Under the pieces are notes generated by a model, which saw nothing but the letters and a program-made list of their open reading frames with translations, did no database searches and was not told the DNA's origin. A stretch of 64,000 bases of DNA, taken from Mycolicibacterium tusciae JS617 (GTDB taxonomy: Bacteria > Actinomycetota > Actinomycetes > Mycobacteriales > Mycobacteriaceae). This document shows, in pieces, positions 1-64,000 of this stretch. The translations under genes and the position numbers were made by a program. Location: assembly GCF_000243415.2 (NCBI RefSeq), contig NZ_KI912270.1, forward strand, positions 3,100,001 to 3,164,000. Direction: 5' to 3'. The first letter of the stretch is position 1, and every line of letters starts with the position of its first letter.

Positions 1-471
1 GACCCGGTTGTCTGCGACATCAAGTCGCGCTGGGTCACGCCGTGGTGCCTCGCGATTTCCATTGACGACGTGCTGGATTGGCGCGTCGACATCACCGCCA
101 CGCCCGCGACGCGACTGATGAGCGCCATCGCATCGCGAATGCCGGATGCGATGTCGCGAAGCCGCAAGGTGCTCGCCGCGATGGGCCCCGTCGTCGGGCC
201 GCTGTTGGGTATCGGCCGGGTGAAGCTGACCGGCAACCTGCCCAACGGTCAAGAGTTCCGGATCGCCCCGCGACGGGTGTGGGCGGTCGCCGACTCGAGC
301 GCCGTCGTGCACGGCGAGGATCTCGGGCCCATCGGACCGCATCCCGTGCAGGGCAACCTCGCGGACTTCCAGCTCCCCCAGCGCGGCATCTGCGTCGTCG
401 CACAGGGCCGTTTCGAGGCATTCGACGTCGCGCGGCATCGCGACGGCGACCGTCTTGACCTATCCAGCTGA
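1..471 (+). CDS. Unrecognised protein, C-terminal part only
   Basis: The frame is open from base 1 to a TGA at 469-471, so the gene begins outside the window; 156 residues are visible. A GTG at 70 could start a shorter protein, but the frame reads through it with sensible sequence upstream (DPVVCDIKSRWV), so I treat it as partial. I do not recognise the family. The visible part has no signal peptide, no membrane segment and no obvious catalytic motif; it is mixed alpha/beta in character and ends in a charged tail. The next gene on the same strand starts about 30 bases later, so co-transcription is possible. Confidence 0.55.
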   Translation, partial: DPVVCDIKSRWVTPWCLAISIDDVLDWRVDITATPATRLMSAIASRMPDAMSRSRKVLAAMGPVVGPLLGIGRVKLTGNLPNGQEFRIAPRRVWAVADSSAVVHGEDLGPIGPHPVQGNLADFQLPQRGICVVAQGRFEAFDVARHRDGDRLDLSS

Positions 472-502
472 CCAACCGATGACGCTAGCGCAGAATCGGC
501 AC

Positions 503-2074
503 ATGTCCTCCCCGCAGGCGCCGCCAGACCTTCCGACCCGTGCGGAGGTACTGGCGGCGCTGTCGGTGGCGATCGACCTCGGGTTGGGGCAGCCTGCCGA
601 ACACATGCTGCGGTCGGCACTGATCGCGACGCGGATCGCCGACCGTCTGGGACTTACTGCATCGCAGCGCGATTGCATCTACTACTCGACGCTGATCATG
701 TGGATCGGCTGTCACGCCGACTCCCATGAGTATGCGCGGTGGTTCGGCGACGATATCGCCGTGCGCCGCGGCTCGTATCTCGTCGACTGGTCGGGGCTGC
801 CGTATCAGCGCTTCCTGCTGACCAACATCGGCCACGGCGAGTCCCTGCTGTCGCGACTGAAGACCGCGGCAACGCTGTATGCCAATGCGCGAGGCCATAT
901 TTCGCAGCTCATCCACTCGCACTGCACCTCGGCGGCACTACTGGCCCAACGGATCGGTCTGTCCGACGACGTGCAGAGCGCGTTGCGGTTCACCTTCGAA
1001 CGCTTCGACGGCGGCGGCCTGCCGACCGGGGCGTCCGGCGAGGCCATCCCGATCGAGATGCGGGTAGCCCAGCTCGCCGACATGGTCGAGGTGCATCAGC
1101 GCGAGTATGGGACCGAGGGTGCGGTCGCGATGGCTCGCAGCCGCCGCGGTGGGCAGTTCGATCCCGCCGTTGTCGACGCGTTCGTCGCCGACCCGTCCGG
1201 GGTGCTCGCGGTGCCGTCGGCCGGCGATGTGTGGGCCACCGCGCTCCAACACGCGCCGGACCGCAACGCCCGCCTGGACGGCCCGTCACTGGACGCGCTC
1301 CTGGTGGCGCTCGGCGATTTCGTCGACCTCAAATGCCCCTTCACCCTGGGGCATTCGCGGGCGGTCGCCCAGCTGGCGGCAGACGCCGCCGTCTCCGCCG
1401 GATTGGACGACGATGCCGTCACGTTGACCCGCCGAGCGGCGTGGGTGCACGACATCGGCCGCATCGGGGTGTCGAACCAGATCTGGTCCAAATCAAGCGA
1501 TTTGACCTTGGCCGAGTTCGAGCGGATGCGGCTGCACCCGTATCTGTCCGAGCGCATCCTGTCGCGGGTATCGGGCCTCAAAGACGTCGCAGCGGTGGCC
1601 ACCAATCATCACGAATGCCTCGACGGCTCCGGGTATCCGCGCGGCCTGGCGGCGCGGCAGCTGACGATGCCCGACCGCTTGTTGGCGTGCGCGGTGAGCT
1701 ATCAGAGTGCGCTCGAACCGCGGCCCTACCGTGAGGCACTCGGGCCGGCCGGTGCCGCGCGCCGTCTGCGTGAACGCGTCCGCAACGGCGAGCTGGACTC
1801 GGTGGCCGCCGACGCCGTGCTGTATGCCTCTGGTCATGCGCCCGACAGGCCGAGTGCCCGGCCGCATGGGCTGACCGCGCGCGAGGTCGAGGTGCTCCGA
1901 CTGGTGGCTCAAGGCGCCAGCAACAAGGAGATCGCCGCCAAGCTGGTGCTCAGCGAGAAGACGGTCCGCAACCACGTGGAGCGGACGTACACCAAGATCG
2001 GCGTCTCGAACCGCATCGGGGCAAGCATGTATGCCCTCGAACACGGACTGGTCGCTGACATGATGGAGAAGTGA
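503..2074 (+). CDS. HD-GYP domain protein with C-terminal LuxR helix-turn-helix
   Basis: The protein has 523 residues. The middle carries an HD-GYP phosphohydrolase signature: H-D at about 316-317 in HDIGR, then HHE at 369-371 followed by DGSGYP. The N-terminal half repeats the later part of the fold (FDGGGLPTG) without an HD pair, suggesting a degenerate first HD domain. Residues from about 457 form a LuxR/GerE DNA-binding domain (LTAREVEVL, then NKEIAAKL and SEKTVRNHV). Family knowledge makes this a possible cyclic-di-GMP phosphodiesterase whose activity or ligand binding is wired to transcription. ATG 503 is preferred; TTG 455 and ATG 479 are in frame but lie in or next to the upstream gene. 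Its last codons overlap the corA-like gene by 4 bases, so they are probably translationally coupled. Confidence 0.85.
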   Translation: MSSPQAPPDLPTRAEVLAALSVAIDLGLGQPAEHMLRSALIATRIADRLGLTASQRDCIYYSTLIMWIGCHADSHEYARWFGDDIAVRRGSYLVDWSGLPYQRFLLTNIGHGESLLSRLKTAATLYANARGHISQLIHSHCTSAALLAQRIGLSDDVQSALRFTFERFDGGGLPTGASGEAIPIEMRVAQLADMVEVHQREYGTEGAVAMARSRRGGQFDPAVVDAFVADPSGVLAVPSAGDVWATALQHAPDRNARLDGPSLDALLVALGDFVDLKCPFTLGHSRAVAQLAADAAVSAGLDDDAVTLTRRAAWVHDIGRIGVSNQIWSKSSDLTLAEFERMRLHPYLSERILSRVSGLKDVAAVATNHHECLDGSGYPRGLAARQLTMPDRLLACAVSYQSALEPRPYREALGPAGAARRLRERVRNGELDSVAADAVLYASGHAPDRPSARPHGLTAREVEVLRLVAQGASNKEIAAKLVLSEKTVRNHVERTYTKIGVSNRIGASMYALEHGLVADMMEK

Positions 2075-3060
2075 CCGACGTTCGAGGCCGGGTATGGCGC
2101 GACGGCAAGCCGCAGGACGACTTCGAGTTCACGGCGCTCTCGGACTACCTGGCCGAGGACGACGCGCTGGTCTGGTGCGACATCTACGACCCCGACCACG
2201 CGATCCTCAAGGATCTCGCGACCGAACTCGATCTCGACAACTGGGCGGTGGAGGACGCAATCGCGGACGCCGAGCGCACCAAGGCCGTCGTCTACCGCTC
2301 GCACACCTTCTTCACGGTGTACGGCGTGGCGGTCAAGGACCCGCTTCCGGAGGACGACTCCGAGTCGATTCTCGACGTTCACCGGATCTCGGGTTTCGTG
2401 CTGCCGCGCGGATTGATCACGGTGCGGCTGTCGCCACATTTCGACATCGACGCCGTATCACAGCGTTTCGACGAGCTGGGCGGCCAGGAGCACGGCGTGG
2501 GGGCGCTGGTGCACGGGCTGCTCGACGTCGTCGTCGACAGTCACTTCGACGCGGTGCAGGCCCTCGACGACGGTATCGAGTCGGTCGAGGATGACCTGTT
2601 CGAGAACAACACACGAAAAGGCATACAGCGAACGACGTTCCGGCTGCGCAAAGATCTGGTCGAGTTGCGGCGGGTGGTGCTGCCCATGCGCGAGGTCGTC
2701 AACTCGATTCAGCACCGCAGGCTGGACGCCAAGACCTCACCCGAACTCGATCCGTTGTATGCCGACCTGTACGACCACGTGCTGCGGGCATCGGAGTGGA
2801 CAGAATCGTTGCGGGACATGATCACCACGGTGTTCGAGACCAACCTGTCGCTGCAGGATGCGCGGCTGAACACGGTGATGAAGAAACTCACCGGCTGGGC
2901 GGCGATCATCGCGGTGCCGACAGCGATCACCGGGTTCTACGGGCAGAACGTGACCTACCCCGGCATCGAAACCGTCGGCGGGTTCGTCACCAGCACATCG
3001 ATCATCGTGCTGCTGGTGCTCGTCCTGTACTGGACGTTCAAGCGCAAGGATTGGTTGTAG
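2071..3060 (+). CDS. CorA-type divalent metal ion transporter
   Basis: The protein has 329 residues with the CorA plan: a long acidic, helical cytoplasmic N-terminal domain and two C-terminal membrane helices (about 270-290 and 300-320) ending in the basic tail FKRKDWL. The signature loop between the helices normally reads YGMN; here it reads YGQN (residues 290-293). Canonical CorA pentamers import Mg2+, with Co2+ or Ni2+ as alternatives, and the GMN loop binds the hydrated ion, so the M-to-Q change may alter selectivity or direction. The GTG start at 2071 overlaps the stop of the HD-GYP gene. The gene ends 2 bases before the stop of a converging gene. Confidence 0.85.
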   Translation: MTDVRGRVWRDGKPQDDFEFTALSDYLAEDDALVWCDIYDPDHAILKDLATELDLDNWAVEDAIADAERTKAVVYRSHTFFTVYGVAVKDPLPEDDSESILDVHRISGFVLPRGLITVRLSPHFDIDAVSQRFDELGGQEHGVGALVHGLLDVVVDSHFDAVQALDDGIESVEDDLFENNTRKGIQRTTFRLRKDLVELRRVVLPMREVVNSIQHRRLDAKTSPELDPLYADLYDHVLRASEWTESLRDMITTVFETNLSLQDARLNTVMKKLTGWAAIIAVPTAITGFYGQNVTYPGIETVGGFVTSTSIIVLLVLVLYWTFKRKDWL

Positions 3061-3062
3061 CG

Positions 3063-4229
3063 CTAGGCCCGCAGCAGTTCTCCGGCGCGCTGATGGTCCT
3101 CGTCGGCGTTCAGCGTCAGCACGCCGACGACGTCACCGTCGGCCTCGTACCAGACCGTGAACCCGTTGTGGTTGTCGACCAGTCGGCACGTTTCGTAGCT
3201 ACCCCAGCCACGGTACTTGAGAACCGAATCGCCGATGGTGCAGGAGAATCCGGGCACCTGATCCCAGGCAGCGGAGAAGCCAGCGGCGGTGAGTCCGGCG
3301 ACCAGACCCTCCTGCGCGGCGTCGCGCCAGTGCTCGGCGCGGATGCGCCTTCCGGCGGTCACGTTGTGAGCGAGTGCGACGTCACCGGCGGCGTAGACGT
3401 TGCGCGCCGAAGCGTGCATGTGCTCGTCGACGACGATGCGCCCGTCGCGGGTCTGTAATCCCGCCGATTCGGCCAGCCTGATGTCAGGCCGCACACCGGT
3501 CGCTGAAACGACGAGGTCGGCCTGGACCGTTGTGCCGTCGTCGAACACCACACTCGAGTCTGAAATCTCGGTCACGGCGGTCTCACCGACGAAGCCGACG
3601 CCGTTGTCGGCGAGGATCTTCACCACGCGCTCACCGGCCTCGATCCCAAAACGGCGTTGCAGGGGAACGGCTTCCGCTGCCACGAGCGCGGTTTCCACGC
3701 CCCTTGCCGCGAGGCAGACGGCGGCCTCACAGCCGATCAGGCCACCGCCGATCACGACCGCTGAGTCCGCGTAGCGGGCCGCCATCTTCAGCGCGACCGC
3801 GTCGCCGAACGAACGCAGGCTCAGCGCGGTCTCGGCGCCGGGGATATCCAGCTTGATCGATGTGGCCCCCGCCGCGACGACGAGGTGCCAGTACGGAAAG
3901 CGCTGCCCGCCAGCGGTGACCACTTCCTGGCCTTCGGTGTCGATGTGGTCGACGGTGATGCCGCGAATGAGGTCGACGTTGTTGCGGTCGAACCAACCGG
4001 CGCTGTGCAAGTCGCGCTTGTCCTCGCGCCCGCACAGATAGCCCTTGCTCAGCGGGGGCTTGGCATACGGCAGCGCGGGGTCGACGGTGAGGATGCGCAC
4101 GGGAATGCCGGGGTGCTTGCTGCGGAACGTCTCCGCTGCGCTCACCCCCGCGGGACCACTCCCGATGGCGATGAAACCTGGTGAGGGGTCCGCTACGTCC
4201 CATGCAAGGCCTTTGTCACGTTTGCTAAT
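3063..4229 (-). CDS. FAD/NAD(P)H-dependent ferredoxin-reductase-type oxidoreductase, unusual start
   Basis: This is a pyridine-nucleotide-disulphide oxidoreductase fold. A first Rossmann motif binds FAD (IGSGPAG, about residue 19), a second binds NAD(P)H (IGGGLIG), followed by SATGVRPD and the FAD-closing GDVA. It ends with a small C-terminal reductase domain. Rubredoxin or ferredoxin reductases of this type have about 390-410 residues; starting at 4229 gives 388. No ATG, GTG or TTG is in frame between the Rossmann motif and GTG 4343, which lies deep in the neighbouring glyoxalase gene. The best-placed initiator is ATT at 4229-4227, sharing one base with the TAG stop of the upstream gene. The electron acceptor is unknown; no ferredoxin gene is adjacent. 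Confidence 0.8.
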   Translation of the reverse strand: MSKRDKGLAWDVADPSPGFIAIGSGPAGVSAAETFRSKHPGIPVRILTVDPALPYAKPPLSKGYLCGREDKRDLHSAGWFDRNNVDLIRGITVDHIDTEGQEVVTAGGQRFPYWHLVVAAGATSIKLDIPGAETALSLRSFGDAVALKMAARYADSAVVIGGGLIGCEAAVCLAARGVETALVAAEAVPLQRRFGIEAGERVVKILADNGVGFVGETAVTEISDSSVVFDDGTTVQADLVVSATGVRPDIRLAESAGLQTRDGRIVVDEHMHASARNVYAAGDVALAHNVTAGRRIRAEHWRDAAQEGLVAGLTAAGFSAAWDQVPGFSCTIGDSVLKYRGWGSYETCRLVDNHNGFTVWYEADGDVVGVLTLNADEDHQRAGELLRA

Positions 4230-4602
4230 CGTCGACTCCCCACACCAGACAGAAGGTGTGACCCGCCGGGTCGCGGTACACCCGGAAGCGGTCGTCCTCG
4301 TCGGCGTCGGCCACTCGGGTCGCGCCCAGCGCGAGGACTTCACGCTCGGCGATGTCGACGTCGTCGACGGCGTCGACGGCAATGTCAAGGTGAAATTGCT
4401 GCGAACCGTGCGGATCGGGAAATTGCGGCGGATCGTGCTGTGGCGACAGCTGAAAGGCGAGCCGGCGTCCCGCGGGATCAGTCAGCACCACCCAGGTGTC
4501 GTCCTCCTCGTGAACGCTGCCGCCGAGGACGCCGGCGTAGAAGGTGGCCAGCCGTCGCGGGTCCCGGCAGTCGATGACGGTGGATCGCAGCTTTCCCAGC
4601 AT
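4225..4602 (-). CDS. Glyoxalase/bleomycin-resistance (VOC) family protein
   Basis: The protein has 125 residues and a single VOC fold made of paired beta-alpha-beta-beta-beta units. Recognisable pieces are LRSTVIDCRDPRRLATFYAG near the N-terminus, WVVLTDPAGRRLAFQ in the middle, HLDIAVDAVDD, and a final DPAGHTFCLVW strand. ATG 4602 fits the usual start just before the first strand; the frame extends to 4635 without support. The family includes glyoxalases, dioxygenases and antibiotic-binding proteins, and the substrate cannot be told here. The downstream flavin reductase begins at its stop codon, so the two are probably translated from one message. Confidence 0.8.
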   Translation of the reverse strand: MLGKLRSTVIDCRDPRRLATFYAGVLGGSVHEEDDTWVVLTDPAGRRLAFQLSPQHDPPQFPDPHGSQQFHLDIAVDAVDDVDIAEREVLALGATRVADADEDDRFRVYRDPAGHTFCLVWGVDD

Positions 4603-4651
4603 GGTCTCTGGATTGCCGCTATCGCGCCGTGGCAAACGGTCGACTGCCCCG

Positions 4652-5860
4652 CTAGCCTCCGCAGTTGGGCGTCGCGTTCTTCGACGCCGCCACGCGCGTC
4701 ACCGACTCGTTGACGCGGTCCATGCTCAGCTGACCCGAATTAACCGCCTGCTCAAGTGAATCCAATACCGCGGGGACTTCATCGGTGGTGATCCAGAGCG
4801 CGACGTCGGCACCGGCCTGCAGCGAACGCAGCACCGCCTCGGGCACGCCGTACTGATCGGTGATCGCGGCCATGCTGGACAGGTCGTCGGTGTACACCAG
4901 GCCGGTGAAGGGCGGGCCGCCGTAGCCCCCGGACCGCAACAGGTCGTAGGCGGGCTTGGAGAGGCTGGCCTGATCGGTGCCCGTCAGGCCAGGCACCACC
5001 ACGTGACCGAGCATCACGGCGACGGGATGCTGGGTGGTCAGCGTCCGGTACGGGATCAGGTCGTCGGCCTGCAGTTGCTCGATCGGTGGGGTGCTCACGC
5101 CGCCGGTGTGCGAGTCGCCCGAGCCGTGCCCATGTCCGGGGAAATGTTTGAGCACCGGAAGCAGTCCGGCGTCACGCAGGCCTCGCGCGTACGCCCCGGC
5201 GTAGGTGGTCACGGTTTCGGCATTGGAGCCAAACGACCGATCGCCGATGACGGTGTCGTCGGGCGCATCGGTGACGTCGACCACCGGCGCGAAATCGACT
5301 GTGATTCCAAGCTGTTTCATCGCACGTCCGCGTTCGAGGGCGATGTTGTAGACCTCGTCTGGCGATGTCGTGGCGGCCAGGATGCGCGGCGAAGGCTGCG
5401 AGCCGATGATGGGCGCAAGGCGCTGCACCCGGCCGCCTTCCTCGTCGACGCTGACTGCCAGCGGCAGCGGGCTCGTGGAGGCGGCGATCCCGGGTAGGGA
5501 GCCGTCCTGAAGCATTGAGAGGTCGGTCCAGCTGCCGATCATGATGCCGCCGATGTGGTGGTCGGCCGCCACGGCGCGGGCGTCCTCGGCACCGGTCACG
5601 CCGACCATGAGGAGCTGTGCCAGTTTGTCGCGGGTGGACAAGGTGTCGACGAGGGCTTTGGCGTCGCTGCACCCCGGCGGCGCGAGCGCGGTGGGGGCCG
5701 GTGAGCTGGGCGCAGAGGCCTCGGTTGACGACGGCGTGGACCCCGGCAACCTGGGCTTCACCACGAACACCACCATGGCGCCAAGCAATGCCACACCGAA
5801 CACTGTCAACGCGATCGCCATCCACCGAGGCGGCGGCTGCTTCGGTTGTTTACCCGGCAT
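4652..5860 (-). CDS. Glycoside hydrolase family 3, NagZ-like beta-N-acetylhexosaminidase
   Basis: The protein has 402 residues. An N-terminal hydrophobic segment (about 14-36) anchors it in the membrane, followed by a Pro/Ser/Thr-rich linker and the GH3 barrel. Hallmarks are VDEEGGRVQRL, KHFPGHG followed by GDSHTGG (the Asp-Ser-His loop carrying the acid/base dyad of NagZ enzymes), and TDDLSSMAAI, which supplies the nucleophilic Asp. NagZ and mycobacterial LpqI release N-acetylglucosamine from muropeptides during cell-wall recycling. LpqI is a lipoprotein; no lipobox Cys is seen here, so an uncleaved anchor is inferred. ATG 5860 is chosen because the longer frame overlaps the divergent gene. 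The intergenic space to that gene is only 69 bases. Confidence 0.85.
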   Translation of the reverse strand: MPGKQPKQPPPRWMAIALTVFGVALLGAMVVFVVKPRLPGSTPSSTEASAPSSPAPTALAPPGCSDAKALVDTLSTRDKLAQLLMVGVTGAEDARAVAADHHIGGIMIGSWTDLSMLQDGSLPGIAASTSPLPLAVSVDEEGGRVQRLAPIIGSQPSPRILAATTSPDEVYNIALERGRAMKQLGITVDFAPVVDVTDAPDDTVIGDRSFGSNAETVTTYAGAYARGLRDAGLLPVLKHFPGHGHGSGDSHTGGVSTPPIEQLQADDLIPYRTLTTQHPVAVMLGHVVVPGLTGTDQASLSKPAYDLLRSGGYGGPPFTGLVYTDDLSSMAAITDQYGVPEAVLRSLQAGADVALWITTDEVPAVLDSLEQAVNSGQLSMDRVNESVTRVAASKNATPNCGG

Positions 5861-5929
5861 GGCTAAAGAAAGTACCCGGCGTGGTTGCTTCGAGGCCCAC
5901 ATGTGGTTGCGATATGCGAATATCTGCGC

Positions 5930-6640
5930 ATGACCTCCCCGGAAGACCCCGAGGAACGGATCCGCCAGCTCGAGCAGTCGGCGGCCGCGTACGGGGCTCG
6001 GGAGCTGGGCACCGACATCCCGCCGCAGCTGCCACCGCCGGTGTATCCCGCGCCGCCGCAGTACGGCAACCAGCAGCCCTACGGCGACCCGTACCAGCCG
6101 CCGTTCGGCACGCAATACGCCCCGGTCAAGAAGAAGTCGAGCGTCCCCGCCTTGTTGATCATCGGGGTGATCGCAGTCGTTTTCGTCGTCCTCGGGGGCA
6201 TCGCCGCGGTCGTGTGGAACGTGTCGTCGGCCATCGAGGACTCGGGCATCGCCGGTGGCGGCGGATCCGTCGACCGCCCGGGCGGCGCGCCGACCTACAC
6301 CCCACCCTCGATCTCTTTTCCGAGCATTCCGGACCTTCCGGGGATTCCGCGCGGCGAGACGGAACAGACCGCGACGCCGGGCACCCCGGCGAGCGTCTCG
6401 GGCATTGACGGGACCAAGACGGTGGTCTGCAAAGACGGCGATGTGAGCATCAGTGGCGTCAACAACACGGTCACGTTGACCGGACACTGCGGCAACGTCA
6501 GCGTCTCCGGTGTCGAGAACAAGATCACCGTCGACAGCGCCGATGTGATCGGTGCGTCGGGCTTCGACAACGAAATCATCTATCTCTCGGGCGATCCGGA
6601 GATCAACAACAGCGGGTCGAACTCGGTCTCGCGAGGCTGA
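5930..6640 (+). CDS. DUF3060-containing single-pass membrane protein
   Basis: The protein has 236 residues. It starts with a cytoplasmic tail rich in Pro, Tyr and Gln, then a transmembrane helix at about 71-98 (LLIIGVIAVVFVVLGGIAAV), a Gly/Pro-rich extracellular linker, and a C-terminal domain with repeated short beta strands (SISGVNNTVTLTG, NVSVSGVENKITV). This matches DUF3060, a beta-helix-like domain common in mycobacteria with no known activity. ATG 5930 is chosen over the longer frame because it gives the normal tail sequence MTSPEDPEE. It is divergent from the GH3 gene. Confidence 0.8.
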   Translation: MTSPEDPEERIRQLEQSAAAYGARELGTDIPPQLPPPVYPAPPQYGNQQPYGDPYQPPFGTQYAPVKKKSSVPALLIIGVIAVVFVVLGGIAAVVWNVSSAIEDSGIAGGGGSVDRPGGAPTYTPPSISFPSIPDLPGIPRGETEQTATPGTPASVSGIDGTKTVVCKDGDVSISGVNNTVTLTGHCGNVSVSGVENKITVDSADVIGASGFDNEIIYLSGDPEINNSGSNSVSRG

Positions 6641-6653
6641 TTTCGGCGCCGGG

Positions 6654-6693
6654 TCTCCTCTGCAGGAGGCACTTCTCCTCTCCGGGAGGCACT
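6654..6693. repeat. Two tandem 20-base hairpin repeats
   Basis: Two adjacent 20-base units (6654-6673 and 6674-6693) differ at two positions. Each can fold into a small hairpin with a CCTC/GAGG stem. They start 13 bases after the DUF3060 stop and end 15 bases before the IS. They could serve as a transcript end, but there is no T-tract, so the role is unproven. Confidence 0.5.
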
Positions 6694-6719
6694 TCTCGAG
6701 TTGCCAACCTAATGGGATT

Positions 6720-6960
6720 TGATCGGCGCGTCGTTGGCGAACTTTCGAGGGTGTTGGCGAGACGCTGATTGGGTGAGCCGCTGGCCGGTGAGCACTTTGC
6801 CAACCTGGAACGGTCGTTGATTCCTACTGTAGAGATCGCGCCCCGGCCAGTTGGTGGCCACCTGTAGTGCTACTGGGATGTCGTGCCGATTTGAGCACTT
6901 ATCCATTAGGTCGCAACTGGGTGCCTCAGGCTCGACAGGGTGGCTGTGCCACCACAGATC
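6720..6960 (+). ncRNA. Predicted bridge RNA of IS110 copy 1
   Basis: Boundaries are approximate. A 5' stem pairs 6728-6732 with 6761-6765. A first loop is closed by a perfect 8-base stem (CTGGCCGG 6781-6788 with CCGGCCAG 6843-6850). It holds TTGCCAACCT (6797-6806), identical to the left target flank, and TGTAGAG (6828-6834), partly complementary to right targets that read CTCTG. A second loop is closed by GGTGGC 6853-6858 with GCCACC 6948-6953. It holds CTGGGATGT (6873-6881), identical to the right end of the element, and CCATTAGG (6903-6910), the reverse complement of the left end. Each loop has an inner hairpin and a spacing of about 21 bases between its two guides. IS621 bridge RNAs are known to work this way; the assignment here is inference. 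Confidence 0.75.
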
Positions 6961-6979
6961 GAGGAGGAAGGGTGAGGTG

Positions 6980-8203
6980 ATGTTGTTTGTCGGCGATGAC
7001 TGGGCCCAAGACCATCACGACGTGTACTTGATGGATGAGGAGGGCGCTCGGTTCGCGGCTCGGCGACTCCCCGAAGGGTTGACCGGTATCGGGCGGCTGC
7101 ACGAGATGATCGCTGCCCATGGCGAAGATCCCGGCGAGGTGATCGTGGGGATCGAGAAAGACCACGGTCTGTGGGTGGGCGCGTTGGCCGCCAGCGGCTA
7201 TCAGGTGTATGCGATCAATCCGATGGCGGTCGCGCGTTACCGTGATCGACACAGCGTCTCGGGGGCGAAATCCGATGGCGCCGATGCGAAATTGTTGGCC
7301 GACCTGGTACGCACCGATCGGCACAACCATCGCCTTCTGGTCGGAGACAGCGATCAGGCCGAGTCGATCAAGGTGTTGGCGCGGGCACATCAGAATCTGA
7401 TCTGGACTCGAGCACGTCAGATCAGCATGTTGCGTGCGGGGTTGTTGGAGTATTACCCGGCGGCGTTGCAGGCGTTCCCCAATCTCGGCGACCGTGATCG
7501 CGACCGCGATGCTCTGGCGGTGTTGGGCCGTGCCCCCACGCCGGGTCAGGGTGCCCGGCTAAGCCTGAGCAAGATCGCCGCAGCGCTCAAAGCGGGTGGG
7601 CGCCAACGCGGTATCGATGAACGCGCCCGTGAGATCCAGGCCCTGCTGCGCGGCCAGCAGCTGCACGCACCTGCAGCCGTGACGGCAGCCTACGGGGCCG
7701 CCACCAGCGCCTCGGTGAACATCGTGGTCGAGCTGACCAATCAGATCAGCGCGGTGGAAACCGAACTGGCTGAGCATTTTAGGACGCACCCGGACGCCGA
7801 CATCTACCTCTCCCTGCCAGGACTCGGTGTCATCCTCGGCGCCCGGGTGCTCGGTGAGTTCGGGGACGACCCGAACCGATTCACCGACGCTAAGTGTCGC
7901 AAAAACTACGCCGGAACCTCACCGGTAACCGTGGCTTCTGGCCGAAAACGTGCCGTCCTGGCCCGACACGTGCGTAACCGACGGCTCTACGACGCGCTCG
8001 ACCGCTGGGCCTTCGCCACCCTCAAATGCAGCCCCGGTGCCCGCGCCTTCTACGACCACCACCGCGCCGCCGGCGACACCCACCACAAAGCACTGCGCGC
8101 TCTGGCCAACCGACTCGTCGGAATCCTGCACGGTTGCCTACGCCACCACACGCCCTATAACGAAGACACCGCCTGGGCACACCGCCTGCCCGCCGCCGCT
8201 TGA
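6980..8203 (+). CDS. IS110-family DEDD transposase/recombinase (copy 1)
   Basis: The protein has 407 residues. The N-terminal RuvC-like domain carries the DEDD residues D6/D7 (VGDDWA), E59 (VGIEKDHG), D99 and D102 (KSDGADAKLLAD). The C-terminal Transposase_20 domain has SLPGLGVILGA, the RFTDAKCRKNYAGTSP segment and a Ser-Gly at 320-321 (VASGRK), matching the catalytic serine of IS110 recombinases. These enzymes cut and rejoin donor and target under bridge-RNA guidance. ATG 6980 is chosen because a strong purine-rich site (GAGGAGGAAGGG) lies just upstream; the longer frame from 6851 would run through the guide RNA. Confidence 0.93.
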   Translation: MLFVGDDWAQDHHDVYLMDEEGARFAARRLPEGLTGIGRLHEMIAAHGEDPGEVIVGIEKDHGLWVGALAASGYQVYAINPMAVARYRDRHSVSGAKSDGADAKLLADLVRTDRHNHRLLVGDSDQAESIKVLARAHQNLIWTRARQISMLRAGLLEYYPAALQAFPNLGDRDRDRDALAVLGRAPTPGQGARLSLSKIAAALKAGGRQRGIDERAREIQALLRGQQLHAPAAVTAAYGAATSASVNIVVELTNQISAVETELAEHFRTHPDADIYLSLPGLGVILGARVLGEFGDDPNRFTDAKCRKNYAGTSPVTVASGRKRAVLARHVRNRRLYDALDRWAFATLKCSPGARAFYDHHRAAGDTHHKALRALANRLVGILHGCLRHHTPYNEDTAWAHRLPAAA

Positions 8204-8225
8204 CAACTAAAAAGCTGGGATGTCT
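8200..8225 (+). promoter_or_regulatory. Right-end half of a promoter completed only by IS circularisation
   Basis: TTGACA (8200-8205) overlaps the transposase stop codon. It is followed by exactly 17 bases and then T plus the CT core (8223-8225). In a circular element the core continues into AAT of the left end, giving TCTAAT, five of six matches to TATAAT. In the integrated copy the same place reads TCTCAC, so the -10 box is lost. Transcription from the junction would begin just before the predicted bridge RNA. Confidence 0.6.
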
Positions 8226-8298
8226 CACAGCGACTTTGTCGCTGAAATCGGACTCGGCGGTAGTAGGTGAGCGACTTTGTCGCGCAGAGGTTGGCACC
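8226..8298. repeat. Paired palindromic repeat (REP-like) that is the IS110 target, interrupted by copy 1
   Basis: Two palindromes, AGCGACTTTGTCGCT (8229-8243) and GCGACTTTGTCGC (8271-8283), lie about 40 bases apart. The right outer arm GAGGTTGGCA (8287-8296) is the reverse complement of the sequence formed by the left flank of the IS (6701-6710) plus base 8226. Without the IS this would be an element of about 81 bases with 10-base inverted ends and two inner palindromes. The right arm, read on the minus strand, is itself an intact candidate target with its core CT at 8289-8288. Confidence 0.7.
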
Positions 8299-8348
8299 AA
8301 CCCATGTCACCCCCCGCGGCTATGGTCGGTTTGTAGGGAGGAAACGAC

Positions 8349-8966
8349 GTGAGTGAACAGACCTCGACACCGAAGCTGACCGGTCAGTTCTCCAAGGCGC
8401 TCGTGTACGCCGAACTCAAGCACCACAACCAGGTACGCAAGGGCGGCGACATTCCGTATTTCGGGCACCTGCTGTCCGTCGCGGGCTTGGTGATCAACGA
8501 CGGCGGGTCCGAGGAGCAGGCCATCGCGGCGCTGCTGCACGACTGCGTCGAAGACGCCGGTGGACCGCCGACCCTGGATGAGATCCGGAAGAACTTCGGT
8601 GCGGACGTCGCACGCATCGTCGACGAGTGCAGCGACACCGACGTAGAGCCGAAGCCGCCGTGGCGTGAACGCAAGACCGCCTACATCCAGCATCTCGGTG
8701 AGGTCGGCACGGACACCCTGTTGGTTTCGGTGGCCGACAAGCTCGACAACGCGCGGTCGATGCTGCGCGACTACCACGAACACGGCCCCACCCTGTGGGA
8801 GCGCTTCACCGTGAAGAACCCGCGCCACCACCTCTGGTACTACGACGGCCTGCTCGATGCCTACCGGGAGCGGGACCTGGACAGCTGGATGGTCGACGAG
8901 CTCGGCCGTGTCGTCGACGAGTTGAGGCGACAGGTCGAGGGTGGCGACCGGATCGTGCTGGTCTGA
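8349..8966 (+). CDS. HD-domain phosphohydrolase related to the RelA/SpoT hydrolase domain
   Basis: The protein has 205 residues and a single HD fold: H40 (YFGHLL), the H64-D65 pair in LLHDCVEDA, and D130 in VADKLDNARSM. The spacing and the VED motif resemble the (p)ppGpp hydrolase domain of SpoT and the stand-alone small alarmone hydrolases. There is no synthetase or regulatory domain. Alarmone hydrolysis is inferred from family only; other phosphoester substrates are possible. The GTG start at 8349 has a good ribosome site (GGGAGGAAAC). Confidence 0.8.
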   Translation: MSEQTSTPKLTGQFSKALVYAELKHHNQVRKGGDIPYFGHLLSVAGLVINDGGSEEQAIAALLHDCVEDAGGPPTLDEIRKNFGADVARIVDECSDTDVEPKPPWRERKTAYIQHLGEVGTDTLLVSVADKLDNARSMLRDYHEHGPTLWERFTVKNPRHHLWYYDGLLDAYRERDLDSWMVDELGRVVDELRRQVEGGDRIVLV

Positions 8967-9034
8967 CGATCGAGCTATCCACAACCTCGCAGCTTCCGAC
9001 GGCCACGCCGCCGTCGCCGACATAGGATGCAGTG

Positions 9035-9280
9035 ATGGCCACGTTGGAGGATCTAGAGGCGCGAGTTGCGGCCTTGGAGGCCTCGCAGTCTGACTACCGC
9101 GCGGTGCTGTCAGCGGTCAATGCTCTGGGAGCAAATCAGCGGGAGCATTCGCTGCGGCTGACGGCGGTCGAGACGGGCCTCGCCAACCTCGGACAGGACA
9201 CACGAGCCGGCTTTCGGACGGTCGAGGAGCACATTGCCGAACTCAAGGACCTGATTATCCGGCGCAACAACGGCAACTAG
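9035..9280 (+). CDS. Small coiled-coil protein
   Basis: The protein has 81 residues and is almost entirely predicted helix with heptad-like leucines and valines (LEDLEARVAALEASQ, then LRLTAVETGLANLGQD). There is no signal or membrane segment. GTG 9032 or ATG 9035 can start it. It lies 68 bases after the HD gene and 39 bases before recC on the same strand. I recognise no family; a structural or partner-binding role is all that can be inferred. Confidence 0.65.
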   Translation: MATLEDLEARVAALEASQSDYRAVLSAVNALGANQREHSLRLTAVETGLANLGQDTRAGFRTVEEHIAELKDLIIRRNNGN

Positions 9281-9319
9281 CCCGCAGCCACGCCATTCGC
9301 TCTCTTAAGGTGGACGGTG

Positions 9320-12300
9320 ATGGCACTGCACCTGCACCGTGCTGAGCGCACCGATCTGCTGGCCGACGGCCTCGGCGCGCTGCTATCGGACCCCCTGCCC
9401 GATCCCTTCGCCGAGGAAGTCGTCATCGTCCCGGCCAAGGGCGTCGAACGGTGGCTGAGTCAGCGGCTCTCGCACGTTCTCGGCCGCGGCCAGGGCGCCG
9501 ACGGCGTCTGCGCCGGCATCTCCTTCCGCAGCCCGTACTCGCTGATCGCCGAAATCCGCGGCACCGACCGCGACGATCCCTGGTCGCCCGACGCCATGGT
9601 CTGGCCGCTGCTCGACGTCATCGACGAGAGCTGCGACCAGGACTGGTGCAAGACCCTCTCGACGCACCTCGGCCACTTCGAGACGGGCGACGAGCGCGAA
9701 CTGCGGCAGGGTCGGCGCTACTCCGTCGCCCGACGGCTCGCCGGTCTCTTCGCGTCCTACGCCCGCCAGCGCCCCCAACTGCTCGTCGACTGGGAGAGCG
9801 GCACCGACGGCGGCATCGATGACGATCTGCTCTGGCAGCCACCGCTGTGGCGTGCCCTGGTCAGCCGCATCGACGCCGACCCACCGCATATTCGCCATGC
9901 CAAAACCGTTGCCACACTGCAGGAGTCCCCGACCGAACTGCCGCAGCGCATCTCGCTGTTCGGCCACACCCGGCTGCCGAGCACCGAGATCGAGCTGCTC
10001 GACGCGCTGGCCACCCACCACGATCTTCACCTGTGGCTGCCGCACCCCAGCGACGAGCTGTGGACATCGCTCGCCAACGACCGGGGACCCATCCCCCGCC
10101 GCGAGGACACCACCCACCGACTGGTCCACCATCCGCTGCTGGCGACGCTCGGCCGCGATCTACGTGAACTGCAGCGCGGCCTGCCTGCCGAGGCGAAGAC
10201 CGACGAATATCTCGGTGGCGGCACCCATCCCGAGACGCTGCTGGGCTGGTTGCAATCCGACATCACCGCCAACATCGTTCGCCCGCAGGGCCGCACGCTG
10301 GTGGCCGACGACCGTTCGGTGCAGGTGCACAGCTGCCACGGCCCCGCTCGCCAGATCGACGTCCTGCGCGAAGTACTGCTCGGACTGCTCGCCGACGACG
10401 ACACCCTCGAGCCACGCGACATCCTGGTCATGTGTCCCGACATCGAGACCTATGCGCCGCTGATCGTCGCGGGCTTCGGCCTCGGCGATGTGGTCGACGG
10501 CGCGCACCCGGCCCATCGGCTCCGCGTCAAGCTCGCCGATCGCGCACTGACGCAGACCAATCCGCTGCTCGGTGTGGCGTCGCAGCTGCTCGCACTCGCC
10601 GGCGGGCGTGCCACCGCCAGCGAGGTCCTCAATCTCGCCGAGGCCGATCCCGTGCGTACCCGCTTCAACTTCAGCGACGACGACCTCGACGCCATCGCCG
10701 ACTGGGTCCGCGAGGCGAACATCCGCTGGGGTTTCGACCGGGCCCACCGGCTCCCGTATGGCGTCGACTTCCTCCAGAACACTTGGCGTTTCGGTATCGA
10801 CCGGGTGCTGGCGGGCGTGGCGATGTCCGACGACTCGCATGCGTGGCTGGACACCACGCTCCCCCTCGACGACGTCGGCAGTAACCGCATCGAGCTGGCG
10901 GGGCGACTCGCCGAATACGTCGAGCGCCTGCACACCTGTGTCGAATCACTCTCCGGCGCACGGCCACTGAATGAATGGCTCAGCGCGTTGTCGACCGGCA
11001 TCACGGCGCTCACCGCGGTACCCGACGCCGACCTGTGGCAGTCCAGCCAGGTCGAGCGTGAGTTCAACGACGTGCTCGCCAAGGCCGGTCCGCATGCCGA
11101 CACTTTGATGCGGCTGCCCGACATCAAGGCGCTGCTGGACCGTCACCTCGCCGGCAGGCCCACGCGCGCGAACTTCCGCACCGGCACGCTGACGGTATGC
11201 ACGATGGTGCCGATGCGGTCCGTCCCGCACCGGGTGGTCTGCCTGGTCGGGCTCGACGACGGAGTCTTCCCCCGGCTCGGCGTGGTCGACGGCGACGATG
11301 TGCTGGCCCGCGATCCGATGACCGGTGAACGCGACATCCGTTCGGAGGACCGGCAACTCCTGCTCGATGCCATCGGCGCGGCGACCGAGAAGCTCGTCAT
11401 CACCTACACCGGCGCCAACGAGTACTCCGGACAACGCAAACCGCCTGCGGTACCTCTCGTCGAACTGCTCGACACGCTTGATGCCACCACATCGAAGAAG
11501 GTCCGCGCTCGCGTTCTCGTTGAACATCCGTTGCAGCCGTTCGATGTTCGCAACGTGACGCCCGGTGCGCTCGGCATGGCTGCGGGTCGACCGTTCACAT
11601 TTGACCCGACGGCGCTGACCGTGGCACAGGTAGCTGCGGGCCATCGCGGCGACCGTCCGCGCCTGATCGGCCGGCCGCTGCCGGCACCGCCGCCGGACGA
11701 CATAGCGCTCGATGACCTGATCGGCTTCTTCAAGGATCCGGTCAAGGGGTTCTTCCGCGCGCTGGACTACACGCTGCCGTGGGATGTCGACGCCGTCGAA
11801 GACGCCATGCCCGTCGAGATCGACGCGCTGCAGGAGTGGAAGGTCGGCGACCGGATGCTCGACGACATGCTGCGCGGCATGACGCCGGAATCCGCGAGGG
11901 CCGCGGAGTGGCGTCGCGGCTCACTGCCGCCGGGCAAGCTGGGGTGGCGCACGGCGACCGAGATCTGCGTGCAGGTCGACGCGCTCGCCGCCGCCGCCAA
12001 ACGACACCGCACCCAGGAACCCGACGCCTATGACGTCGACATCGACGTGGGCAGCCGACGCGTCACGGGGACCGTCCCGCGGCTGTACGGTGACCGGCTG
12101 GTCGCGGTCACGTACTCGAAGCTGGATGGCCGGCACCTGCTCGAGTCGTGGATTCGCCTGGTGGCGTTGACCGCCCAGTATCCGGGCCGCGAGTGGACGG
12201 CCGTCTGCATCGGGCGACCCAAGCGGTCCGGCCCGCCTCGGGAGCGGCTGCTCGGCCCGCCGGAGTCGGCGCTCGACACTCTGCATGATCTCGTGACGAT

Positions 12301-12568
12301 GTACGACGCGGGCCGACGTGCCCCGATTCCGTTGCCCCTCAAGACGTCCTATGCGTGGGCGGAGACCGAACACCATCGCGGTGCCCCACTGCGGGAAGCC
12401 GGGTGGCGGTGGAAGACCGGCAAGTATCCCGGCGAGGACGCCGAGCCCGCTCACGTTCGGGTGTGGGGCCCGGGCTTTTCGCTCGAGGATCTGGTTGCCG
12501 CCGGACTGCCCGACTACGCGGCGCGGCTGTGGCTGCCGATGCTGTCGGCCGAAAGGGATCCCGACTGA
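9320..12568 (+). CDS. recC: RecBCD subunit RecC (exodeoxyribonuclease V gamma)
   Basis: The protein has 1082 residues, close to the RecC norm of about 1100. The N-terminus (LHLHRAERTDLLADGLGALL, then VIVPAKGVERWLSQRL) is the typical inactivated helicase domain. VQVHSCHGPARQIDVLREVLL, VCLVGLDDGVFPR and the C-terminal inactive nuclease-like region follow. RecC splits the DNA duplex and, in E. coli, reads Chi; in mycobacteria RecBCD is reported to serve single-strand annealing rather than the main recombination route. ATG 9320 is chosen over GTG 9317. The stop overlaps the start of recB by one base. Confidence 0.95.
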   Translation: MALHLHRAERTDLLADGLGALLSDPLPDPFAEEVVIVPAKGVERWLSQRLSHVLGRGQGADGVCAGISFRSPYSLIAEIRGTDRDDPWSPDAMVWPLLDVIDESCDQDWCKTLSTHLGHFETGDERELRQGRRYSVARRLAGLFASYARQRPQLLVDWESGTDGGIDDDLLWQPPLWRALVSRIDADPPHIRHAKTVATLQESPTELPQRISLFGHTRLPSTEIELLDALATHHDLHLWLPHPSDELWTSLANDRGPIPRREDTTHRLVHHPLLATLGRDLRELQRGLPAEAKTDEYLGGGTHPETLLGWLQSDITANIVRPQGRTLVADDRSVQVHSCHGPARQIDVLREVLLGLLADDDTLEPRDILVMCPDIETYAPLIVAGFGLGDVVDGAHPAHRLRVKLADRALTQTNPLLGVASQLLALAGGRATASEVLNLAEADPVRTRFNFSDDDLDAIADWVREANIRWGFDRAHRLPYGVDFLQNTWRFGIDRVLAGVAMSDDSHAWLDTTLPLDDVGSNRIELAGRLAEYVERLHTCVESLSGARPLNEWLSALSTGITALTAVPDADLWQSSQVEREFNDVLAKAGPHADTLMRLPDIKALLDRHLAGRPTRANFRTGTLTVCTMVPMRSVPHRVVCLVGLDDGVFPRLGVVDGDDVLARDPMTGERDIRSEDRQLLLDAIGAATEKLVITYTGANEYSGQRKPPAVPLVELLDTLDATTSKKVRARVLVEHPLQPFDVRNVTPGALGMAAGRPFTFDPTALTVAQVAAGHRGDRPRLIGRPLPAPPPDDIALDDLIGFFKDPVKGFFRALDYTLPWDVDAVEDAMPVEIDALQEWKVGDRMLDDMLRGMTPESARAAEWRRGSLPPGKLGWRTATEICVQVDALAAAAKRHRTQEPDAYDVDIDVGSRRVTGTVPRLYGDRLVAVTYSKLDGRHLLESWIRLVALTAQYPGREWTAVCIGRPKRSGPPRERLLGPPESALDTLHDLVTMYDAGRRAPIPLPLKTSYAWAETEHHRGAPLREAGWRWKTGKYPGEDAEPAHVRVWGPGFSLEDLVAAGLPDYAARLWLPMLSAERDPD

Positions 12569-15500
12569 TGGACATGCCGCCCTTCGACCTGCTGGGCCCG
12601 CTGCCCACGCGACCGACCACGACCGTGCTGGAAGCCAGTGCGGGCACCGGCAAGACGTTTGCACTCGCGGGCCTGGTGACCCGCTACGTCGCCGAGGGGG
12701 TGGCGACGCTGGACCAGATGCTGCTCATCACATTCGGGCGGGCGGCCAGCCAGGAGTTGCGTGAGCGGGTACGCAGCCAGATTCTCGAGGCGCTGCTGGC
12801 GTTCGACGATCGGTCTGGCGACTACAACGACCTCGTCACACATCTGCTCGACGGCGAACCCGACGAGTTGGCCGAGCGCAAGCTGCGGCTGCGTGACGCG
12901 TTGGCGGGATTCGACGCGGCGACGATCGCCACCACTCACCAGTTCTGCCAGCTGGTACTGAAATCGCTTGGTGTGGCCGGTGATACCGATGCCGGTGTGC
13001 AGTTGGTCGAGAGCCTCGACGATGTCGTCACCGAGATCGTCGACGACCTGTACCTGGCGCACTTCGGCCAGCAGAAAGACGATCCACCGCTCACCCGCGA
13101 TCAGGCACTGGCTCTCGCGCGGGAGGTCGTCGGCAGCGCCCACACCGAGTTGCGGCCACTGAACCCGCCGCCCGGCTTCGAGCCCGCGGTCCGGGTCGAC
13201 TTCGCGAAGGCCGTGTGCGCGGAGTTGGAGAAGCGCAAGCGAAAGCTCGGCATCCTGCACTACGACGACCTGCTGTCCCGGCTCGCGAATGCGTTGGAGG
13301 CCGCCGATTCCCCGGCCCGGGCCCGCATGCAACGACGCTGGTCCATCGTCATGGTCGACGAGTTCCAGGACACCGACCCGGTGCAGTGGCAAGTGATCGA
13401 CCGCGCGTTCTCGGGGCACTGCACGGTGATCCTGATCGGCGACCCGAAGCAGGCGATCTATGCGTTCCGCGGCGGCGACATCGTCACCTATCTGCACGCC
13501 GCCGACTCCGCGGGCGACCGTCAGACCCTCGGCACCAACTGGCGCAGCGATGCCCCGCTGGTCGACAGCCTTCAGGCGGTCATGCGCGACGCCCAGCTCG
13601 GTGACACCAGGATCGTCGTACGGGAAGTGGCGGCCAACCACAAGGAGCACCGGCTCAAAGGCGCCCCACACAACGAGCCGTTCCGACTGCGGGTGGTTTC
13701 ACGAGATACCTTGCGCACCAAGCAGGATCGCGTCATCACGATGGACCGGCTGCGCACTCACATCAGCGAAGACCTCGCCTCCGACATCGCCGCACTGCTG
13801 GCCAGCGGCGCAACCTTCTGCGACCGGCCGCTGAGGCCGGGCGACATCGCGGTCATCGTCGAGACGCACCGGGACGGCCGGGTGTGCTTCGACGCGCTGG
13901 CCGCGGCGGGCATCCCCGCCGTGTACACCGGCGACTCCGACGTGTTCGGCTCACCGGCGGCCGACGACTGGCTGTGCCTGCTTGAGGCATTCGACCAACC
14001 GCACCGCTCCGGGCTGGTGCGCGCAGCGGCGACCACCATGTTCTTCGGCGAGACCACCGAAACCCTTGCCGCCGAGGGTGACACCCTGACCGACCGGATC
14101 GCCGACATCCTGCGCGAGTGGGCCGACCACGCCCGTGAACGTGGCGTCGCAGCCGTTTTCGAGGCCGCACAGCTCAGCGGGATGGGGACGCGGGTGCTGT
14201 CATGGCGCGACGGCGAACGCCATATGACCGACCTGGCGCACCTGACGCAGGTGTTGCACGACACCGCGCATCGCGAGCACTTCGGCTTGCCCGCCCTTCG
14301 GGACTGGCTGCGCACCCAGCGCGAAGAGCGAAGTGGCGCAACCGAACGCAACCGGCGCCTGGACAGCGATGCGGCGGCGGTGCAGATCATGACGGTGTGG
14401 GTGAGCAAGGGTCTGCAGTACCCGGTGGTGTATCTGCCGTTCGCGTTCAACCGCAATATCCAGTCCCGCGATGTCGTGCTGTTTCACGATGGGGATACGC
14501 GCTGCCTGCACATCGGTGGCGAGCAGAGCCCCGACTACTCGAAAGTGCAGCAGTGGGGCCGACGCGAGGCGGCCAGCGACGACGTCCGGCTCACCTATGT
14601 CGCGCTGACCCGCGCACAGTCGCAGGTGGTCGCATGGTGGGCGCCGTCGTGGGACGAGCCCAACGGCGGACTGTCGCGCCTGCTGCGGGGCCGTCAGCCC
14701 GGCGATCCGGTGGTGCCCGACCGCTGCGATCCGCCGAAGATCGACGACGCCGACGCGATGGCCGCCCTGCGCGCGTGGGAAAACGTCGGCGGGCCCGTCC
14801 TCGAGGACTCGGTGATCGCGCCGTTCACGCAGGTCGAATTGCCGTCAACACCATCGGGTCTCGACGTGCGGCACTTCCACCGGCGGATCGACGCGTCCTG
14901 GCGGCGGACGTCGTACTCGGGGCTGATCCGCGCGGCCGGGCCCGAGTCTTCCCTTGGGGTGTCCAGCGAGCCGGAGGTGATCGAACTCGACGACGAGGTC
15001 GCCGACGTGCCGGTACAGGAAACTGCGGGGCCGGGTGCAGACGTGCCATCCCCGATGTCCGACCTGCCGAAGGGTGCGAAGTTCGGCACGCTGGTGCACG
15101 CGGTGCTCGAAACCGCCGATCCGTTCGCCGTCGACCTCGCGGCCGAGCTGGAGTCGCAGATCGCCGAGCACTCGGTGTGGTGGCCCGTCGACGTCGCGCC
15201 CGAGGAGCTGGCGGCGGCACTGGTGCCGCTGAACGACACCCCGCTGGGCCCATTGGCGCCCGGCTTGACCTTGCGGCAGATCGGTCTTCGAGACCGACTT
15301 CAGGAGATGGACTTCGAGTTTCCGCTGGCGGGCGGTGACGTAAGGAATCGATCACCGTCGATCACGTTGGCCGACGTCGGTCGTCTCCTGGCGGAGCACC
15401 TGCCCGCCGATGACCCGCTCGCGACCTATGCCCGGCGGCTCTCCGACGGCGCGTTGGGTGTGCAGTCGTTGAAGGGATACCTGACGGGCTCACTGGATGT

Positions 15501-15876
15501 GGTGTTGCGGGTCCCCGGGGAAACTGATGGCAGGTACCTGGTGGTCGACTACAAGACGAACTGGCTGGGCGAGCCGGACAGCCCCTTGACAGCAGCCGAT
15601 TACGGGCACGCTCGGCTGGTCGAGGCGATGTTGCATTCGGACTATCCGCTGCAGGCGCTGCTGTACTGCGTTGTGCTGCACCGTTTCCTGCGCTGGCGGC
15701 AGCCGGGTTACTCACCCGAGCAGCACCTCGGTGGCGTGCTCTACCTGTTCGTGCGGGGTATGTGTGGTGCACAGACGCCGATCATCGACGGGCATCCGGC
15801 GGGCGTGTTCAGTTGGCGTCCGCCCGCGGCGCTGATCACCGCGATGTCCGATCTGCTCGACGCGGGGGCCGCATGA
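12568..15876 (+). CDS. recB: RecBCD subunit RecB (helicase-nuclease, exodeoxyribonuclease V beta)
   Basis: The protein has 1102 residues. Walker A is ASAGTGKTF at about 24-32, and the UvrD-type motifs continue with VDEFQDTDPVQW, GDPKQAIYAFRGGD and the late motif LTYVALTRAQSQV. The C-terminal nuclease domain shows GSLDVVLR and the catalytic DYKTN at about 993-998. RecB is the 3'-5' translocating motor and the only nuclease of the complex. The real start is ATG 12568, which shares a base with the recC stop; the frame extends further upstream only inside recC. It overlaps recD by 4 bases. Confidence 0.95.
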   Translation: MDMPPFDLLGPLPTRPTTTVLEASAGTGKTFALAGLVTRYVAEGVATLDQMLLITFGRAASQELRERVRSQILEALLAFDDRSGDYNDLVTHLLDGEPDELAERKLRLRDALAGFDAATIATTHQFCQLVLKSLGVAGDTDAGVQLVESLDDVVTEIVDDLYLAHFGQQKDDPPLTRDQALALAREVVGSAHTELRPLNPPPGFEPAVRVDFAKAVCAELEKRKRKLGILHYDDLLSRLANALEAADSPARARMQRRWSIVMVDEFQDTDPVQWQVIDRAFSGHCTVILIGDPKQAIYAFRGGDIVTYLHAADSAGDRQTLGTNWRSDAPLVDSLQAVMRDAQLGDTRIVVREVAANHKEHRLKGAPHNEPFRLRVVSRDTLRTKQDRVITMDRLRTHISEDLASDIAALLASGATFCDRPLRPGDIAVIVETHRDGRVCFDALAAAGIPAVYTGDSDVFGSPAADDWLCLLEAFDQPHRSGLVRAAATTMFFGETTETLAAEGDTLTDRIADILREWADHARERGVAAVFEAAQLSGMGTRVLSWRDGERHMTDLAHLTQVLHDTAHREHFGLPALRDWLRTQREERSGATERNRRLDSDAAAVQIMTVWVSKGLQYPVVYLPFAFNRNIQSRDVVLFHDGDTRCLHIGGEQSPDYSKVQQWGRREAASDDVRLTYVALTRAQSQVVAWWAPSWDEPNGGLSRLLRGRQPGDPVVPDRCDPPKIDDADAMAALRAWENVGGPVLEDSVIAPFTQVELPSTPSGLDVRHFHRRIDASWRRTSYSGLIRAAGPESSLGVSSEPEVIELDDEVADVPVQETAGPGADVPSPMSDLPKGAKFGTLVHAVLETADPFAVDLAAELESQIAEHSVWWPVDVAPEELAAALVPLNDTPLGPLAPGLTLRQIGLRDRLQEMDFEFPLAGGDVRNRSPSITLADVGRLLAEHLPADDPLATYARRLSDGALGVQSLKGYLTGSLDVVLRVPGETDGRYLVVDYKTNWLGEPDSPLTAADYGHARLVEAMLHSDYPLQALLYCVVLHRFLRWRQPGYSPEQHLGGVLYLFVRGMCGAQTPIIDGHPAGVFSWRPPAALITAMSDLLDAGAA

Positions 15877-17558
15877 GTCTCGAGGCGTTCTCGGAGTTGT
15901 TCGAGCCGGCGGATGTACATGTCGCCAAGCGGCTCACCGCGATGGCGAAGGAGCCCGACGAGTCGGTCGCGTTGGCGGTGGCGATCGCGGTGCGTGCGCT
16001 CCGCGGCGGGTCGGTGTGTGTCGATCTGCGCTCGGTCGCCGAACAACTTGAGATGCCTGAGCTGCCGTGGCCGTCGCCGGACGACTGGCTGGCCGCCGTG
16101 CGGGCGAGCCCACTCGTCTCCAATCCGCCGGTGCTGCGGCTGTTCTCGGACCCCACCGCTGATTTGCTCTACCTGGACCGCTACTGGCTCGAGGAGCAGC
16201 AGGTATGCGACGACGTGCTGACGCTGCTGTCGTCGACACTGCCCGGCGAGGTGCCCAGCCTCGAGCGGTTGTTCCCCGAAGGTTGGGAAGAGCAGCGGGC
16301 CGCGGCGGAAATCGCACTGACACAGTCGCTTACCGTGCTGACCGGCGGCCCGGGCACCGGCAAGACGACGACGGTCGCTCGGCTGCTGGCGCTGCTGGCC
16401 GAGCAGGCATCGCTGTCGGGCCGCCCGCCGCTGCGCATTGCACTGGCGGCGCCGACGGGCAAGGCCGCCGCGAGGCTACTCGAGGCCGTGAAGTTGGAGG
16501 TCGACAAGCTCGACGCCGTCGACCGCGATCGTCTGCCGAAGCTGAAGGCGTCCACGCTGCATCGGCTGTTGCGGACGCGGCCGGGCAACTCGTCGCGGTT
16601 CCGCCATCACCGTGAGAACCGGCTGCCGCACGACGTGATCGTCGTCGACGAGACGTCGATGGTGTCGCTGACCCTGATGGCGCGACTGCTCGAGGCGTTG
16701 CGCCCCGCCAGTCGGCTGCTACTCGTCGGCGACCCCGACCAGTTGGCGTCGGTCGAGGCGGGTGCGGTGCTGGCGGACATGGTCGACGGTCTCGGCGAGC
16801 GTTCCGACGTCCGCATCGCGGCATTGAAGACGTCGCACCGGTTCGGCGAATCGATCGGTGCGCTGGCGTCGGCGATCCGCACCGGCGACGCCGACGAGGT
16901 CATCGCCCTGCTGCGGACCGATAGCGACCACATCGAGTGGCTGGCGTCCGACGAGCCGGGCGAACGGCTACGCAAAGTGCTTCTCCCCCATGCGTTGCGG
17001 CTGCGGGAGGCGGCCATCCTCGGCGACGCGAAGGCGGCGTTGTCGACTCTGGACGAGCATCGGCTGCTGTGCGCGCACCGGCGCGGACCGTACGGGGTGC
17101 GGTTCTGGAACCACCAGGTGGAACGGTGGCTGACCGACGCGACCGGGGAGCCGCTGTGGACCCAGTGGTACGCGGGCAGGCCGGTGCTGGTGACGGCGAA
17201 CGACTACGGGCTAAATCTGTACAACGGCGACACCGGCGTGACGGTGGTGCGCGGCGACGGGTTACGGGCCGTGGTGGCCGCGGGCGCGGAACCGATCGAG
17301 TTCGCGACCGGGCGGCTGGCCGACGTCGAGACCATGCACGCCATGACGATCCACAAGTCGCAGGGCAGCCAGGCCGACGAGGTGACGGTGCTGATGCCGC
17401 CCGAGGATTCGCGGCTGTTGACCCGCGAATTGTTCTACACAGCGGTCACGCGGGCCAAGGAGAAGATCCGCGTCATCGGTTCGGAGGCCTCGGTGCGGGC
17501 GGCGGTGCAGCGGCGTGCGGTCCGGGCATCCGGGCTGGCGCAGCGACTGCGCGCGTGA
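15873..17558 (+). CDS. recD: RecBCD subunit RecD (helicase, exodeoxyribonuclease V alpha)
   Basis: The protein has 561 residues. Superfamily 1B helicase motifs are in order: Walker A GGPGTGKTTT at about 158-167, APTGKAAARL, VVDETSMVS (Walker B), GDPDQLASVEAG, and the C-terminal MTIHKSQGSQADEV and FYTAVTRAKEKI. RecD is the 5'-3' motor. The start ATG 15873 overlaps the recB stop (ATGA), and the three genes form one operon in the order C-B-D. Confidence 0.95.
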   Translation: MSLEAFSELFEPADVHVAKRLTAMAKEPDESVALAVAIAVRALRGGSVCVDLRSVAEQLEMPELPWPSPDDWLAAVRASPLVSNPPVLRLFSDPTADLLYLDRYWLEEQQVCDDVLTLLSSTLPGEVPSLERLFPEGWEEQRAAAEIALTQSLTVLTGGPGTGKTTTVARLLALLAEQASLSGRPPLRIALAAPTGKAAARLLEAVKLEVDKLDAVDRDRLPKLKASTLHRLLRTRPGNSSRFRHHRENRLPHDVIVVDETSMVSLTLMARLLEALRPASRLLLVGDPDQLASVEAGAVLADMVDGLGERSDVRIAALKTSHRFGESIGALASAIRTGDADEVIALLRTDSDHIEWLASDEPGERLRKVLLPHALRLREAAILGDAKAALSTLDEHRLLCAHRRGPYGVRFWNHQVERWLTDATGEPLWTQWYAGRPVLVTANDYGLNLYNGDTGVTVVRGDGLRAVVAAGAEPIEFATGRLADVETMHAMTIHKSQGSQADEVTVLMPPEDSRLLTRELFYTAVTRAKEKIRVIGSEASVRAAVQRRAVRASGLAQRLRA

Positions 17559-17585
17559 CGCCTTCGTTGACGCCAGGTAGTGCGA

Positions 17586-18020
17586 CTACACGTCGGCGAC
17601 GAGTTCGAAGACCGGGATCACGCGGTCGGTGCGCTTCTCGTACTCACCGAACCCCGGGGCGCGCTCGACGATGATCCGATAGATGCGGTCGCGGTCCTCC
17701 CGCGTCAGCTCACGGGCGACGACGGGGCGTTTCGGTTCCGCGCCGATTTCGACCTGGACGTGGGAGTGGGCGCGGAGGTTGAACACCCAGGCGGGGCTCG
17801 CGTCGAGGCCGGCCGCGGAGCCGACGACGTAGATCTTGTCGTCGATGTCGAAGTAAGCCACGAGATTGACACGTTCCGCGCCGCTCTTGGCGCCCGAGGA
17901 CGTCAGAAGCAGCAGCGGGAAGCCTTCGAACTGCCCGCCGACCTTTCCGCCGTTGCGGCGGAACTCCTCGATGTTGCGCTCGTTGAATTCACGTTCGGAG
18001 GTCATGTCGTCATCGGGCAT
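17586..18020 (-). CDS. F420-dependent nitroreductase-family (deazaflavin) oxidoreductase
   Basis: The protein has 144 residues with the split-barrel fold of the Ddn family: LLLLTSSGAKSGAERVNLVAY, then YVVGSAAGLDASPAWVFNLRAH and VQVEIGAE, and a C-terminal APGFGEYEKRTDRVIPVFEL. This signature is specific to actinobacterial F420H2-dependent reductases. Their substrates include quinones and nitroaromatics; the one here is unknown. The gene converges with recD. Its start lies 55 bases from the SRPBCC start, on the opposite strand. Confidence 0.85.
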   Translation of the reverse strand: MPDDDMTSEREFNERNIEEFRRNGGKVGGQFEGFPLLLLTSSGAKSGAERVNLVAYFDIDDKIYVVGSAAGLDASPAWVFNLRAHSHVQVEIGAEPKRPVVARELTREDRDRIYRIIVERAPGFGEYEKRTDRVIPVFELVADV

Positions 18021-18075
18021 GACTCATGGTGACACCTTCGACCGGTTCGCGAGCCACAACGCGTACGGTGAAGCG

Positions 18076-18531
18076 GTGGCCCAGATCGACCGCACCCGCT
18101 CCATCGCAGCTGCCCCGCAGGAAGTCTGGGACGTTCTTGCGGACTTCGGCGCACTCAGTACGTGGGTCGACCGTGTCGACCATTCGTCCATCCTGGTGCA
18201 CGGCGCCGACGGTCCGATAGGGACCACCCGGCGGGTCCAGATGGGACGCCAGACACTTGTCGAACGCATCGTCGCATTCGACCCGCCGCACAGCCTTGCC
18301 TACGACATCGAGGGGCTGCCCAAGCGGCTGCGCAGGGTCAACAACCGCTGGACGCTGCGACCGTCGGCGGAATCGACGGTGGTCACGCTGACGAGCACCG
18401 TCGAAATCGGCTCCGGCCGAATACAACAGCTAGCCGAACGCGTCATGTGTCGCCTGATGACCCGGGAATCCGACGGCATGCTCGCCGGACTCGCCGAACG
18501 ATTGGAGAACTCCCGTGTCCGACCTGTCTGA
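18076..18531 (+). CDS. SRPBCC-family (START-like) lipid or polyketide-binding protein
   Basis: The protein has 151 residues. It opens with the characteristic first strand and helix AQIDRTRSIAAAPQEVWDVL, continues with alternating strands (TTRRVQMGRQTLVERIVAFD, SLAYDIEGLP) and closes with a long helix. The fold encloses a hydrophobic pocket that binds or modifies lipids. GTG 18076 is preferred because the domain starts there; ATG 18019 is in frame but would overlap the divergent gene. It overlaps the sulfatase by 17 bases, so the pair is probably one unit. Confidence 0.75.
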   Translation: MAQIDRTRSIAAAPQEVWDVLADFGALSTWVDRVDHSSILVHGADGPIGTTRRVQMGRQTLVERIVAFDPPHSLAYDIEGLPKRLRRVNNRWTLRPSAESTVVTLTSTVEIGSGRIQQLAERVMCRLMTRESDGMLAGLAERLENSRVRPV

Positions 18532-20338
18532 ACGGCCCGACATCGTCATCCTGATGACCGATGAGGAACGCGCGATACCTCCGTACGAGGCGCCCGAAGT
18601 CCTCGCGTGGCGCGATCGCACCCTGGCCGGCCGCAAATGGTTCGACGAGCACGGCGTCAGCTTCGGCCGCCACTACACCGGTTCGCTGGCCTGCGTCCCA
18701 AGTCGCCCAACGATTTTCACCGGCCAGTACCCCGATCTGCACGGCGTCACGCAGACCGACGGCATCGGCAAGGTGTTCAACGACTCCCGCATGCGCTGGC
18801 TGCGCCGGGGTGAGGTGCCCACGCTCGGCAACTGGTTCCGTGCGGCCGGATACGACACCCATTACGACGGCAAATGGCACATCACGCACGCGGATCTGAC
18901 GGATCCCACCACCGGCGGTCCGCTGGCGACCAACGACGACGACGGCGTCATCGACCACGCGTCAGTCCAGCGCTACCTCGACGCCGATCCCCTTGCGCCG
19001 TTCGGATTCTCGGGCTGGGTGGGACCCGAGCCGCATGGCGCGCTGCTGGCCAACGCCGGTGTCCGTCGCGACACGTTGATCGCCGACCGCGTCGTCGCGT
19101 GGCTCAACGACCGATATGCGCGGCGACGCGCCGGTGAGCCCGATGCGCTGACGCCGTTCCTGTTGGTGGCCAGCTTCGTGAACCCGCACGACATCGTGCT
19201 GTTCCCGGCGTGGGCGCGAAAAAGCCCGGTGCAGCCGTCGCCGCTGGACCCGCCGCCGGTGCCTGCCGCACCCACCGCCGACGAGGACCTCTCGACGAAG
19301 CCGGCCGCGCAGATCGCCTTCCGGGAGGCGTACTACACCGGATATGGAGTAGCGCCCGCCGTGGACCGGACGTACCACCGCAATGCGCAGCGCTACCGCG
19401 ACCTCTACTACCGGCTGCACGCCGAGGTCGACGCTCCACTGGACCGGGTGCGTCGGGCGGTGACCGACGGTGGCTCAGACAACGCCGTGCTCGTGCGGAC
19501 CTCCGACCACGGCGACCTGCTCGGCGCCCACGGCGGCCTGCACCAGAAGTGGTTCAACCTCTACGACGAGGCCACCCGGGTTCCTTTCGTGGTCGCGCGC
19601 ACCGGCGAGGGCGCGACGTCCGCTCGGGCCGTGACGGCACCGACGTCGCATGTCGACCTGGTGCCGACGTTGCTGGGCGCGGCGGGCGTCGATGCGGTGG
19701 CCATAGCGGAAAAGCTGCGGGAGTCCTTCACCGAGGTGCACGAACTTCCCGGTCGCGATCTCATGCCCGTGGTCGACGGCGCACCTGCCGATGAGTCGCG
19801 TGCCGTGTACTTGATGACGCGAGACAACATGCTGGAAGGCGATACCGGCGCGTCAGGTGTGGCGCGCCAATTGAAGCTGACGGTGAATCCCCCCATGCCC
19901 CTTCGAATTCAGATACCGGCGCACGTCGGATCCAACTTCGAAGGGTTGGTCGTCCGGGTGGACGAGGCGGACGGCGGCGAGGGCCATCTGTGGAAGCTGG
20001 TCCGCACCTTCGACGATCCGGCGACATGGACCGAACCCGGGGTGCGTCACCTCGCAGCCAACGGCCTGGGCGGCGAGGCGTATCGGACCTCCCCGCTGGA
20101 CGATCAGTGGGAGCTCTACGACCTGACCGACGACCCGACCGAAGCCGTCAACCGGTGGACGGACCCGGTGCTGGACGAATTGCGCCGCCACCTTCGGATG
20201 CATTTGAAGCAGGCCCGGACCGACGCCATTCCCGAGCGCAATAACCCGTGGCCGTACGTGTCGCGCCGGCCACCGACCGCGAGGCCGTCGGCTGCGGCGC
20301 AGATTATCGCCGCAATCAAGAAACGAATCAGCAGGTAG
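18515..20338 (+). CDS. Type I sulfatase (formylglycine-dependent alkaline-phosphatase superfamily)
   Basis: The protein has 607 residues. It opens with PDIVILMTDEER, whose metal-binding Asp lies where sulfatases place theirs. The modification motif is C60-V-P-S-R64, so Cys60 would be converted to formylglycine. Later elements are YDGKWHI, TSDHGDLLGAHG (metal-binding Asp-His) and QKWFNLYDEATRVPFV. No signal peptide is seen, so it is probably cytoplasmic. It would hydrolyse sulfate esters, possibly lipid or steroid sulfates; the substrate is not evident. It starts at GTG 18515 inside the SRPBCC gene. Confidence 0.88.
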   Translation: MSDLSERPDIVILMTDEERAIPPYEAPEVLAWRDRTLAGRKWFDEHGVSFGRHYTGSLACVPSRPTIFTGQYPDLHGVTQTDGIGKVFNDSRMRWLRRGEVPTLGNWFRAAGYDTHYDGKWHITHADLTDPTTGGPLATNDDDGVIDHASVQRYLDADPLAPFGFSGWVGPEPHGALLANAGVRRDTLIADRVVAWLNDRYARRRAGEPDALTPFLLVASFVNPHDIVLFPAWARKSPVQPSPLDPPPVPAAPTADEDLSTKPAAQIAFREAYYTGYGVAPAVDRTYHRNAQRYRDLYYRLHAEVDAPLDRVRRAVTDGGSDNAVLVRTSDHGDLLGAHGGLHQKWFNLYDEATRVPFVVARTGEGATSARAVTAPTSHVDLVPTLLGAAGVDAVAIAEKLRESFTEVHELPGRDLMPVVDGAPADESRAVYLMTRDNMLEGDTGASGVARQLKLTVNPPMPLRIQIPAHVGSNFEGLVVRVDEADGGEGHLWKLVRTFDDPATWTEPGVRHLAANGLGGEAYRTSPLDDQWELYDLTDDPTEAVNRWTDPVLDELRRHLRMHLKQARTDAIPERNNPWPYVSRRPPTARPSAAAQIIAAIKKRISR

Positions 20339-20832
20339 CTTCTGGTACTGCCAGTTCAGCCCGGTATTCGTGTATCGCAACGGTCAGCACGGTATGGTCT
20401 GACGAGGTTGATTTACCAGCCTCACGGAACGTATCGGCGGCGACTACCAAATCCCTGCCGAATGGGTGTTAACCCTGACGTCAGCCGACAAATAGCGGGC
20501 AGGAATACGAGCTGGGGGGCTCGGTGTCGGAAAGTACAGATTTCATAACGACTTTGCCAAGGGCGGGCGCGCTAAGTCGTGCCCGCATAGTCGGGTCTGT
20601 ACAGTCAGTGCGTCCGACAAGCACGTCACGTCGCTCCGACCGGGGCGGCGAACCATCTGGGGTGAACACAGAGGAGACCCGCACCTCCACAGTCATCGTC
20701 GGCCTCATACGGGGCTGCACGACGGCCGTACCCCAGCGGCTCCCCACACCACCTGGCGCATCAGCAATTTCGCGCAGGGTCACTACCACAGCCAAATCAG
20801 GGCGTCGTAGCGCCTAGGCCAAAGGGATTGTC
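20339..20832. other. Intergenic region of about 490 bases upstream of the acyl-adenylating gene
   Basis: I see no convincing gene here. A GTG-initiated frame at 20524-20817 is open, but its composition is Arg/Thr/Ser-rich without domain features. The length suggests a 5' leader or regulatory region for the gene at 20833, but I could not identify a promoter or fold with confidence. Confidence 0.4.
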
Positions 20833-22467
20833 GTGAGTCGATTCACCGAGACGATGTACAGCAACGCGCTGTCCAGTAACAAGGGCATGGTCACCGGGGA
20901 GCCCGGCGCCCCCGTCCGCCATAGCTGGGCCCAAGTGCACGAACGGGCCCGTCGGGTGGCAGGTGGGCTGGCCGCAGCGGGCATCGGGCCTGGTGACGCC
21001 GTCGCGGTGCTGGCAGGCGCGCCCGTCGAGATCGCACCGACCGCCCAGGGCATCTGGATGCGCGGTGCCAGCGCGACCATGGTTCACCAGCCCACACCCC
21101 GCACCGACCTGGTGCGATGGGCCGAAGAAACCACCGCCGTGATCGACATGATCTCGGCGAAGGCCGTCGTTGTTTCCGACCCGTTCATGGCCGCGGCGCC
21201 GGTGCTGTCGGGACTCGGTATGACGGTGTTGACGATCGAGTCGCTGTTGGCGAACGACCCCATCGAGCCGCTGGAGACCTTTGACCACGACGTGGCGCTG
21301 ATGCAGCTGACGTCGGGCTCGACGGGCTCGCCCAAGGCCGTGCAGATAACGCACGCCAACATCGTCGCCAATGCCGAGGCCATGGTCGTCGGCTGCAATT
21401 TCGATCTCGAGACCGACGTGATCGTGAGCTGGCTGCCGTGCTTCCACGACATGGGGATGACGGGCTATCTGACGGTGCCGATGTACATCGGAGCCGAACT
21501 GGTCAAGGTCACTCCGATGGACTTCCTGCGCGATACGTTGTTGTGGGCCAAGCTCATTGACAAGTACAAGGGCACGATGACGGCCGCGCCGAACTTTGCC
21601 TACAACTTGTTCGCCAAGCGTCTGAGTAGGCAGGCCACGCCCGGCGAGTTCGATTTGTCGTCGCTGCGGTGGGCGTTGTCGGGCGCCGAGCAGGTCGACC
21701 CACTCGACGTCGAAGATCTCTGCGTAGCGGGCGCACCGTTCGGGCTCAAGCCCGAGGCCATCATCCCGGCATACGGGATGGCGGAGACGACGGTGGCCGT
21801 GTCGTTCTCCGAGTGTGGCGGCGGCATGGTCGTCGACGAGGTGGACGCCGACCTGCTGTCGGTCCTGCACCGCGCCGTACCGGCCACCAGGGGCAACACC
21901 CGCCGGTTGGTCTCCCTCGGCAAGCCACTGCAGGGTCTGGAAGTCCGCATCGTCGACGAAGACGGCAGCGTGCTGTCGGCACGTGGCGTGGGCGTCATCG
22001 AGGTCCGCGGCGAGCCGGTGACCAGGGGTTACACCACGGTGGCCGGTTTCATCCCCGCGCAGGACGAACGCGGCTGGTACGACACGGGCGACCTGGGCTA
22101 TCTCACCGAGACCGGTGAAGTGGTCGTGTGTGGGCGCCTCAAAGACGTGATCATCATGGCCGGGCGCAACATCTACCCGACCGATATCGAGCGTGCCGCC
22201 AGCCGCGTCGAGGGCGTGCGGCCCGGTTGCGCCGTCGCGGTGCGTCTCGATGCAGGACTGTCGCGGGAGACGTTCGCCGTCGCGGTGGAGTGCAAGGACT
22301 ACGCCGATCCCACGCAGGTGCGCCGCGTCGAGCGGCAGGTCGCCCATGAGGTCTTCGCCGAGGTCGACGTGCGGCCACGAAACGTGGTGGTGCTCGAACC
22401 CGGGATGATCCCGAAGACCCCGTCGGGCAAGCTGCGGCGCGCGCACGCGCTGTCACTGGTGGACTGA
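20833..22467 (+). CDS. FadD-type fatty acyl-AMP/acyl-CoA ligase
   Basis: The protein has 544 residues of the ANL adenylating superfamily. Motifs are [18 protein letters not shown] (ATP loop), [15 protein letters not shown] (the WLPxxHDMG block typical of mycobacterial fatty acyl-AMP ligases), [20 protein letters not shown] and the catalytic Lys in KTPSGKLRR. FAALs pass acyl-adenylates to polyketide synthases; acyl-CoA ligases make the CoA ester. No PKS gene lies nearby, so the partner is unknown. It starts at GTG 20833 after a long leader region. Confidence 0.85.
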
Positions 22468-22514
22468 CCGGACGGGTTAGATCTGCGGCATCGGCGGGTA
22501 CATTCGTACCGCAC

Positions 22515-23321
22515 ATGCCTGATTACGACGCCCAGCCCGGCCGGACATCGGCTCCGGTACCCGATCTAACGGCCGCACAACGCGAAGCGGACGACGTCGA
22601 CCTGCACGCTGGGCTCAGCGGTGTGGCGGGGCTGGTGGCCGGCGCTCGCGGCGTGATCGATCTGCTCGCCGACGTGGCGCAGTTCGCGGCTCGGGCGATC
22701 CCGGGTGTCGACGGCGCCGGCGTCACGGTGATCGACATGTCCGGCGACACACCCTCGGTCACGACGTGGTCGGTTACCGCGCAGTTCGTCGAGGACATCG
22801 ACAAGCTGCAGTACATCGACCTGAAGGAGGGGCCGTGCATCACCTGTATGCAGACACGGCGGCCGACCGTCAGTGGATCGCTGGGAAGTGACGGCCGGTG
22901 GCCGCGCCTCGGCGGTGGGGTGGCCCGGATGGGCGTGCACTCCGCGTTGGCGCTGCCGATGCTGGTCGGCGACCAGCTGATCGGTGCCATCAACACCTAC
23001 GCCCGTAGCCGCGACGCCTTCGGCGAGCACGCCGTGGAGCTGGGCTCGCAGTTCGCCGGGCCCGCCGCGGTGTCGGTGTACAACGGGCAGCTGCTCAACC
23101 ACGCCCAACAACGAACCAAGCAACTGCAGAGTGCGCTGGGCACCCGCGCGGTGATCGACCAGGCGATCGGGATCATCCGAGCCAGGTCAGGAGTCGGTGA
23201 ACAGGCGGCGTTCGACCGGCTTGTCCGGATGAGCCAGGCCGAGAACACGAAGCTGCACATCGTCGCCGAGCGGCTGGTCGACGAGGCGGTGCGTCGCGCC
23301 GTAGCGCGGCACCGCGACTGA
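22515..23321 (+). CDS. GAF-ANTAR domain regulator (first of four)
   Basis: The protein has 268 residues. A GAF sensor domain occupies about 40-195 (RAIPGVDGAGVTVIDMSGD, KEGPCITCMQTRRPTVSG, GVHSALALPMLVGDQLIGAIN). A C-terminal ANTAR RNA-binding domain follows (LGTRAVIDQAIGIIRARSG, then AFDRLVRMSQAENTKL). ANTAR proteins act as antiterminators by binding paired hairpins in nascent RNA. It is close in sequence to the GAF-ANTAR protein at 31550 and less so to those at 23323 and 24106. It converges with the next gene. Confidence 0.88.
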   Translation: MPDYDAQPGRTSAPVPDLTAAQREADDVDLHAGLSGVAGLVAGARGVIDLLADVAQFAARAIPGVDGAGVTVIDMSGDTPSVTTWSVTAQFVEDIDKLQYIDLKEGPCITCMQTRRPTVSGSLGSDGRWPRLGGGVARMGVHSALALPMLVGDQLIGAINTYARSRDAFGEHAVELGSQFAGPAAVSVYNGQLLNHAQQRTKQLQSALGTRAVIDQAIGIIRARSGVGEQAAFDRLVRMSQAENTKLHIVAERLVDEAVRRAVARHRD

Positions 23322-23322
23322 G

Positions 23323-24078
23323 TTACGTTGCCGGCGTGACGAATTCGCTGATGGCAGAGACCAGCACGGGACGGGCATGCCGATCGGTCATCAGCCGTCG
23401 GGCGACATCGGTCAGATGCTCACCGTTGGTGCGCGCGTAGGAGCGCAGCAGTCTGAAGGCCTCATCGACCGAGACGTCGAGAGCCTCGCGCAGGAACCCC
23501 TTGGCCTGCTCGACGATGACGCGGCTCGCGAGCGCGGCGCGCAGCTGCGGGATCACTGTCGACGGCGTTGGCGCGTGTTCCTGCAGGATCGCCACGCAGG
23601 CGATGTGCGCGAGGGTCTGCGCGACGAGGCGGTCCGCCTCGTTGAGTTCGCCCGAATCGGAGCCGAACAGACCGAGTGCGCCAAGCACGATGCCGGCCGC
23701 GCGCATCGGCACGGCGTGCACGGAGACGAAGCCGCCGTCGAGCGCGGCTGGGACGAACTGAGGCCACCGTCCGGCCTCGTCGTTCAGGTTCGCGACCGAA
23801 ACGGGTTGGCCCGTCGAGTAGCAGTCGACGCAGGGCCCCTCGTCGGCCTGCAGTTGGAAGAGCTCCAGCTCTCGGGCCTGCTCGGTGGTGGCGGCCAGCA
23901 GGCGCAGCCGGTCGAGTGGGTCGGCGAGCAGAAAGCCCGCTGCGGCGACGTCGAGTAGCTCGGCACAACGTTCGGTGAGTTCGGTCAACAGGTCGACGAC
24001 GTCGAAATCCTCGAGGAGGGTGTCGACGAGCGAAACAACCGCGTCCAGAACGCGGGTTTCACGAGGTATTGCGGTCAC
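23323..24078 (-). CDS. GAF-ANTAR domain regulator (second), third gene of the desaturase operon
   Basis: The protein has 251 residues. The GAF domain runs from about 10 to 165 (RCAELLDVAAAGFLLADPL, DEGPCVDCYSTGQPVSVANL, VHAVPMRAAGIVLGALGLF). The ANTAR domain is at the end (ASRVIVEQAKGFLREALD, then RLLRSYARTNGEHL). The start is GTG 24078. It lies 27 bases behind another GAF-ANTAR gene and, with the desaturase in front, probably forms one transcript. Confidence 0.87.
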   Translation of the reverse strand: MTAIPRETRVLDAVVSLVDTLLEDFDVVDLLTELTERCAELLDVAAAGFLLADPLDRLRLLAATTEQARELELFQLQADEGPCVDCYSTGQPVSVANLNDEAGRWPQFVPAALDGGFVSVHAVPMRAAGIVLGALGLFGSDSGELNEADRLVAQTLAHIACVAILQEHAPTPSTVIPQLRAALASRVIVEQAKGFLREALDVSVDEAFRLLRSYARTNGEHLTDVARRLMTDRHARPVLVSAISEFVTPAT

Positions 24079-24105
24079 TTCACACTCCGTTCCTCGATGC
24101 GGGCA

Positions 24106-24813
24106 TCAGTCGGCCTCGAGCCTGAGTTTGCGATCGAGGATGTCGCGGGCGACGTCGGTGGCGCTGCGCCCGGTCGAGTAAGCGTGGGCACGCAGACGGA
24201 CCAGCGCCTCGGCGGGCTCAATCTCGAGCTGCGCGACGAGCATTCCGGTGGCCTGGCTGACCTCGGCGCGCGACAAAGTGTGCAACTCGGCCCACGCCGT
24301 GCTGGCGGGGTCGGCGATGGCGGCTTGCAGGTCATCATCGAGGAGGTCGAGCAGCGGGACGCCGGCCAGTTCGGCGGCGACGACGGCGCCGGTGAGCTGC
24401 TCGTCGTCCAAGCGGCCGGGTTGGGCGCAGAAGAGGTCGAGGGCCCCGACGTATTCACCGGCGACGACGACGGGCATCGCGTAGACGCCACGAATCTGCA
24501 GGTCGAGCATGGCCGGACCGTAGAGGGGCCAGCGCGCGTCGTCGGGATCGGCGAGATCGATGACGACCACGGGTGCGCGCCGGGCGACCGATTCCAGACA
24601 GGGGCCTTCGCCGATGAGGAACTGCAGTTCGTCGCACGTGCGCGCATGTTCACTGCTGGATCCCAGCGTTCCGGTGTTGCCGCCGTCGAACACCAGGGAG
24701 ATTGCCGCGGCGTCGACCTCGAGGAGCACCACGCACGCCTCACACAGCCGGTCGGCGGCATCCACTCCCCGCCGGCCGTCGACAGCGGCGATGAGCTGCT
24801 CGGAAATCGACAC
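24106..24813 (-). CDS. GAF-ANTAR domain regulator (third), second gene of the desaturase operon
   Basis: The protein has 235 residues. The GAF domain contains CDELQFLIGEGPCLESVARR and GVYAMPVVVAGEYVGALDLF. The ANTAR domain contains SRAEVSQATGMLVAQLEIEP and ALVRLRAHAYSTGRSATDVA. The GTG start at 24813 is only 2 bases past the desaturase stop, which is strong evidence of co-transcription. The sensed ligand is unknown. Confidence 0.87.
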   Translation of the reverse strand: MSISEQLIAAVDGRRGVDAADRLCEACVVLLEVDAAAISLVFDGGNTGTLGSSSEHARTCDELQFLIGEGPCLESVARRAPVVVIDLADPDDARWPLYGPAMLDLQIRGVYAMPVVVAGEYVGALDLFCAQPGRLDDEQLTGAVVAAELAGVPLLDLLDDDLQAAIADPASTAWAELHTLSRAEVSQATGMLVAQLEIEPAEALVRLRAHAYSTGRSATDVARDILDRKLRLEAD

Positions 24814-24815
24814 AT

Positions 24816-26078
24816 CTAACCGAACAGCGGCGGGCCGCCATTGTTGCCCGCGGGTCGCTGCGATGTGGTCATGCCTCCAGCGTCCTCTCCGGGCGGAGGC
24901 ACGGAAACGGCGGGGGTCCTGGCGGCCGGCGTCGCGGCGGTCGATGCGTCGGGCCGGAACTTTCGTTCCGATGCGGTCTCGGGTGCGTCGTCAGATGTGG
25001 CGTGCAGAAACCGGTCCGGGAGCGCCAGCTTGTGAATGGTTCGCAGCACCAGAAGATATTGGCGCACAAGCGAACCGGTGGTGTAGGGCAGATCGTACTT
25101 GTCGCACAGCGCCCGGACGCGCACGGCGATCTGTCGGTAGCGATTGCTCGGCAGATCCGGGAACAGGTGGTGCTCGATCTGGTAACACAGGTTGCCGCTC
25201 GAGAATGCCAGCAGCGGGCCGGCTTTGAAGTTGGCGGCTCCCAGCATCTGCCGCAGGTACCAGTTGGCCTTGGTTTCGTTGTCGAGGACGTCGGGCGTGA
25301 ACTTCTCCGCGCCGTCGGGGAAGTGACCGCAGAAGATCACCACGTAGGCCCACAGGTTGCGCAGCAGGTTGGCCGCCGCGTTCGCGGCCAGGGTTCTGCG
25401 CCAGCGAGACCGGCTCAGCGCCGGGAAGAACACGTAGTCCTTGAGCGATTGCCGGGCGATCTTTCCGGCGAATGCGCGCCGGGCCTGGGTGACCTTGCCC
25501 TCATCCGGTGCCAACCGGTCGCGCTCCGAATGGATACCGTGCAGGCCGATTCCCCACTCGAAGATGCTGGCCAGCAACAGATTACGCAAGGGCTGCACCA
25601 GATGCTCAGGCTTCCACGGCTCGTCTCGGGTCATTCGGATCACACCGAAGCCCAGATCGTCGTCGACGCCGACGACGTTGCTGAACACGTGGTGGCGGTA
25701 GTTGTGCGAGTACCTCCACTGCGACGAAACGCCGACCATGTCCCACTCCCAGGTGCTCGAGTGGATTTCCGGGTCGTTCATCCAATCCCATTGGCCGTGG
25801 CCGACGTTGTGGCCGATTTCCATGTTCTCGACGCTCTTCGCGAAAGCCAGCGACGCGGTGCCCAGCAGCCAGCCGGCCTTCGTCCTGGTGCAGGCGATGA
25901 TCAAGCGCGCGACGACGTCGAGAGTTCGTTGGAACTTGATGGTGCGCCGGATGTAGGCCGCATCGCGTTCACCGAGGGACTCCTCGACATCGCTGCGGAT
26001 GGCGTCGAGCTCGCGACCGAGCGCTTCGACATCCGCGTCGCTTAGGTGCGCGTACGCGGCAACATCGGCAATTGCCAT
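24816..26078 (-). CDS. Membrane fatty acid desaturase (DesA3-like acyl-CoA desaturase)
   Basis: The protein has 420 residues. All three histidine boxes of membrane desaturases are present: HNVGHG, HNYRHH and QIEHH in LCYQIEHHLFPDLPSN. The overall sequence, including WDWMNDPEIHSSTWEWDM and FCGHFPDGAEKFT, follows mycobacterial DesA3, which makes oleoyl-CoA from stearoyl-CoA. The dedicated reductase that follows desA3 in M. tuberculosis is not beside it, and the first box has Gly where DesA3 has Met. A paralogue with another substrate is therefore possible. It leads an operon with two GAF-ANTAR genes. Confidence 0.88.
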   Translation of the reverse strand: MAIADVAAYAHLSDADVEALGRELDAIRSDVEESLGERDAAYIRRTIKFQRTLDVVARLIIACTRTKAGWLLGTASLAFAKSVENMEIGHNVGHGQWDWMNDPEIHSSTWEWDMVGVSSQWRYSHNYRHHVFSNVVGVDDDLGFGVIRMTRDEPWKPEHLVQPLRNLLLASIFEWGIGLHGIHSERDRLAPDEGKVTQARRAFAGKIARQSLKDYVFFPALSRSRWRRTLAANAAANLLRNLWAYVVIFCGHFPDGAEKFTPDVLDNETKANWYLRQMLGAANFKAGPLLAFSSGNLCYQIEHHLFPDLPSNRYRQIAVRVRALCDKYDLPYTTGSLVRQYLLVLRTIHKLALPDRFLHATSDDAPETASERKFRPDASTAATPAARTPAVSVPPPGEDAGGMTTSQRPAGNNGGPPLFG

Positions 26079-26288
26079 TAGAAAGTCCCGTGGGGCCGGC
26101 GGTCAGTCAGGTCTGGGCTCCTGAGCGAACCCGAAGAATGCGGACGAGCGGTCGAGATCGAAGATGACGACGGTTGCGCGTCGGCGTACGACCAGCCTAC
26201 CCCGTCCAGACCTCGGGTAATCGCGCCGTCCAACGGGTATGGTCAGGTGATCGGGACCATTCAGGCCCCCACTATCAAGGGGTCGTCT

Positions 26289-26426
26289 ATGTCTGATAAA
26301 TCGCCGCGACAAGCCATGGCAAAGAAATCCGGCAAGTCATTGAAAGAGAAACGCGCGGCCAAGCACGAGAAAGCGGCGAATAAGGCCTCGTCCGCAGAGA
26401 ACTTGTTCCATGACAAGAAGCGCTGA
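26289..26426 (+). CDS. Very small basic protein (45 residues)
   Basis: The frame from ATG 26289 to TGA 26424-26426 encodes 45 residues, strongly basic, with the start MSDKSPRQAMAKKSGKS and the end FHDKKR. The lysine/alanine-rich composition resembles short mycobacterial proteins with no known role; nucleic acid or ribosome binding is only a guess. It overlaps the start of the next gene by 17 bases in another frame. The divergent desaturase begins 210 bases upstream, and I see no other feature in that gap. Confidence 0.6.
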   Translation: MSDKSPRQAMAKKSGKSLKEKRAAKHEKAANKASSAENLFHDKKR

Positions 26427-27570
26427 GGCGCAAACGCTTTCACTTGGAATCCTGGCTCGCTCGCGCAAGCCGAATGAGCGCCGATTGCCGATTCACCCGG
26501 CACATTTTCCTAGGATTGCCGACCGGCTCCGGCGACAGATATTTCTCGAGCAAGGCTATGGCTCCGATTTCGGCGCCACGGACGATGGTCTGGACGAACA
26601 CGTCGGCGGAATCCGGTCCCGGGAGCAACTGATCGCCGAGTGCGACGTCATTCTGTTGCCGAAAGTTCAGTCCGAAGACTTGGCTGAATTCAGGCCGGGC
26701 CAGATCGTATGGGGCTGGCCGCACTGCGTGCAGGATTCCGCGCTGACGCAAATCGCCATCGATTCGCGGTTGACGCTGGTCGCCTTCGAGGCGATGAATC
26801 ACTGGAAGTCGGACGGCGGCTTCGGGCTGCACGTCTTTCACAAGAACAACGAGCTGGCGGGCTACTGCTCGGTCCTGCACGCCATGGCTTCCATCGGGAT
26901 CGCCGGCATTTACGGCCGCCGTATGCGCGCTGCGGTCATCGGGTTCGGCTCTACCGCCCGCGGCGCGGTCCACGCGCTGAACGCCCATGGCATTGACGAC
27001 GTCCGCGTATTGACCAACCGAGACGTTGCCGCCGTGGGGTCGCCGATCCACTCCACGCAGATCATCCAGATGGGGCCGGACCCGGACGCGCCCGACCGGA
27101 TATGGGCGGACACCCCTGAGGGGGTTGTCGCGGTCGCCGATCTGCTCGCCGACAACGACATCGTCGTCAACTGTGTTCTCCAGGATCCCGACGCACCCCT
27201 GGTCTTCGTCACCGAGAAGGATCTGGCCGCCTTCACTGCGGGCAGCCTCATCGTCGACGTGTCCTGCGATGTAGGCATGGGCTTCAGCTGGGCCGAGCCG
27301 ACGTCATTCACCCAGCCGGTCATCCAGGTGGCCAACGGCATCCATTACTACGCCGTCGACCACAGCCCGTCCTATCTGTGGGACTCGGCGACCTGGGAGA
27401 TCAGCGAGGCGTTGTTGCCCCACATCGACGCGCTTCTCGACGGGCCGGCGACGTGGGATCAGACTCCGACGATCGCGCGGGCGATCGAGATCCGCGACGG
27501 TGTCGTGCTCAACCCCGGAATCCTGTCGTTTCAGCACCGTGACGACGCCTATCCGCATGCTCGGCGATGA
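26410..27570 (+). CDS. N5-(carboxyethyl)ornithine synthase / alanine dehydrogenase-like enzyme
   Basis: The protein has 386 residues. The N-terminal segment LGILARSRKPNERRLPIHP and VWGWPHCVQDSALTQ match the AlaDH/PNT superfamily branch that includes carboxyethylornithine synthase. The NAD(P)-binding motif AVIGFGSTARGAVHAL sits at about 177, followed by VDVSCDVGMGFSWA and ANGIHYYAVDHSPSYLWD. Family members reduce an imine formed between an amino acid and a keto acid. The natural substrate here is unproven. The last 62 bases overlap the end of the converging glycosyltransferase gene. Confidence 0.8.
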   Translation: MTRSAEAQTLSLGILARSRKPNERRLPIHPAHFPRIADRLRRQIFLEQGYGSDFGATDDGLDEHVGGIRSREQLIAECDVILLPKVQSEDLAEFRPGQIVWGWPHCVQDSALTQIAIDSRLTLVAFEAMNHWKSDGGFGLHVFHKNNELAGYCSVLHAMASIGIAGIYGRRMRAAVIGFGSTARGAVHALNAHGIDDVRVLTNRDVAAVGSPIHSTQIIQMGPDPDAPDRIWADTPEGVVAVADLLADNDIVVNCVLQDPDAPLVFVTEKDLAAFTAGSLIVDVSCDVGMGFSWAEPTSFTQPVIQVANGIHYYAVDHSPSYLWDSATWEISEALLPHIDALLDGPATWDQTPTIARAIEIRDGVVLNPGILSFQHRDDAYPHARR

Positions 27571-28600
27571 GGCGCTGCGCCAGCTCGATATAGGCAGCGG
27601 CGACCGTCGGCCACGACACCTCATGCGCCCGCTCTCGGACCTGGGCCGCCATCGAGCCGGCAAGTCGTGGCTGCGTGATGATCTGCCGCAGCGTCGATGC
27701 GAGCGCGTCGGGGTCGTCATGGTCGATGACCATGCCCGCTCCGCTGCCTAACAGCTCGACAGCGTGCGGAAACGCGGTCGCCACAATGGGTCTGCCGTTG
27801 GCGAACGCGTCGACGAGCACACCGGAGCTCACCTGCTCCGTGGAGTCGTCGGGCAACACGACCACGGACGCCTGCTGGATCAGTTCGGCCAGCGCCGACT
27901 TGTCGAAGTAGCGGGGGTCGAATGTCACCGAATCGGCAACGCCGAGATCACGGGCCTGTTCGAGGCGCGCATCGCGATACGCCTCGACCTCGGTGACCGA
28001 GACCCTTGGATCCATCGGGCCTGCGATCACGTAGCGAGGTCGACCGGGGACGTCGCGGAGCGAAGGCATCGCGTCGATGACCCTTTCGATGCCCTTGCCC
28101 GGGCGCAGCAAGCCCCAGGTCAAGATCGTGGGCCTACTCGGTCGCTTGACGCGTGGGGCGGTTGGCAACGTGGCGCCGTGCGGGATCGTGGTGACCTTCA
28201 GGCGGTCGACGGCGTAGGTGAGATAAAGCCGTTCTCGCGCCGCCTCGGACATCACGACCACATGATCCGCGGCGGCCGCGATCGACTCGAGCGCCGAACG
28301 TTGTTGTGGTGTCGGGTCTTTCGGAACCGAATGGACGACGACGATCGACGGGACGCGCAACCCGCCGACGGTGTCGACCACATCGTCGCTGGTTGTGCCA
28401 CCTTCGTACTGCAGAATCGCGATGTCGGCCTGATTCAATGGTCCGTCCGCTACCCAACCGACGCTGGACCCATCGACGCTCAACGCCTCGGCCAGGCCAG
28501 CGGTGAACCTCGCGAGCCCGCATGGCGCGCACGTTTGGGTGCTGACGATCTCGAAGCGCACCGTGCGCGAAACTCGTTGCGGCGCAGCATAAGGAATCAT
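27509..28600 (-). CDS. GT4-type glycosyltransferase (paralogue of the gene at 36238)
   Basis: About 363 residues from ATG 28600; TTG 28627 would add nine. The fold is GT-B: CGLARFTAGLAEAL at the donor end, IPHGATLP, TWGLLRPGKGIERVIDAM (GPGKG-type loop), and the retaining-enzyme C-terminal motif near VSSGVLVDAFANGRPIVATAFPHAVELL. The gene at 36238 shares the same blocks (CGLATFSAAL, IPHGAAVP, GPGKGIERVI, SGVLVDAIASGRPVVATAFPHA), so they are paralogues. Both also share an unusual upstream region. The sugar donor is not determinable here. It overlaps the converging gene by 62 bases. Confidence 0.83.
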   Translation of the reverse strand: MIPYAAPQRVSRTVRFEIVSTQTCAPCGLARFTAGLAEALSVDGSSVGWVADGPLNQADIAILQYEGGTTSDDVVDTVGGLRVPSIVVVHSVPKDPTPQQRSALESIAAAADHVVVMSEAARERLYLTYAVDRLKVTTIPHGATLPTAPRVKRPSRPTILTWGLLRPGKGIERVIDAMPSLRDVPGRPRYVIAGPMDPRVSVTEVEAYRDARLEQARDLGVADSVTFDPRYFDKSALAELIQQASVVVLPDDSTEQVSSGVLVDAFANGRPIVATAFPHAVELLGSGAGMVIDHDDPDALASTLRQIITQPRLAGSMAAQVRERAHEVSWPTVAAAYIELAQRLIAEHADRRRHGAETTGFRG

Positions 28601-28663
28601 CGGCTCATAGAGTGGCAGAGCGTTCAAGGGTGTCCAGACTCGCGGTTAGTACCGGCACGTCCG

Positions 28664-28748
28664 GCGTGAGCGGTTGCTCGGCGGATCAGCAAAGATCAGC
28701 TGAAACTTCCCGGACTGGCTGGGCTCCCAACAGCTCAAGTTTACACCT
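28664..28748 (-). promoter_or_regulatory. Conserved upstream element of the GT4 gene (three boxes, copy A)
   Basis: Three blocks match the upstream region of the paralogous GT4 gene at 36238: CGTGAGCGGTTGCTC (28665-28679, identical), CCGGACTGGCTGGGCTCCC (from 28710, two mismatches) and TACACCT (28742-28748, identical). Box spacing is kept within 1-2 bases. On the coding strand the nearest box contains GAGC-N4-GCTC. It is probably a promoter plus operator or leader; the sigma factor is not identified. Confidence 0.6.
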
Positions 28749-28890
28749 TGGCGGGCAACGTCCAGCTTCCGCGTCGCCCTCTCTCGCGTCATCGCCATTA
28801 AAATGTGATGTTTAAGGTGCGCGCTTAACAGGCAATCCCCGCAAAACGAGTGTGGTGTAGACCACAGCCGCCGGTGGATGGAGTGCGCCC

Positions 28891-30495
28891 ATGACCACGG
28901 AGAACCCGGTCAAACCGACCGATGTCGACAAAGCGCTCCTCGGAAGTGCCACGTATCGAAGCCTCGGCGAGCAGAAGCTCTCGCCCAAAGAGGAGCGGTT
29001 CGAGAAAGGTCGACGCACGATCGGCCTTTTTCTTGCGCCACTGCTGACCGTCGCCTTCCTCGTCCTGCCCCTCGACATCCCCCGCGAGCAGCAGGTGCTC
29101 GGCGCGGTATTGCTCGGTGTCATCGCACTGTGGATCAGCGAGGCGATCCCCATTCCCATCGGCGGCTTACTGGGAGTGGCCGTCGCCGTCTTTCTCGGTG
29201 TCGCGCCGGTCGACGACGTCCTCGGCCCGTTCGGCTCCTCGACGATCTTCACGTTCATCGGCGCGTTCATCCTCGCGCAGGCGATGCTCAAACACGGCTT
29301 GGCGCGGCGGTTCGCGTTCCGGATCCTGTCGCTCAAGGGGGTGGGTAGTTCCACCACGGGTGTCATCCTGGCGTTCGGCGCGATCACCTGTCTGCTGTCC
29401 GCGTTCGTCTCGAACACCGCCACGGTGGCAATGCTGCTACCGACCGCGATCGGCATCCTGAGTGTCATCGCGAAGCTGTTGCAGAAGCGGGGCGACGTCG
29501 ACGCGGACTTCGATCCGCAGCGGCTGCGGGTGGGCTCGGCGATCATGCTGATGCTGGCCTACGGCGCCAGTGTCGGCGGCCTGCTGACCCCAGTGGGCAG
29601 CCCGCCCAACCTGATTGGGCGCGGCCTCATCGAGGAGGCCACCGGCGAGCGGATCAGCTTCGGGCAGTGGATGGTGATGGCCGTCCCGATCTGCCTGGTC
29701 ATGTTCGCGCTGCTGGCGCTGATCCTGCTGCGGCTGAACAAGCCGGAGATCAAGCGGATCGACGGGGTCTCGGAGTACGTCGCCGAGGAGCGCGAGAAGC
29801 TGGGCTCGCTGTCGAGGGCGGAGAAGAACACGCTCATCGCGTTCGCCATCACCGTGACATTGTGGATCCTGCCCGGCATCGTCGCGGTGATCACCGGCAC
29901 CGAGTCCAGCACATACGAGTTCGTCAGCGACCGCCTCGACGAGGGCGTGGTCGCGGTGTTCGGCGCGGCGCTGCTGTTCCTGCTGCCCACCGACTGGAAA
30001 GACCGCGAGTTCACGCTGCGCTGGAGCGATGCCGCCGAGATCGACTGGGGCACAATCATTCTGTTCGGTTGCGGCATCATCTTCGGTTCGCTGATCAGCT
30101 CGACCGGGTTGGCCGAGACCATCGGCACATCCATCAACGACGCGCTGGGCCTGTCCAGCATCGTCCCCATCACGATCTTCGCGGTGATCCTGGCCATCAT
30201 CGTCTCGGAGACGACGAGTAATACGGCGTCGGCTGCGGTGGTGGTGCCGATCATCATCCCGGTGGCGGTGGCTGCCGGCGTGAACCCCTTCGTCCCTGCG
30301 CTGGCGGCGACGTTCGCGGCCTCGTTCGGGTTCATGCTGCCGGTCTCCACGCCGCAGAACGCGATCGTCTACGGCTCCGGCGTCGTGAAGATCACGACGA
30401 TGATCCGATCCGGGATCACCTTCGACATCGCGGGTGCGATTCTGATCGTCATCCTGCTGCCGATCATGGTGGGCCTGCTTGGGTTGGGTACATGA
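28891..30495 (+). CDS. DASS/SLC13-family anion transporter
   Basis: The protein has 534 residues with about 12-13 membrane helices. It carries both SNT motifs of the divalent anion:Na+ symporter family, FVSNTATVAML at about 172 and ETTSNTASAAV at about 440, each followed by a proline-containing loop (TPVGSPPNLIGRG and LPVSTPQNAIVYGSG). The family imports dicarboxylates, tricarboxylates or sulfate. Its stop overlaps the start of a tartrate-dehydrogenase-like gene (ATGA), which suggests the substrate is tartrate or a related C4 acid. Confidence 0.85.
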   Translation: MTTENPVKPTDVDKALLGSATYRSLGEQKLSPKEERFEKGRRTIGLFLAPLLTVAFLVLPLDIPREQQVLGAVLLGVIALWISEAIPIPIGGLLGVAVAVFLGVAPVDDVLGPFGSSTIFTFIGAFILAQAMLKHGLARRFAFRILSLKGVGSSTTGVILAFGAITCLLSAFVSNTATVAMLLPTAIGILSVIAKLLQKRGDVDADFDPQRLRVGSAIMLMLAYGASVGGLLTPVGSPPNLIGRGLIEEATGERISFGQWMVMAVPICLVMFALLALILLRLNKPEIKRIDGVSEYVAEEREKLGSLSRAEKNTLIAFAITVTLWILPGIVAVITGTESSTYEFVSDRLDEGVVAVFGAALLFLLPTDWKDREFTLRWSDAAEIDWGTIILFGCGIIFGSLISSTGLAETIGTSINDALGLSSIVPITIFAVILAIIVSETTSNTASAAVVVPIIIPVAVAAGVNPFVPALAATFAASFGFMLPVSTPQNAIVYGSGVVKITTMIRSGITFDIAGAILIVILLPIMVGLLGLGT

Positions 30496-31553
30496 GTGTG
30501 ACGGCAATCCAGACAATAGCGGTGATCCCTGGCGACGGGATCGGGCCTGAGGTCATCACGTCGGCACGCGCGGTACTCGACGCGGCCGCCGCCAAACACG
30601 GAATCGAGTTGTCCTACACCGACTTCGACTGGTCGTGCGAGCGATACTCTCGCGACGGTTCGATGATGCCTGCCGACGGCATCGAGACCCTGCGCGGATT
30701 CGACGCGATTCTGCTGGGCGCGGTCGGCTGGCCGGGAGTACCCGACCATGTGTCTCTGTGGGGACTGCTGATCCCCATCCGGCGGGCGTTCCGCCAGTAC
30801 GTCAACCTGCGCCCGATCAAGGTGTTCGACGGCGTCGAGAGCCCGCTGCGGGCACCCGGCGACGTCGACTTCGTGGTGGTGCGGGAGAACGTTGAGGGCG
30901 AGTACAGCGAGATCGGCGGGCGGCTCAACCGCGGGTTTCCCGACGAGATGGCAGTCCAGGAGTCGGTTTTCACCCGCGTCGGGGTGAGCAGGATCGCCGA
31001 CTACGCGTTCGCGCTGGCTCGGTCGCGCAACGGTTACGTCACGTCGGCGACGAAATCGAACGGCATCGTGCATACGCTGCCGTTCTGGGACGAGGTGGTC
31101 GCCGAGCGCGCCGAACAGTTCCCCGACGTGCGGATGGACAGCGAACACATCGATGCACTGGCGGCCAAGTTCGTTCTCCAACCGGACCGCTTCGATGTCG
31201 TGGTGGGATCGAACCTGTTCGGCGACATCCTCTCTGACCTTGCTGCGGCAGTGGCGGGTTCGATCGGGATCGCGCCGTCGGGCAATCTGGATCCGACGAA
31301 GGAGTACCCGTCGATGTTCGAACCGGTGCACGGTTCGGCGCCCGACATCGCGGGCCGCGGGATTGCCAACCCGATCGGTGCGGTGTGGTCGGCGGCCTTG
31401 ATGCTCGAACACCTGGGGCACTCCGCCGCAGCGGATGAAGTGTTGGGCGCGATGGAGGCGACGCTGGCGAAGCCGGAGACCCGCACCGGTGATCTGGGCG
31501 GGACCGCGTCGACGGCCGAGGTGACGGAGGCGCTCGTCGCCCAGTTGGGTTAG
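30492..31553 (+). CDS. Tartrate dehydrogenase/decarboxylase-like (isopropylmalate dehydrogenase family)
   Basis: The protein has 353 residues of the beta-decarboxylating dehydrogenase family: IAVIPGDGIGPEVI at the N-terminus, VVRENVEGEYSEIGG, YVTSATKSNGI with the catalytic Lys, and VGSNLFGDILSDLAA plus FEPVHGSAPDIAG for metal and NAD binding. ENVEGEY and the SLWGLLIPIRRAF loop are typical of the tartrate/malate branch rather than leuB. Coupling to a dicarboxylate transporter supports uptake and oxidation of a hydroxy-diacid. The 3' end overlaps the converging GAF-ANTAR gene by 4 bases. Confidence 0.83.
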   Translation: MSVTAIQTIAVIPGDGIGPEVITSARAVLDAAAAKHGIELSYTDFDWSCERYSRDGSMMPADGIETLRGFDAILLGAVGWPGVPDHVSLWGLLIPIRRAFRQYVNLRPIKVFDGVESPLRAPGDVDFVVVRENVEGEYSEIGGRLNRGFPDEMAVQESVFTRVGVSRIADYAFALARSRNGYVTSATKSNGIVHTLPFWDEVVAERAEQFPDVRMDSEHIDALAAKFVLQPDRFDVVVGSNLFGDILSDLAAAVAGSIGIAPSGNLDPTKEYPSMFEPVHGSAPDIAGRGIANPIGAVWSAALMLEHLGHSAAADEVLGAMEATLAKPETRTGDLGGTASTAEVTEALVAQLG

Positions 31554-32335
31554 GTGTGTCGAGCGCGGGCGCTGCGCGCGGCTTCGTCGACCATTTGCGC
31601 AGCGACATCAGCCAACTTGCGATGTTCTGCCTGGCTTATCGCCCGCAGGTGGGCGAACGCGTCCTCGACGGTGCGTCCTGTACGTCCACGGATGAGGCCG
31701 ATCGCCTGATCGATCACCGGGCGCGTAGCCAGCGCCGCCTGCAGCCGCGCGGTGAGTTTTAACGCGTCATCCAGAACCTGTGCGTTGTGCACAGCGATCG
31801 CCGCAGGATTGGCGAACAATTCGCCGAGTTCAGCTGCGTGCTGATCGAATACATCTTTGCCGTGGGCGTACAAGTTGATCGCTCCGACCACCTGATCTGG
31901 CAGCAGCAGTGGTAGCGACAGTGCGCTGTGCACACCCAACCTGCCGACGCGCGGACCGAACCGCGGCCACATCTTCTCCCCACCCAACGACCCGGAACGC
32001 ACTGTGCGACGTTCCAGCGCCGCCGTGATGCACGGCCCCTCACGGACGGTCACGTACTGGATTTCGTCTATCTCCGCGACAAACTGAGCGCTCGCCGCCA
32101 ATGCCGCCACGATGTTGTCTGGCTGATCGAGCCGCAGCAACGTCACACCGGCACCGTCGGCACCGGGTATCGCGCGCACTGCGTATGCGGCCACCTCAGC
32201 CAGTAATTCAGGCAATTTGTGATTGCTCGCAACCAGGCCCGCCAAGTCGCGGATGCCGGCTTTCAGATTGGCGTCTTCGGCGTTGACCTGCTCCGATGTC
32301 CGCGAACTGCCATCGCCTTTGGTCCACTCTGCCAT
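31550..32335 (-). CDS. GAF-ANTAR domain regulator (fourth)
   Basis: About 261 residues from ATG 32335 (GTG 32344 is an alternative). The GAF domain shows RAIPGADGAGVTLLRLDQPD, REGPCITAALERRTVRSG and LGVHSALSLPLLLPDQVVGA. The ANTAR domain shows LATRPVIDQAIGLIRGRTG and AFAHLRAISQAEHRKLADVA. It is the closest relative of the protein at 22515. It faces a STAS-domain gene across about 250 bases, so sensing and partner-switch regulation cluster here. Confidence 0.87.
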   Translation of the reverse strand: MAEWTKGDGSSRTSEQVNAEDANLKAGIRDLAGLVASNHKLPELLAEVAAYAVRAIPGADGAGVTLLRLDQPDNIVAALAASAQFVAEIDEIQYVTVREGPCITAALERRTVRSGSLGGEKMWPRFGPRVGRLGVHSALSLPLLLPDQVVGAINLYAHGKDVFDQHAAELGELFANPAAIAVHNAQVLDDALKLTARLQAALATRPVIDQAIGLIRGRTGRTVEDAFAHLRAISQAEHRKLADVAAQMVDEAARSARARHT

Positions 32336-32590
32336 CGCCGGCACCTGCGCTCACCCGTATCCGCGGCGTATTCGCCGCGAGATGGCCCATACACTAATCG
32401 GCCTTGAGGGCGGATTCCTGACTCCGACCAGTTTGCTGAACTTCACCGTGCAGTCCACCCAACGGGTGTAGCGTCTTAGTCGCTGAGAACCCAGCTGGTC
32501 CGGGATGAGTTCGGCCGTCCGCTGCCGAGCCCAGGGAGCATTGGCTCCGAGCCCTAACACACCGGTCATCGCCTGCCCGCCGGAATCACC

Positions 32591-33049
32591 ATGACTGAAT
32601 CGTTTGCTTTTCCAACCAATCCTCGTTCACTCACGAAGCGCCCTGCTCTGCGATTCGAGACCCAATGGATGACGACGGCTGCGGCCATTGTCAGCGTGCG
32701 TGGCCAGATCGACGGCTCAAACGCACGCAACCTCACCGACTACGCACTCGTGGAGGCGGTCTGTTGCCGCGGTTTGGTTCTTGACCTCAGCGGTCTGAAG
32801 TTCTTTGGCACCGACGGCTTCTCGGCGCTGCACAGGATCTCGGTTCGGTGCGCGGACTCCGACATTGGATGGATGTTGGTACCTAGTGCCGCGGTCGCCC
32901 GTGTACTACAGATCTGCGATCCGGACGGATCGCTGCCCGTCATCGACACCGTCAGCGCGGCATTGGCCAACCTTCGGGCGCAGCCCAGTCTCCGAAGGCC
33001 CCCAGCACCGTTTGCATTCCCGCCATCATCGGACCGCCCAATCGGGTAA
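32591..33049 (+). CDS. STAS-domain protein (anti-anti-sigma factor-like)
   Basis: The protein has 152 residues. The STAS core is ALRFETQWMTTAAAIVSVRG, IDGSNARNLTDYAL, then LVLDLSGLKFFGTDGFSAL. The residue phosphorylated in SpoIIAA-like proteins (DxSG..) aligns with T-D-G in FFGTDG. Such proteins release sigma factors from anti-sigma kinases when dephosphorylated. No RsbW-like kinase is in the window. The C-terminal tail is Pro-rich and of no known fold. Confidence 0.75.
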   Translation: MTESFAFPTNPRSLTKRPALRFETQWMTTAAAIVSVRGQIDGSNARNLTDYALVEAVCCRGLVLDLSGLKFFGTDGFSALHRISVRCADSDIGWMLVPSAAVARVLQICDPDGSLPVIDTVSAALANLRAQPSLRRPPAPFAFPPSSDRPIG

Positions 33050-33300
33050 AGGCGTTGCAGCAGTACCGATCTTCGGTTCCGATCAAGTTTCCAGCGCGTT
33101 GTCGCGAGTGGCTTCCCGCTCGGCTGCCCCGCCCTCGGAATCCCACACGGATTTGGCAGCAGCCATGTCATTGCGTCTGATCCTGCGGCGTGCACCCCCA
33201 CGAAGTGTGTCCGTGACGGTTGGCCGCTTTCGCGAAGCCGCCAGGCGCGGCTCGCCCATCTCGGCATGGTTGCCGATGACACGTGAACCGGTGATGTGCG

Positions 33301-33714
33301 TCATGGCATATGAGCGATCTTGGGCGGTGCGGCCGTGCCCGGATGCCGTATCGTCGCATCCCGGAGCCGGCGGTTGTGCATCGGTTCACGCTCCGACTTC
33401 TGGTGTTCGAGCTGCCCGATCAGCTCGCGCTTTGCATCGCACAAAGCGCGAGTGAGGTCCGGGTTTTCGGCGACCGCCACCAACTGTGGACGGCCGGGCA
33501 GGCTCGTCCGCAGAGTGACCCGTTGCTGCTTGCCGCCGCGGTCCTGCAGGGTGACTTCGATGTCCACCTGGCTCGGATCCCACCTCCCCAAATGAGGCGC
33601 TAGTGTCGCCAACGTGTCCAACACGTGCGGATGTTCCTTCGCCACGAAGCCCGATCCCACGTGAATCACGTTTTCGCGAAAGACTTCTAGTTGTTGGTCA
33701 TCAGCTTTGCTCAT
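33301..33714 (-). CDS. HPF/RaiA-like ribosome-associated protein
   Basis: The protein has 137 residues. The core VDIEVTLQDRGGKQQRVTL, followed by LVAVAENPDLTRALCDAKRELIGQL, fits the beta-alpha fold of the sigma-54-modulation/hibernation-factor family, which binds the small ribosomal subunit in dormancy. There is no long C-terminal dimerisation domain. The tail after residue 110 is basic and probably disordered. The start is ATG 33714. About 250 bases between its 3' end and the STAS gene hold nothing I can recognise. Confidence 0.65.
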   Translation of the reverse strand: MSKADDQQLEVFRENVIHVGSGFVAKEHPHVLDTLATLAPHLGRWDPSQVDIEVTLQDRGGKQQRVTLRTSLPGRPQLVAVAENPDLTRALCDAKRELIGQLEHQKSEREPMHNRRLRDATIRHPGTAAPPKIAHMP

Positions 33715-33743
33715 CGTGGACTCCGTCTACTCAGGTGGTGGTG

Positions 33744-35222
33744 TCAGCGGCTCATCGCGTCGAGGAGTTCGGACACCGGGACGGTCGCGAAACCGATAGC
33801 CGCGTCGCCGATTCCGTAGGGCACGACCAGTACTCCGGCGTGCACGATCCCGCCGCACGAGTAGACGACGTTGGGCACGTAGCCGTCCTGCTCGTCGGCA
33901 CTCGGGCTCAGCAGCGGCTCTCGAAGCTGCGCAACTATCCGTGACGGATTCTCTGGGTCGAGCAATATCGCACCGATTCGGTACGTCCGCATCGGACCGA
34001 CGCCGTGGGTGAGGACCAGCCACCCCGCTTCGGTCTCGATGGGCGGCCCGCAGTTTCCGAGCTGCAGCGCCTCCCACGGCTGAGTCGGCTGCTGACAGGG
34101 CACGGACTCCGTCCAGACATACGGGTATTCGGAGTACGCAAACGAATTCGATTCGCGGTCAGACCTCGACATGGCGGCGAACTGGCCACGGAACCGGCGG
34201 GGAAACAGCGCCAAACCCTTGTTGGCGGCGGCGCGCCCGACCATCGGCGTCGAGGTGAAGGAATTGAAGTCCTTGGTCTCGAGCAGCTGCTGGCTGATGT
34301 GCGTTCCGCTGTACGCCGTGTAGCTCGCGTAGTAGGTGACCGACCCGTCGTCGTCGACGAACCGAACGAAGCGCGCATCCTCCATGCCTGCGGCCTCCGC
34401 ACCCATCGCCGGCCACAGAATCCGCTCACAGAGCGGTATGCCCTCGGCGAATTCGACGCCGTAGGTCCGGTCGGCGATTGTCCGGATCAGCGAAATCGTC
34501 GCTGACGCATGACCACGCGTCCTGCGGTTCTTCTGAAGTCTGTCGAGTTGTTCGTCGAGATCGTTTCGGGTGAACCGTTCGCCGAGCGCGTCGAGGACGT
34601 AATCAGCGCCCTCCCCGGCATCGTGCTGCCGTGAGAGCTCACTTCGCAGGACCGCGGCGTCCAGCAGAGCCGGTACCACTTCGCCCACGGTGGCGTAGGG
34701 ACCCGCAGCATCGATCGTCACCCCGCCTGTCGCGTCGATGACACCGGTGCGGAATCCGATCGACGATATGTGCCCCTCCCCGATCCCCCGCACACTCATC
34801 ACGAATCGCAGGCTGCCGGCCGCGGTTCCCCTCTGGTCCGGGTGAGCCACCATGCTGGGGTTGCACAAGGCTGCCCCTTCGATTGCGTACTCGCTGGTGA
34901 ACGTGGCGCCTAGCAACATCATTCGCGTATCGGACAGTTCTGGTCCCGCGTCCAGTCGATCGGCAAGTTCACGGGCATGAGTGCGAAATACGTCGCTCAG
35001 GTCGCGGTGACGCCAGTCGAAGCGCGAGACGACATCGTCCAGCGACGCGCGGACCTCGTTCTCGTCCAGCGCCAGGACGCGGTTCAGCACCACACCGGCG
35101 CGGGAGTCCTGATGCTCGAAACCCTCCTGACCGGGGACGAACAGTCGGGTGATGACCCGTGTTGAGTCGGCGGCGAGTCGCAGCGGGCTGCGCGTGACGA
35201 GCCCAGCCCGCACCGAAGTCAT
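33744..35222 (-). CDS. GH130-type mannoside phosphorylase-like protein
   Basis: The protein has 492 residues. The central part has the five-bladed propeller features of GH130: PAMGAEAAGMEDARFVRFVDDDG (the GxED motif carrying the catalytic Asp), ASYTAYSG, KGLALFPRR, GPPIETEAGWLVLTHGVGPMRTYRIGAILLD and a final NVVYSCGGIVH. GH130 enzymes phosphorolyse or hydrolyse beta-mannosides. The N-terminal 150 residues are an extra helical region not in minimal family members. It is the last gene of a three-gene operon; its start overlaps the stop of the preceding gene (ATGA). Confidence 0.8.
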   Translation of the reverse strand: MTSVRAGLVTRSPLRLAADSTRVITRLFVPGQEGFEHQDSRAGVVLNRVLALDENEVRASLDDVVSRFDWRHRDLSDVFRTHARELADRLDAGPELSDTRMMLLGATFTSEYAIEGAALCNPSMVAHPDQRGTAAGSLRFVMSVRGIGEGHISSIGFRTGVIDATGGVTIDAAGPYATVGEVVPALLDAAVLRSELSRQHDAGEGADYVLDALGERFTRNDLDEQLDRLQKNRRTRGHASATISLIRTIADRTYGVEFAEGIPLCERILWPAMGAEAAGMEDARFVRFVDDDGSVTYYASYTAYSGTHISQQLLETKDFNSFTSTPMVGRAAANKGLALFPRRFRGQFAAMSRSDRESNSFAYSEYPYVWTESVPCQQPTQPWEALQLGNCGPPIETEAGWLVLTHGVGPMRTYRIGAILLDPENPSRIVAQLREPLLSPSADEQDGYVPNVVYSCGGIVHAGVLVVPYGIGDAAIGFATVPVSELLDAMSR

Positions 35223-36241
35223 TGCGGCACTGCAGAAAAACGCTGCGCATGTTGCAGCGTCGAGAGTACAGCCAGCGTCGACTCTGCGCCCTGGTTACGG
35301 TTCACGCCGTCGGCGTGCAGGCCGTCGAATCCGCCACCCGTCTCGGGGTCCCACATCAGCTGTCCCGCGTCGTTATCACCCTGGAACCAGGCTGCCGCGG
35401 CCCGGACGCCGTCCGGCCACATCGCGTCGCTGTCGACGGTGGCGGCACGAGCGCATGCGTCGGCCAGCGACGACACCTCGATCGGCTGCTGGTCGAAGGC
35501 GGGCCGTTCGTCGCCGGGTCCTCTGCCACCTACGGGAGTGACCGAGAGGTGACCGTCCGTCGTTTCGCAGTCGAGAAGCCAGGCCAACAGATCCAGACCG
35601 CGCTGCCGCAGCGGAGCGTCGTCGAGCACGGCGCCCGCGGCGATCATCGCCTCGGGGAGGACCGCGTTCGCGTAGGTGAGTCGCGGCTCGGGCCACGGCC
35701 ACGCCGGATCACCGTTCGGTTCGGCGACCGATGCCGCGTAGTCGATGATCAGCAGCCGCGCCGCCCGATTCTCGGGGTCGAACATGAGCATCTCGGCAGC
35801 GCCCAGTGCCGCGAACGCCATCGCCCGCGGCCACATCGACCGCTCCTGCGCACCGCGCTCGAACTGCATGATGGCCGATTGTCGCGCCCAGGCGACGTCG
35901 CTGTGCGCCGCGGCAGTCCCCAGACCCCAGATGCAGCGCCCCCAGGCGTCCTCCAGCGCGGGCTCGTCGACCCAATTGCCCTTGCTGTCCATCCTGTTGC
36001 GGCAGGCGCCGGTGAGAGCCTGCGCTTCGCCCAAGAACCGGAGTGCAGTTCCGGCGACACCGTTGAGGATGCGCTCCAGCCCGGGCTCCCGAGTGGTGAC
36101 AACGAGCACCCGCGCCACATCGTCGGTGCAGTAGCCGTGCTCTGGATCGGGCTCTGTCAGCCGGGCGTGCTCGAATGTGCCGCGATGGTCTGTCATTCGC
36201 AGCAGGTGGTCGAAGACGGGGGCCGGGGTGGTGGCGGTCAT
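35219..36241 (-). CDS. Six-hairpin (alpha/alpha-barrel) glycosidase-like protein
   Basis: The protein has 340 residues, rich in paired helices: GYCTDDVARVLVV, ALEDAWGRCIWGLGTAAAH, RLTYANAVLPEAMIAAG, and MWDPETGGGFDGLHADGVN. The repeated aromatic and acidic positions resemble the (alpha/alpha)6 barrels of glycosidases and thioredoxin-linked sugar proteins. Such proteins often accompany GT4 and GH130 genes. Activity is not proven. Start and stop each overlap neighbouring genes by 4 bases, so it is the middle gene of a tightly coupled operon. Confidence 0.7.
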   Translation of the reverse strand: MTATTPAPVFDHLLRMTDHRGTFEHARLTEPDPEHGYCTDDVARVLVVTTREPGLERILNGVAGTALRFLGEAQALTGACRNRMDSKGNWVDEPALEDAWGRCIWGLGTAAAHSDVAWARQSAIMQFERGAQERSMWPRAMAFAALGAAEMLMFDPENRAARLLIIDYAASVAEPNGDPAWPWPEPRLTYANAVLPEAMIAAGAVLDDAPLRQRGLDLLAWLLDCETTDGHLSVTPVGGRGPGDERPAFDQQPIEVSSLADACARAATVDSDAMWPDGVRAAAAWFQGDNDAGQLMWDPETGGGFDGLHADGVNRNQGAESTLAVLSTLQHAQRFSAVPQ

Positions 36242-37422
36242 ACGAGTGCCGGCCGCTCAGCGAGCACGCGGTGTGCCAATCGCACATAAGCGCCGGCCAC
36301 CACTCGCCACGACATCGTCGGCGCCAACCGACGGGCCTCCGCGGCCATGGAACCGGCCGCTTGAGGATCGGTGATGACCCGCCGAAGCGCCAATGCGAGG
36401 GCGTCGGGGTCGTCGTGATCGACAACGATGCCCGCCCCACTGGCCAGCAGTTCCGTGGCGTGGGGAAATGCAGTGGCGACGACCGGACGGCCGCTCGCGA
36501 TGGCGTCGACCAGCACACCGGAAGTCACCTGATCGGTGGAGTCATAGGGCAGCACAACAACACTCGCGGACTGAGCAAGAGAGCTCAGAGAAGCGACATC
36601 GCGGTAGTCGGGGTCGAAGAACACGGAGTCGGCCAGGCCTCCGCGACGCGCCTGTTCGATACACCCGTTGCGGTACGCCTCGCCATGCGCGGCCAGCACC
36701 TTGGGATGCGTCTGCCCGGCGACGAGGTACCGCGGTCGGCCGGGAAGGTGCGCAATCGACTTCATCACGCCGATCACCCTCTCGATGCCCTTGCCCGGGC
36801 CGATGAGGCCCCAGGTCAGCAGGGTCGGTCTACCTCCATGCTTCACTGCGGCGGTCTGTGGGACGGCGGCGCCGTGCGGGATGGTGACGATCTTGCGACG
36901 GTCGACGTCGAAGTTCAGGCACAGTCGTCGACTGGCCGCCTCCGACATCACCACCACACGATCCGCGGCTGCGGCGACGGCCTCGAGCACTGAACGCTGG
37001 TGTGCGGTCGGATCTTTGAGGACGGTATGCGCGATCACGATCGACGGCACGCGCAGTCCGTCGATGACGTCGACGACATCGTCACCGTCGACACCGCCGT
37101 ATATGCCGTACTCGTGTTGGATGATCGCGACGTCGCTCTGGTTGAGCAACTCGGAAGCCGCAGCTACAGATGCCGGCGAGTCGGCGACCAGCTCGCCAAC
37201 GACGCGGTCGCTCGAGGGCGCCGATCCGTCGGCCACCCGGACCACGCTGACCTCGGCGCCGTCGGCGATCAATCCTTTGGACAGTGCCGCGCTGAAGGTC
37301 GCGAGTCCGCACGCAGTCGGCGGATGCGTTGTGAGAATACCGAAGTGCACCGGAACGGAAAAAGGTTGTTCGACAATGGAATTAGTCGGCGAAGGAAGGG
37401 TCGATAAGAATTTCAACGTCAT
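36238..37422 (-). CDS. GT4-type glycosyltransferase, first gene of the GT4/six-hairpin/GH130 operon
   Basis: The protein has 394 residues and a GT-B fold: FGILTTHPPTACGLATFSAAL at the N-terminus, IIQHEYGIYGG, ITIPHG-like IVTIPHGAAVP, TWGLIGPGKGIERVIGVM, and SGVLVDAIASGRPVVATAFPHATELL near the C-terminus. EYGIYGG is also seen in mannosyltransferase-type GT4 enzymes that pair with GH130. With its two downstream genes it may build or turn over a mannose-containing glycan. It is a paralogue of the gene at 27509 and shares its upstream boxes. Confidence 0.85.
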   Translation of the reverse strand: MTLKFLSTLPSPTNSIVEQPFSVPVHFGILTTHPPTACGLATFSAALSKGLIADGAEVSVVRVADGSAPSSDRVVGELVADSPASVAAASELLNQSDVAIIQHEYGIYGGVDGDDVVDVIDGLRVPSIVIAHTVLKDPTAHQRSVLEAVAAAADRVVVMSEAASRRLCLNFDVDRRKIVTIPHGAAVPQTAAVKHGGRPTLLTWGLIGPGKGIERVIGVMKSIAHLPGRPRYLVAGQTHPKVLAAHGEAYRNGCIEQARRGGLADSVFFDPDYRDVASLSSLAQSASVVVLPYDSTDQVTSGVLVDAIASGRPVVATAFPHATELLASGAGIVVDHDDPDALALALRRVITDPQAAGSMAAEARRLAPTMSWRVVAGAYVRLAHRVLAERPALV

Positions 37423-37454
37423 CCAGACCTGCGGTTGGCACCTGCATAACCGGA

Positions 37455-37540
37455 CGTGAGCGGTTGCTCTCTGAGATCAGCGGCTGACGGCTGTCCCATT
37501 CCGGAGTGGCTGGGTTCCCAACACTTTTGACGGTACACCT
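37455..37540 (-). promoter_or_regulatory. Conserved upstream element of the GT4 operon (three boxes, copy B)
   Basis: The boxes lie at 37455-37469 (identical to copy A), from 37501 (CCGGAGTGGCTGGGTTCCC, two mismatches to copy A) and 37534-37540 (TACACCT). The nearest box is 33 bases upstream of the start at 37422. The rest of the gap up to 37767 holds nothing I recognise. Confidence 0.6.
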
Positions 37541-37767
37541 ATTTCGCCTGACCGCCCGACCAGACGTGAGGTGAATCAGCGCCGCAAGCAGCCCTTTTTC
37601 CGACTCTTTTCATCACCCGCCGCGGCGCTATTGCGAATTACGTCGAGCGTGCCGTTGGCATGCTTGACGTAGGCGTCGCCGAACCGCATTAGCGGTCGGC
37701 GCCGCCATCGGGGAGCGTCACGGTAACCGTCACCGTCAGCAGCTCCAACTATGCCGAGGCACAGTGC

Positions 37768-37926
37768 CTAGCGCATCTTCTCGGGGATGGTGTCCAAGGC
37801 TTGCAGGACATGCACCGCCAGGTCGTCGGCAGCCTTGTCGGCGAGCTTCGAGTGAGCCGTGATCGCATCCTTGACGAGCGCGACACGATTTTCGTAGGGC
37901 GTGCGGAACGTTATTGCTGAAGCCAT
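37768..37926 (-). CDS. Small helical protein (52 residues), possibly DUF6307
   Basis: ATG 37926 to TAG at 37768 encodes 52 residues: FRTPYENRVALVKDAITAHS, KLADKAADDLAVHVLQALDT and a final EKMR. It is soluble and helical. I recall short mycobacterial proteins with the same FRTPYE..R..LVKDAI pattern annotated as DUF6307; that match is from memory. A purine-rich AAAGGAAA lies just upstream of the start. It stands alone between the GT4 operon and the cold-shock gene. Confidence 0.65.
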   Translation of the reverse strand: MASAITFRTPYENRVALVKDAITAHSKLADKAADDLAVHVLQALDTIPEKMR

Positions 37927-38017
37927 TTCAAGTTTCCTTTTCAGTAAGTCGATACATACGAGCGAGCGAAACCCTGGGCTGACGCGTTTGTTGTCAGCAC
38001 CAAGGATCCGATGGGAG

Positions 38018-38221
38018 CTAGATGGCGGTCACTCCGACGGCCTGGGGGCCTTTGGGTCCCTGGGTGACGTCGAACTTGACGCGCTGATTTTCGTCAAGCG
38101 AGCGATAGCCGTTCGACTGAATCTCCGAATGATGGACGAACACATCCTTTTCGCCGCCATCCGGAGTGATGAAGCCGAAGCCCTTTTCGCTGTTGAACCA
38201 CTTGACGGTGCCTTCTGACAT
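38018..38221 (-). CDS. cspA: Cold-shock protein CspA family
   Basis: The protein has 67 residues, the normal size. The RNP1 motif KGFGFITP and RNP2 motif DVFVHHSE are intact, with [11 protein letters not shown] at the start. It binds single-stranded RNA/DNA as an RNA chaperone. ATG 38221 is the real start, preceded by the purine-rich GAAAAGAAAGAGAAGAAA; the frame upstream is non-coding leader. The 88-base leader may fold for temperature control, but no specific structure is claimed. Confidence 0.95.
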
Positions 38222-38309
38222 TTTCTTCTCTTTCTTTTCACGATGGATGCAAGTCGTCACATCCAAGTTTGGGGGGCCGCTGTTCGCGGCGGTGTTCATC
38301 GCTATAGAG

Positions 38310-38762
38310 CTAGCGAACGGTCTTCGCAAGCAGAGCGTCGACCGTCGACTCGTCGCTCGGAGCCGCCGCAGCCATGAGCGCGTCGTGTGCCCCATTCGAT
38401 TCGGAGTTCGGCGGCACTACCAACAGGGAGATTCTGCCGTCGTCGACACCGACGACTTCGACCGTGCTGACCGGATGACGTTGATGACCGGCGAGGTGTA
38501 CCGCTCGGCCACCGGCCACGAGTTTCGGGGTTGGTTTCAACCATTCGTTGATGTTGAACAACACACGGTCAATGGGCCCGAGCCGAACCGACAGCACGGC
38601 CAATAGATCTGGAAGTTCCGCGTTGAGGTCGTCGCTATGGGGCCACCACGCCCCATCGACAAATCCACTGTGCGGAGCTTTGGGCTTCAAGCGCAATCGC
38701 GGCGTGTTTTCCGGTCTTATACGTTGGGGCGCGTCGGCGGTCCGGAGTTGTCGTAGCGTCAT
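38310..38762 (-). CDS. DUF5994 family protein
   Basis: The protein has 150 residues from ATG 38762. The core [40 protein letters not shown] and [21 protein letters not shown] matches my recollection of DUF5994, a mycobacterial family of unknown role. No signal or membrane segment is present. The C-terminal part ([20 protein letters not shown]) is conserved in the family as a strand plus helix. It lies directly upstream of cspA on the same strand. Confidence 0.7.
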
Positions 38763-39101
38763 TGCGACGCTCCTGTCTTGACCGTGACTCGGCCACATAC
38801 TGCGAATCGCCGACGACACAACCTTGAACAGCCATATGACGAAGTACCGACGATGTATCCCAGCCTACGCTGCCGGTCCAGCTGCAGAACCACTGCGGTA
38901 GGGCTGTCCATGGAACCGCCGGGCGAGGCTGGACATTAAATTATCTGGGGCGCAGTCATTTCCACTTATCGTTGCATCCCCTGCCAGGGCATCGTTGACA
39001 TCGGGGCTGATCAGGCGTCTACTGAGGTCCTACTTCGCGATGAGAGGCACCGCAGGCCGCCAGCGAACTAAGGGGCCGACATCGCAACCAACGCAATTAT
39101 T

Positions 39102-39305
39102 TTGATCATCGTGACTACCGTGGCGCTGCTTTTGCTCGTCGGCGGTTTCATCCTCATCTCCAAGACGTGGACCTCGCATTGCCGTGGCGAAGGTTTTACG
39201 ATCCACGATCTTTTCGCTGAAGACGCGCGAGGACGTCGACAACAAGAGGCGCTCGCAGATGAGTTGGGAACGAGTGCCCGACCGGAGTGGGATCGTCACC
39301 TCTAG
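39102..39305 (+). CDS. Small single-pass membrane protein
   Basis: About 67 residues: an N-terminal hydrophobic helix (TVALLLLVGGFILIS) followed by a charged cytoplasmic tail with RQQEALADELG. An in-frame stop at 39069-39071 bounds the frame upstream. Only TTG 39102 or GTG 39111 could start it, so the start is uncertain. It resembles small mycobacterial membrane proteins with a REALADE tail, but no function is known. About 280 bases upstream of it hold no recognisable feature. Confidence 0.45.
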   Translation: MIIVTTVALLLLVGGFILISKTWTSHCRGEGFTIHDLFAEDARGRRQQEALADELGTSARPEWDRHL

Positions 39306-39498
39306 CGTCGTCCCCGAACTGACGCTGGCGTAACACCTGCGTCTTCCGTCGCGATTACACCTGCAGCAACAACCACCTCATAAGTCTCAACCTCTGCGGG
39401 GAGTGCGTGTGCGACATCAATGGAAGGACGATGCGCACGATCCTGCCGGCAATGTGCTTGCGACAGTGAGCTACCCGTTCCTCAACGTCAGGTAGTGC

Positions 39499-39852
39499 TC
39501 ACCACAGGACGGCGATGGCAGCCGCGCCGAATGACAGTACGCCGACGGCGACGAACAGCGGACGCGCAACGGGGTTGCCGGTGCGCTTCTGCGCAACGCT
39601 GCCCATGCCGAGCAGTCCGCCGATGACCACGAGAATGACGAGCTTGACGCCGATCTTCGGATAGTTCAGTTCGATACCCGCGGGCCACGGCGCGGCCAGC
39701 GCCAGTCCGGTCAGCAGCGAGAGCAGCAGCCCGTAGTCCATGACGCGGGTGAAGCGGAATCGGCTCGCCACTGCCTCGGTGGCCCACCCGCCGAAGGTGA
39801 CGGCGAAGCCGACGATGTGCAGCAACACAACTACGTTGCGTAGTAGTTCCAT
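39499..39852 (-). CDS. Small integral membrane protein with four helices
   Basis: The protein has 117 residues with hydrophobic segments at about 5-25, 38-55, 68-86 and 98-116. The histidine in VLLHIVGFAVTFGG and the GLALAAPWPAGIELNYPKI loop recall small DUF-type or CopD-like membrane proteins. No firm family can be given. The start ATG 39852 is divergent from the luciferase-like gene, 110 bases away. Confidence 0.65.
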   Translation of the reverse strand: MELLRNVVVLLHIVGFAVTFGGWATEAVASRFRFTRVMDYGLLLSLLTGLALAAPWPAGIELNYPKIGVKLVILVVIGGLLGMGSVAQKRTGNPVARPLFVAVGVLSFGAAAIAVLW

Positions 39853-39961
39853 GCCGTGAGCGTACGACAGCGCCGGCCGGACAGCCAGCGTTTACGCCGG
39901 CACGGCAAGATCCCGTCGGGACTTTGTCCCGTGGGCGGCGGACCGGGTTTACGGTGCCAGT

Positions 39962-40978
39962 GTGTATGTCGACGCGATGACAACCCCGCAGCCGCTGACC
40001 GCGATCGGGGCACTCGCCCGTCGTACCGAGGCGGCGGGGTTCTCCGGATTGCTGTTCACCGAGACCGGCCGCACCGCGTATCTCAATGCGGCAGTGGCTT
40101 CGCAGGCCGCGCCCGGCCTTGACCTGTCGACGGGTGTCGCGGTGGCATTTCCGCGCAGCCCCTTCGTCACGGCGGCCTCCGCGTGGGAACTGCAGGAGGC
40201 GACGGACGGCAAGTTCCGGCTCGGCCTCGGCACACAGGTGCGCACGCATGTGGTGCGGCGTTACGGCGCCGAATTCGAGCATCCCGGTCCGCGGCTGCGC
40301 GACTACGTCCTCGCGGTGAAGGCCTGCTTCAGTGCGTTTCGCACTGGCACGCTCGACCATCACGGCGAGTTCTACCACCTGGACTTCATCAGTCCGCAGT
40401 GGAGTGCGGGCCCGATCGATGCGCCGGATCCGAAGGTCGACATCGCGGCGGTGAACCCGTGGATGCTGCGGATGGCGGGTGAGGTCGCCGACGGGGTGCA
40501 CGTGCATCCGCTGGGCGAGCCCGGTTACATCGCGCGCCATGTGGTACCGAAAATAGCTGAGGGAGCGGCGAAGTCGGGCCGTTCGGCGTCGGATATCGCG
40601 GTGATCGTGCCGGTGATGACGATCGTCGGTGACAGTGACGAGGAGCGTGCCCGCGAGCGTGAGCTGGTTCGGGCGAGCATGAGCTTCTACGGGAGCACCC
40701 CCAACTACGCCTTCATCTGGGACGAGGCCGGGTTCGAGGGCACGACGGCGCGGATCCGGGAAAAGCAGAAGGCCGGCGACTTCAAGGGGATGGCGGCGCA
40801 GATCAGCGATGAGCACATCGCGACGTTCGTGACCGAGTCGACGTGGGACGGGCTCCCCGACGCGCTGGTCGCGAAGTACGGCGGCCTCGCGACGCGCGTC
40901 GTGCTCTACAACGCACTGGCCGACCAGGACCGGATCGAACGCTACGGCGAAGTGTCACGACAAGTCTCATCCCGGTAA
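39962..40978 (+). CDS. Luciferase-like F420-dependent oxidoreductase (LLM class)
   Basis: The protein has 338 residues. It begins directly with the barrel's second unit (LARRTEAAGFSGLLFTETG), then ASQAAPGLDLSTGVAVAFPR, FRLGLGTQVRTHVVRRYGAEF and MLRMAGEVADGVHVHPLGEP, the pattern of the mycobacterial F420-dependent LLM subfamily. It would transfer hydride from F420H2 to an unknown substrate. GTG 39962 is the only sensible start. Confidence 0.85.
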   Translation: MYVDAMTTPQPLTAIGALARRTEAAGFSGLLFTETGRTAYLNAAVASQAAPGLDLSTGVAVAFPRSPFVTAASAWELQEATDGKFRLGLGTQVRTHVVRRYGAEFEHPGPRLRDYVLAVKACFSAFRTGTLDHHGEFYHLDFISPQWSAGPIDAPDPKVDIAAVNPWMLRMAGEVADGVHVHPLGEPGYIARHVVPKIAEGAAKSGRSASDIAVIVPVMTIVGDSDEERARERELVRASMSFYGSTPNYAFIWDEAGFEGTTARIREKQKAGDFKGMAAQISDEHIATFVTESTWDGLPDALVAKYGGLATRVVLYNALADQDRIERYGEVSRQVSSR

Positions 40979-41032
40979 CAGACTGATCACTGCCGAGCGC
41001 GGGAGCGCAGGAGTATGCAGCGGCGTTGTTAG

Positions 41033-42094
<1,062 letters not shown>

Positions 42095-42116
42095 GTACCG
42101 CACTTCGCAATTACTA

Positions 42117-42170
42117 GCCATCGCGGTTCTGCGAGCGCGCGGCCGCCGAGGTGTACAGCCCCGCGATGGC
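42117..42170 (+). terminator. Perfect 10-base inverted repeat after the antigen 85 gene
   Basis: GCCATCGCGG (42117-42126) pairs exactly with CCGCGATGGC (42161-42170) across a 34-base loop, starting 23 bases after the stop. There is no T-tract, which is usual for mycobacterial hairpin terminators. Regulatory or remnant origins are alternatives. Confidence 0.45.
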
Positions 42171-42191
42171 GTGTGAGCCCAAGAATGCGGC

Positions 42192-42226
42192 CCTACGACG
42201 GAACCACCGACTACTACTACTGCTGA
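42192..42226 (+). pseudogene. 3' remnant of the small secreted peptide gene
   Basis: The last codons (YDGTTDYYYC and TGA) match the intact gene at 46381-46536, but everything upstream is unrelated. It was brought here with the duplicated segment and cannot be expressed as a secreted peptide. Confidence 0.8.
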
Positions 42227-42316
42227 CACACTGCCTTTCGGCCGCGTACGCGAACCTTGCGTGGGCGGCCGTTTGGGTCTCGGGACAATATGCGGTGGTG
42301 CCAGCCTAATGGGATT

Positions 42317-42557
42317 TGATCGGCGCGTCGTTGGCGAACTTTCGAGGGTGTTGGCGAGACGCTGATTGGGTGAGCCGCTGGCCGGTGAGCACTTTGCCAA
42401 CCTGGAACGGTCGTTGATTCCTACTGTAGAGATCGCGCCCCGGCCAGTTGGTGGCCACCTGTAGTGCTACTGGGATGTCGTGCCGATTTGAGCACTTATC
42501 CATTAGGTCGCAACTGGGTGCCTCAGGCTCGACAGGGTGGCTGTGCCACCACAGATC
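42317..42557 (+). ncRNA. Predicted bridge RNA of IS110 copy 2
   Basis: The sequence is identical to the copy 1 guide region. Target-side guides lie at 42394-42403 and 42425-42431; donor-side guides lie at 42470-42478 and 42500-42507. The left guide has one mismatch (A for G) to this copy's own target. Confidence 0.72.
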
Positions 42558-42576
42558 GAGGAGGAAGGGTGAGGTG

Positions 42577-43800
42577 ATGTTGTTTGTCGGCGATGACTGG
42601 GCCCAAGACCATCACGACGTGTACTTGATGGATGAGGAGGGCGCTCGGTTCGCGGCTCGGCGACTCCCCGAAGGGTTGACCGGTATCGGGCGGCTGCACG
42701 AGATGATCGCTGCCCATGGCGAAGATCCCAGCGAGGTGATCGTGGGGATCGAGAAAGACCACGGTCTGTGGGTGGGCGCGTTGGCCGCCAGCGGCTATCA
42801 GGTGTATGCAATCAATCCGATGGCGGTCGCCCGTTACCGTGATCGACACAGCGTCTCGGGCGCGAAATCCGACGGCGCCGATGCGAAATTGTTGGCCGAC
42901 CTGGTACGCACCGACCGGCACAACCATCGCCTTCTGGTCGGAGACAGCGATCAGGCCGAGTCGATCAAGGTGTTGGCGCGGGCACATCAGAATCTGATCT
43001 GGACTCGAGCACGTCAGATCAGCATGTTGCGTGCGGGGTTGTTGGAGTATTACCCGGCGGCGTTGCAGGCGTTCCCCAATCTCGGCGACCGTGATCGCGA
43101 CCGCGATGCTCTGGCGGTGTTGGGCCGTGCCCCCACGCCGGGTCAGGGTGCCCGGCTAAGCCTGAGCAAGATCGCCGCAGCGCTCAAAGCGGGTGGGCGC
43201 CAACGCGGTATCGATGAACGCGCCCGTGAGATCCAGGCCCTGCTGCGCGGCCAGCAGCTGCACGCACCTGCAGCCGTGACGGCAGCCTACGGGGCCGCCA
43301 CCAGCGCCTCGGTGAACATCGTGGTCGAGCTGACCAATCAGATCAGCGCGGTGGAAACCGAACTGGCTGAGCATTTTAGGACGCACCCGGACGCCGACAT
43401 CTACCTCTCCCTGCCAGGACTCGGTGTCATCCTCGGCGCCCGGGTGCTCGGTGAGTTCGGGGACGACCCGAACCGATTCACCGACGCTAAGTGTCGCAAA
43501 AACTACGCCGGAACCTCACCGGTAACCGTGGCTTCTGGCCGAAAACGTGCCGTCCTGGCCCGACACGTGCGTAACCGACGGCTCTACGACGCGCTCGACC
43601 GCTGGGCCTTCGCCACCCTCAAATGCAGCCCCGGTGCCCGCGCCTTCTACGACCACCACCGCGCCGCCGGCGACACCCACCACAAAGCACTGCGCGCTCT
43701 GGCCAACCGACTCGTCGGAATCCTGCACGGTTGCCTACGCCACCACACGCCCTATAACGAAGACACCGCCTGGGCACACCGCCTGCCCGCCGCCGCTTGA
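42577..43800 (+). CDS. IS110-family DEDD transposase/recombinase (copy 2)
   Basis: 407 residues with all DEDD residues and the C-terminal Ser-Gly intact, so it should be active. It differs from copies 1 and 3 by a Ser in place of Gly at residue 52 (EDPSEVIVG), just before the catalytic Glu. The start ATG 42577 follows the same purine-rich site. Confidence 0.93.
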   Translation: MLFVGDDWAQDHHDVYLMDEEGARFAARRLPEGLTGIGRLHEMIAAHGEDPSEVIVGIEKDHGLWVGALAASGYQVYAINPMAVARYRDRHSVSGAKSDGADAKLLADLVRTDRHNHRLLVGDSDQAESIKVLARAHQNLIWTRARQISMLRAGLLEYYPAALQAFPNLGDRDRDRDALAVLGRAPTPGQGARLSLSKIAAALKAGGRQRGIDERAREIQALLRGQQLHAPAAVTAAYGAATSASVNIVVELTNQISAVETELAEHFRTHPDADIYLSLPGLGVILGARVLGEFGDDPNRFTDAKCRKNYAGTSPVTVASGRKRAVLARHVRNRRLYDALDRWAFATLKCSPGARAFYDHHRAAGDTHHKALRALANRLVGILHGCLRHHTPYNEDTAWAHRLPAAA

Positions 43801-43822
43801 CAACTAAAAAGCTGGGATGTCT
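43797..43822 (+). promoter_or_regulatory. Circle-junction promoter half, copy 2
   Basis: TTGACA at 43797-43802 and a 17-base spacer, as in copy 1. In the chromosome the -10 position reads TCTCTG, so it would work only after end joining. Confidence 0.55.
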
Positions 43823-43868
43823 CTGAGCGACATTGTCGCTGCGATCGTGCGTCAAAACTGAGATAGCG

Positions 43869-43927
43869 GCCGATATCGGCTCAATATTCGGCTAGCTATA
43901 GGCTAAATGACGGGCTAAAATTACGCC
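43869..43927 (+). promoter_or_regulatory. Operator array upstream of the toxin-antitoxin pair
   Basis: A perfect 12-base palindrome GCCGATATCGGC (43869-43880) is followed by GGCT at 43878, 43890, 43901 and 43913, an 11-12 base period equal to about one DNA turn. Antitoxin or antitoxin-toxin complexes normally repress their own promoter through such repeats. Confidence 0.55.
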
Positions 43928-44197
43928 ATGAAACAAGTGCCGCTGTCCGAGGCGAAGGACAAGCTGTCGGCGCTGGTCGACGAGGCCGACAAGACCCACG
44001 AGATCATTCAGATCACGCGCCACGGACGCGTCGCCGCGGTCATCATGTCCGCCGATGACCTGGAGTCACTCAACGAGACGCTGTATGCGCTGCGAACCGC
44101 GGGCGTCGCCGACGAACTGGCCCAAGCCGACGCTGATTATGCCGCAGGAAACACGATCAGCGGCAACGAGATTCGTCGGCGCTACGGCCTGCAGTGA
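43928..44197 (+). CDS. Phd/YefM-family antitoxin
   Basis: The protein has 89 residues. It begins with the DNA-binding fold MKQVPLSEAKDKLSALVDEA, then IIQITRHGRVAAVIMSADDL, and ends with a toxin-binding tail (NTISGNEIRRRYGL). Such antitoxins neutralise RelE-type toxins and autorepress. It overlaps the toxin gene by 4 bases and lies about 65 bases from the end of the duplicated IS segment. Confidence 0.85.
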   Translation: MKQVPLSEAKDKLSALVDEADKTHEIIQITRHGRVAAVIMSADDLESLNETLYALRTAGVADELAQADADYAAGNTISGNEIRRRYGLQ

Positions 44198-44472
44198 CCC
44201 AGCCCGATGGCGGGTGGTCAGTCCAGCTGTCACCATCGGCGGGCCGGGCACTGGAGCGGCTTCCGCACAAAGTCGCGGCCGCCATCGCCGAGTTCGCCAC
44301 CGTCACGCTGCCCACCGATCCCTACCGGATGTCCAAGCCGCTGCGCTTTCAGTTCGAAGGCTGGCGGGTGGCACGGCGCGGCGAGTACCGGGTGACCTTC
44401 CAACTGCTCTCCGACGATCAAGTGCTCTACGTCGGCCGCATCGAGCACCGCGCACACGCCTACCGCCGATGA
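44194..44472 (+). CDS. RelE/ParE-family toxin
   Basis: The protein has 92 residues. It shows the RelE pattern: VQLSPSAGRALERLP, a basic core, PLRFQFEGWRVARRGEYRV and a C-terminal VLYVGRIEHRAHAYRR with the Arg, His and Tyr expected at the active site. RelE cleaves mRNA on the ribosome. GTG 44194 overlaps the antitoxin stop. Confidence 0.85.
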   Translation: MTQPDGGWSVQLSPSAGRALERLPHKVAAAIAEFATVTLPTDPYRMSKPLRFQFEGWRVARRGEYRVTFQLLSDDQVLYVGRIEHRAHAYRR

Positions 44473-44837
44473 CGGCCGACTGCGGCGTATTCATACCGGC
44501 GGCAATACGACACTGTGACGTCATGATGGTGATGTGGTTGCCGAGGGGCGGGCCGGCCTGGGACGGCCGTGTCATCGTCTGGACGGAAGCAGTGCACGAG
44601 ACGGACGTTGAGGTACGTCCCGATCGAGAAGGGCAGGTTCGATCTGGTCTCCGACCACCTTGACCTGCCGATCTGATCGTCGAAGACCGAGTTCGCCGTG
44701 GCGAATCTGCGCAGATGGGTGACCTTTAGGTAGACAAGTGTCTCTGGTCTTGGCTGCCTACCTGGCGTACGTCGGCTTTACCGCTAACCGGCGGCCCTCA
44801 CGCGCCCTTAGCCATCCCCGTTCTGCGGGTCGACCTA
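44473..44837. other. Intergenic region without a recognisable gene
   Basis: About 365 bases with no credible gene. A short frame at about 44611-44673 reads PIEKGRFDLVSDHLDLPI before a stop and looks like the tail of a decayed gene, but I cannot assign it. Confidence 0.35.
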
Positions 44838-44892
44838 TTGACACCATCGCTAATTAGGCGTATGTCTAATACTGTTAGGCGCATGTCTAATA
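44838..44892 (+). promoter_or_regulatory. Promoter and tandem operator of the amine oxidase gene
   Basis: TTGACA (44838-44843) is followed after 17 bases by TATGTC (44861-44866). Two 18-base direct repeats, TTAGGCGTATGTCTAATA (44854-44871) and the same with one change (44875-44892), are 21 bases apart, i.e. two helical turns. Each has TTAG/CTAA half-sites, typical of a TetR-type operator. The repeats cover the -10 box, suggesting repression. Confidence 0.6.
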
Positions 44893-44915
44893 ACCGGTAA
44901 GCACAGGGGCGTGTC

Positions 44916-46280
44916 ATGGATGTTGATTACTGCGTGGTGGGTGCCGGATTCGGCGGGCTCACCGCGGCGCTGCGGTTGAAGCAGGCCGGTCACTCGGTGG
45001 CACTGCTGGAGGCGCGCGCCCGCGTCGGCGGTCGCACGTGGACCGAGACGCGGGAGGACGGGTCGTGGATCGATCGGGGCGGCGCGTGGGTCGGGCCGGG
45101 CCAGGACGCCATCTATGCCCTGATGAACGAGTTCGGGGTGCCGAGCTACAAGCAGCACGCCGAGGGCGACGCGATGATGTTCGTCGACGGCAAGAAGTAT
45201 CGATACAAGGGCACGATCCCGTTGACGATGAGCCCATGGGCCGTCGCCAACATCGGTGCGGTCTTCCTCGAGCTGGGTCAGATGGCCAAGTCGATTCCAC
45301 TGGACGCGCCGTGGGACGCGGCCAAGGCGAAGAAGTGGGACCAGATCAGCTACGCGGAATGGCTGGACAAGAACACGGCCTCCAAACCCGCTCATGAATT
45401 GCTGGAACACGCCATCGCGGGGCTGTACACCTCGGCGGCCTCAGAGGTGTCAATGTTGTTCGTGCTCTTCCAAATTGCGTCGGCCAGCGGGCCGAGCTTC
45501 CTGCTGGGAGTCAAGGACGGGGCCGAAGACGCCCGGCCCGTCGGCGGCATGGGCGCGGTTCACAAGGCGGTTGCCGCCGAGCTCGGCGACGCGATCCACC
45601 TCAATCAGCCGGTCCGTAGCATTACGCAGGACGACGACGGTGTCACGGTCCGATCCGAGGACATGGTGGTGCGCGCGCGTCGAGTTGCCGTGGCAGTGCC
45701 GATCTCCATCGCCAGCCAAATCATCTACGAGCCAATGCTTCCCGTCGATCGATCGTTTCTGCACCAGCGGATGCCGCTGGGCGCGGTCTTCAAGATCGCG
45801 TTGGTATATGACGAGCCGTGGTGGCGCGCCGATGGCCTGTCGGGCCAGTCGTTCGGGGCCAAGGGGGCGGTGAGTCTGACGATCGACTCCTGCACCGACA
45901 CCGCAAGTCCCGGGATGCTGACGGTCATCACCGAGGGGCCAGAGGCACGCAAGCTGTGCCAGCTCACCGACGAGGAACGCAAGAAGGCGGTGATCGACGG
46001 GGTCGTCGAACGGTTCGGCGAGAAAGCACGGTCACCCATCGACTACGTCGAGCAGAACTGGTCGGTCGAGCGCTATTCGGGCGGCGGGATGATCGCCCAC
46101 GCACCACCCGGTGTGCTCACCGAGTTCGGGCCGTCCCTCCGCGAGCCCTGCGGCCGCATCCATTGGGCGGGAACCGAAACCTCACCTGTCATGTACGGGT
46201 TCATCGACGGAGCGGTCCGGTCCGGCGAGCGCGCGGCAGCCGAGGTGATGGAACACGACACAGCGAAGGCGGCCGTCTGA
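44916..46280 (+). CDS. Flavin-containing monoamine oxidase-like protein
   Basis: The protein has 454 residues. The N-terminal FAD motif is DYCVVGAGFGGLTAAL with LLEARARVGGRTWTE, the standard amine-oxidase fingerprint. The substrate domain follows (PVGGMGAVHKAVAAELG, then VAVAVPISIASQI), and the C-terminal FAD contact is RIHWAGTETSPVMYGFIDGA. It is similar to mycobacterial AofH-type oxidases. It would oxidise a primary amine to an aldehyde with H2O2. It stands between two IS copies and is preceded by a repressible promoter. Confidence 0.88.
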   Translation: MDVDYCVVGAGFGGLTAALRLKQAGHSVALLEARARVGGRTWTETREDGSWIDRGGAWVGPGQDAIYALMNEFGVPSYKQHAEGDAMMFVDGKKYRYKGTIPLTMSPWAVANIGAVFLELGQMAKSIPLDAPWDAAKAKKWDQISYAEWLDKNTASKPAHELLEHAIAGLYTSAASEVSMLFVLFQIASASGPSFLLGVKDGAEDARPVGGMGAVHKAVAAELGDAIHLNQPVRSITQDDDGVTVRSEDMVVRARRVAVAVPISIASQIIYEPMLPVDRSFLHQRMPLGAVFKIALVYDEPWWRADGLSGQSFGAKGAVSLTIDSCTDTASPGMLTVITEGPEARKLCQLTDEERKKAVIDGVVERFGEKARSPIDYVEQNWSVERYSGGGMIAHAPPGVLTEFGPSLREPCGRIHWAGTETSPVMYGFIDGAVRSGERAAAEVMEHDTAKAAV

Positions 46281-46380
46281 CCTGGGCTGACGTGGATCCA
46301 AGAATGTGGCAAGGATTCAGCAAGGGCGGCGCGCGACTCTATGGGTGTCAAAGCGACCACACACTCAAGGAGCCATCCAC

Positions 46381-46536
46381 ATGAACCGCCTCCGCACCCT
46401 CATCGTCACCGCCGCCGGCACCGCCGTCATGGCCGCAGGCCTCGGAGCCTTCGCGGTGGGCGCTGCAGGGGCCGCCAACGCCGACGTGTGCTGGGACCTC
46501 TCCTACGACGGAACCACCGACTACTACTACTGCTGA
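46381..46536 (+). CDS. Small secreted peptide (51 residues)
   Basis: ATG 46381 begins a clear signal peptide: MNRLRTLIVTAAGTAVMAAG with more hydrophobic residues, cleavage near GAANADVC. The mature part is only about 17 residues with two Cys and several Tyr (CWDLSYDGTTDYYYC), possibly disulphide-closed. The family is unknown. The ribosome site is CAAGGAG. A terminator follows, then the IS. Its 3' end is repeated at 42192. Confidence 0.7.
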   Translation: MNRLRTLIVTAAGTAVMAAGLGAFAVGAAGAANADVCWDLSYDGTTDYYYC

Positions 46537-46548
46537 CGCACTGCCTTT

Positions 46549-46584
46549 CGGCCGCGTACGCGAACCTTGCGTGGGCGGCCGTTT
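46549..46584 (+). terminator. Hairpin terminator of the small secreted peptide gene
   Basis: CGGCCGC (46549-46555) pairs with GCGGCCG (46575-46581), and inside it ACGC (46558-46561) pairs with GCGT (46569-46572), followed by TTTGGGTCT. The same hairpin is present at 42239-42274. Confidence 0.65.
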
Positions 46585-46626
46585 GGGTCTCGGGACAATA
46601 TGCGGTGGTGCCAGCCTAATGGGATT

Positions 46627-46867
46627 TGATCGGCGCGTCGTTGGCGAACTTTCGAGGGTGTTGGCGAGACGCTGATTGGGTGAGCCGCTGGCCGGTGAGC
46701 ACTTTGCCAACCTGGAACGGTCGTTGATTCCTACTGTAGAGATCGCGCCCCGGCCAGTTGGTGGCCACCTGTAGTGCTACTGGGATGTCGTGCCGATTTG
46801 AGCACTTATCCATTAGGTCGCAACTGGGTGCCTCAGGCTCGACAGGGTGGCTGTGCCACCACAGATC
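46627..46867 (+). ncRNA. Predicted bridge RNA of IS110 copy 3
   Basis: Identical to copies 1 and 2. Target-side guides lie at 46704-46713 and 46735-46741; donor-side guides lie at 46780-46788 and 46810-46817. Confidence 0.72.
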
Positions 46868-46886
46868 GAGGAGGAAGGGTGAGGTG

Positions 46887-48110
46887 ATGTTGTTTGTCGG
46901 CGATGACTGGGCCCAAGACCATCACGACGTGTACTTGATGGATGAGGAGGGCGCTCGGTTCGCGGCTCGGCGACTCCCCGAAGGGTTGACCGGTATCGGG
47001 CGGCTGCACGAGATGATCGCTGCCCATGGCGAAGATCCCGGCGAGGTGATCGTGGGGATCGAGAAAGACCACGGTCTGTGGGTGGGCGCGTTGGCCGCCA
47101 GCGGCTATCAGGTGTATGCGATCAATCCGATGGCGGTCGCGCGTTACCGTGATCGACACAGCGTCTCGGGGGCGAAATCCGATGGCGCCGATGCGAAATT
47201 GTTGGCCGACCTGGTACGCACCGATCGGCACAACCATCGCCTTCTGGTCGGAGACAGCGATCAGGCCGAGTCGATCAAGGTGTTGGCGCGGGCACATCAG
47301 AATCTGATCTGGACTCGAGCACGTCAGATCAGCATGTTGCGTGCGGGGTTGTTGGAGTATTACCCGGCGGCGTTGCAGGCGTTCCCCAATCTCGGCGACC
47401 GTGATCGCGACCGCGATGCTCTGGCGGTGTTGGGCCGTGCCCCCACGCCGGGTCAGGGTGCCCGGCTAAGCCTGAGCAAGATCGCCGCAGCGCTCAAAGC
47501 GGGTGGGCGCCAACGCGGTATCGATGAACGCGCCCGTGAGACCCAGGCCCTGCTGCGCGGCCAGCAGCTGCACGCACCTGCAGCCGTGACGGCAGCCTAC
47601 GGGGCCGCCACCAGCGCCTCGGTGAACATCGTGGTCGAGCTGACCAATCAGATCAGCGCGGTGGAAACCGAACTGGCTGAGCATTTTAGGACGCACCCGG
47701 ACGCCGACATCTACCTCTCCCTGCCAGGACTCGGTGTCATCCTCGGCGCCCGGGTGCTCGGTGAGTTCGGGGACGACCCGAACCGATTCACCGACGCTAA
47801 GTGTCGCAAAAACTACGCCGGAACCTCACCGGTAACCGTGGCTTCTGGCCGAAAACGTGCCGTCCTGGCCCGACACGTGCGTAACCGACGGCTCTACGAC
47901 GCGCTCGACCGCTGGGCCTTCGCCACCCTCAAATGCAGCCCCGGTGCCCGCGCCTTCTACGACCACCACCGCGCCGCCGGCGACACCCACCACAAAGCAC
48001 TGCGCGCTCTGGCCAACCGACTCGTCGGAATCCTGCACGGTTGCCTACGCCACCACACGCCCTATAACGAAGACACCGCCTGGGCACACCGCCTGCCCGC
48101 CGCCGCTTGA
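46887..48110 (+). CDS. IS110-family DEDD transposase/recombinase (copy 3)
   Basis: 407 residues, intact, differing from copy 1 only by Thr for Ile at residue 219 (ARETQALL), outside the catalytic motifs. It is expected to be active. Confidence 0.93.
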   Translation: MLFVGDDWAQDHHDVYLMDEEGARFAARRLPEGLTGIGRLHEMIAAHGEDPGEVIVGIEKDHGLWVGALAASGYQVYAINPMAVARYRDRHSVSGAKSDGADAKLLADLVRTDRHNHRLLVGDSDQAESIKVLARAHQNLIWTRARQISMLRAGLLEYYPAALQAFPNLGDRDRDRDALAVLGRAPTPGQGARLSLSKIAAALKAGGRQRGIDERARETQALLRGQQLHAPAAVTAAYGAATSASVNIVVELTNQISAVETELAEHFRTHPDADIYLSLPGLGVILGARVLGEFGDDPNRFTDAKCRKNYAGTSPVTVASGRKRAVLARHVRNRRLYDALDRWAFATLKCSPGARAFYDHHRAAGDTHHKALRALANRLVGILHGCLRHHTPYNEDTAWAHRLPAAA

Positions 48111-48132
48111 CAACTAAAAAGCTGGGATGTCT
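48107..48132 (+). promoter_or_regulatory. Circle-junction promoter half, copy 3
   Basis: TTGACA at 48107-48112 with the same 17-base spacer to the core; the integrated -10 position reads TCTCTG. Confidence 0.55.
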
Positions 48133-48229
48133 CTGAGCGACATTGTCGCTGCGATCGTGCGTTCAAACTGACGAGCAATGACCGTGTCGCGTCGCGATGA
48201 GTTTTGCCCTCCGGTGCAGTCTGATCTGC

Positions 48230-48796
48230 GTGGGCAAACTCATCTATGGCTTCAACGTGTCGGTGGACGGGTACATCGCCGACGCACAAGGCAGTATCGA
48301 CTGGTCCGATCCGAGCGACGAACTGCACCAGTACTGGAACGACTTCGAGCGGGAGACCGCGCTGACGTTCTACGGGCGGCGGCTCTATGACCTGATGTCC
48401 GCCTACTGGCCGACCGCCGACGAGACTCCGGAGGCCACTGCACTGATCGTCGACTTCGCGCACATCTGGCGCGACATGTCCAAGGTCGTGTTCTCGCGCA
48501 CCCTGGAGTCCGTCGACTGGAACTCCCGCCTGGAACGCGGCGACCCGGTCGAGGTCGTGACGAAGCTGAAAGCCGAAACCGACGGCCAGCTGGAGGTAGC
48601 CGGTGCGACGCTGGCCGCACCGATCGTGCAGGCCGGGCTGGTCGATGAGTACCGGATCGTGATCGCGCCCACCGCCGTGGGCGGCGGCACACCGTTCTTC
48701 CCGACGCTGCCGTCATGGATCTCGCTGCGACTGTTGGAGAACCGCACCTTCCCGGGCGGCACGGTCCTACTGCGCTATGAGGCGAAACACGACTGA
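48230..48796 (+). CDS. Dihydrofolate reductase/RibD C-terminal family protein
   Basis: The protein has 188 residues from GTG 48230. Features are KLIYGFNVSVDGYIAD at the start (the RibD_C signature with the Asp-Gly loop), TFYGRRLYDLMSAYW, KVVFSRTLESVDWNS and the NADPH-site strand LEVAGATLAAPIVQAGLVDEY. Stand-alone members are NADPH reductases of unknown substrate. It lies 99 bases from IS copy 3. A longer frame begins at 48197 but lacks support. Confidence 0.8.
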   Translation: MGKLIYGFNVSVDGYIADAQGSIDWSDPSDELHQYWNDFERETALTFYGRRLYDLMSAYWPTADETPEATALIVDFAHIWRDMSKVVFSRTLESVDWNSRLERGDPVEVVTKLKAETDGQLEVAGATLAAPIVQAGLVDEYRIVIAPTAVGGGTPFFPTLPSWISLRLLENRTFPGGTVLLRYEAKHD

Positions 48797-48798
48797 CG

Positions 48799-49575
48799 TC
48801 AGGTTAGATCGAAGCGTCCGGCACGCAATCGCTCGGCCGCACGGTTATCCACCAACTCCATCCGGTCCTCGGGATGTTTCCAGTAGTGCCGCACCATCCA
48901 ATACAGCGACCCGCCCTTGGGCACATAAAAGTCCAAGCCGAGGATGGCTTCCTCGGTCCCATCCTTCAAGTGCAAGATCGCGGCTCGGCGGAAGTCTTTT
49001 TCACCCGAGCTGTCAGACACGCTGACGACGTCGTCCCACTCGACCGCCCTCGTCTTCAACGCGTTCGCGCTCTCGATCATCGCCGGAGTCAGTTTCACGT
49101 AACCAACGCCGCCACGGCGCACGCCGGCGAGCAGCGCGCGGACAGCGATCACTACCAAAGCCGCGAACGCCGCGGCCATGTACGTCAGCTGCATCCCCCG
49201 CGGCATCGGAAGGTCAAACTCGCCGCGCCACAACAAGATCGCACCCAAAACTCCGCCCGGGGCTGTCAACGCGAATGCGACGTAGCCGAGCACCTGAAAC
49301 AGCTTATCGGGCCACAACGTGAATCCCGTTGCATCGCTGGTGGTTCGGACTCGCACCCGCCCATTCACAGCGAGTGCGACTGCGACGGCCATCAAGATGG
49401 GTGCAGCGGCGACGCTCATGACCACGTATGCGGTTAGGTAGCTACCTCGGATTGCGGCCATCACTCCGCTGAATATCCAGTAGGCCATCCCGGCGAAGCA
49501 GGCCGCACCGATCAGCGCCAGGTGGCGCCGCCCGCGTCGCCAATTCGGAGGTTGCGGTAACTCTAGTAAGGACAC
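48799..49575 (-). CDS. Membrane protein with four helices, last gene of the type VII candidate operon
   Basis: The protein has 258 residues from GTG 49575. There are hydrophobic segments at about 19-40, 48-70, 90-115 and 128-145, followed by a soluble C-terminal domain of about 110 residues (VKLTPAMIESANALKTRAVE, then ILHLKDGTEEAILGLDFYVP) resembling small PH-like domains. It overlaps the end of the upstream gene by 13 bases. Its location after a candidate secreted protein makes an immunity or anchoring role conceivable. The family is not recognised. Confidence 0.65.
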   Translation of the reverse strand: MSLLELPQPPNWRRGRRHLALIGAACFAGMAYWIFSGVMAAIRGSYLTAYVVMSVAAAPILMAVAVALAVNGRVRVRTTSDATGFTLWPDKLFQVLGYVAFALTAPGGVLGAILLWRGEFDLPMPRGMQLTYMAAAFAALVVIAVRALLAGVRRGGVGYVKLTPAMIESANALKTRAVEWDDVVSVSDSSGEKDFRRAAILHLKDGTEEAILGLDFYVPKGGSLYWMVRHYWKHPEDRMELVDNRAAERLRAGRFDLT

Positions 49576-50927
49576 GCGACCTCGCCGATGAACTCGCCCG
49601 TCTGGGTACCGACGTAACCAACTGCGGATCCGAAGGCGATAGCCAGAATTGGGACAGCCCCTACCGCCCAAGGACCAGTCGCCGCACCGGCTGCAGCACC
49701 GAGTTCCGCCCCTGCCCACCCGCCACCGGCGCCGCCGATCCCGGACAGCAACTCAATGCACCGCTGCTTACCCGAGTCTGCCATCGCCATATCGAACACC
49801 GTCGTCGCGACCTCGAGAGCGGGCCCGCCGAATTTCGCTGCCTTGCCGACATTTTCGACGGACTCCGCAGTGAGCATCGGCAAGGAGCCACCGTGCACGA
49901 TGTGCTTCTCCAAGGCGGAGATCCCGGAGCCGGTCACGAGTGAAAGGTTGTCGATCAGCTCGACCGGTACCTGGGTACTACGTCCGCCGACCGGGGTAAA
50001 TCCAGCGGTCCGATAACCGGTCGGGTCCATCGATATCGTCAAGTTCGAGAGGTCGGAGTAGGTGATCGAGGTGTAGTCGCAGTCGTTGTACATGTCGTGC
50101 CATGAACTCGTTCGCGCCACGAAATTGCCGTCCTTGTCGAACTCCTCCATTTCGTAGAAGTTCTCCTTGCTCGCCCATTCGAAGGGATCCATGGCCGTGG
50201 TGACGGCCTTGCTCCCGTCCTGTTTGATCACCGTCGTCACCTCCTCGCCGTAGTCGTTCGTGGATTCGATGACTTCACGGACGTTCTGTTGCTGATCGCC
50301 ATTGCGGATCGACTCCTGCGCCATCATGCCGGGCAGTTCTCTCGGGTTGGGCACCTCGTCCTGCGGTCGAGTCCCCCCGGGTATTGCGAACGGACCGTTC
50401 AGCTTCCCCGGTTCGGCATATCCGAACTGGCTTCCGGCGGCGGCCACCGCGTCCGCCGTTTCGTCGTCCGCGTCGCCCACGGCGGTGAGCATCTCATTGA
50501 TCGTCGCCTGTTCGGCCCGCGCTAGCTCCTGCACTTCGGCCATTTCCTTCGCCGACATACGTACGGGATCGACGAGCACGACCCACTGATCGGTGACGTT
50601 CAACGGGCCGGCGTCGAGTTCGTCGGCCTTGCTGAGCAGCGCGGCGCGCGCCCTGCCGATCGTTTCGCTCCCGTTGTTCAGCGCCGCCGCCACCGCGTTC
50701 GCGTATTCGGAGAGCTTCGCGGCGACGACGTCCGCCCGGCCGAACATGGCCTCGGCAGCGTCGTGTGAGCGGCCCGACCACACCTTGGTTTCCGGCATGC
50801 GGCCACATGCGTCGTTGATGCCCTGCACCGCCGCGGCCACCGACTCGGCGCGGGCGGTGATCGACGCGGCCGCCATCGCCAGCGACTCCGGGTTCCAGCT
50901 CCGCAAGGTGGGGCGCGACGGCAGCAT
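49563..50927 (-). CDS. Candidate type VII-secreted effector with glycine-zipper C-terminus
   Basis: The protein has 454 residues. The N-terminal 130 residues are helical with the WSG hairpin turn KVWSGRSHDAAEAMF, like WXG100/LXG-type domains. The middle is acidic and strand-rich (EVTTVIKQDGSKAVTTAMDP, YNDCDYTSITYSDLSNL). The C-terminal 70 residues are a Gly/Ala zipper (GGAGGGWAGAELGAAAGA) that could insert into membranes. No nuclease or NADase motif is visible. It starts 3 bases after the EspC-like gene. Secretion by an ESX system is inferred from context only. Confidence 0.6.
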   Translation of the reverse strand: MLPSRPTLRSWNPESLAMAAASITARAESVAAAVQGINDACGRMPETKVWSGRSHDAAEAMFGRADVVAAKLSEYANAVAAALNNGSETIGRARAALLSKADELDAGPLNVTDQWVVLVDPVRMSAKEMAEVQELARAEQATINEMLTAVGDADDETADAVAAAGSQFGYAEPGKLNGPFAIPGGTRPQDEVPNPRELPGMMAQESIRNGDQQQNVREVIESTNDYGEEVTTVIKQDGSKAVTTAMDPFEWASKENFYEMEEFDKDGNFVARTSSWHDMYNDCDYTSITYSDLSNLTISMDPTGYRTAGFTPVGGRSTQVPVELIDNLSLVTGSGISALEKHIVHGGSLPMLTAESVENVGKAAKFGGPALEVATTVFDMAMADSGKQRCIELLSGIGGAGGGWAGAELGAAAGAATGPWAVGAVPILAIAFGSAVGYVGTQTGEFIGEVACPY

Positions 50928-50930
50928 CGG

Positions 50931-51215
50931 TCAGAACAACCCGTCGAAACTGCCGGCCAACGCGTCGTCGGCGACCTCGAACGTGTCGGCCGCGCCGCGG
51001 ACGGCCTGCCCCATCTTCGCGACATTCTCGGCCAGCCCGTCGGCCATCGAGGCGAGATGTTCGCCCACCGAGTGCGCCGCCCACTGCGTCGTCGACGCGG
51101 GCAGTCCATCGCCTGCCGATGACACTGTCGCACCCAGGTCAGCAGCAGTGATGGCTGCGCTCGCGGTGTCGACATGTCCGGAAAACGCCCGCAGGATCTC
51201 AGGGTCGACGAGCAC
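50931..51215 (-). CDS. EspC-like (DUF2580) type VII secretion protein
   Basis: The protein has 94 residues from GTG 51215. The sequence is VDPEILRAFSGHVDTASAAI, then WAAHSVGEHLASMADGLAEN, then a C-terminal helix ending DALAGSFDGLF. This is the two-helix ESX-1 secretion-associated EspC/DUF2580 pattern. Such proteins are co-secreted with larger partners encoded beside them. It heads a three-gene operon with the two following genes. Confidence 0.8.
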   Translation of the reverse strand: MLVDPEILRAFSGHVDTASAAITAADLGATVSSAGDGLPASTTQWAAHSVGEHLASMADGLAENVAKMGQAVRGAADTFEVADDALAGSFDGLF

Positions 51216-51316
51216 TTTTGGCCTCCCGTTCCGATCGCCGTTGCAACGATTCTCTCCCACGCGTGGAGGGGGTACTTGCACAGATTTGGCCGATGCCGCG
51301 GCCTTAGAATCGTCGG

Positions 51317-52789
51317 ATGATCGCCACGGTGGCACGCCTCTGCCTTGCCGTCGGCGCTTCGGTGGTCATGCTCGCGACGGCGTGTTCTAGTGCCGAGGAG
51401 ATACCGCCGACCGTCAGCCCGTCGACACCCCCACCGGTCGCTGCTCCCCGATCGACGCCCGCGCCCATCGCGGCACCGACTCCTGACGTGCCGGGCGTCT
51501 CGACGTTGATCAACGACGCGATCGCGGCACGCCAATTGCCGGGCGCCGTCGTGGTGGTCGGACACGGCGGCGACATCGTCTTCCACCGGGCGTTTGGCGA
51601 GCGCAAGCTTGCCGGTGAGCCTGGGTTGGACGGATCCCCGGCGCCCGCCGAGCCGATGACCGAGGACACCATCTTCGACGTGGCGTCGTTGACCAAGCCG
51701 CTCGCGACGGCGACGGCCGTCATGCAGCTGTACGAACAGGGCAAGGTCCGGCTCGACGATCCTGTGCAGCAGTATCTGCCGGACTTCAACGCGGGCAACG
51801 ATCCTCAGCGCGCTGCGGTGACGGTACGCATGCTGTTGACCCACACCTCAGGGGAACCGGGAGACGTCAACCTCGGCGATCCATGGGGCCTCAAGGCGCC
51901 GGACAGGGCGGAGGGCTTCCACCGTACGTTGACGACGCCGCTGGTGTCAGCTCCGGGCAGTGGGTTTCGCTACTCCGACATCAACTTCATTCTGCTTGGC
52001 GGGTTGGTGGAGAAGGTCACCGGCGAGACAGAAGATGACTATGTGCAGCACAACGTCTTTGCACCGCTGGGCATGGGCGACACCCGCTTTCTACCGGTAG
52101 CGAAAGTATGTGGCCCGCACACGATGAGAGGCGCGGCGATTGGCTGGGCTCCTGGACAAGTGCCAGCCGAATGTCCAGCGGGGACTTGGGATATCGGCCT
52201 GCTGCCGCGCATCGCGCCGACAGCACGTGACGAGGAAAACCGAGGTGATCCGAGCAGGAACCCAGACCTCGACTATCTGCTGCGCGGCACGGTGCAGGAC
52301 ACGACGGCGCGGCGGATGGGCGGAGTGGCCGGGCACGCCGGCGTGTTCTCGACGGCGCGCGATGTCGGCGTCTTCGCGCAATCGCTGCTGGATCGGCTTG
52401 CGGGACGGCCGAGCGAATTCCCGTTGAAGCAAGAAACTTTGGCGTTGATGACGGCTCCTGCGCAGCCCGGACATACGGCAAACCAGATCGATGCGGCCAA
52501 CGAAGCGTTAGCTGCCGGCGCGGACCGTCATCCAGCGATCGCGGGCCAAAGTCTGCGCGGCCTCGGTTGGGACATCGATTCGCCGTTCTCCCAAGCTCGA
52601 GGCACGGTCTTCCCGGTCGGCAGCTTCGGACATACCGGCTTCACCGGGACGACGCTGTGGCTGGATCCGGGCTCGGACACCTACGTGATCCTGCTGACCA
52701 ACTCGATCCACACGCGGGGCAGTCCACCGATCGCGCACCTGTCGGGTGAGGTAGCGACGGCCGTCGCACAGGCTCTGAACCTGCAGTGA
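51317..52789 (+). CDS. Beta-lactamase-family serine hydrolase lipoprotein
   Basis: The protein has 490 residues. A lipobox L-A-T-A-C places the lipidated Cys at 23, followed by a Pro-rich linker. The class C/serine hydrolase motifs are SLTK at 124-127 (nucleophile and Lys), YSDIN (Tyr-x-Asn equivalent) and GHTGFTG near the end (HTG). It would act on D-amino peptides or esters at the cell surface; carbapenem or penicillin hydrolysis is not implied. The start is ATG 51317, about 100 bases from the divergent EspC-like gene. Confidence 0.87.
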   Translation: MIATVARLCLAVGASVVMLATACSSAEEIPPTVSPSTPPPVAAPRSTPAPIAAPTPDVPGVSTLINDAIAARQLPGAVVVVGHGGDIVFHRAFGERKLAGEPGLDGSPAPAEPMTEDTIFDVASLTKPLATATAVMQLYEQGKVRLDDPVQQYLPDFNAGNDPQRAAVTVRMLLTHTSGEPGDVNLGDPWGLKAPDRAEGFHRTLTTPLVSAPGSGFRYSDINFILLGGLVEKVTGETEDDYVQHNVFAPLGMGDTRFLPVAKVCGPHTMRGAAIGWAPGQVPAECPAGTWDIGLLPRIAPTARDEENRGDPSRNPDLDYLLRGTVQDTTARRMGGVAGHAGVFSTARDVGVFAQSLLDRLAGRPSEFPLKQETLALMTAPAQPGHTANQIDAANEALAAGADRHPAIAGQSLRGLGWDIDSPFSQARGTVFPVGSFGHTGFTGTTLWLDPGSDTYVILLTNSIHTRGSPPIAHLSGEVATAVAQALNLQ

Positions 52790-52928
52790 CTCTTGCGCCC
52801 GTCAAGGACGGCGCGGCGGCCGATTGGCTCGATCCCGGGCTGGGAATCCGACAAGCTGAACCTCCGCCACATGTCGGCTGTGGATAACTTCCGACCCAAC
52901 CACAGCGGGCACGGTTTACTTGGAAGCG

Positions 52929-55301
52929 ATGGTTGCCGACTACCCGCCCATAGAACGCGAGATCGTCCTCACCGAGGAGTTCCGCCATGCGTTGACGCTG
53001 CTTGCCGACGGCAGGCACATGTTCCTCACGGGCAAGGCCGGTACCGGCAAGTCGACGCTGATCCGCCACTTCATGGCGAACACCGACCGCAATGTCGTGG
53101 TCGTCGCGCCGACCGGTATCGCCGCGCTCAACGTCGACGGCTACACCATTCACCGACTGTTCGGGTTCCGCACCACGACGACGCTGACCGACATCAACGG
53201 GGGGCAGTACCGGCCGGGCCGATTCACCAAGACACTCTCGTCGCTGCAGACCCTGATCATCGACGAGGCGTCCATGGTCCGAGCCGACATGTTCGACATG
53301 GTCGCCGGCGCGTTGGAGCGATTCGGACCCGCACCCGGTACGCGCTTCGGCGGCGTGCAGATCGTGCTGGTCGGGGACCTCTACCAGCTGCCACCGGTCA
53401 TCACCGGCGGCGAGGAAGCCTACTTTTCGACGGTCTACCAGACGCCGTACTTCTTCTCCGCCCGCAAATTCGAGCGCGACGACTTCCCCACCGTGTCGCT
53501 GACCACGGTCTTCCGCCAGCTCGGCGACGATCGGATGACCGCGATACTCAACGAGATTCGCGAAGGTGTATTGCTCGGACACGCTCAGGAACTGCTCAAC
53601 GCCCGCGCCGATGCCGAGTTCGTGCCACCAGACGGCCAGTTCTGGTTGACGCTGGCGCCGACGAACCGGCTGGTGACTGCGCGCAACCGTCAACATCTCG
53701 AGCGGCTGCCAGGTGACGAGATGGTGCACCGGGCAACCGAATCCGGTGATTTATCGCTTTTCGACAAGCCGATCGAGGATGAACTGCGGTTCAAGGTCGG
53801 CGCTCAGGTGATGATGCTCAACAACGATCAGGGCGACCGGTGGGTCAACGGCTCCATCGGGCGCGTGGTCGGCGTGGACTACGACCGCTACGGCGCCGTC
53901 GTCGACGTGGAATTCTCCGACGGATCATGTGCCGACGTCACGCCGTTCACGTGGGAGGCCACCCGCCCGGTGGTCGACGGCGGCTCGCTTCGGCGCGAGG
54001 TGATCGGCACGTTCACCCAGCTGCCGTTCAAGCTTGCCTGGGCGATCACGATCCACAAGAGCCAAGGGCAGACGCTGGACCGTCTGGTCGTCGACCTCAC
54101 CGGCGGCATGTTCTCGACGGGCCAGCTGTATGTCGCGTTGAGCCGGTGCACGTCGTTGGCCGGCCTGGTGCTGAAACGTCCTGTGCTGCCGAAGGACCTG
54201 AAGACGGACCGTCGCATCGCCAGGTTTCTGCGCGACTCGGCCGGCGATGCGGGGACGCGTCGTTACTGTGCGATCGGCATGCTGACCGTCGGCGACGAGG
54301 GTCGCATGTCGCGGCCGCGGCCGGTGGAGTTGGCGGTGGCCTTCGATGACGGGACAGCGGTTTCGACGCTTATCAATCCGCAGCGCGATCTCGCGGATGC
54401 ACGGAATGCGTTCGGTATCAGCGTGTCCGATGTCCTGCTGGCGCCGACGCTTCGGGAAGCCTGGGCGGTGATTGCGCCGATGCTGGCAGGGTGCACACCC
54501 GTCGGTGTCGGGGTGGACGAGACGCTGGGACTGATCGACTTTGAGCTCAAACGGCTGGGACACGTCGCGGTGATGCCGATGGGTGTCGAACTCGGAAGGG
54601 TGCCGGTGACGGGCCGCACGGCGTTGGAACTGGCCCAGTCGGCGCTCAAGGCGCACGCATCGGCCGAGGTCGATGCGGGGTCGTCGCCATTCGAGGAACC
54701 TGAGCTGGTGGAATTGGTTTCGGGTCTGCTGGTCAGTCGGGATCACTCCGTGCGCACACCGTCGGCCGATCACCTGCCGGCGTTGTCGGCATTGCTGCGG
54801 GTGAGCCGCGACGTGGGCGCCGTGATGATGGGCGGGCTGGCGACCGTGGATCTCGACAAGAGTGAGGAGTCGACGTGGGACGCTGCGGCCCGGCAGTCAG
54901 TGGCCGACCAACTGCGGGCTGCGGCGTCACGGACGCTGCTGCCGGCCGAGGTGGTGGCGCGGCTGCACGAAGCGTCGACACTACTCGGAGTCGATGTGGT
55001 GACCGGAGCAGCGACGGTGGCGCGTGACGACATCGGCGCGGCTATGGCTCCGGGCGCCCGGATCTGCTTTACCGGAACAGCTTTGGATGGCATCGGACGA
55101 ATCGTAGAGCGCGACGAAATGGAGCGGTTGGCGATGTCGGCTGGATTGACGCCCGTGCGGTCGGTGACGAAGACACGGTGCGAGGTGCTGATCACCGCCG
55201 AGGCCGGCACGCAGTCGGGCAAAGCGCGCAAGGCGCACGAGTACGGCAAAGCGGTGTTCACCGCCGAGGAATTCTTCACGTGGCTGGCCGACCGTGACTA
55301 G
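52929..55301 (+). CDS. Pif1-like helicase fused to exonuclease-like and BRCT domains
   Basis: The protein has 790 residues. N-terminal superfamily 1B helicase: Walker A TGKAGTGKST at about 34-43, PTGIAALNVDGYTIH, Walker B IIDEASMV at about 110, GDLYQLPPV, and the late motifs AITIHKSQGQTLD and YVALSRC. From about 460 to 600 is a DnaQ-like fold whose acidic pairs look replaced (VELAVAFDDGT, GVGVDETLGLIDFELKRLG). The last 85 residues form a BRCT domain (GARICFTGTALDG, VRSVTKTRCEVLITAE, then FFTWLAD). It probably acts at DNA breaks or secondary structures. ATG 52929 is chosen; TTG 52920 is possible. Confidence 0.85.
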   Translation: MVADYPPIEREIVLTEEFRHALTLLADGRHMFLTGKAGTGKSTLIRHFMANTDRNVVVVAPTGIAALNVDGYTIHRLFGFRTTTTLTDINGGQYRPGRFTKTLSSLQTLIIDEASMVRADMFDMVAGALERFGPAPGTRFGGVQIVLVGDLYQLPPVITGGEEAYFSTVYQTPYFFSARKFERDDFPTVSLTTVFRQLGDDRMTAILNEIREGVLLGHAQELLNARADAEFVPPDGQFWLTLAPTNRLVTARNRQHLERLPGDEMVHRATESGDLSLFDKPIEDELRFKVGAQVMMLNNDQGDRWVNGSIGRVVGVDYDRYGAVVDVEFSDGSCADVTPFTWEATRPVVDGGSLRREVIGTFTQLPFKLAWAITIHKSQGQTLDRLVVDLTGGMFSTGQLYVALSRCTSLAGLVLKRPVLPKDLKTDRRIARFLRDSAGDAGTRRYCAIGMLTVGDEGRMSRPRPVELAVAFDDGTAVSTLINPQRDLADARNAFGISVSDVLLAPTLREAWAVIAPMLAGCTPVGVGVDETLGLIDFELKRLGHVAVMPMGVELGRVPVTGRTALELAQSALKAHASAEVDAGSSPFEEPELVELVSGLLVSRDHSVRTPSADHLPALSALLRVSRDVGAVMMGGLATVDLDKSEESTWDAAARQSVADQLRAAASRTLLPAEVVARLHEASTLLGVDVVTGAATVARDDIGAAMAPGARICFTGTALDGIGRIVERDEMERLAMSAGLTPVRSVTKTRCEVLITAEAGTQSGKARKAHEYGKAVFTAEEFFTWLADRD

Positions 55302-55342
55302 GCCCCTGCACGCCCCGGCGAACGCGGCATAGGGTGGTCGCC

Positions 55343-57883
55343 GTGGCAGACGCATTCGATCCGATGCCGACCCTGGCCCGGATTCTGGCCGAAAACGGTC
55401 CACTGGACGAAGTGGACATCGTGCGACGGCTGCAAGACAGCGGCATCGCAGATGCTGAAGGCGTCGTCGACGAGCTACTCGATGAATTGGTCAGCCCAGT
55501 ACGGAAAATGGCCGACGAACGGTGGTTGTGGCTCCCGGCAGCGGTGGAAGGGAGGGTTTTCACCCATCGCGTCAGCGCCGACGAGGTAACCCACGACTTC
55601 CTCACCGTGAACCCGAACCTCAACCCGATCACCGCACTTTGCGATTACGAGGGATACCGGCAATTCGCCGACGGGCAAGACGCAAATGTCGCACTACCCG
55701 GTTACGACGACGAGCTGATCGAGGAGCGGGACATCCCTCGCGGCGTGATCGAAGAGGGCGGGGCGCTGCTACTGCAGTCGGGCACGCTGGAAAAGTTGGG
55801 CGTAAGCGAAGGCGGTCTGGTCGGGATATGGCTTACTCCAGAGGGACTGGTGGTCGATCGGGTCACCGCGCTCGCGCAAGCATCGACCGAAGGCGCCCGG
55901 CTCAAGTCAATGGTCGACAACGCCGGTGAGCCGGTATTTCTCGACCTGGCGATATTCACAGTGTGCGTCGAGGATCCGACGGCATTCACCGAGCCGCTGC
56001 CGCCGCTGACCGAGATTGTCGACGGGTGCGGCATTGCCCGCGACATGAACTCGCTCGCACCGGCCGGATTCGATTTCGACGCTTGGCGTTTCGAACTCAA
56101 CAGCTCGAGGCTCGCCCAGCAGTATGACCTCGACCCCGACGACGCAGCCGCGCTGTACGCGCTGACGCAGATGTTCGACCAGATGTGGATGGCCCTTGAC
56201 GGGGCTTCCGACGAGCTGCCGGCGCCCGAGATGGTCGTCGAGGCACCCGAGCCCCCGCCGCTCGCCGATCTGATGGGCAGCGTCGGGGGCGTACTCGCCG
56301 ACCCACTGCTGGCGGCACTGTTCGCGGACAACACGGCCGGCACCGAGGCCCGCGGTGCGGCGACGCTGGGCCTGTTCGCCGAGACGTTGGAGCCCAAGGT
56401 CCCGCGCACGGCCCGGGTGGCGTGTCGGTGGCTGCGAGCGACGGCGCTGGAGCGGCTCGGCGACATCGAAGACGCCGAGCGCGAACTGCTGGCGGCCGAG
56501 TCGATGGATCCCGACTGGCCCCTGCCGCTGTTGGATCTGGCACGCTTCGCATCCGATCGCGGTGACGTGGAGCGCGGGGTGTCGCTGCTGCACCGTGCCG
56601 GCGTCGCACCCGATGACGAGCTGTTGGTATTGCTGGAGCAGCACCGACCCGGACCGCGTGCCGACATGGGCCGAAATGACCCGTGCTGGTGTGGATCCGG
56701 ACGAAAATACAAGAAGTGCCATCTCGGCCGTGAACAGTTGCCGTTGGCCGACAGGGTGAAGTGGCTGTACGCGAAGGCCGCCCATCACGTGTCGAGGACC
56801 GGCTGGGAAGAGCTGCTTTTCGAGGTCGCCTACGAACTCGGCCGACACTCCGACAACGATCCGCGCGAGGCGGTGGAAGCGGCGATGTCCTATCCGTTGG
56901 TGATGGACGCGGTGTTGTTCGAGGGCGGCGCGTTGGCGGACTTCCTCGACGTGCGCGGATCGCTGCTGCCCGACGACGAGCGGATGCTCGCCGAGCAGTG
57001 GCTGCTGTTGGACCGCTCGGTGTTCGAGATCGAGGACGTGCGACCCGGTCAGGGCGTCACCGTTCGCGACGTGCGCACCGGCGACACCCACGAGGTACGC
57101 GAGCGAGCGGGCAGCCGCGAGCTGAAGTCCGGACACCTGATCTGCGCGCGCGTCATCCCCGCCGGGGACACTTTGCAGTTCTCCGGCGCGCTGGAACCCG
57201 TTGCGCTGCACGAACGAGACGCGCTCATTGACCTGCTCGACACGGAACCCGACGCGGTGACGCTGGTGGCGCAGCTGAGCCGCCGGTTCGCGCCGCCGAT
57301 GCTGACCAACACCGAGGGCGATCCGACGGCGATGTGCGAGGCGCTCGTGCGTGTCGGGCCCGGGATCGAGGCGGCACTGGACGACAGCTATGACCGCGTC
57401 GACGACTCGTCGCAATGGTTGGAACACGTTGTGACCCACGGTATGCCGCGGATCCGCGCGACGCTGCGCCTCGACGGTGACACCCTGCGGGTCCAAACGA
57501 ACAGCGAGAAGCGGATGGACCGCGTGCTGGCCACGCTGGCGCGCCTTCACCCGGCAATGGATGTGCTCGAAGACACCCGGGAACCAGTGCCCACCGCGCG
57601 CGAGGCGGCCGCACTGGCCAAGCGGATGCCCCATGCCGGTGAGGGGGCGCTCGACCCGGCCGATCCACAGGTGGCCGCGGCCCTCGACGAGTTCATCCGT
57701 GAGTACGAAACCAAGTGGCTCGATGAGCCGATCCCCGCGCTCGACGGCCACACACCGCGGCAGGCGGCCGACGACCCGACGCGGCGCGGCGATTTGATCA
57801 AGCTCCTCGACACCTTCCCTGCCGGCGAAGCCGCCCGCGGTGGCATGGACGCCGACCGGTTGCGGGACGCGCTGGACCTGTGA
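55343..57883 (+). CDS. Large SEC-C-motif protein of unknown function
   Basis: About 846 residues from GTG 55343 (GTG 55334 also possible). The only firm motif is the SEC-C zinc-binding element, RNDPCWCGSGRKYKKCHLG, at about 443-461. It occurs at the end of SecA and in many unrelated proteins as a metal-dependent interaction patch. The N-terminal third is acidic with winged-helix-like content; the middle has repeat-like helices (TLGLFAETLEPKVPRTARVA) resembling TPRs. No membrane or signal segment is present. I cannot assign a role. Confidence 0.75.
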   Translation: MADAFDPMPTLARILAENGPLDEVDIVRRLQDSGIADAEGVVDELLDELVSPVRKMADERWLWLPAAVEGRVFTHRVSADEVTHDFLTVNPNLNPITALCDYEGYRQFADGQDANVALPGYDDELIEERDIPRGVIEEGGALLLQSGTLEKLGVSEGGLVGIWLTPEGLVVDRVTALAQASTEGARLKSMVDNAGEPVFLDLAIFTVCVEDPTAFTEPLPPLTEIVDGCGIARDMNSLAPAGFDFDAWRFELNSSRLAQQYDLDPDDAAALYALTQMFDQMWMALDGASDELPAPEMVVEAPEPPPLADLMGSVGGVLADPLLAALFADNTAGTEARGAATLGLFAETLEPKVPRTARVACRWLRATALERLGDIEDAERELLAAESMDPDWPLPLLDLARFASDRGDVERGVSLLHRAGVAPDDELLVLLEQHRPGPRADMGRNDPCWCGSGRKYKKCHLGREQLPLADRVKWLYAKAAHHVSRTGWEELLFEVAYELGRHSDNDPREAVEAAMSYPLVMDAVLFEGGALADFLDVRGSLLPDDERMLAEQWLLLDRSVFEIEDVRPGQGVTVRDVRTGDTHEVRERAGSRELKSGHLICARVIPAGDTLQFSGALEPVALHERDALIDLLDTEPDAVTLVAQLSRRFAPPMLTNTEGDPTAMCEALVRVGPGIEAALDDSYDRVDDSSQWLEHVVTHGMPRIRATLRLDGDTLRVQTNSEKRMDRVLATLARLHPAMDVLEDTREPVPTAREAAALAKRMPHAGEGALDPADPQVAAALDEFIREYETKWLDEPIPALDGHTPRQAADDPTRRGDLIKLLDTFPAGEAARGGMDADRLRDALDL

Positions 57884-58062
57884 GGCCGTACGTCGTCAAG
57901 CCGCCGACGAAACGGTGATTCCGTCGTCCGAAAACCGCCGTTAAGCTCAAACAGTGGAATCCGAGTTCCGAGGCGAGATTCGCGATTTTCGCAAGGCCAC
58001 CGCAGCGAGTTTCCAACGGCGTAACGGACCGGCACGGTAGCCCGCCGCCGTCGGACCGCATC

Positions 58063-59088
58063 ATGGCGAAGCTGGAAACGAGGGTTGTGCGAGTCGCTGA
58101 GGCGACGCTGGCCGAGCGGCGATTCGTCCGACCCATCGACATACTCATCGGCCTCGGTTGGCTGGCGCAGCCGAACGTCGACCGGTGGGAGCGGGGCCGT
58201 GTTCCGGTGCTCGACCGGTGTGTGGGGGTCGGCGCCGACAAGGTCGCTGCCGCCCTCGCGTCGTTGCAGCAATGGGCCCGAGATCGCGGCCTCAAGCCGA
58301 CAGAGGCCGACTACCAGGATCTGCGATTCTCCGATGGCAACGCCGACGCGGAGCGCACCTACCGCACCCACTGGGCATCGGCCGACATTTCCGGCCCTGT
58401 CATCGAGCGCTCGCGACGTCCGCGCGAGATCGTCGTGATCTCGCCACATAATGCCTGGGCATGCGCATCCTGTGGTGACACCGGAGACTTCCTGACCAAG
58501 GCCAGGGCCGGCACGCTGTGCATGGACTGCGCCGACCTGGGTCACCTCGAATTCCTGCCGGCGGGTGACGCCGCGTTGACCCGCCGCGCCAAGAAGGGCA
58601 GTCGACTGTCCGCCGTCGTGGTGCGCTGGAGCACGCGGCGCAAACGCTATGAACGACAAGGCATTTTGGCGGAGCCAGCCGCGATAGAACTGGCCGCACG
58701 GGCGTGTTTGTCCGATGCCGATGCGCGCGCCCGCCGCAGGGATCGCGACCAGATCCGCCGGGCCGATCAGGACGTGCACTTCCGCGGTGAGTTCGCCGCT
58801 GCGATCCGTGAGCAGTTCCCGGGGTGTCCGGGCGACCGCGCTGAGGCGATCGCATTGCACGCCGCGGCGCGTGGCAGCGGCCGGGTGGGACGAAGTGCCG
58901 CCGGGCGGGCACTGGACGGCGACGCCGTGCGCTTAGCGGTCATCGCCTCCGTCCGCCATGTCGACACCGACTATGACGACCTGCTCATGTCGGGAGTGGA
59001 CCGCGAATCGGCTCGAGCGCAAGTGCAGCAGCGTGTCGAGGACGTCGTCGATGCATGGCGCGACGGTGTTGTGGCACTGGACGACTAA
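58063..59088 (+). CDS. DUF2293 domain protein
   Basis: The protein has 341 residues. The middle holds a zinc ribbon with two CxxC pairs (CASCGDTGDF and CMDCADLGHL), then LPAGDAALTRRAKKGSRLSA and VVVRWSTRRKRYERQG. The DUF2293 region follows (FRGEFAAAIREQFPGCPGDR and later IASVRHVDTDYDDLLMSG). The family is common in actinobacteria; its function is unknown, and nucleic-acid binding is suggested by the ribbon. The 180 bases upstream contain a 28-codon frame that I do not accept as a gene. Confidence 0.8.
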   Translation: MAKLETRVVRVAEATLAERRFVRPIDILIGLGWLAQPNVDRWERGRVPVLDRCVGVGADKVAAALASLQQWARDRGLKPTEADYQDLRFSDGNADAERTYRTHWASADISGPVIERSRRPREIVVISPHNAWACASCGDTGDFLTKARAGTLCMDCADLGHLEFLPAGDAALTRRAKKGSRLSAVVVRWSTRRKRYERQGILAEPAAIELAARACLSDADARARRRDRDQIRRADQDVHFRGEFAAAIREQFPGCPGDRAEAIALHAAARGSGRVGRSAAGRALDGDAVRLAVIASVRHVDTDYDDLLMSGVDRESARAQVQQRVEDVVDAWRDGVVALDD

Positions 59089-59198
59089 GTCCTCCCCCGC
59101 ACGGCGCGCGAGCTCGGATGCCTTCTGGCGCAACTCTTTGGAGTCAAACGTGGATTACGACCCTACATTTGCGGGCGTCTACCAGCTCTTCGCCACGG

Positions 59199-59624
59199 TC
59201 ATGGCGCGGAGTCGTCAGCGAGCACTTCCGTGCTCACTCCGAGCGCTTCGTACGTCGATCTCGCACGCGCATCCCGGGTAACCAGGACTGCACCGTGCTC
59301 GCGAGCCGCCAGAGCAACGAGCCCGTCATAGGTCGCGCCACCGGCGATACCCTTGCGGGCGAACTCGCGATGGGCGGCGCGCGCGGTGCGTGCGCCGAGC
59401 TGAAGGGGTTGGGCGAAGTTCTCGTCGATCAATCCCACCGCGTCAGCAGGATCGACACGCGCATCGCTGGGCAGACGCGTCAGCACCGAGTACGTTTCGA
59501 CCAACGCATGCCCGCAGAGCCCGAGAATTCGGCCCTTCGCCCACTTCGCGACCATGGCGTGGCGCGGGTGCGAGGCAACGAGAAGCGGTACCGCGACACT
59601 CGTGTCGACGGCTGTGACAGGCAC
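59199..59624 (-). CDS. vapC: VapC-type PIN-domain toxin
   Basis: The protein has 141 residues. PIN acidic residues are present: Asp in TAVDTSVAVP, Glu in ALVETYSVL, Asp in GGATYDGLVALAA and Asp in LVTRDARA. VapC toxins cleave RNA, often tRNA. The GTG start at 59624 is 4 bases after the vapB stop, so the pair is one operon. Confidence 0.88.
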   Translation of the reverse strand: MPVTAVDTSVAVPLLVASHPRHAMVAKWAKGRILGLCGHALVETYSVLTRLPSDARVDPADAVGLIDENFAQPLQLGARTARAAHREFARKGIAGGATYDGLVALAAREHGAVLVTRDARARSTYEALGVSTEVLADDSAP

Positions 59625-59628
59625 GTCC

Positions 59629-59868
59629 TCAGCGCCGTCCCGAATCGATGAGGGCGAACATCATCTCGTCGGTGACGACCGTCTCTGCCCGGGCGACCAA
59701 GCGCCCATCCTCATCCCGCTCAAGTCGTGCGGTTCGCCCTCCCGGGACGATCTGGAGTCCACGGCCGTAAGCAGAAATATCGACCGTCGAACCAGGCGTC
59801 AGCCCCAACGCGTCACGCAGTTGCTTGGGGAGAACGACCCGACCACCGGAATCGATGACAGCCTCCAT
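59629..59868 (-). CDS. vapB: VapB/AbrB-type antitoxin
   Basis: The protein has 79 residues. The swapped-hairpin AbrB fold is clear: MEAVIDSGGRVVLPKQLRDA, LGLTPGSTVDISAYGRGLQI, and a C-terminal tail (DEMMFALIDSGRR) that would bind the toxin. ATG 59868 is chosen; the longer frame runs through the hipA fragment on the other strand. Confidence 0.85.
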   Translation of the reverse strand: MEAVIDSGGRVVLPKQLRDALGLTPGSTVDISAYGRGLQIVPGGRTARLERDEDGRLVARAETVVTDEMMFALIDSGRR

Positions 59869-59883
59869 GGGATTAGAGTACCA

Positions 59884-60519
59884 GTGAAATCCCAGGAGGA
59901 TTTCTGCCAAGCGCTCGGGCTCGACCCGCAAGCGAAGTACGAAAGCACGGCCGAGTCCGAGCGGCACGGGTCCCGGCTCAAGCGGATCGCCCGCGCAGCC
60001 GCCGCCAGAGCGCACGATCCTGACGCATTTCGCACCGCATTGCTGGAAGCGGTGACGTTCAACGTCGTCATCGGCAATGGAGACGCGCATTCCAAGAACT
60101 ACTCGATGATGATCGGTCGCGACGGAAGCGTGACTCTCGCACCGGTTTACGACGCCGCTCCGACGTTTTACCTCGATTCGCGGTACAAGGGCACCGGCCA
60201 CGTCATCAACGGGAAAACGTCCGTCGATACGGTCGATGTTGAAGACCTTGTCGACGAGGCAGCGTCGTGGGGAACGTCCGAGCGGCGCGCCCGGGCGGCC
60301 GTCGGGGCGGTCTTGGAACGGATACGCGCAGCCGTCGACCTCGTCCCGCTGCCGCCGGGCGCGGAACAGGTGAAGGGCAATCTCGAAAGCCTGTGGACGC
60401 AGCGGTCATGGCCAGCAGCGCGCGGTTTCGAGAACGTGACCGACGCCGACTCCGAACTGGCCAACGCCGGTCCCGATGGTTCCACGGCAACGAAGTGGGT
60501 AAAGATGCGGAGTGGCTGA
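59884..60519 (+). pseudogene. 5'-truncated hipA kinase (C-terminal half only)
   Basis: The frame begins abruptly at about 59884 with QEDFCQALGLDPQAKYE, which in intact HipA lies near the middle. It continues with VTFNVVIGNGDAHSKNYSMM (catalytic Asp and Asn) and LAPVYDAAPTF (Mg-binding Asp). About 211 residues remain of the usual 420-440; the N-terminal subdomain and ATP loop are missing, and no hipB is beside it. The vapB start lies 16 bases from the break. It overlaps the antiporter gene by 8 bases. Confidence 0.78.
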
Positions 60520-62056
60520 GCTGACTCTCTTGCTGGTGCTCTTCGTGGCCACTGTCGTGCTCGCGCCGCTGGCCGACCGGATCAAGATGCCATATCCGGC
60601 GGTGATGCTGTTGTTCGGCATGGCCTTGGCGCTGTTGCCCGGCGTGCGGGTGCCGGCAATCGACGCGAGCCTGCTGCTGCCGCTGATCCTGCCGCCGCTG
60701 CTTTTCGCCGCGGCACGGCGGACTTCGTGGCGTGAATTTCTGGACAACCGGCGGGCGATCGGCCTGCTGGCGGTGGCGCTGGTGGCGGTGACGGCATTTG
60801 TGGTCGGTGGGGTGCTTCAAGCGTTGGTGCCGGGGCTGCCCTTGATCGCGGCGGTGGCGATCGGCGCGGCGGTGGCACCACCCGATCCGGTGGCCGCAAC
60901 GGCTGTCGCTCAGAAACTGCACCTGCCGCGTCGGCTGCGCACAATTCTCGAGGGCGAGGGCCTGTCGAACGACGCGACGGCCCTGGTGCTCTACGAGGTG
61001 GCAGTCGCAGCGGCGATGACGGGGGCGTTCTCACCGGCGAAGGCCGGCCTGCAGTTGGGTTTGGCGACCCTGGTCGGGGTGCTGGTGGGACTCGCGGTCG
61101 CGTTGGTCGCGCGGTGGCTGCTCAACAAGCTGCCTGCACATCCGTCGGGCAGCGCATTGGTGTTGATGACGCCGTTCGTCGCCTATGTCGCGTCTGATGC
61201 GGCACACGGCAGCGGCGTCGTGGCGGTGGTGACGCTGGCGTTGTCGCTGAGTCGGTACGGCGACAAGGAGTCGGCGCAGACGCGGATCGTCGCGATGGCG
61301 ATGTGGGAGATCGTCGAGTTGTTGGTCACGGGTGCCGCGTTCGCGTTCGTCGGTTTGGAGTTGCGCGCGATCGCGTTGGAAATCGACCAGCCGGTGGGCG
61401 GTCTGCTGGCGCAGGCGGCGATTGTCACAGCGGTGGTGATCGTGGTCAGGTTCCTCTGGATCTTCCCGGTGGCGACAATTGATGAACGGGTGCGACGGCG
61501 GCAAAATCAGACCGGCGAGCCGGTGGGTTGGCGTGAGATGACGGTGTCGTCGTGGGCGGGCATGCGCGGAGTGGTCACGCTGATCGCGGTGATGGCGTTG
61601 CCGCCGAACTTCCCCGAGCGGGAGCGGCTGGTCTTCATCGCATTCGTGGTGGTGGCGGCAACGCTGCTGCTGCAAGGACTTACCTTGCCCGCGTTGGTGC
61701 GACGGTTGAAGGTGGCCGCTTCGGGCGACGACCAGGACGACCTTGCGCGGGACCTGATGCGGCGCGCGCAGGAGGCGAGTCAGCGGCGCCTGGACGAGTT
61801 GCGCGACGACGAAGACGTCGACTCCGACGTGATTGATCACGTCGAGGACGGCGCGCAGCGGATGTGGCACGCGATGGGCCATCCGGACACCGACGGCGAC
61901 GGTCACCGGGCGGACGAGTTCCGGGCCGTCAAGGAGGCGATGCTGACGGCGGCGCGCGAGGAGATTCTCAGCGCGCGTTCACGTTCGGGAACAGATCCGG
62001 TAGTTGTCGACGATGTGCTGCGCCGGCTGGATGCGCGCGGTACGCACGTCGAATAG
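60512..62056 (+). CDS. CPA1-family Na+/H+ antiporter
   Basis: The protein has 514 residues. About 12 membrane helices occupy residues 1-405. Transport residues are in AAVAPPDPVAATAVA and EGEGLSNDATALVLYE, both standard for NhaP/NHE-type exchangers, and VSSWAGMRGVVTLIAVMALP carries the conserved Arg. A hydrophilic C-terminal tail of about 100 residues is rich in Asp, Glu and Arg and likely regulatory. GTG 60512 begins inside the hipA fragment. Confidence 0.9.
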   Translation: MAELTLLLVLFVATVVLAPLADRIKMPYPAVMLLFGMALALLPGVRVPAIDASLLLPLILPPLLFAAARRTSWREFLDNRRAIGLLAVALVAVTAFVVGGVLQALVPGLPLIAAVAIGAAVAPPDPVAATAVAQKLHLPRRLRTILEGEGLSNDATALVLYEVAVAAAMTGAFSPAKAGLQLGLATLVGVLVGLAVALVARWLLNKLPAHPSGSALVLMTPFVAYVASDAAHGSGVVAVVTLALSLSRYGDKESAQTRIVAMAMWEIVELLVTGAAFAFVGLELRAIALEIDQPVGGLLAQAAIVTAVVIVVRFLWIFPVATIDERVRRRQNQTGEPVGWREMTVSSWAGMRGVVTLIAVMALPPNFPERERLVFIAFVVVAATLLLQGLTLPALVRRLKVAASGDDQDDLARDLMRRAQEASQRRLDELRDDEDVDSDVIDHVEDGAQRMWHAMGHPDTDGDGHRADEFRAVKEAMLTAAREEILSARSRSGTDPVVVDDVLRRLDARGTHVE

Positions 62057-62064
62057 ACAGCGGT

Positions 62065-62877
62065 TCACATTCGCGAGTAGCGCACCAACGCGAAGCTGTA
62101 CAAGCCGTACGCCGCGAAACCCGTTGCCGCAGCGATCAGGATCGCCGTGCCATACTGCGCGTGCCCCAGCGACTTGACCGCCGCGTCGAGGCCCGTCGCC
62201 CTGGCCGGATCGCTCACGTATGTCGCCACGATCACCGACACGCCGGCGCCGAACAGCACCAACCCCTCTGCGACATGCCCGCAGACACCCAGCACCGTGA
62301 TCAGCCGACCACCCGGAACCGTCAAGTCGTTGAGGAACTTGCGCGTCGCGCCCTTGTGCACGTAATAGGCACCGATCACGGCGATCACGAAGCCGACGAT
62401 CACCAACAGAGCCTTGCCGCCACCGGACTGCATCAGCCGCGCGCTCAGTCCATCAGTCGTTTCCTTACCCCATCGCGAAACGCCGAGCGCGAACTGGACG
62501 GCCGTGAACGCCACCGCACAGTAGATGAGGCCCAACCCGAAAGCCTTGAGCCTATCGCTGATTGGCGAGTCGCGATGGTGGGCCACGGTGCTCTCAGCCG
62601 GATGCAGGCCCAGCACCGCTTCGGCGAACCTCCACATCGCCAGTGCGAACAGTCCGGCGGCCACGATCCACAGCGGCGCCGCGCCACCGCCGCTACTGGC
62701 AAGCGTTGCCAATGCGCCCGTCTGGTCGGCGTCACCACCGAAACCCAACGCGATCCGCACGATCAGGTAGGCGATCAGCAGATGCAGTGTTCCGCTGACC
62801 GGATAGCCGGCACGCGCGATCCATTCGACGGCGCGGGTCTGGGTGGCTTCGTTGACCGCTCCCTTGACGCTCGTCAT
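62065..62877 (-). CDS. DUF1206 membrane protein
   Basis: The protein has 270 residues with six predicted helices in three repeated pairs. Each repeat begins with an Arg/Gly-rich segment (WIARAGYPVSGTLHLLIAYL, KAFGLGLIYCAVAFTAVQFA, LGVCGHVAEGLVLFGAGVSV), which is the DUF1206 pattern. The role is unknown. The gene converges with the antiporter gene; the stops are 9 bases apart. Confidence 0.85.
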   Translation of the reverse strand: MTSVKGAVNEATQTRAVEWIARAGYPVSGTLHLLIAYLIVRIALGFGGDADQTGALATLASSGGGAAPLWIVAAGLFALAMWRFAEAVLGLHPAESTVAHHRDSPISDRLKAFGLGLIYCAVAFTAVQFALGVSRWGKETTDGLSARLMQSGGGKALLVIVGFVIAVIGAYYVHKGATRKFLNDLTVPGGRLITVLGVCGHVAEGLVLFGAGVSVIVATYVSDPARATGLDAAVKSLGHAQYGTAILIAAATGFAAYGLYSFALVRYSRM

Positions 62878-62964
62878 GCCAGCACTCCTTACCCGAGGCG
62901 TGGGTTGCTGAAACGGCTACGGCAGCGATGATTCGGCGCTCGCATGCGGGGTAATCCTGACGGC

Positions 62965-63120
62965 ATGACTGATCGCGGGATGGCCATAGATTCCTCGGAA
63001 CAAGTGCCCGGCCAGCAGACCAACGAGAGTTCGCGCGATGACACCGCCGACAGCGAACCGAGCGTGACGAAGGGCCTCGGCGATGGCCCCCACGCCGGCG
63101 AAAGCACTCGCGCCGACTAA
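62965..63120 (+). CDS. Possible small hydrophilic protein (51 residues)
   Basis: ATG 62965 opens a stop-free frame of 51 codons to TAA 63118-63120, rich in Ser, Asp, Glu and Gly (QTNESSRDDTADSEPS). It sits alone between two genes that both point left. No domain is visible; expression is unproven. Confidence 0.4.
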   Translation: MTDRGMAIDSSEQVPGQQTNESSRDDTADSEPSVTKGLGDGPHAGESTRAD

Positions 63121-63130
63121 CCGACTCAGG

Positions 63131-63991
63131 TCAAAGTGGCTGTTGCTCACCGGAAGCCATGGGGCCTCCGATCGGGATCATGATCACCGTGATGTTGTCG
63201 TGGCCGCCGGCATGCAAGGCATGGTCGACCAGCGCACGGGCCGCCTCGTCCGGGGTGACCCCATGGCAGAACCTGGCGATGTCGGCCGCCTCGGGCAGGT
63301 AGTTGTGCAGACCGTCGGAGCACAGCACCAAGACGCCTCGGTCGGCGGTGGTCAACGTGCTGATGCTCGATTCGTCGAACAATGGTCGTTCGGCATCGGC
63401 GCCGAACCAGCGGGTCAGGGTGTGCGCACCTCTCAGTACGACGGGTGAATCGGCCGGTATACCCCCGGAGACCAGTTGCTGGGCAAGGGTGTCGTCGACC
63501 GTCAGGCATTGCGGCTGCGCGGGCGGATCGGGCAGCCAGTACACCCTGCTGTCGCCCACGTTGGCGACGGCGATGTGCACCTCGCCAGCGCTCGACGAAA
63601 CGACGACCGCGGCCGTATAGGTGCATGACGACGGCGGAATTGATGCGTCGGGCGACTCGGCTGCCGCGGCTGCCTGCGCCGCGTCGGAGAGTCCGGCGAG
63701 CATCACCGATGTCAGGTCACGGGAGGCGACGAGTGCCGCCAACATCGCGTCGACGCCAGCGACCGACGCGGCCCGCGCGGCGTTTTGGCCATCGGCCGAC
63801 GTGGAGACGCCGTCGCATACAACCGCCGCAATCGCGGGTAACCGCTCCCCCGGCGCGCCTGCCACGGTTCCCGCTGCGCCGGCGTCCTCATTTCGGGTGT
63901 GCTCGATTCCGCGGTCGGTGATCAGCACGATCGCATCGAGATGGTCCTCGTCGCGATCCGGCTCAGTGCGGCCCTGAGCGGGCCTGGGCAC
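63131..63991 (-). CDS. PP2C-type serine/threonine phosphatase
   Basis: At least 286 residues. Metal-binding and catalytic motifs are DRGIEHTRNEDA (N-terminal), AAVVCDGVSTSADG, IAVANVGDSRVYW, LVLCSDGLHNYLP and the final GGHDNITVIMIPIGG. These are the PP2C hallmarks with their Asp residues. PP2C enzymes dephosphorylate Ser/Thr kinase substrates. GTG 63991 fits the domain start, but the frame stays open to the window edge, so the true start may lie outside. Confidence 0.85.
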   Translation of the reverse strand: MPRPAQGRTEPDRDEDHLDAIVLITDRGIEHTRNEDAGAAGTVAGAPGERLPAIAAVVCDGVSTSADGQNAARAASVAGVDAMLAALVASRDLTSVMLAGLSDAAQAAAAAESPDASIPPSSCTYTAAVVVSSSAGEVHIAVANVGDSRVYWLPDPPAQPQCLTVDDTLAQQLVSGGIPADSPVVLRGAHTLTRWFGADAERPLFDESSISTLTTADRGVLVLCSDGLHNYLPEAADIARFCHGVTPDEAARALVDHALHAGGHDNITVIMIPIGGPMASGEQQPL

Positions 63992-64000
63992 TGCGACGCG

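Follow-up and report, generated by a model that had tools for sequence, protein, structure and literature searches.

A mycobacterial IS110-group element with a candidate bridge RNA whose guides co-vary with target and donor DNA in relatives

The window analysed here, a 64-kb stretch of a mycobacterial genome, holds what is very probably an insertion sequence of the IS110 group encoding a bridge RNA in its left end. The anatomy of this RNA, the boundaries of the element's copies, the target repeat and the co-variation of guides with DNA in relatives are all read from sequence; we infer from them that insertion by this element is programmable.

Results

Five copies of one element at a common site

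The complete IS110 element (copy 1) spans 6709-8223 on the + strand, 1515 bp with one CT core counted, and its second CT core lies at 8224-8225. A search of its own 7.3-Mb genome returned five near-identical copies, each of 1515 bp, the last two of them outside the window:

42306-43820, +, copy 2 of the element, with the same guides (copy comparison)
46616-48130, +, copy 3 of the element (copy and flank comparison)

In five of five copies the CT core was common to both ends and the insertion site read TGCCA(A/G)C followed by CT. The flanks, when joined, contained no target duplication and agreed with intact repeats, which is the scarless insertion characteristic of the IS110 group. Proof by an empty site at an orthologous locus was attempted and abandoned; the longest matches to the downstream gene in relatives were only 70% identical, and the scarless site was therefore judged by joined flanks and intact repeats of the same genome. 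Because the copies have different flanks, the ends of the element could be fixed independently. The non-coding left end is long, with 271 bp ahead of the start codon, and the right end is short; the downstream RNA position typical of the IS1111 group was not found, as only 20 bp separate the stop codon from the right end. No tRNA gene was detected within the 64-kb window, and a search of viral contigs yielded no relative of the element.

Copies 2 and 3 have in common approximately 114 bp of left flank and 32 bp of right flank and, on this sequence comparison, are probably one insertion that was afterwards duplicated as a segment; they were accordingly counted once, giving four independent events from five copies. 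The repeated left flank (42192-42305 and 46502-46615 of the window) takes in the end of a gene that, from its sequence, reads as small secreted-protein-like. Elsewhere in the genome, at G000:C4:4601398-4602294 (L006/L012), a decayed relative of the recombinase retains residues 101-398 at about 71% identity; a left end was not found there, yet a right-end-like string, TGGGATGTCT, is close by.

A decayed relative devoid of its left end, together with the resemblance of copies 2 and 3 to a segment duplication, would suit a reading in which the bridge RNA is real but the copies are immobile fossils. We consider this unlikely: compared with copy 1, the other four carry 0, 1, 6 and 8 substitutions per 1515 bp with no change in length, a single one of these (position 6892) falls inside the RNA region, copy 1 retains an unbroken reading frame, and the element has inserted on no fewer than four separate occasions.

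The recombinase gene

In the reading that we prefer, an IS110-group element with a bridge RNA of its own, the recombinase is encoded as follows:

6980-8203, +, recombinase (transposase) gene (PF01548 and PF02371)

A recombinase profile search matched NF033542, 'IS110 family RNA-guided transposase', with 172.7 bits (cut-off 140). Among solved structures the sole match up to an E value of 0.001 was IS621 (8wt6, E 1.6e-4), covering residues 274-394 only. With residues counted from the codon at 6983, D6, E58, D98, D101 and S319-G320 were invariant in nine of nine aligned proteins. A DEDD motif and a Ser-Gly are described in the IS621 structure paper (PMC11208158), and the glycine following S319 is in keeping with equating this serine, by sequence, with S241 of IS621; the protein encoded here is longer, at 406-407 amino acids, than the 326 amino acids of the IS621 recombinase (PMC11208158).

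The Rfam antisense sRNA family Ms_AS-4 was matched on the minus strand inside the recombinase gene of the window copies (7813-7894, 43410-43491 and 47720-47801), and also inside three copies of related elements in a second genome, G064; since the match lies within the recombinase gene in all of these copies, the 'actinobacterial sRNA' is there a piece of a mobile element. Ms_AS-5, a mycobacterial antisense sRNA family, was matched at 18692-18736 of the window, likewise on the minus strand. The Rfam scan of the window returned antisense sRNA families only, and a bridge RNA family was absent. In a related IS110 copy of G064, a group II intron (Rfam, L200 3367-3467) is situated within the first codons of the recombinase gene, which resumes beyond the intron from residue 11. 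A frame at L173 2415-3284, also in G064, is by its motifs presumably a reverse transcriptase.

Two loops with paired guides in the left end

The first-pass annotation had described two loops of one design in the left end, and each string that it quoted was recovered at its coordinates, including TTGCCAACCT, TGTAGAG, CTGGGATGT, CCATTAGG at 6903-6910 and the left-end CCTAATGG at 6708-6715. The candidate RNA comprises the following parts:

6720-6960, +, candidate bridge RNA (ends approximate)
6781-6788, +, target-loop stem, 5' arm CTGGCCGG (conserved, with compensatory changes)
6797-6806, +, left target guide (LTG) TTGCCAACCT, ending in the core CT (co-varies with left flank)
6807-6824, +, GGAA...TTCC, small hairpin separating the target guides (compensatory changes)
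6828-6834, +, right target guide (RTG) TGTAGAG, ending in the core-pairing AG (co-varies with right flank in relatives)
6835, +, target-loop handshake base A, facing the donor T before the core (conservation in relatives)
6843-6850, +, target-loop stem, 3' arm CCGGCCAG (pairs with 6781-6788, 8 bp)
6856-6870, +, donor-loop stem, 5' arm, approximate (folding of relatives)
6873-6881, +, left donor guide (LDG) CTGGGATGT (identical to right end 8215-8223)
6883-6898, +, GTGC...GCAC, hairpin separating the donor guides (all of its pairs retained in 51 or 52 of 52 sequences)
6903-6909, +, right donor guide (RDG), CCATTAG; the left end CTAATGG is its reverse complement (co-varies with left end)
6910, +, donor-loop handshake base G, which complements the target base preceding the core (co-varies with target -1)
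6913-6925, +, donor-loop stem, 3' arm, approximate (folding of relatives)

The first loop thus matches the target and the second the donor, both strands being read, with a weak match to the element's own right targets; the LTG occurs also as the left flank at 6701-6710. The spacing of 21 bases between guides, around a small hairpin in either loop, was borne out, as was the loop 1 stem formed by CTGGCCGG and CCGGCCAG, which is conserved with compensatory changes. For loop 2, the letters of the annotated stem, GGTGGC (6853-6858) with GCCACC (6948-6953), are there, but relatives favour pairing of approximately 6856-6870 with 6913-6925; what is conserved is probably not the annotated stem.

Covariance folding with homologues, which the first-pass annotation had put forward as a check, gave 26 consensus pairs in 52 sequences (RNAalifold), 12 of them with changes on both sides, and the compensated pairs were concentrated in the target stem and in the hairpin between the target guides. 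For the donor stem, own partners gave -21.1 kcal/mol versus -19.4 +/- 0.33 kcal/mol for shuffled partners (51 of 52 sequences), lending the donor-loop stem modest support. When folded alone, the left end of copy 1 was no more stable than shuffled sequence (z = 0.91), and thermodynamics by itself would have missed the RNA.

Guides follow flanks and ends in related elements

Related elements were collected as 102 loci, made up of 47 from a scan of named genomes, 30 from 297 genomes of the same genus (108 of which contained any match), 20 further regions and the five own copies. The alignment was built from the 72 loci that offered 300 bases or more around the left end and whose protein was 50% or more identical, and contained 64 unique rows once duplicates had been removed; copy 1 and its duplicate L060 lie outside these 64 rows, in which L008, L011 and one of L009/L010 (whose flanks are equal) stand for the element. 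The left-target test used 60 rows, equivalent to 48 distinct guides, four rows that had no left CT being left out; the right-target test used the 46 of 64 rows in which right end and right guide could both be used, equivalent to 25 distinct guides. Loci from a later search were read by eye and stand outside the statistics.

Over the 48 guides, the LTG and the left flank of its element had 5.17 of 8 bases in common, compared with 2.46 +/- 0.18 after shuffling (maximum 3.16 in 5000), a comparison that, like the other shuffle results, is approximate because related guides are not phylogenetically independent. The signal was bound to register: it was 5.23 at shift 0, 1.96 or 2.47 after a shift of one base, and at most 2.50 at the other shifts from -5 to +5. 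Agreement was strongest beside the core (0.92, 0.80, 0.88 and 0.70 at positions -1 to -4) and had vanished by -8 (0.32 versus 0.27); at least four of the five core-adjacent bases matched in 33 of 48 guide groups, and fewer than four in the other 15. The RTG agreed with positions +1 to +4 at 0.99, 0.95, 0.85 and 0.89, compared with 0.42, 0.34, 0.37 and 0.27 when shuffled (25 guides, 46 rows), which amounts to 3.67 of 4 bases in register and at most 1.28 out of register; at least three of four bases matched in 22 of 25 groups, and fewer than three in 3 of 25. Elements whose proteins are approximately 70% identical thus occupy unrelated sites, most of them foretold by the element's own guides.

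On the donor side, RDG and left end were identical at all seven letters in 53 of 63 rows, with no full match in the other 10. Nine of the 53 have CTAATAA, CTAATAG, CTAATGA or CTAATCA as left end in place of CTAATGG, and their RDG has changed likewise. The LDG is largely conserved and hence carries little co-variation. The donor-loop handshake base was complementary to target position -1 in 57 of 63 rows, L056 having no motif; among the six exceptions, L063 and L139 look like cases in which the wrong motif was chosen and were kept in the count. By guide group, complementarity was 0.917 versus 0.559 when shuffled, a level reached in 0 of 10,000 shuffles. In the 64 rows, the target-loop handshake base was A in all 60 with the motif, and the donor base T in all 49 with a right end. 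Handshake guides and their co-variation have been reported for IS621 (PMC11208158), and the co-variation seen here is an independent replication in other genomes. Within one genome, G064, the copies L173 and L062/L120 have the same LTG and different RTGs, possibly a guide change in progress.

The first-pass annotation had named guides that vary independently of flanks and ends as the outcome that would count against a bridge RNA, and had proposed that guide changes be set against target changes across related insertions. When this was done, the opposite was found: the LTG, the RTG and the handshake base co-varied with their targets, and the RDG tracked the left end.

As the left end lies directly 5' of the recombinase gene, it might be a regulatory leader of that gene (a small RNA or attenuator) whose matches are due to chance or are a legacy of wrongly set ends, and for ISPpu9, also of the IS110 family, small RNAs have been mentioned as presumed modulators of the expression of its recombinase (Durrant et al., PMC11208160); we hold this to be highly improbable, given that target guides, RDG and handshake base co-vary with DNA in relatives, whereas a leader would not follow flanks, and that the ends were set independently by copies with different flanks. 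Recognition of the palindrome by the recombinase protein alone, with a passive RNA match, would accommodate the presence of five of five copies in the own genome at the same arm sequence and the poor agreement of the RTG with its own sites, but is scarcely credible: recombinases approximately 70% identical to the one encoded here are found at unrelated flanks, most of which their own guides match, the left in 33 of 48 groups (4 of 5 bases) and the right in 22 of 25 (3 of 4).

A promoter predicted on the joined ends

Transcription of the proposed bridge RNA would depend on a promoter whose two boxes come from opposite ends of the element:

8200-8205, +, TTGACA, -35 box of the predicted junction promoter (overlaps the recombinase stop codon)
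6709-6713, +, CTAAT, part of the -10 box (makes TCTAAT with T8223 only on joined ends)

As a matter of sequence, the joined right and left ends read TTGACA-17-TCTAAT, and the integrated copy reads TCTCAC at -10. Both ends were recognised in 49 of the 64 rows, and in every one of these the boxes were 17-18 bp apart; 48 of the 49 have TCTAAT and 42 have TTGACA. The RNA start near 6720 was placed from the position of this promoter.

A dispersed palindrome is the target

The sites occupied by the element belong to a dispersed repeat, an imperfect palindrome of approximately 80 bp (TGCCAAnCT...AGCGACnnnGTCGCTCAACTACTACC...), which copy 1 splits:

6702-6708, +, TGCCAAC, left portion of the target arm (continues at 8224)
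8224-8296, +, rest of the palindromic target repeat of ~80 bp (repeat comparison)

For three of the five copies the site is one arm of the palindrome, which has two inverted AGCGACnnnGTCGCT half-sites; at copies 2 and 3 there is a lone arm only. A covariance model made from six intact repeats found 10 sites in the genome, both strands counted as one, of which three are split by the element and seven are intact, namely the six members of the model and one more. The sites of the model lie on contig C4 at 2.23 Mb and at 3.00-3.35 Mb, most of the repeats falling within 3.00-3.35 Mb of this 6.95-Mb contig:

G000:C4 2229003-2229094, repeat
G000:C4 3002558-3002648, repeat
G000:C4 3019818-3019909, repeat
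G000:C4 3095423-3095514, repeat
G000:C4 3099523-3099615, repeat
G000:C4 3198010-3198101, repeat
G000:C4 3223135-3223226, repeat

The six intact repeats all folded into a hairpin, four with z below -5. In a set of 148 genomes of the genus, 70 had a match with E <= 0.001 and 11, the own genome included, had one below 1e-10; the weaker matches may be chance hairpins. The long-hairpin fold raised the idea of an attC-like integron site, whose arm sequence the repeat appears to match poorly. A RAYT enzyme was also considered as mobiliser of the repeat and rejected: the Y1/RAYT transposase profile (PF01797) had 0 matches in the own genome, while 5 of 14 control genomes were positive.

The right target guide fits its own sites poorly

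The RTG asks for CTCTA and pairs poorly at the element's own sites. The CTCTG right of the core, as first annotated, is present at copies 2 and 3; copy 1 reads CTCAC and the copies outside the window CTCGC and CTATG. The three RTGs with fewer than three of four matches in the right-target test belong to the element itself, to L061 (the closest relative examined, 83% protein identity) and to L017. Compared with most relatives, the element and L061 have a right-target loop extended by one or two bases (by one in the element). The base before the core is C in all five occupied arms (four independent insertions) and in 7 of 16 free arms listed, a preference that is suggestive only. The LTG matched occupied arms at 6-8 of 8 bases and the 16 free arms also at 6-8 of 8, with no clear difference in the own genome.

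One tentative explanation, of rather low probability, is that target reading on the right side has been loosened or redesigned in the clade of the window element, with one extra base in the loop and with tolerance of arms that match the RTG at no more than one or two of the first bases after the core. If true, the left guide and the handshake base do most of the target selection, and natural bridge RNAs can target a variable repeat family, not one exact site. Perhaps a putative bulged pairing is formed between the RTG and the AG that begins AGCGAC in the repeat. The right guide of IS621 has four bases and the core belongs to each pairing (PMC11208160); the four-base guide gives a weak right side a precedent.

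Discussion

By analogy with what has been published on IS621, the RNA of this element may be expected to be transcribed and to enter a complex with the recombinase, whose DEDD and serine residues would cleave the DNA before strands are exchanged. The recombinase would first excise the element as a scarless circle, on which the joined ends would form the promoter TTGACA-N17-TCTAAT and allow the RNA to be transcribed from about 6720. Loop 1 would then read the target, with the LTG pairing to the bottom strand left of CT and the RTG to the top strand right of it, and loop 2 would read the joined ends of the element likewise; the handshake bases would pair with the exchanged strands and so aid recombination at CT. 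The element's own guide would be directed at the arms of the dispersed ~80-bp palindrome.

Bridge recombinases are under development as programmable DNA-insertion tools. To these the present work contributes an actinobacterial branch in which 48 different natural LTGs were tested, the majority in agreement with the flank of the element that carries them, and one well-defined element whose five copies in a single genome stem from at least four insertions and whose landing pad has been identified. REP sequences are said to have been described as insertion targets by Tobes and Pareja in 2006. An insertion sequence directed at dispersed palindromes is common to those cases and to ours, although the mycobacterial repeat has another sequence and Y1/RAYT was not found in the own genome.

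In the open-access literature, no actinobacterial bridge-RNA study was apparent by title among the matches listed, and print may differ; nothing was found there for bridge RNA with IS900, and for bridge RNA with Mycobacterium and IS110 only a review of CRISPR-based DNA engineering. The strings 'mycobact', 'streptomyces', 'actinobact' and 'actinomycet' are absent from the main text of PMC11208160.

The seekRNA of ISEc21 (IS110) and of the IS1111 family (Siddiquee et al. 2024, PMC11187229) resembles the candidate RNA in the IS110-type non-coding region 5' of the gene, in its matches to both target strands and in the natural redirection of guides among related elements. IS1111 elements differ in that their RNA lies downstream of the gene, where the candidate RNA here is upstream; they carry subterminal inverted repeats of 7-17 bp (PMC11187229).

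The closest comparison is with IS621 (Durrant et al. 2024, PMC11208160; Hiraizumi et al. 2024, PMC11208158), in which a left-end bridge RNA likewise has a first loop for the target and a second for the donor, a left guide that matches the bottom strand and a right guide that matches the top strand, a CT core and handshake bases. A promoter arising from the right-left junction, here predicted, and a DEDD and serine recombinase are also common to both, as is a target in palindromic genomic repeats, which are REP elements for IS621 (PMC11208160); that target is the REP of E. coli, and here it is an ~80-bp mycobacterial palindrome. According to Durrant et al., 85.7% of IS110-group elements have a predicted bridge RNA (PMC11208160), so the element joins a kind that is already known. 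To this we add direct evidence of co-variation from mycobacteria and from further genomes, almost all of them actinobacterial, together with the target repeat and the poorly fitting RTG.
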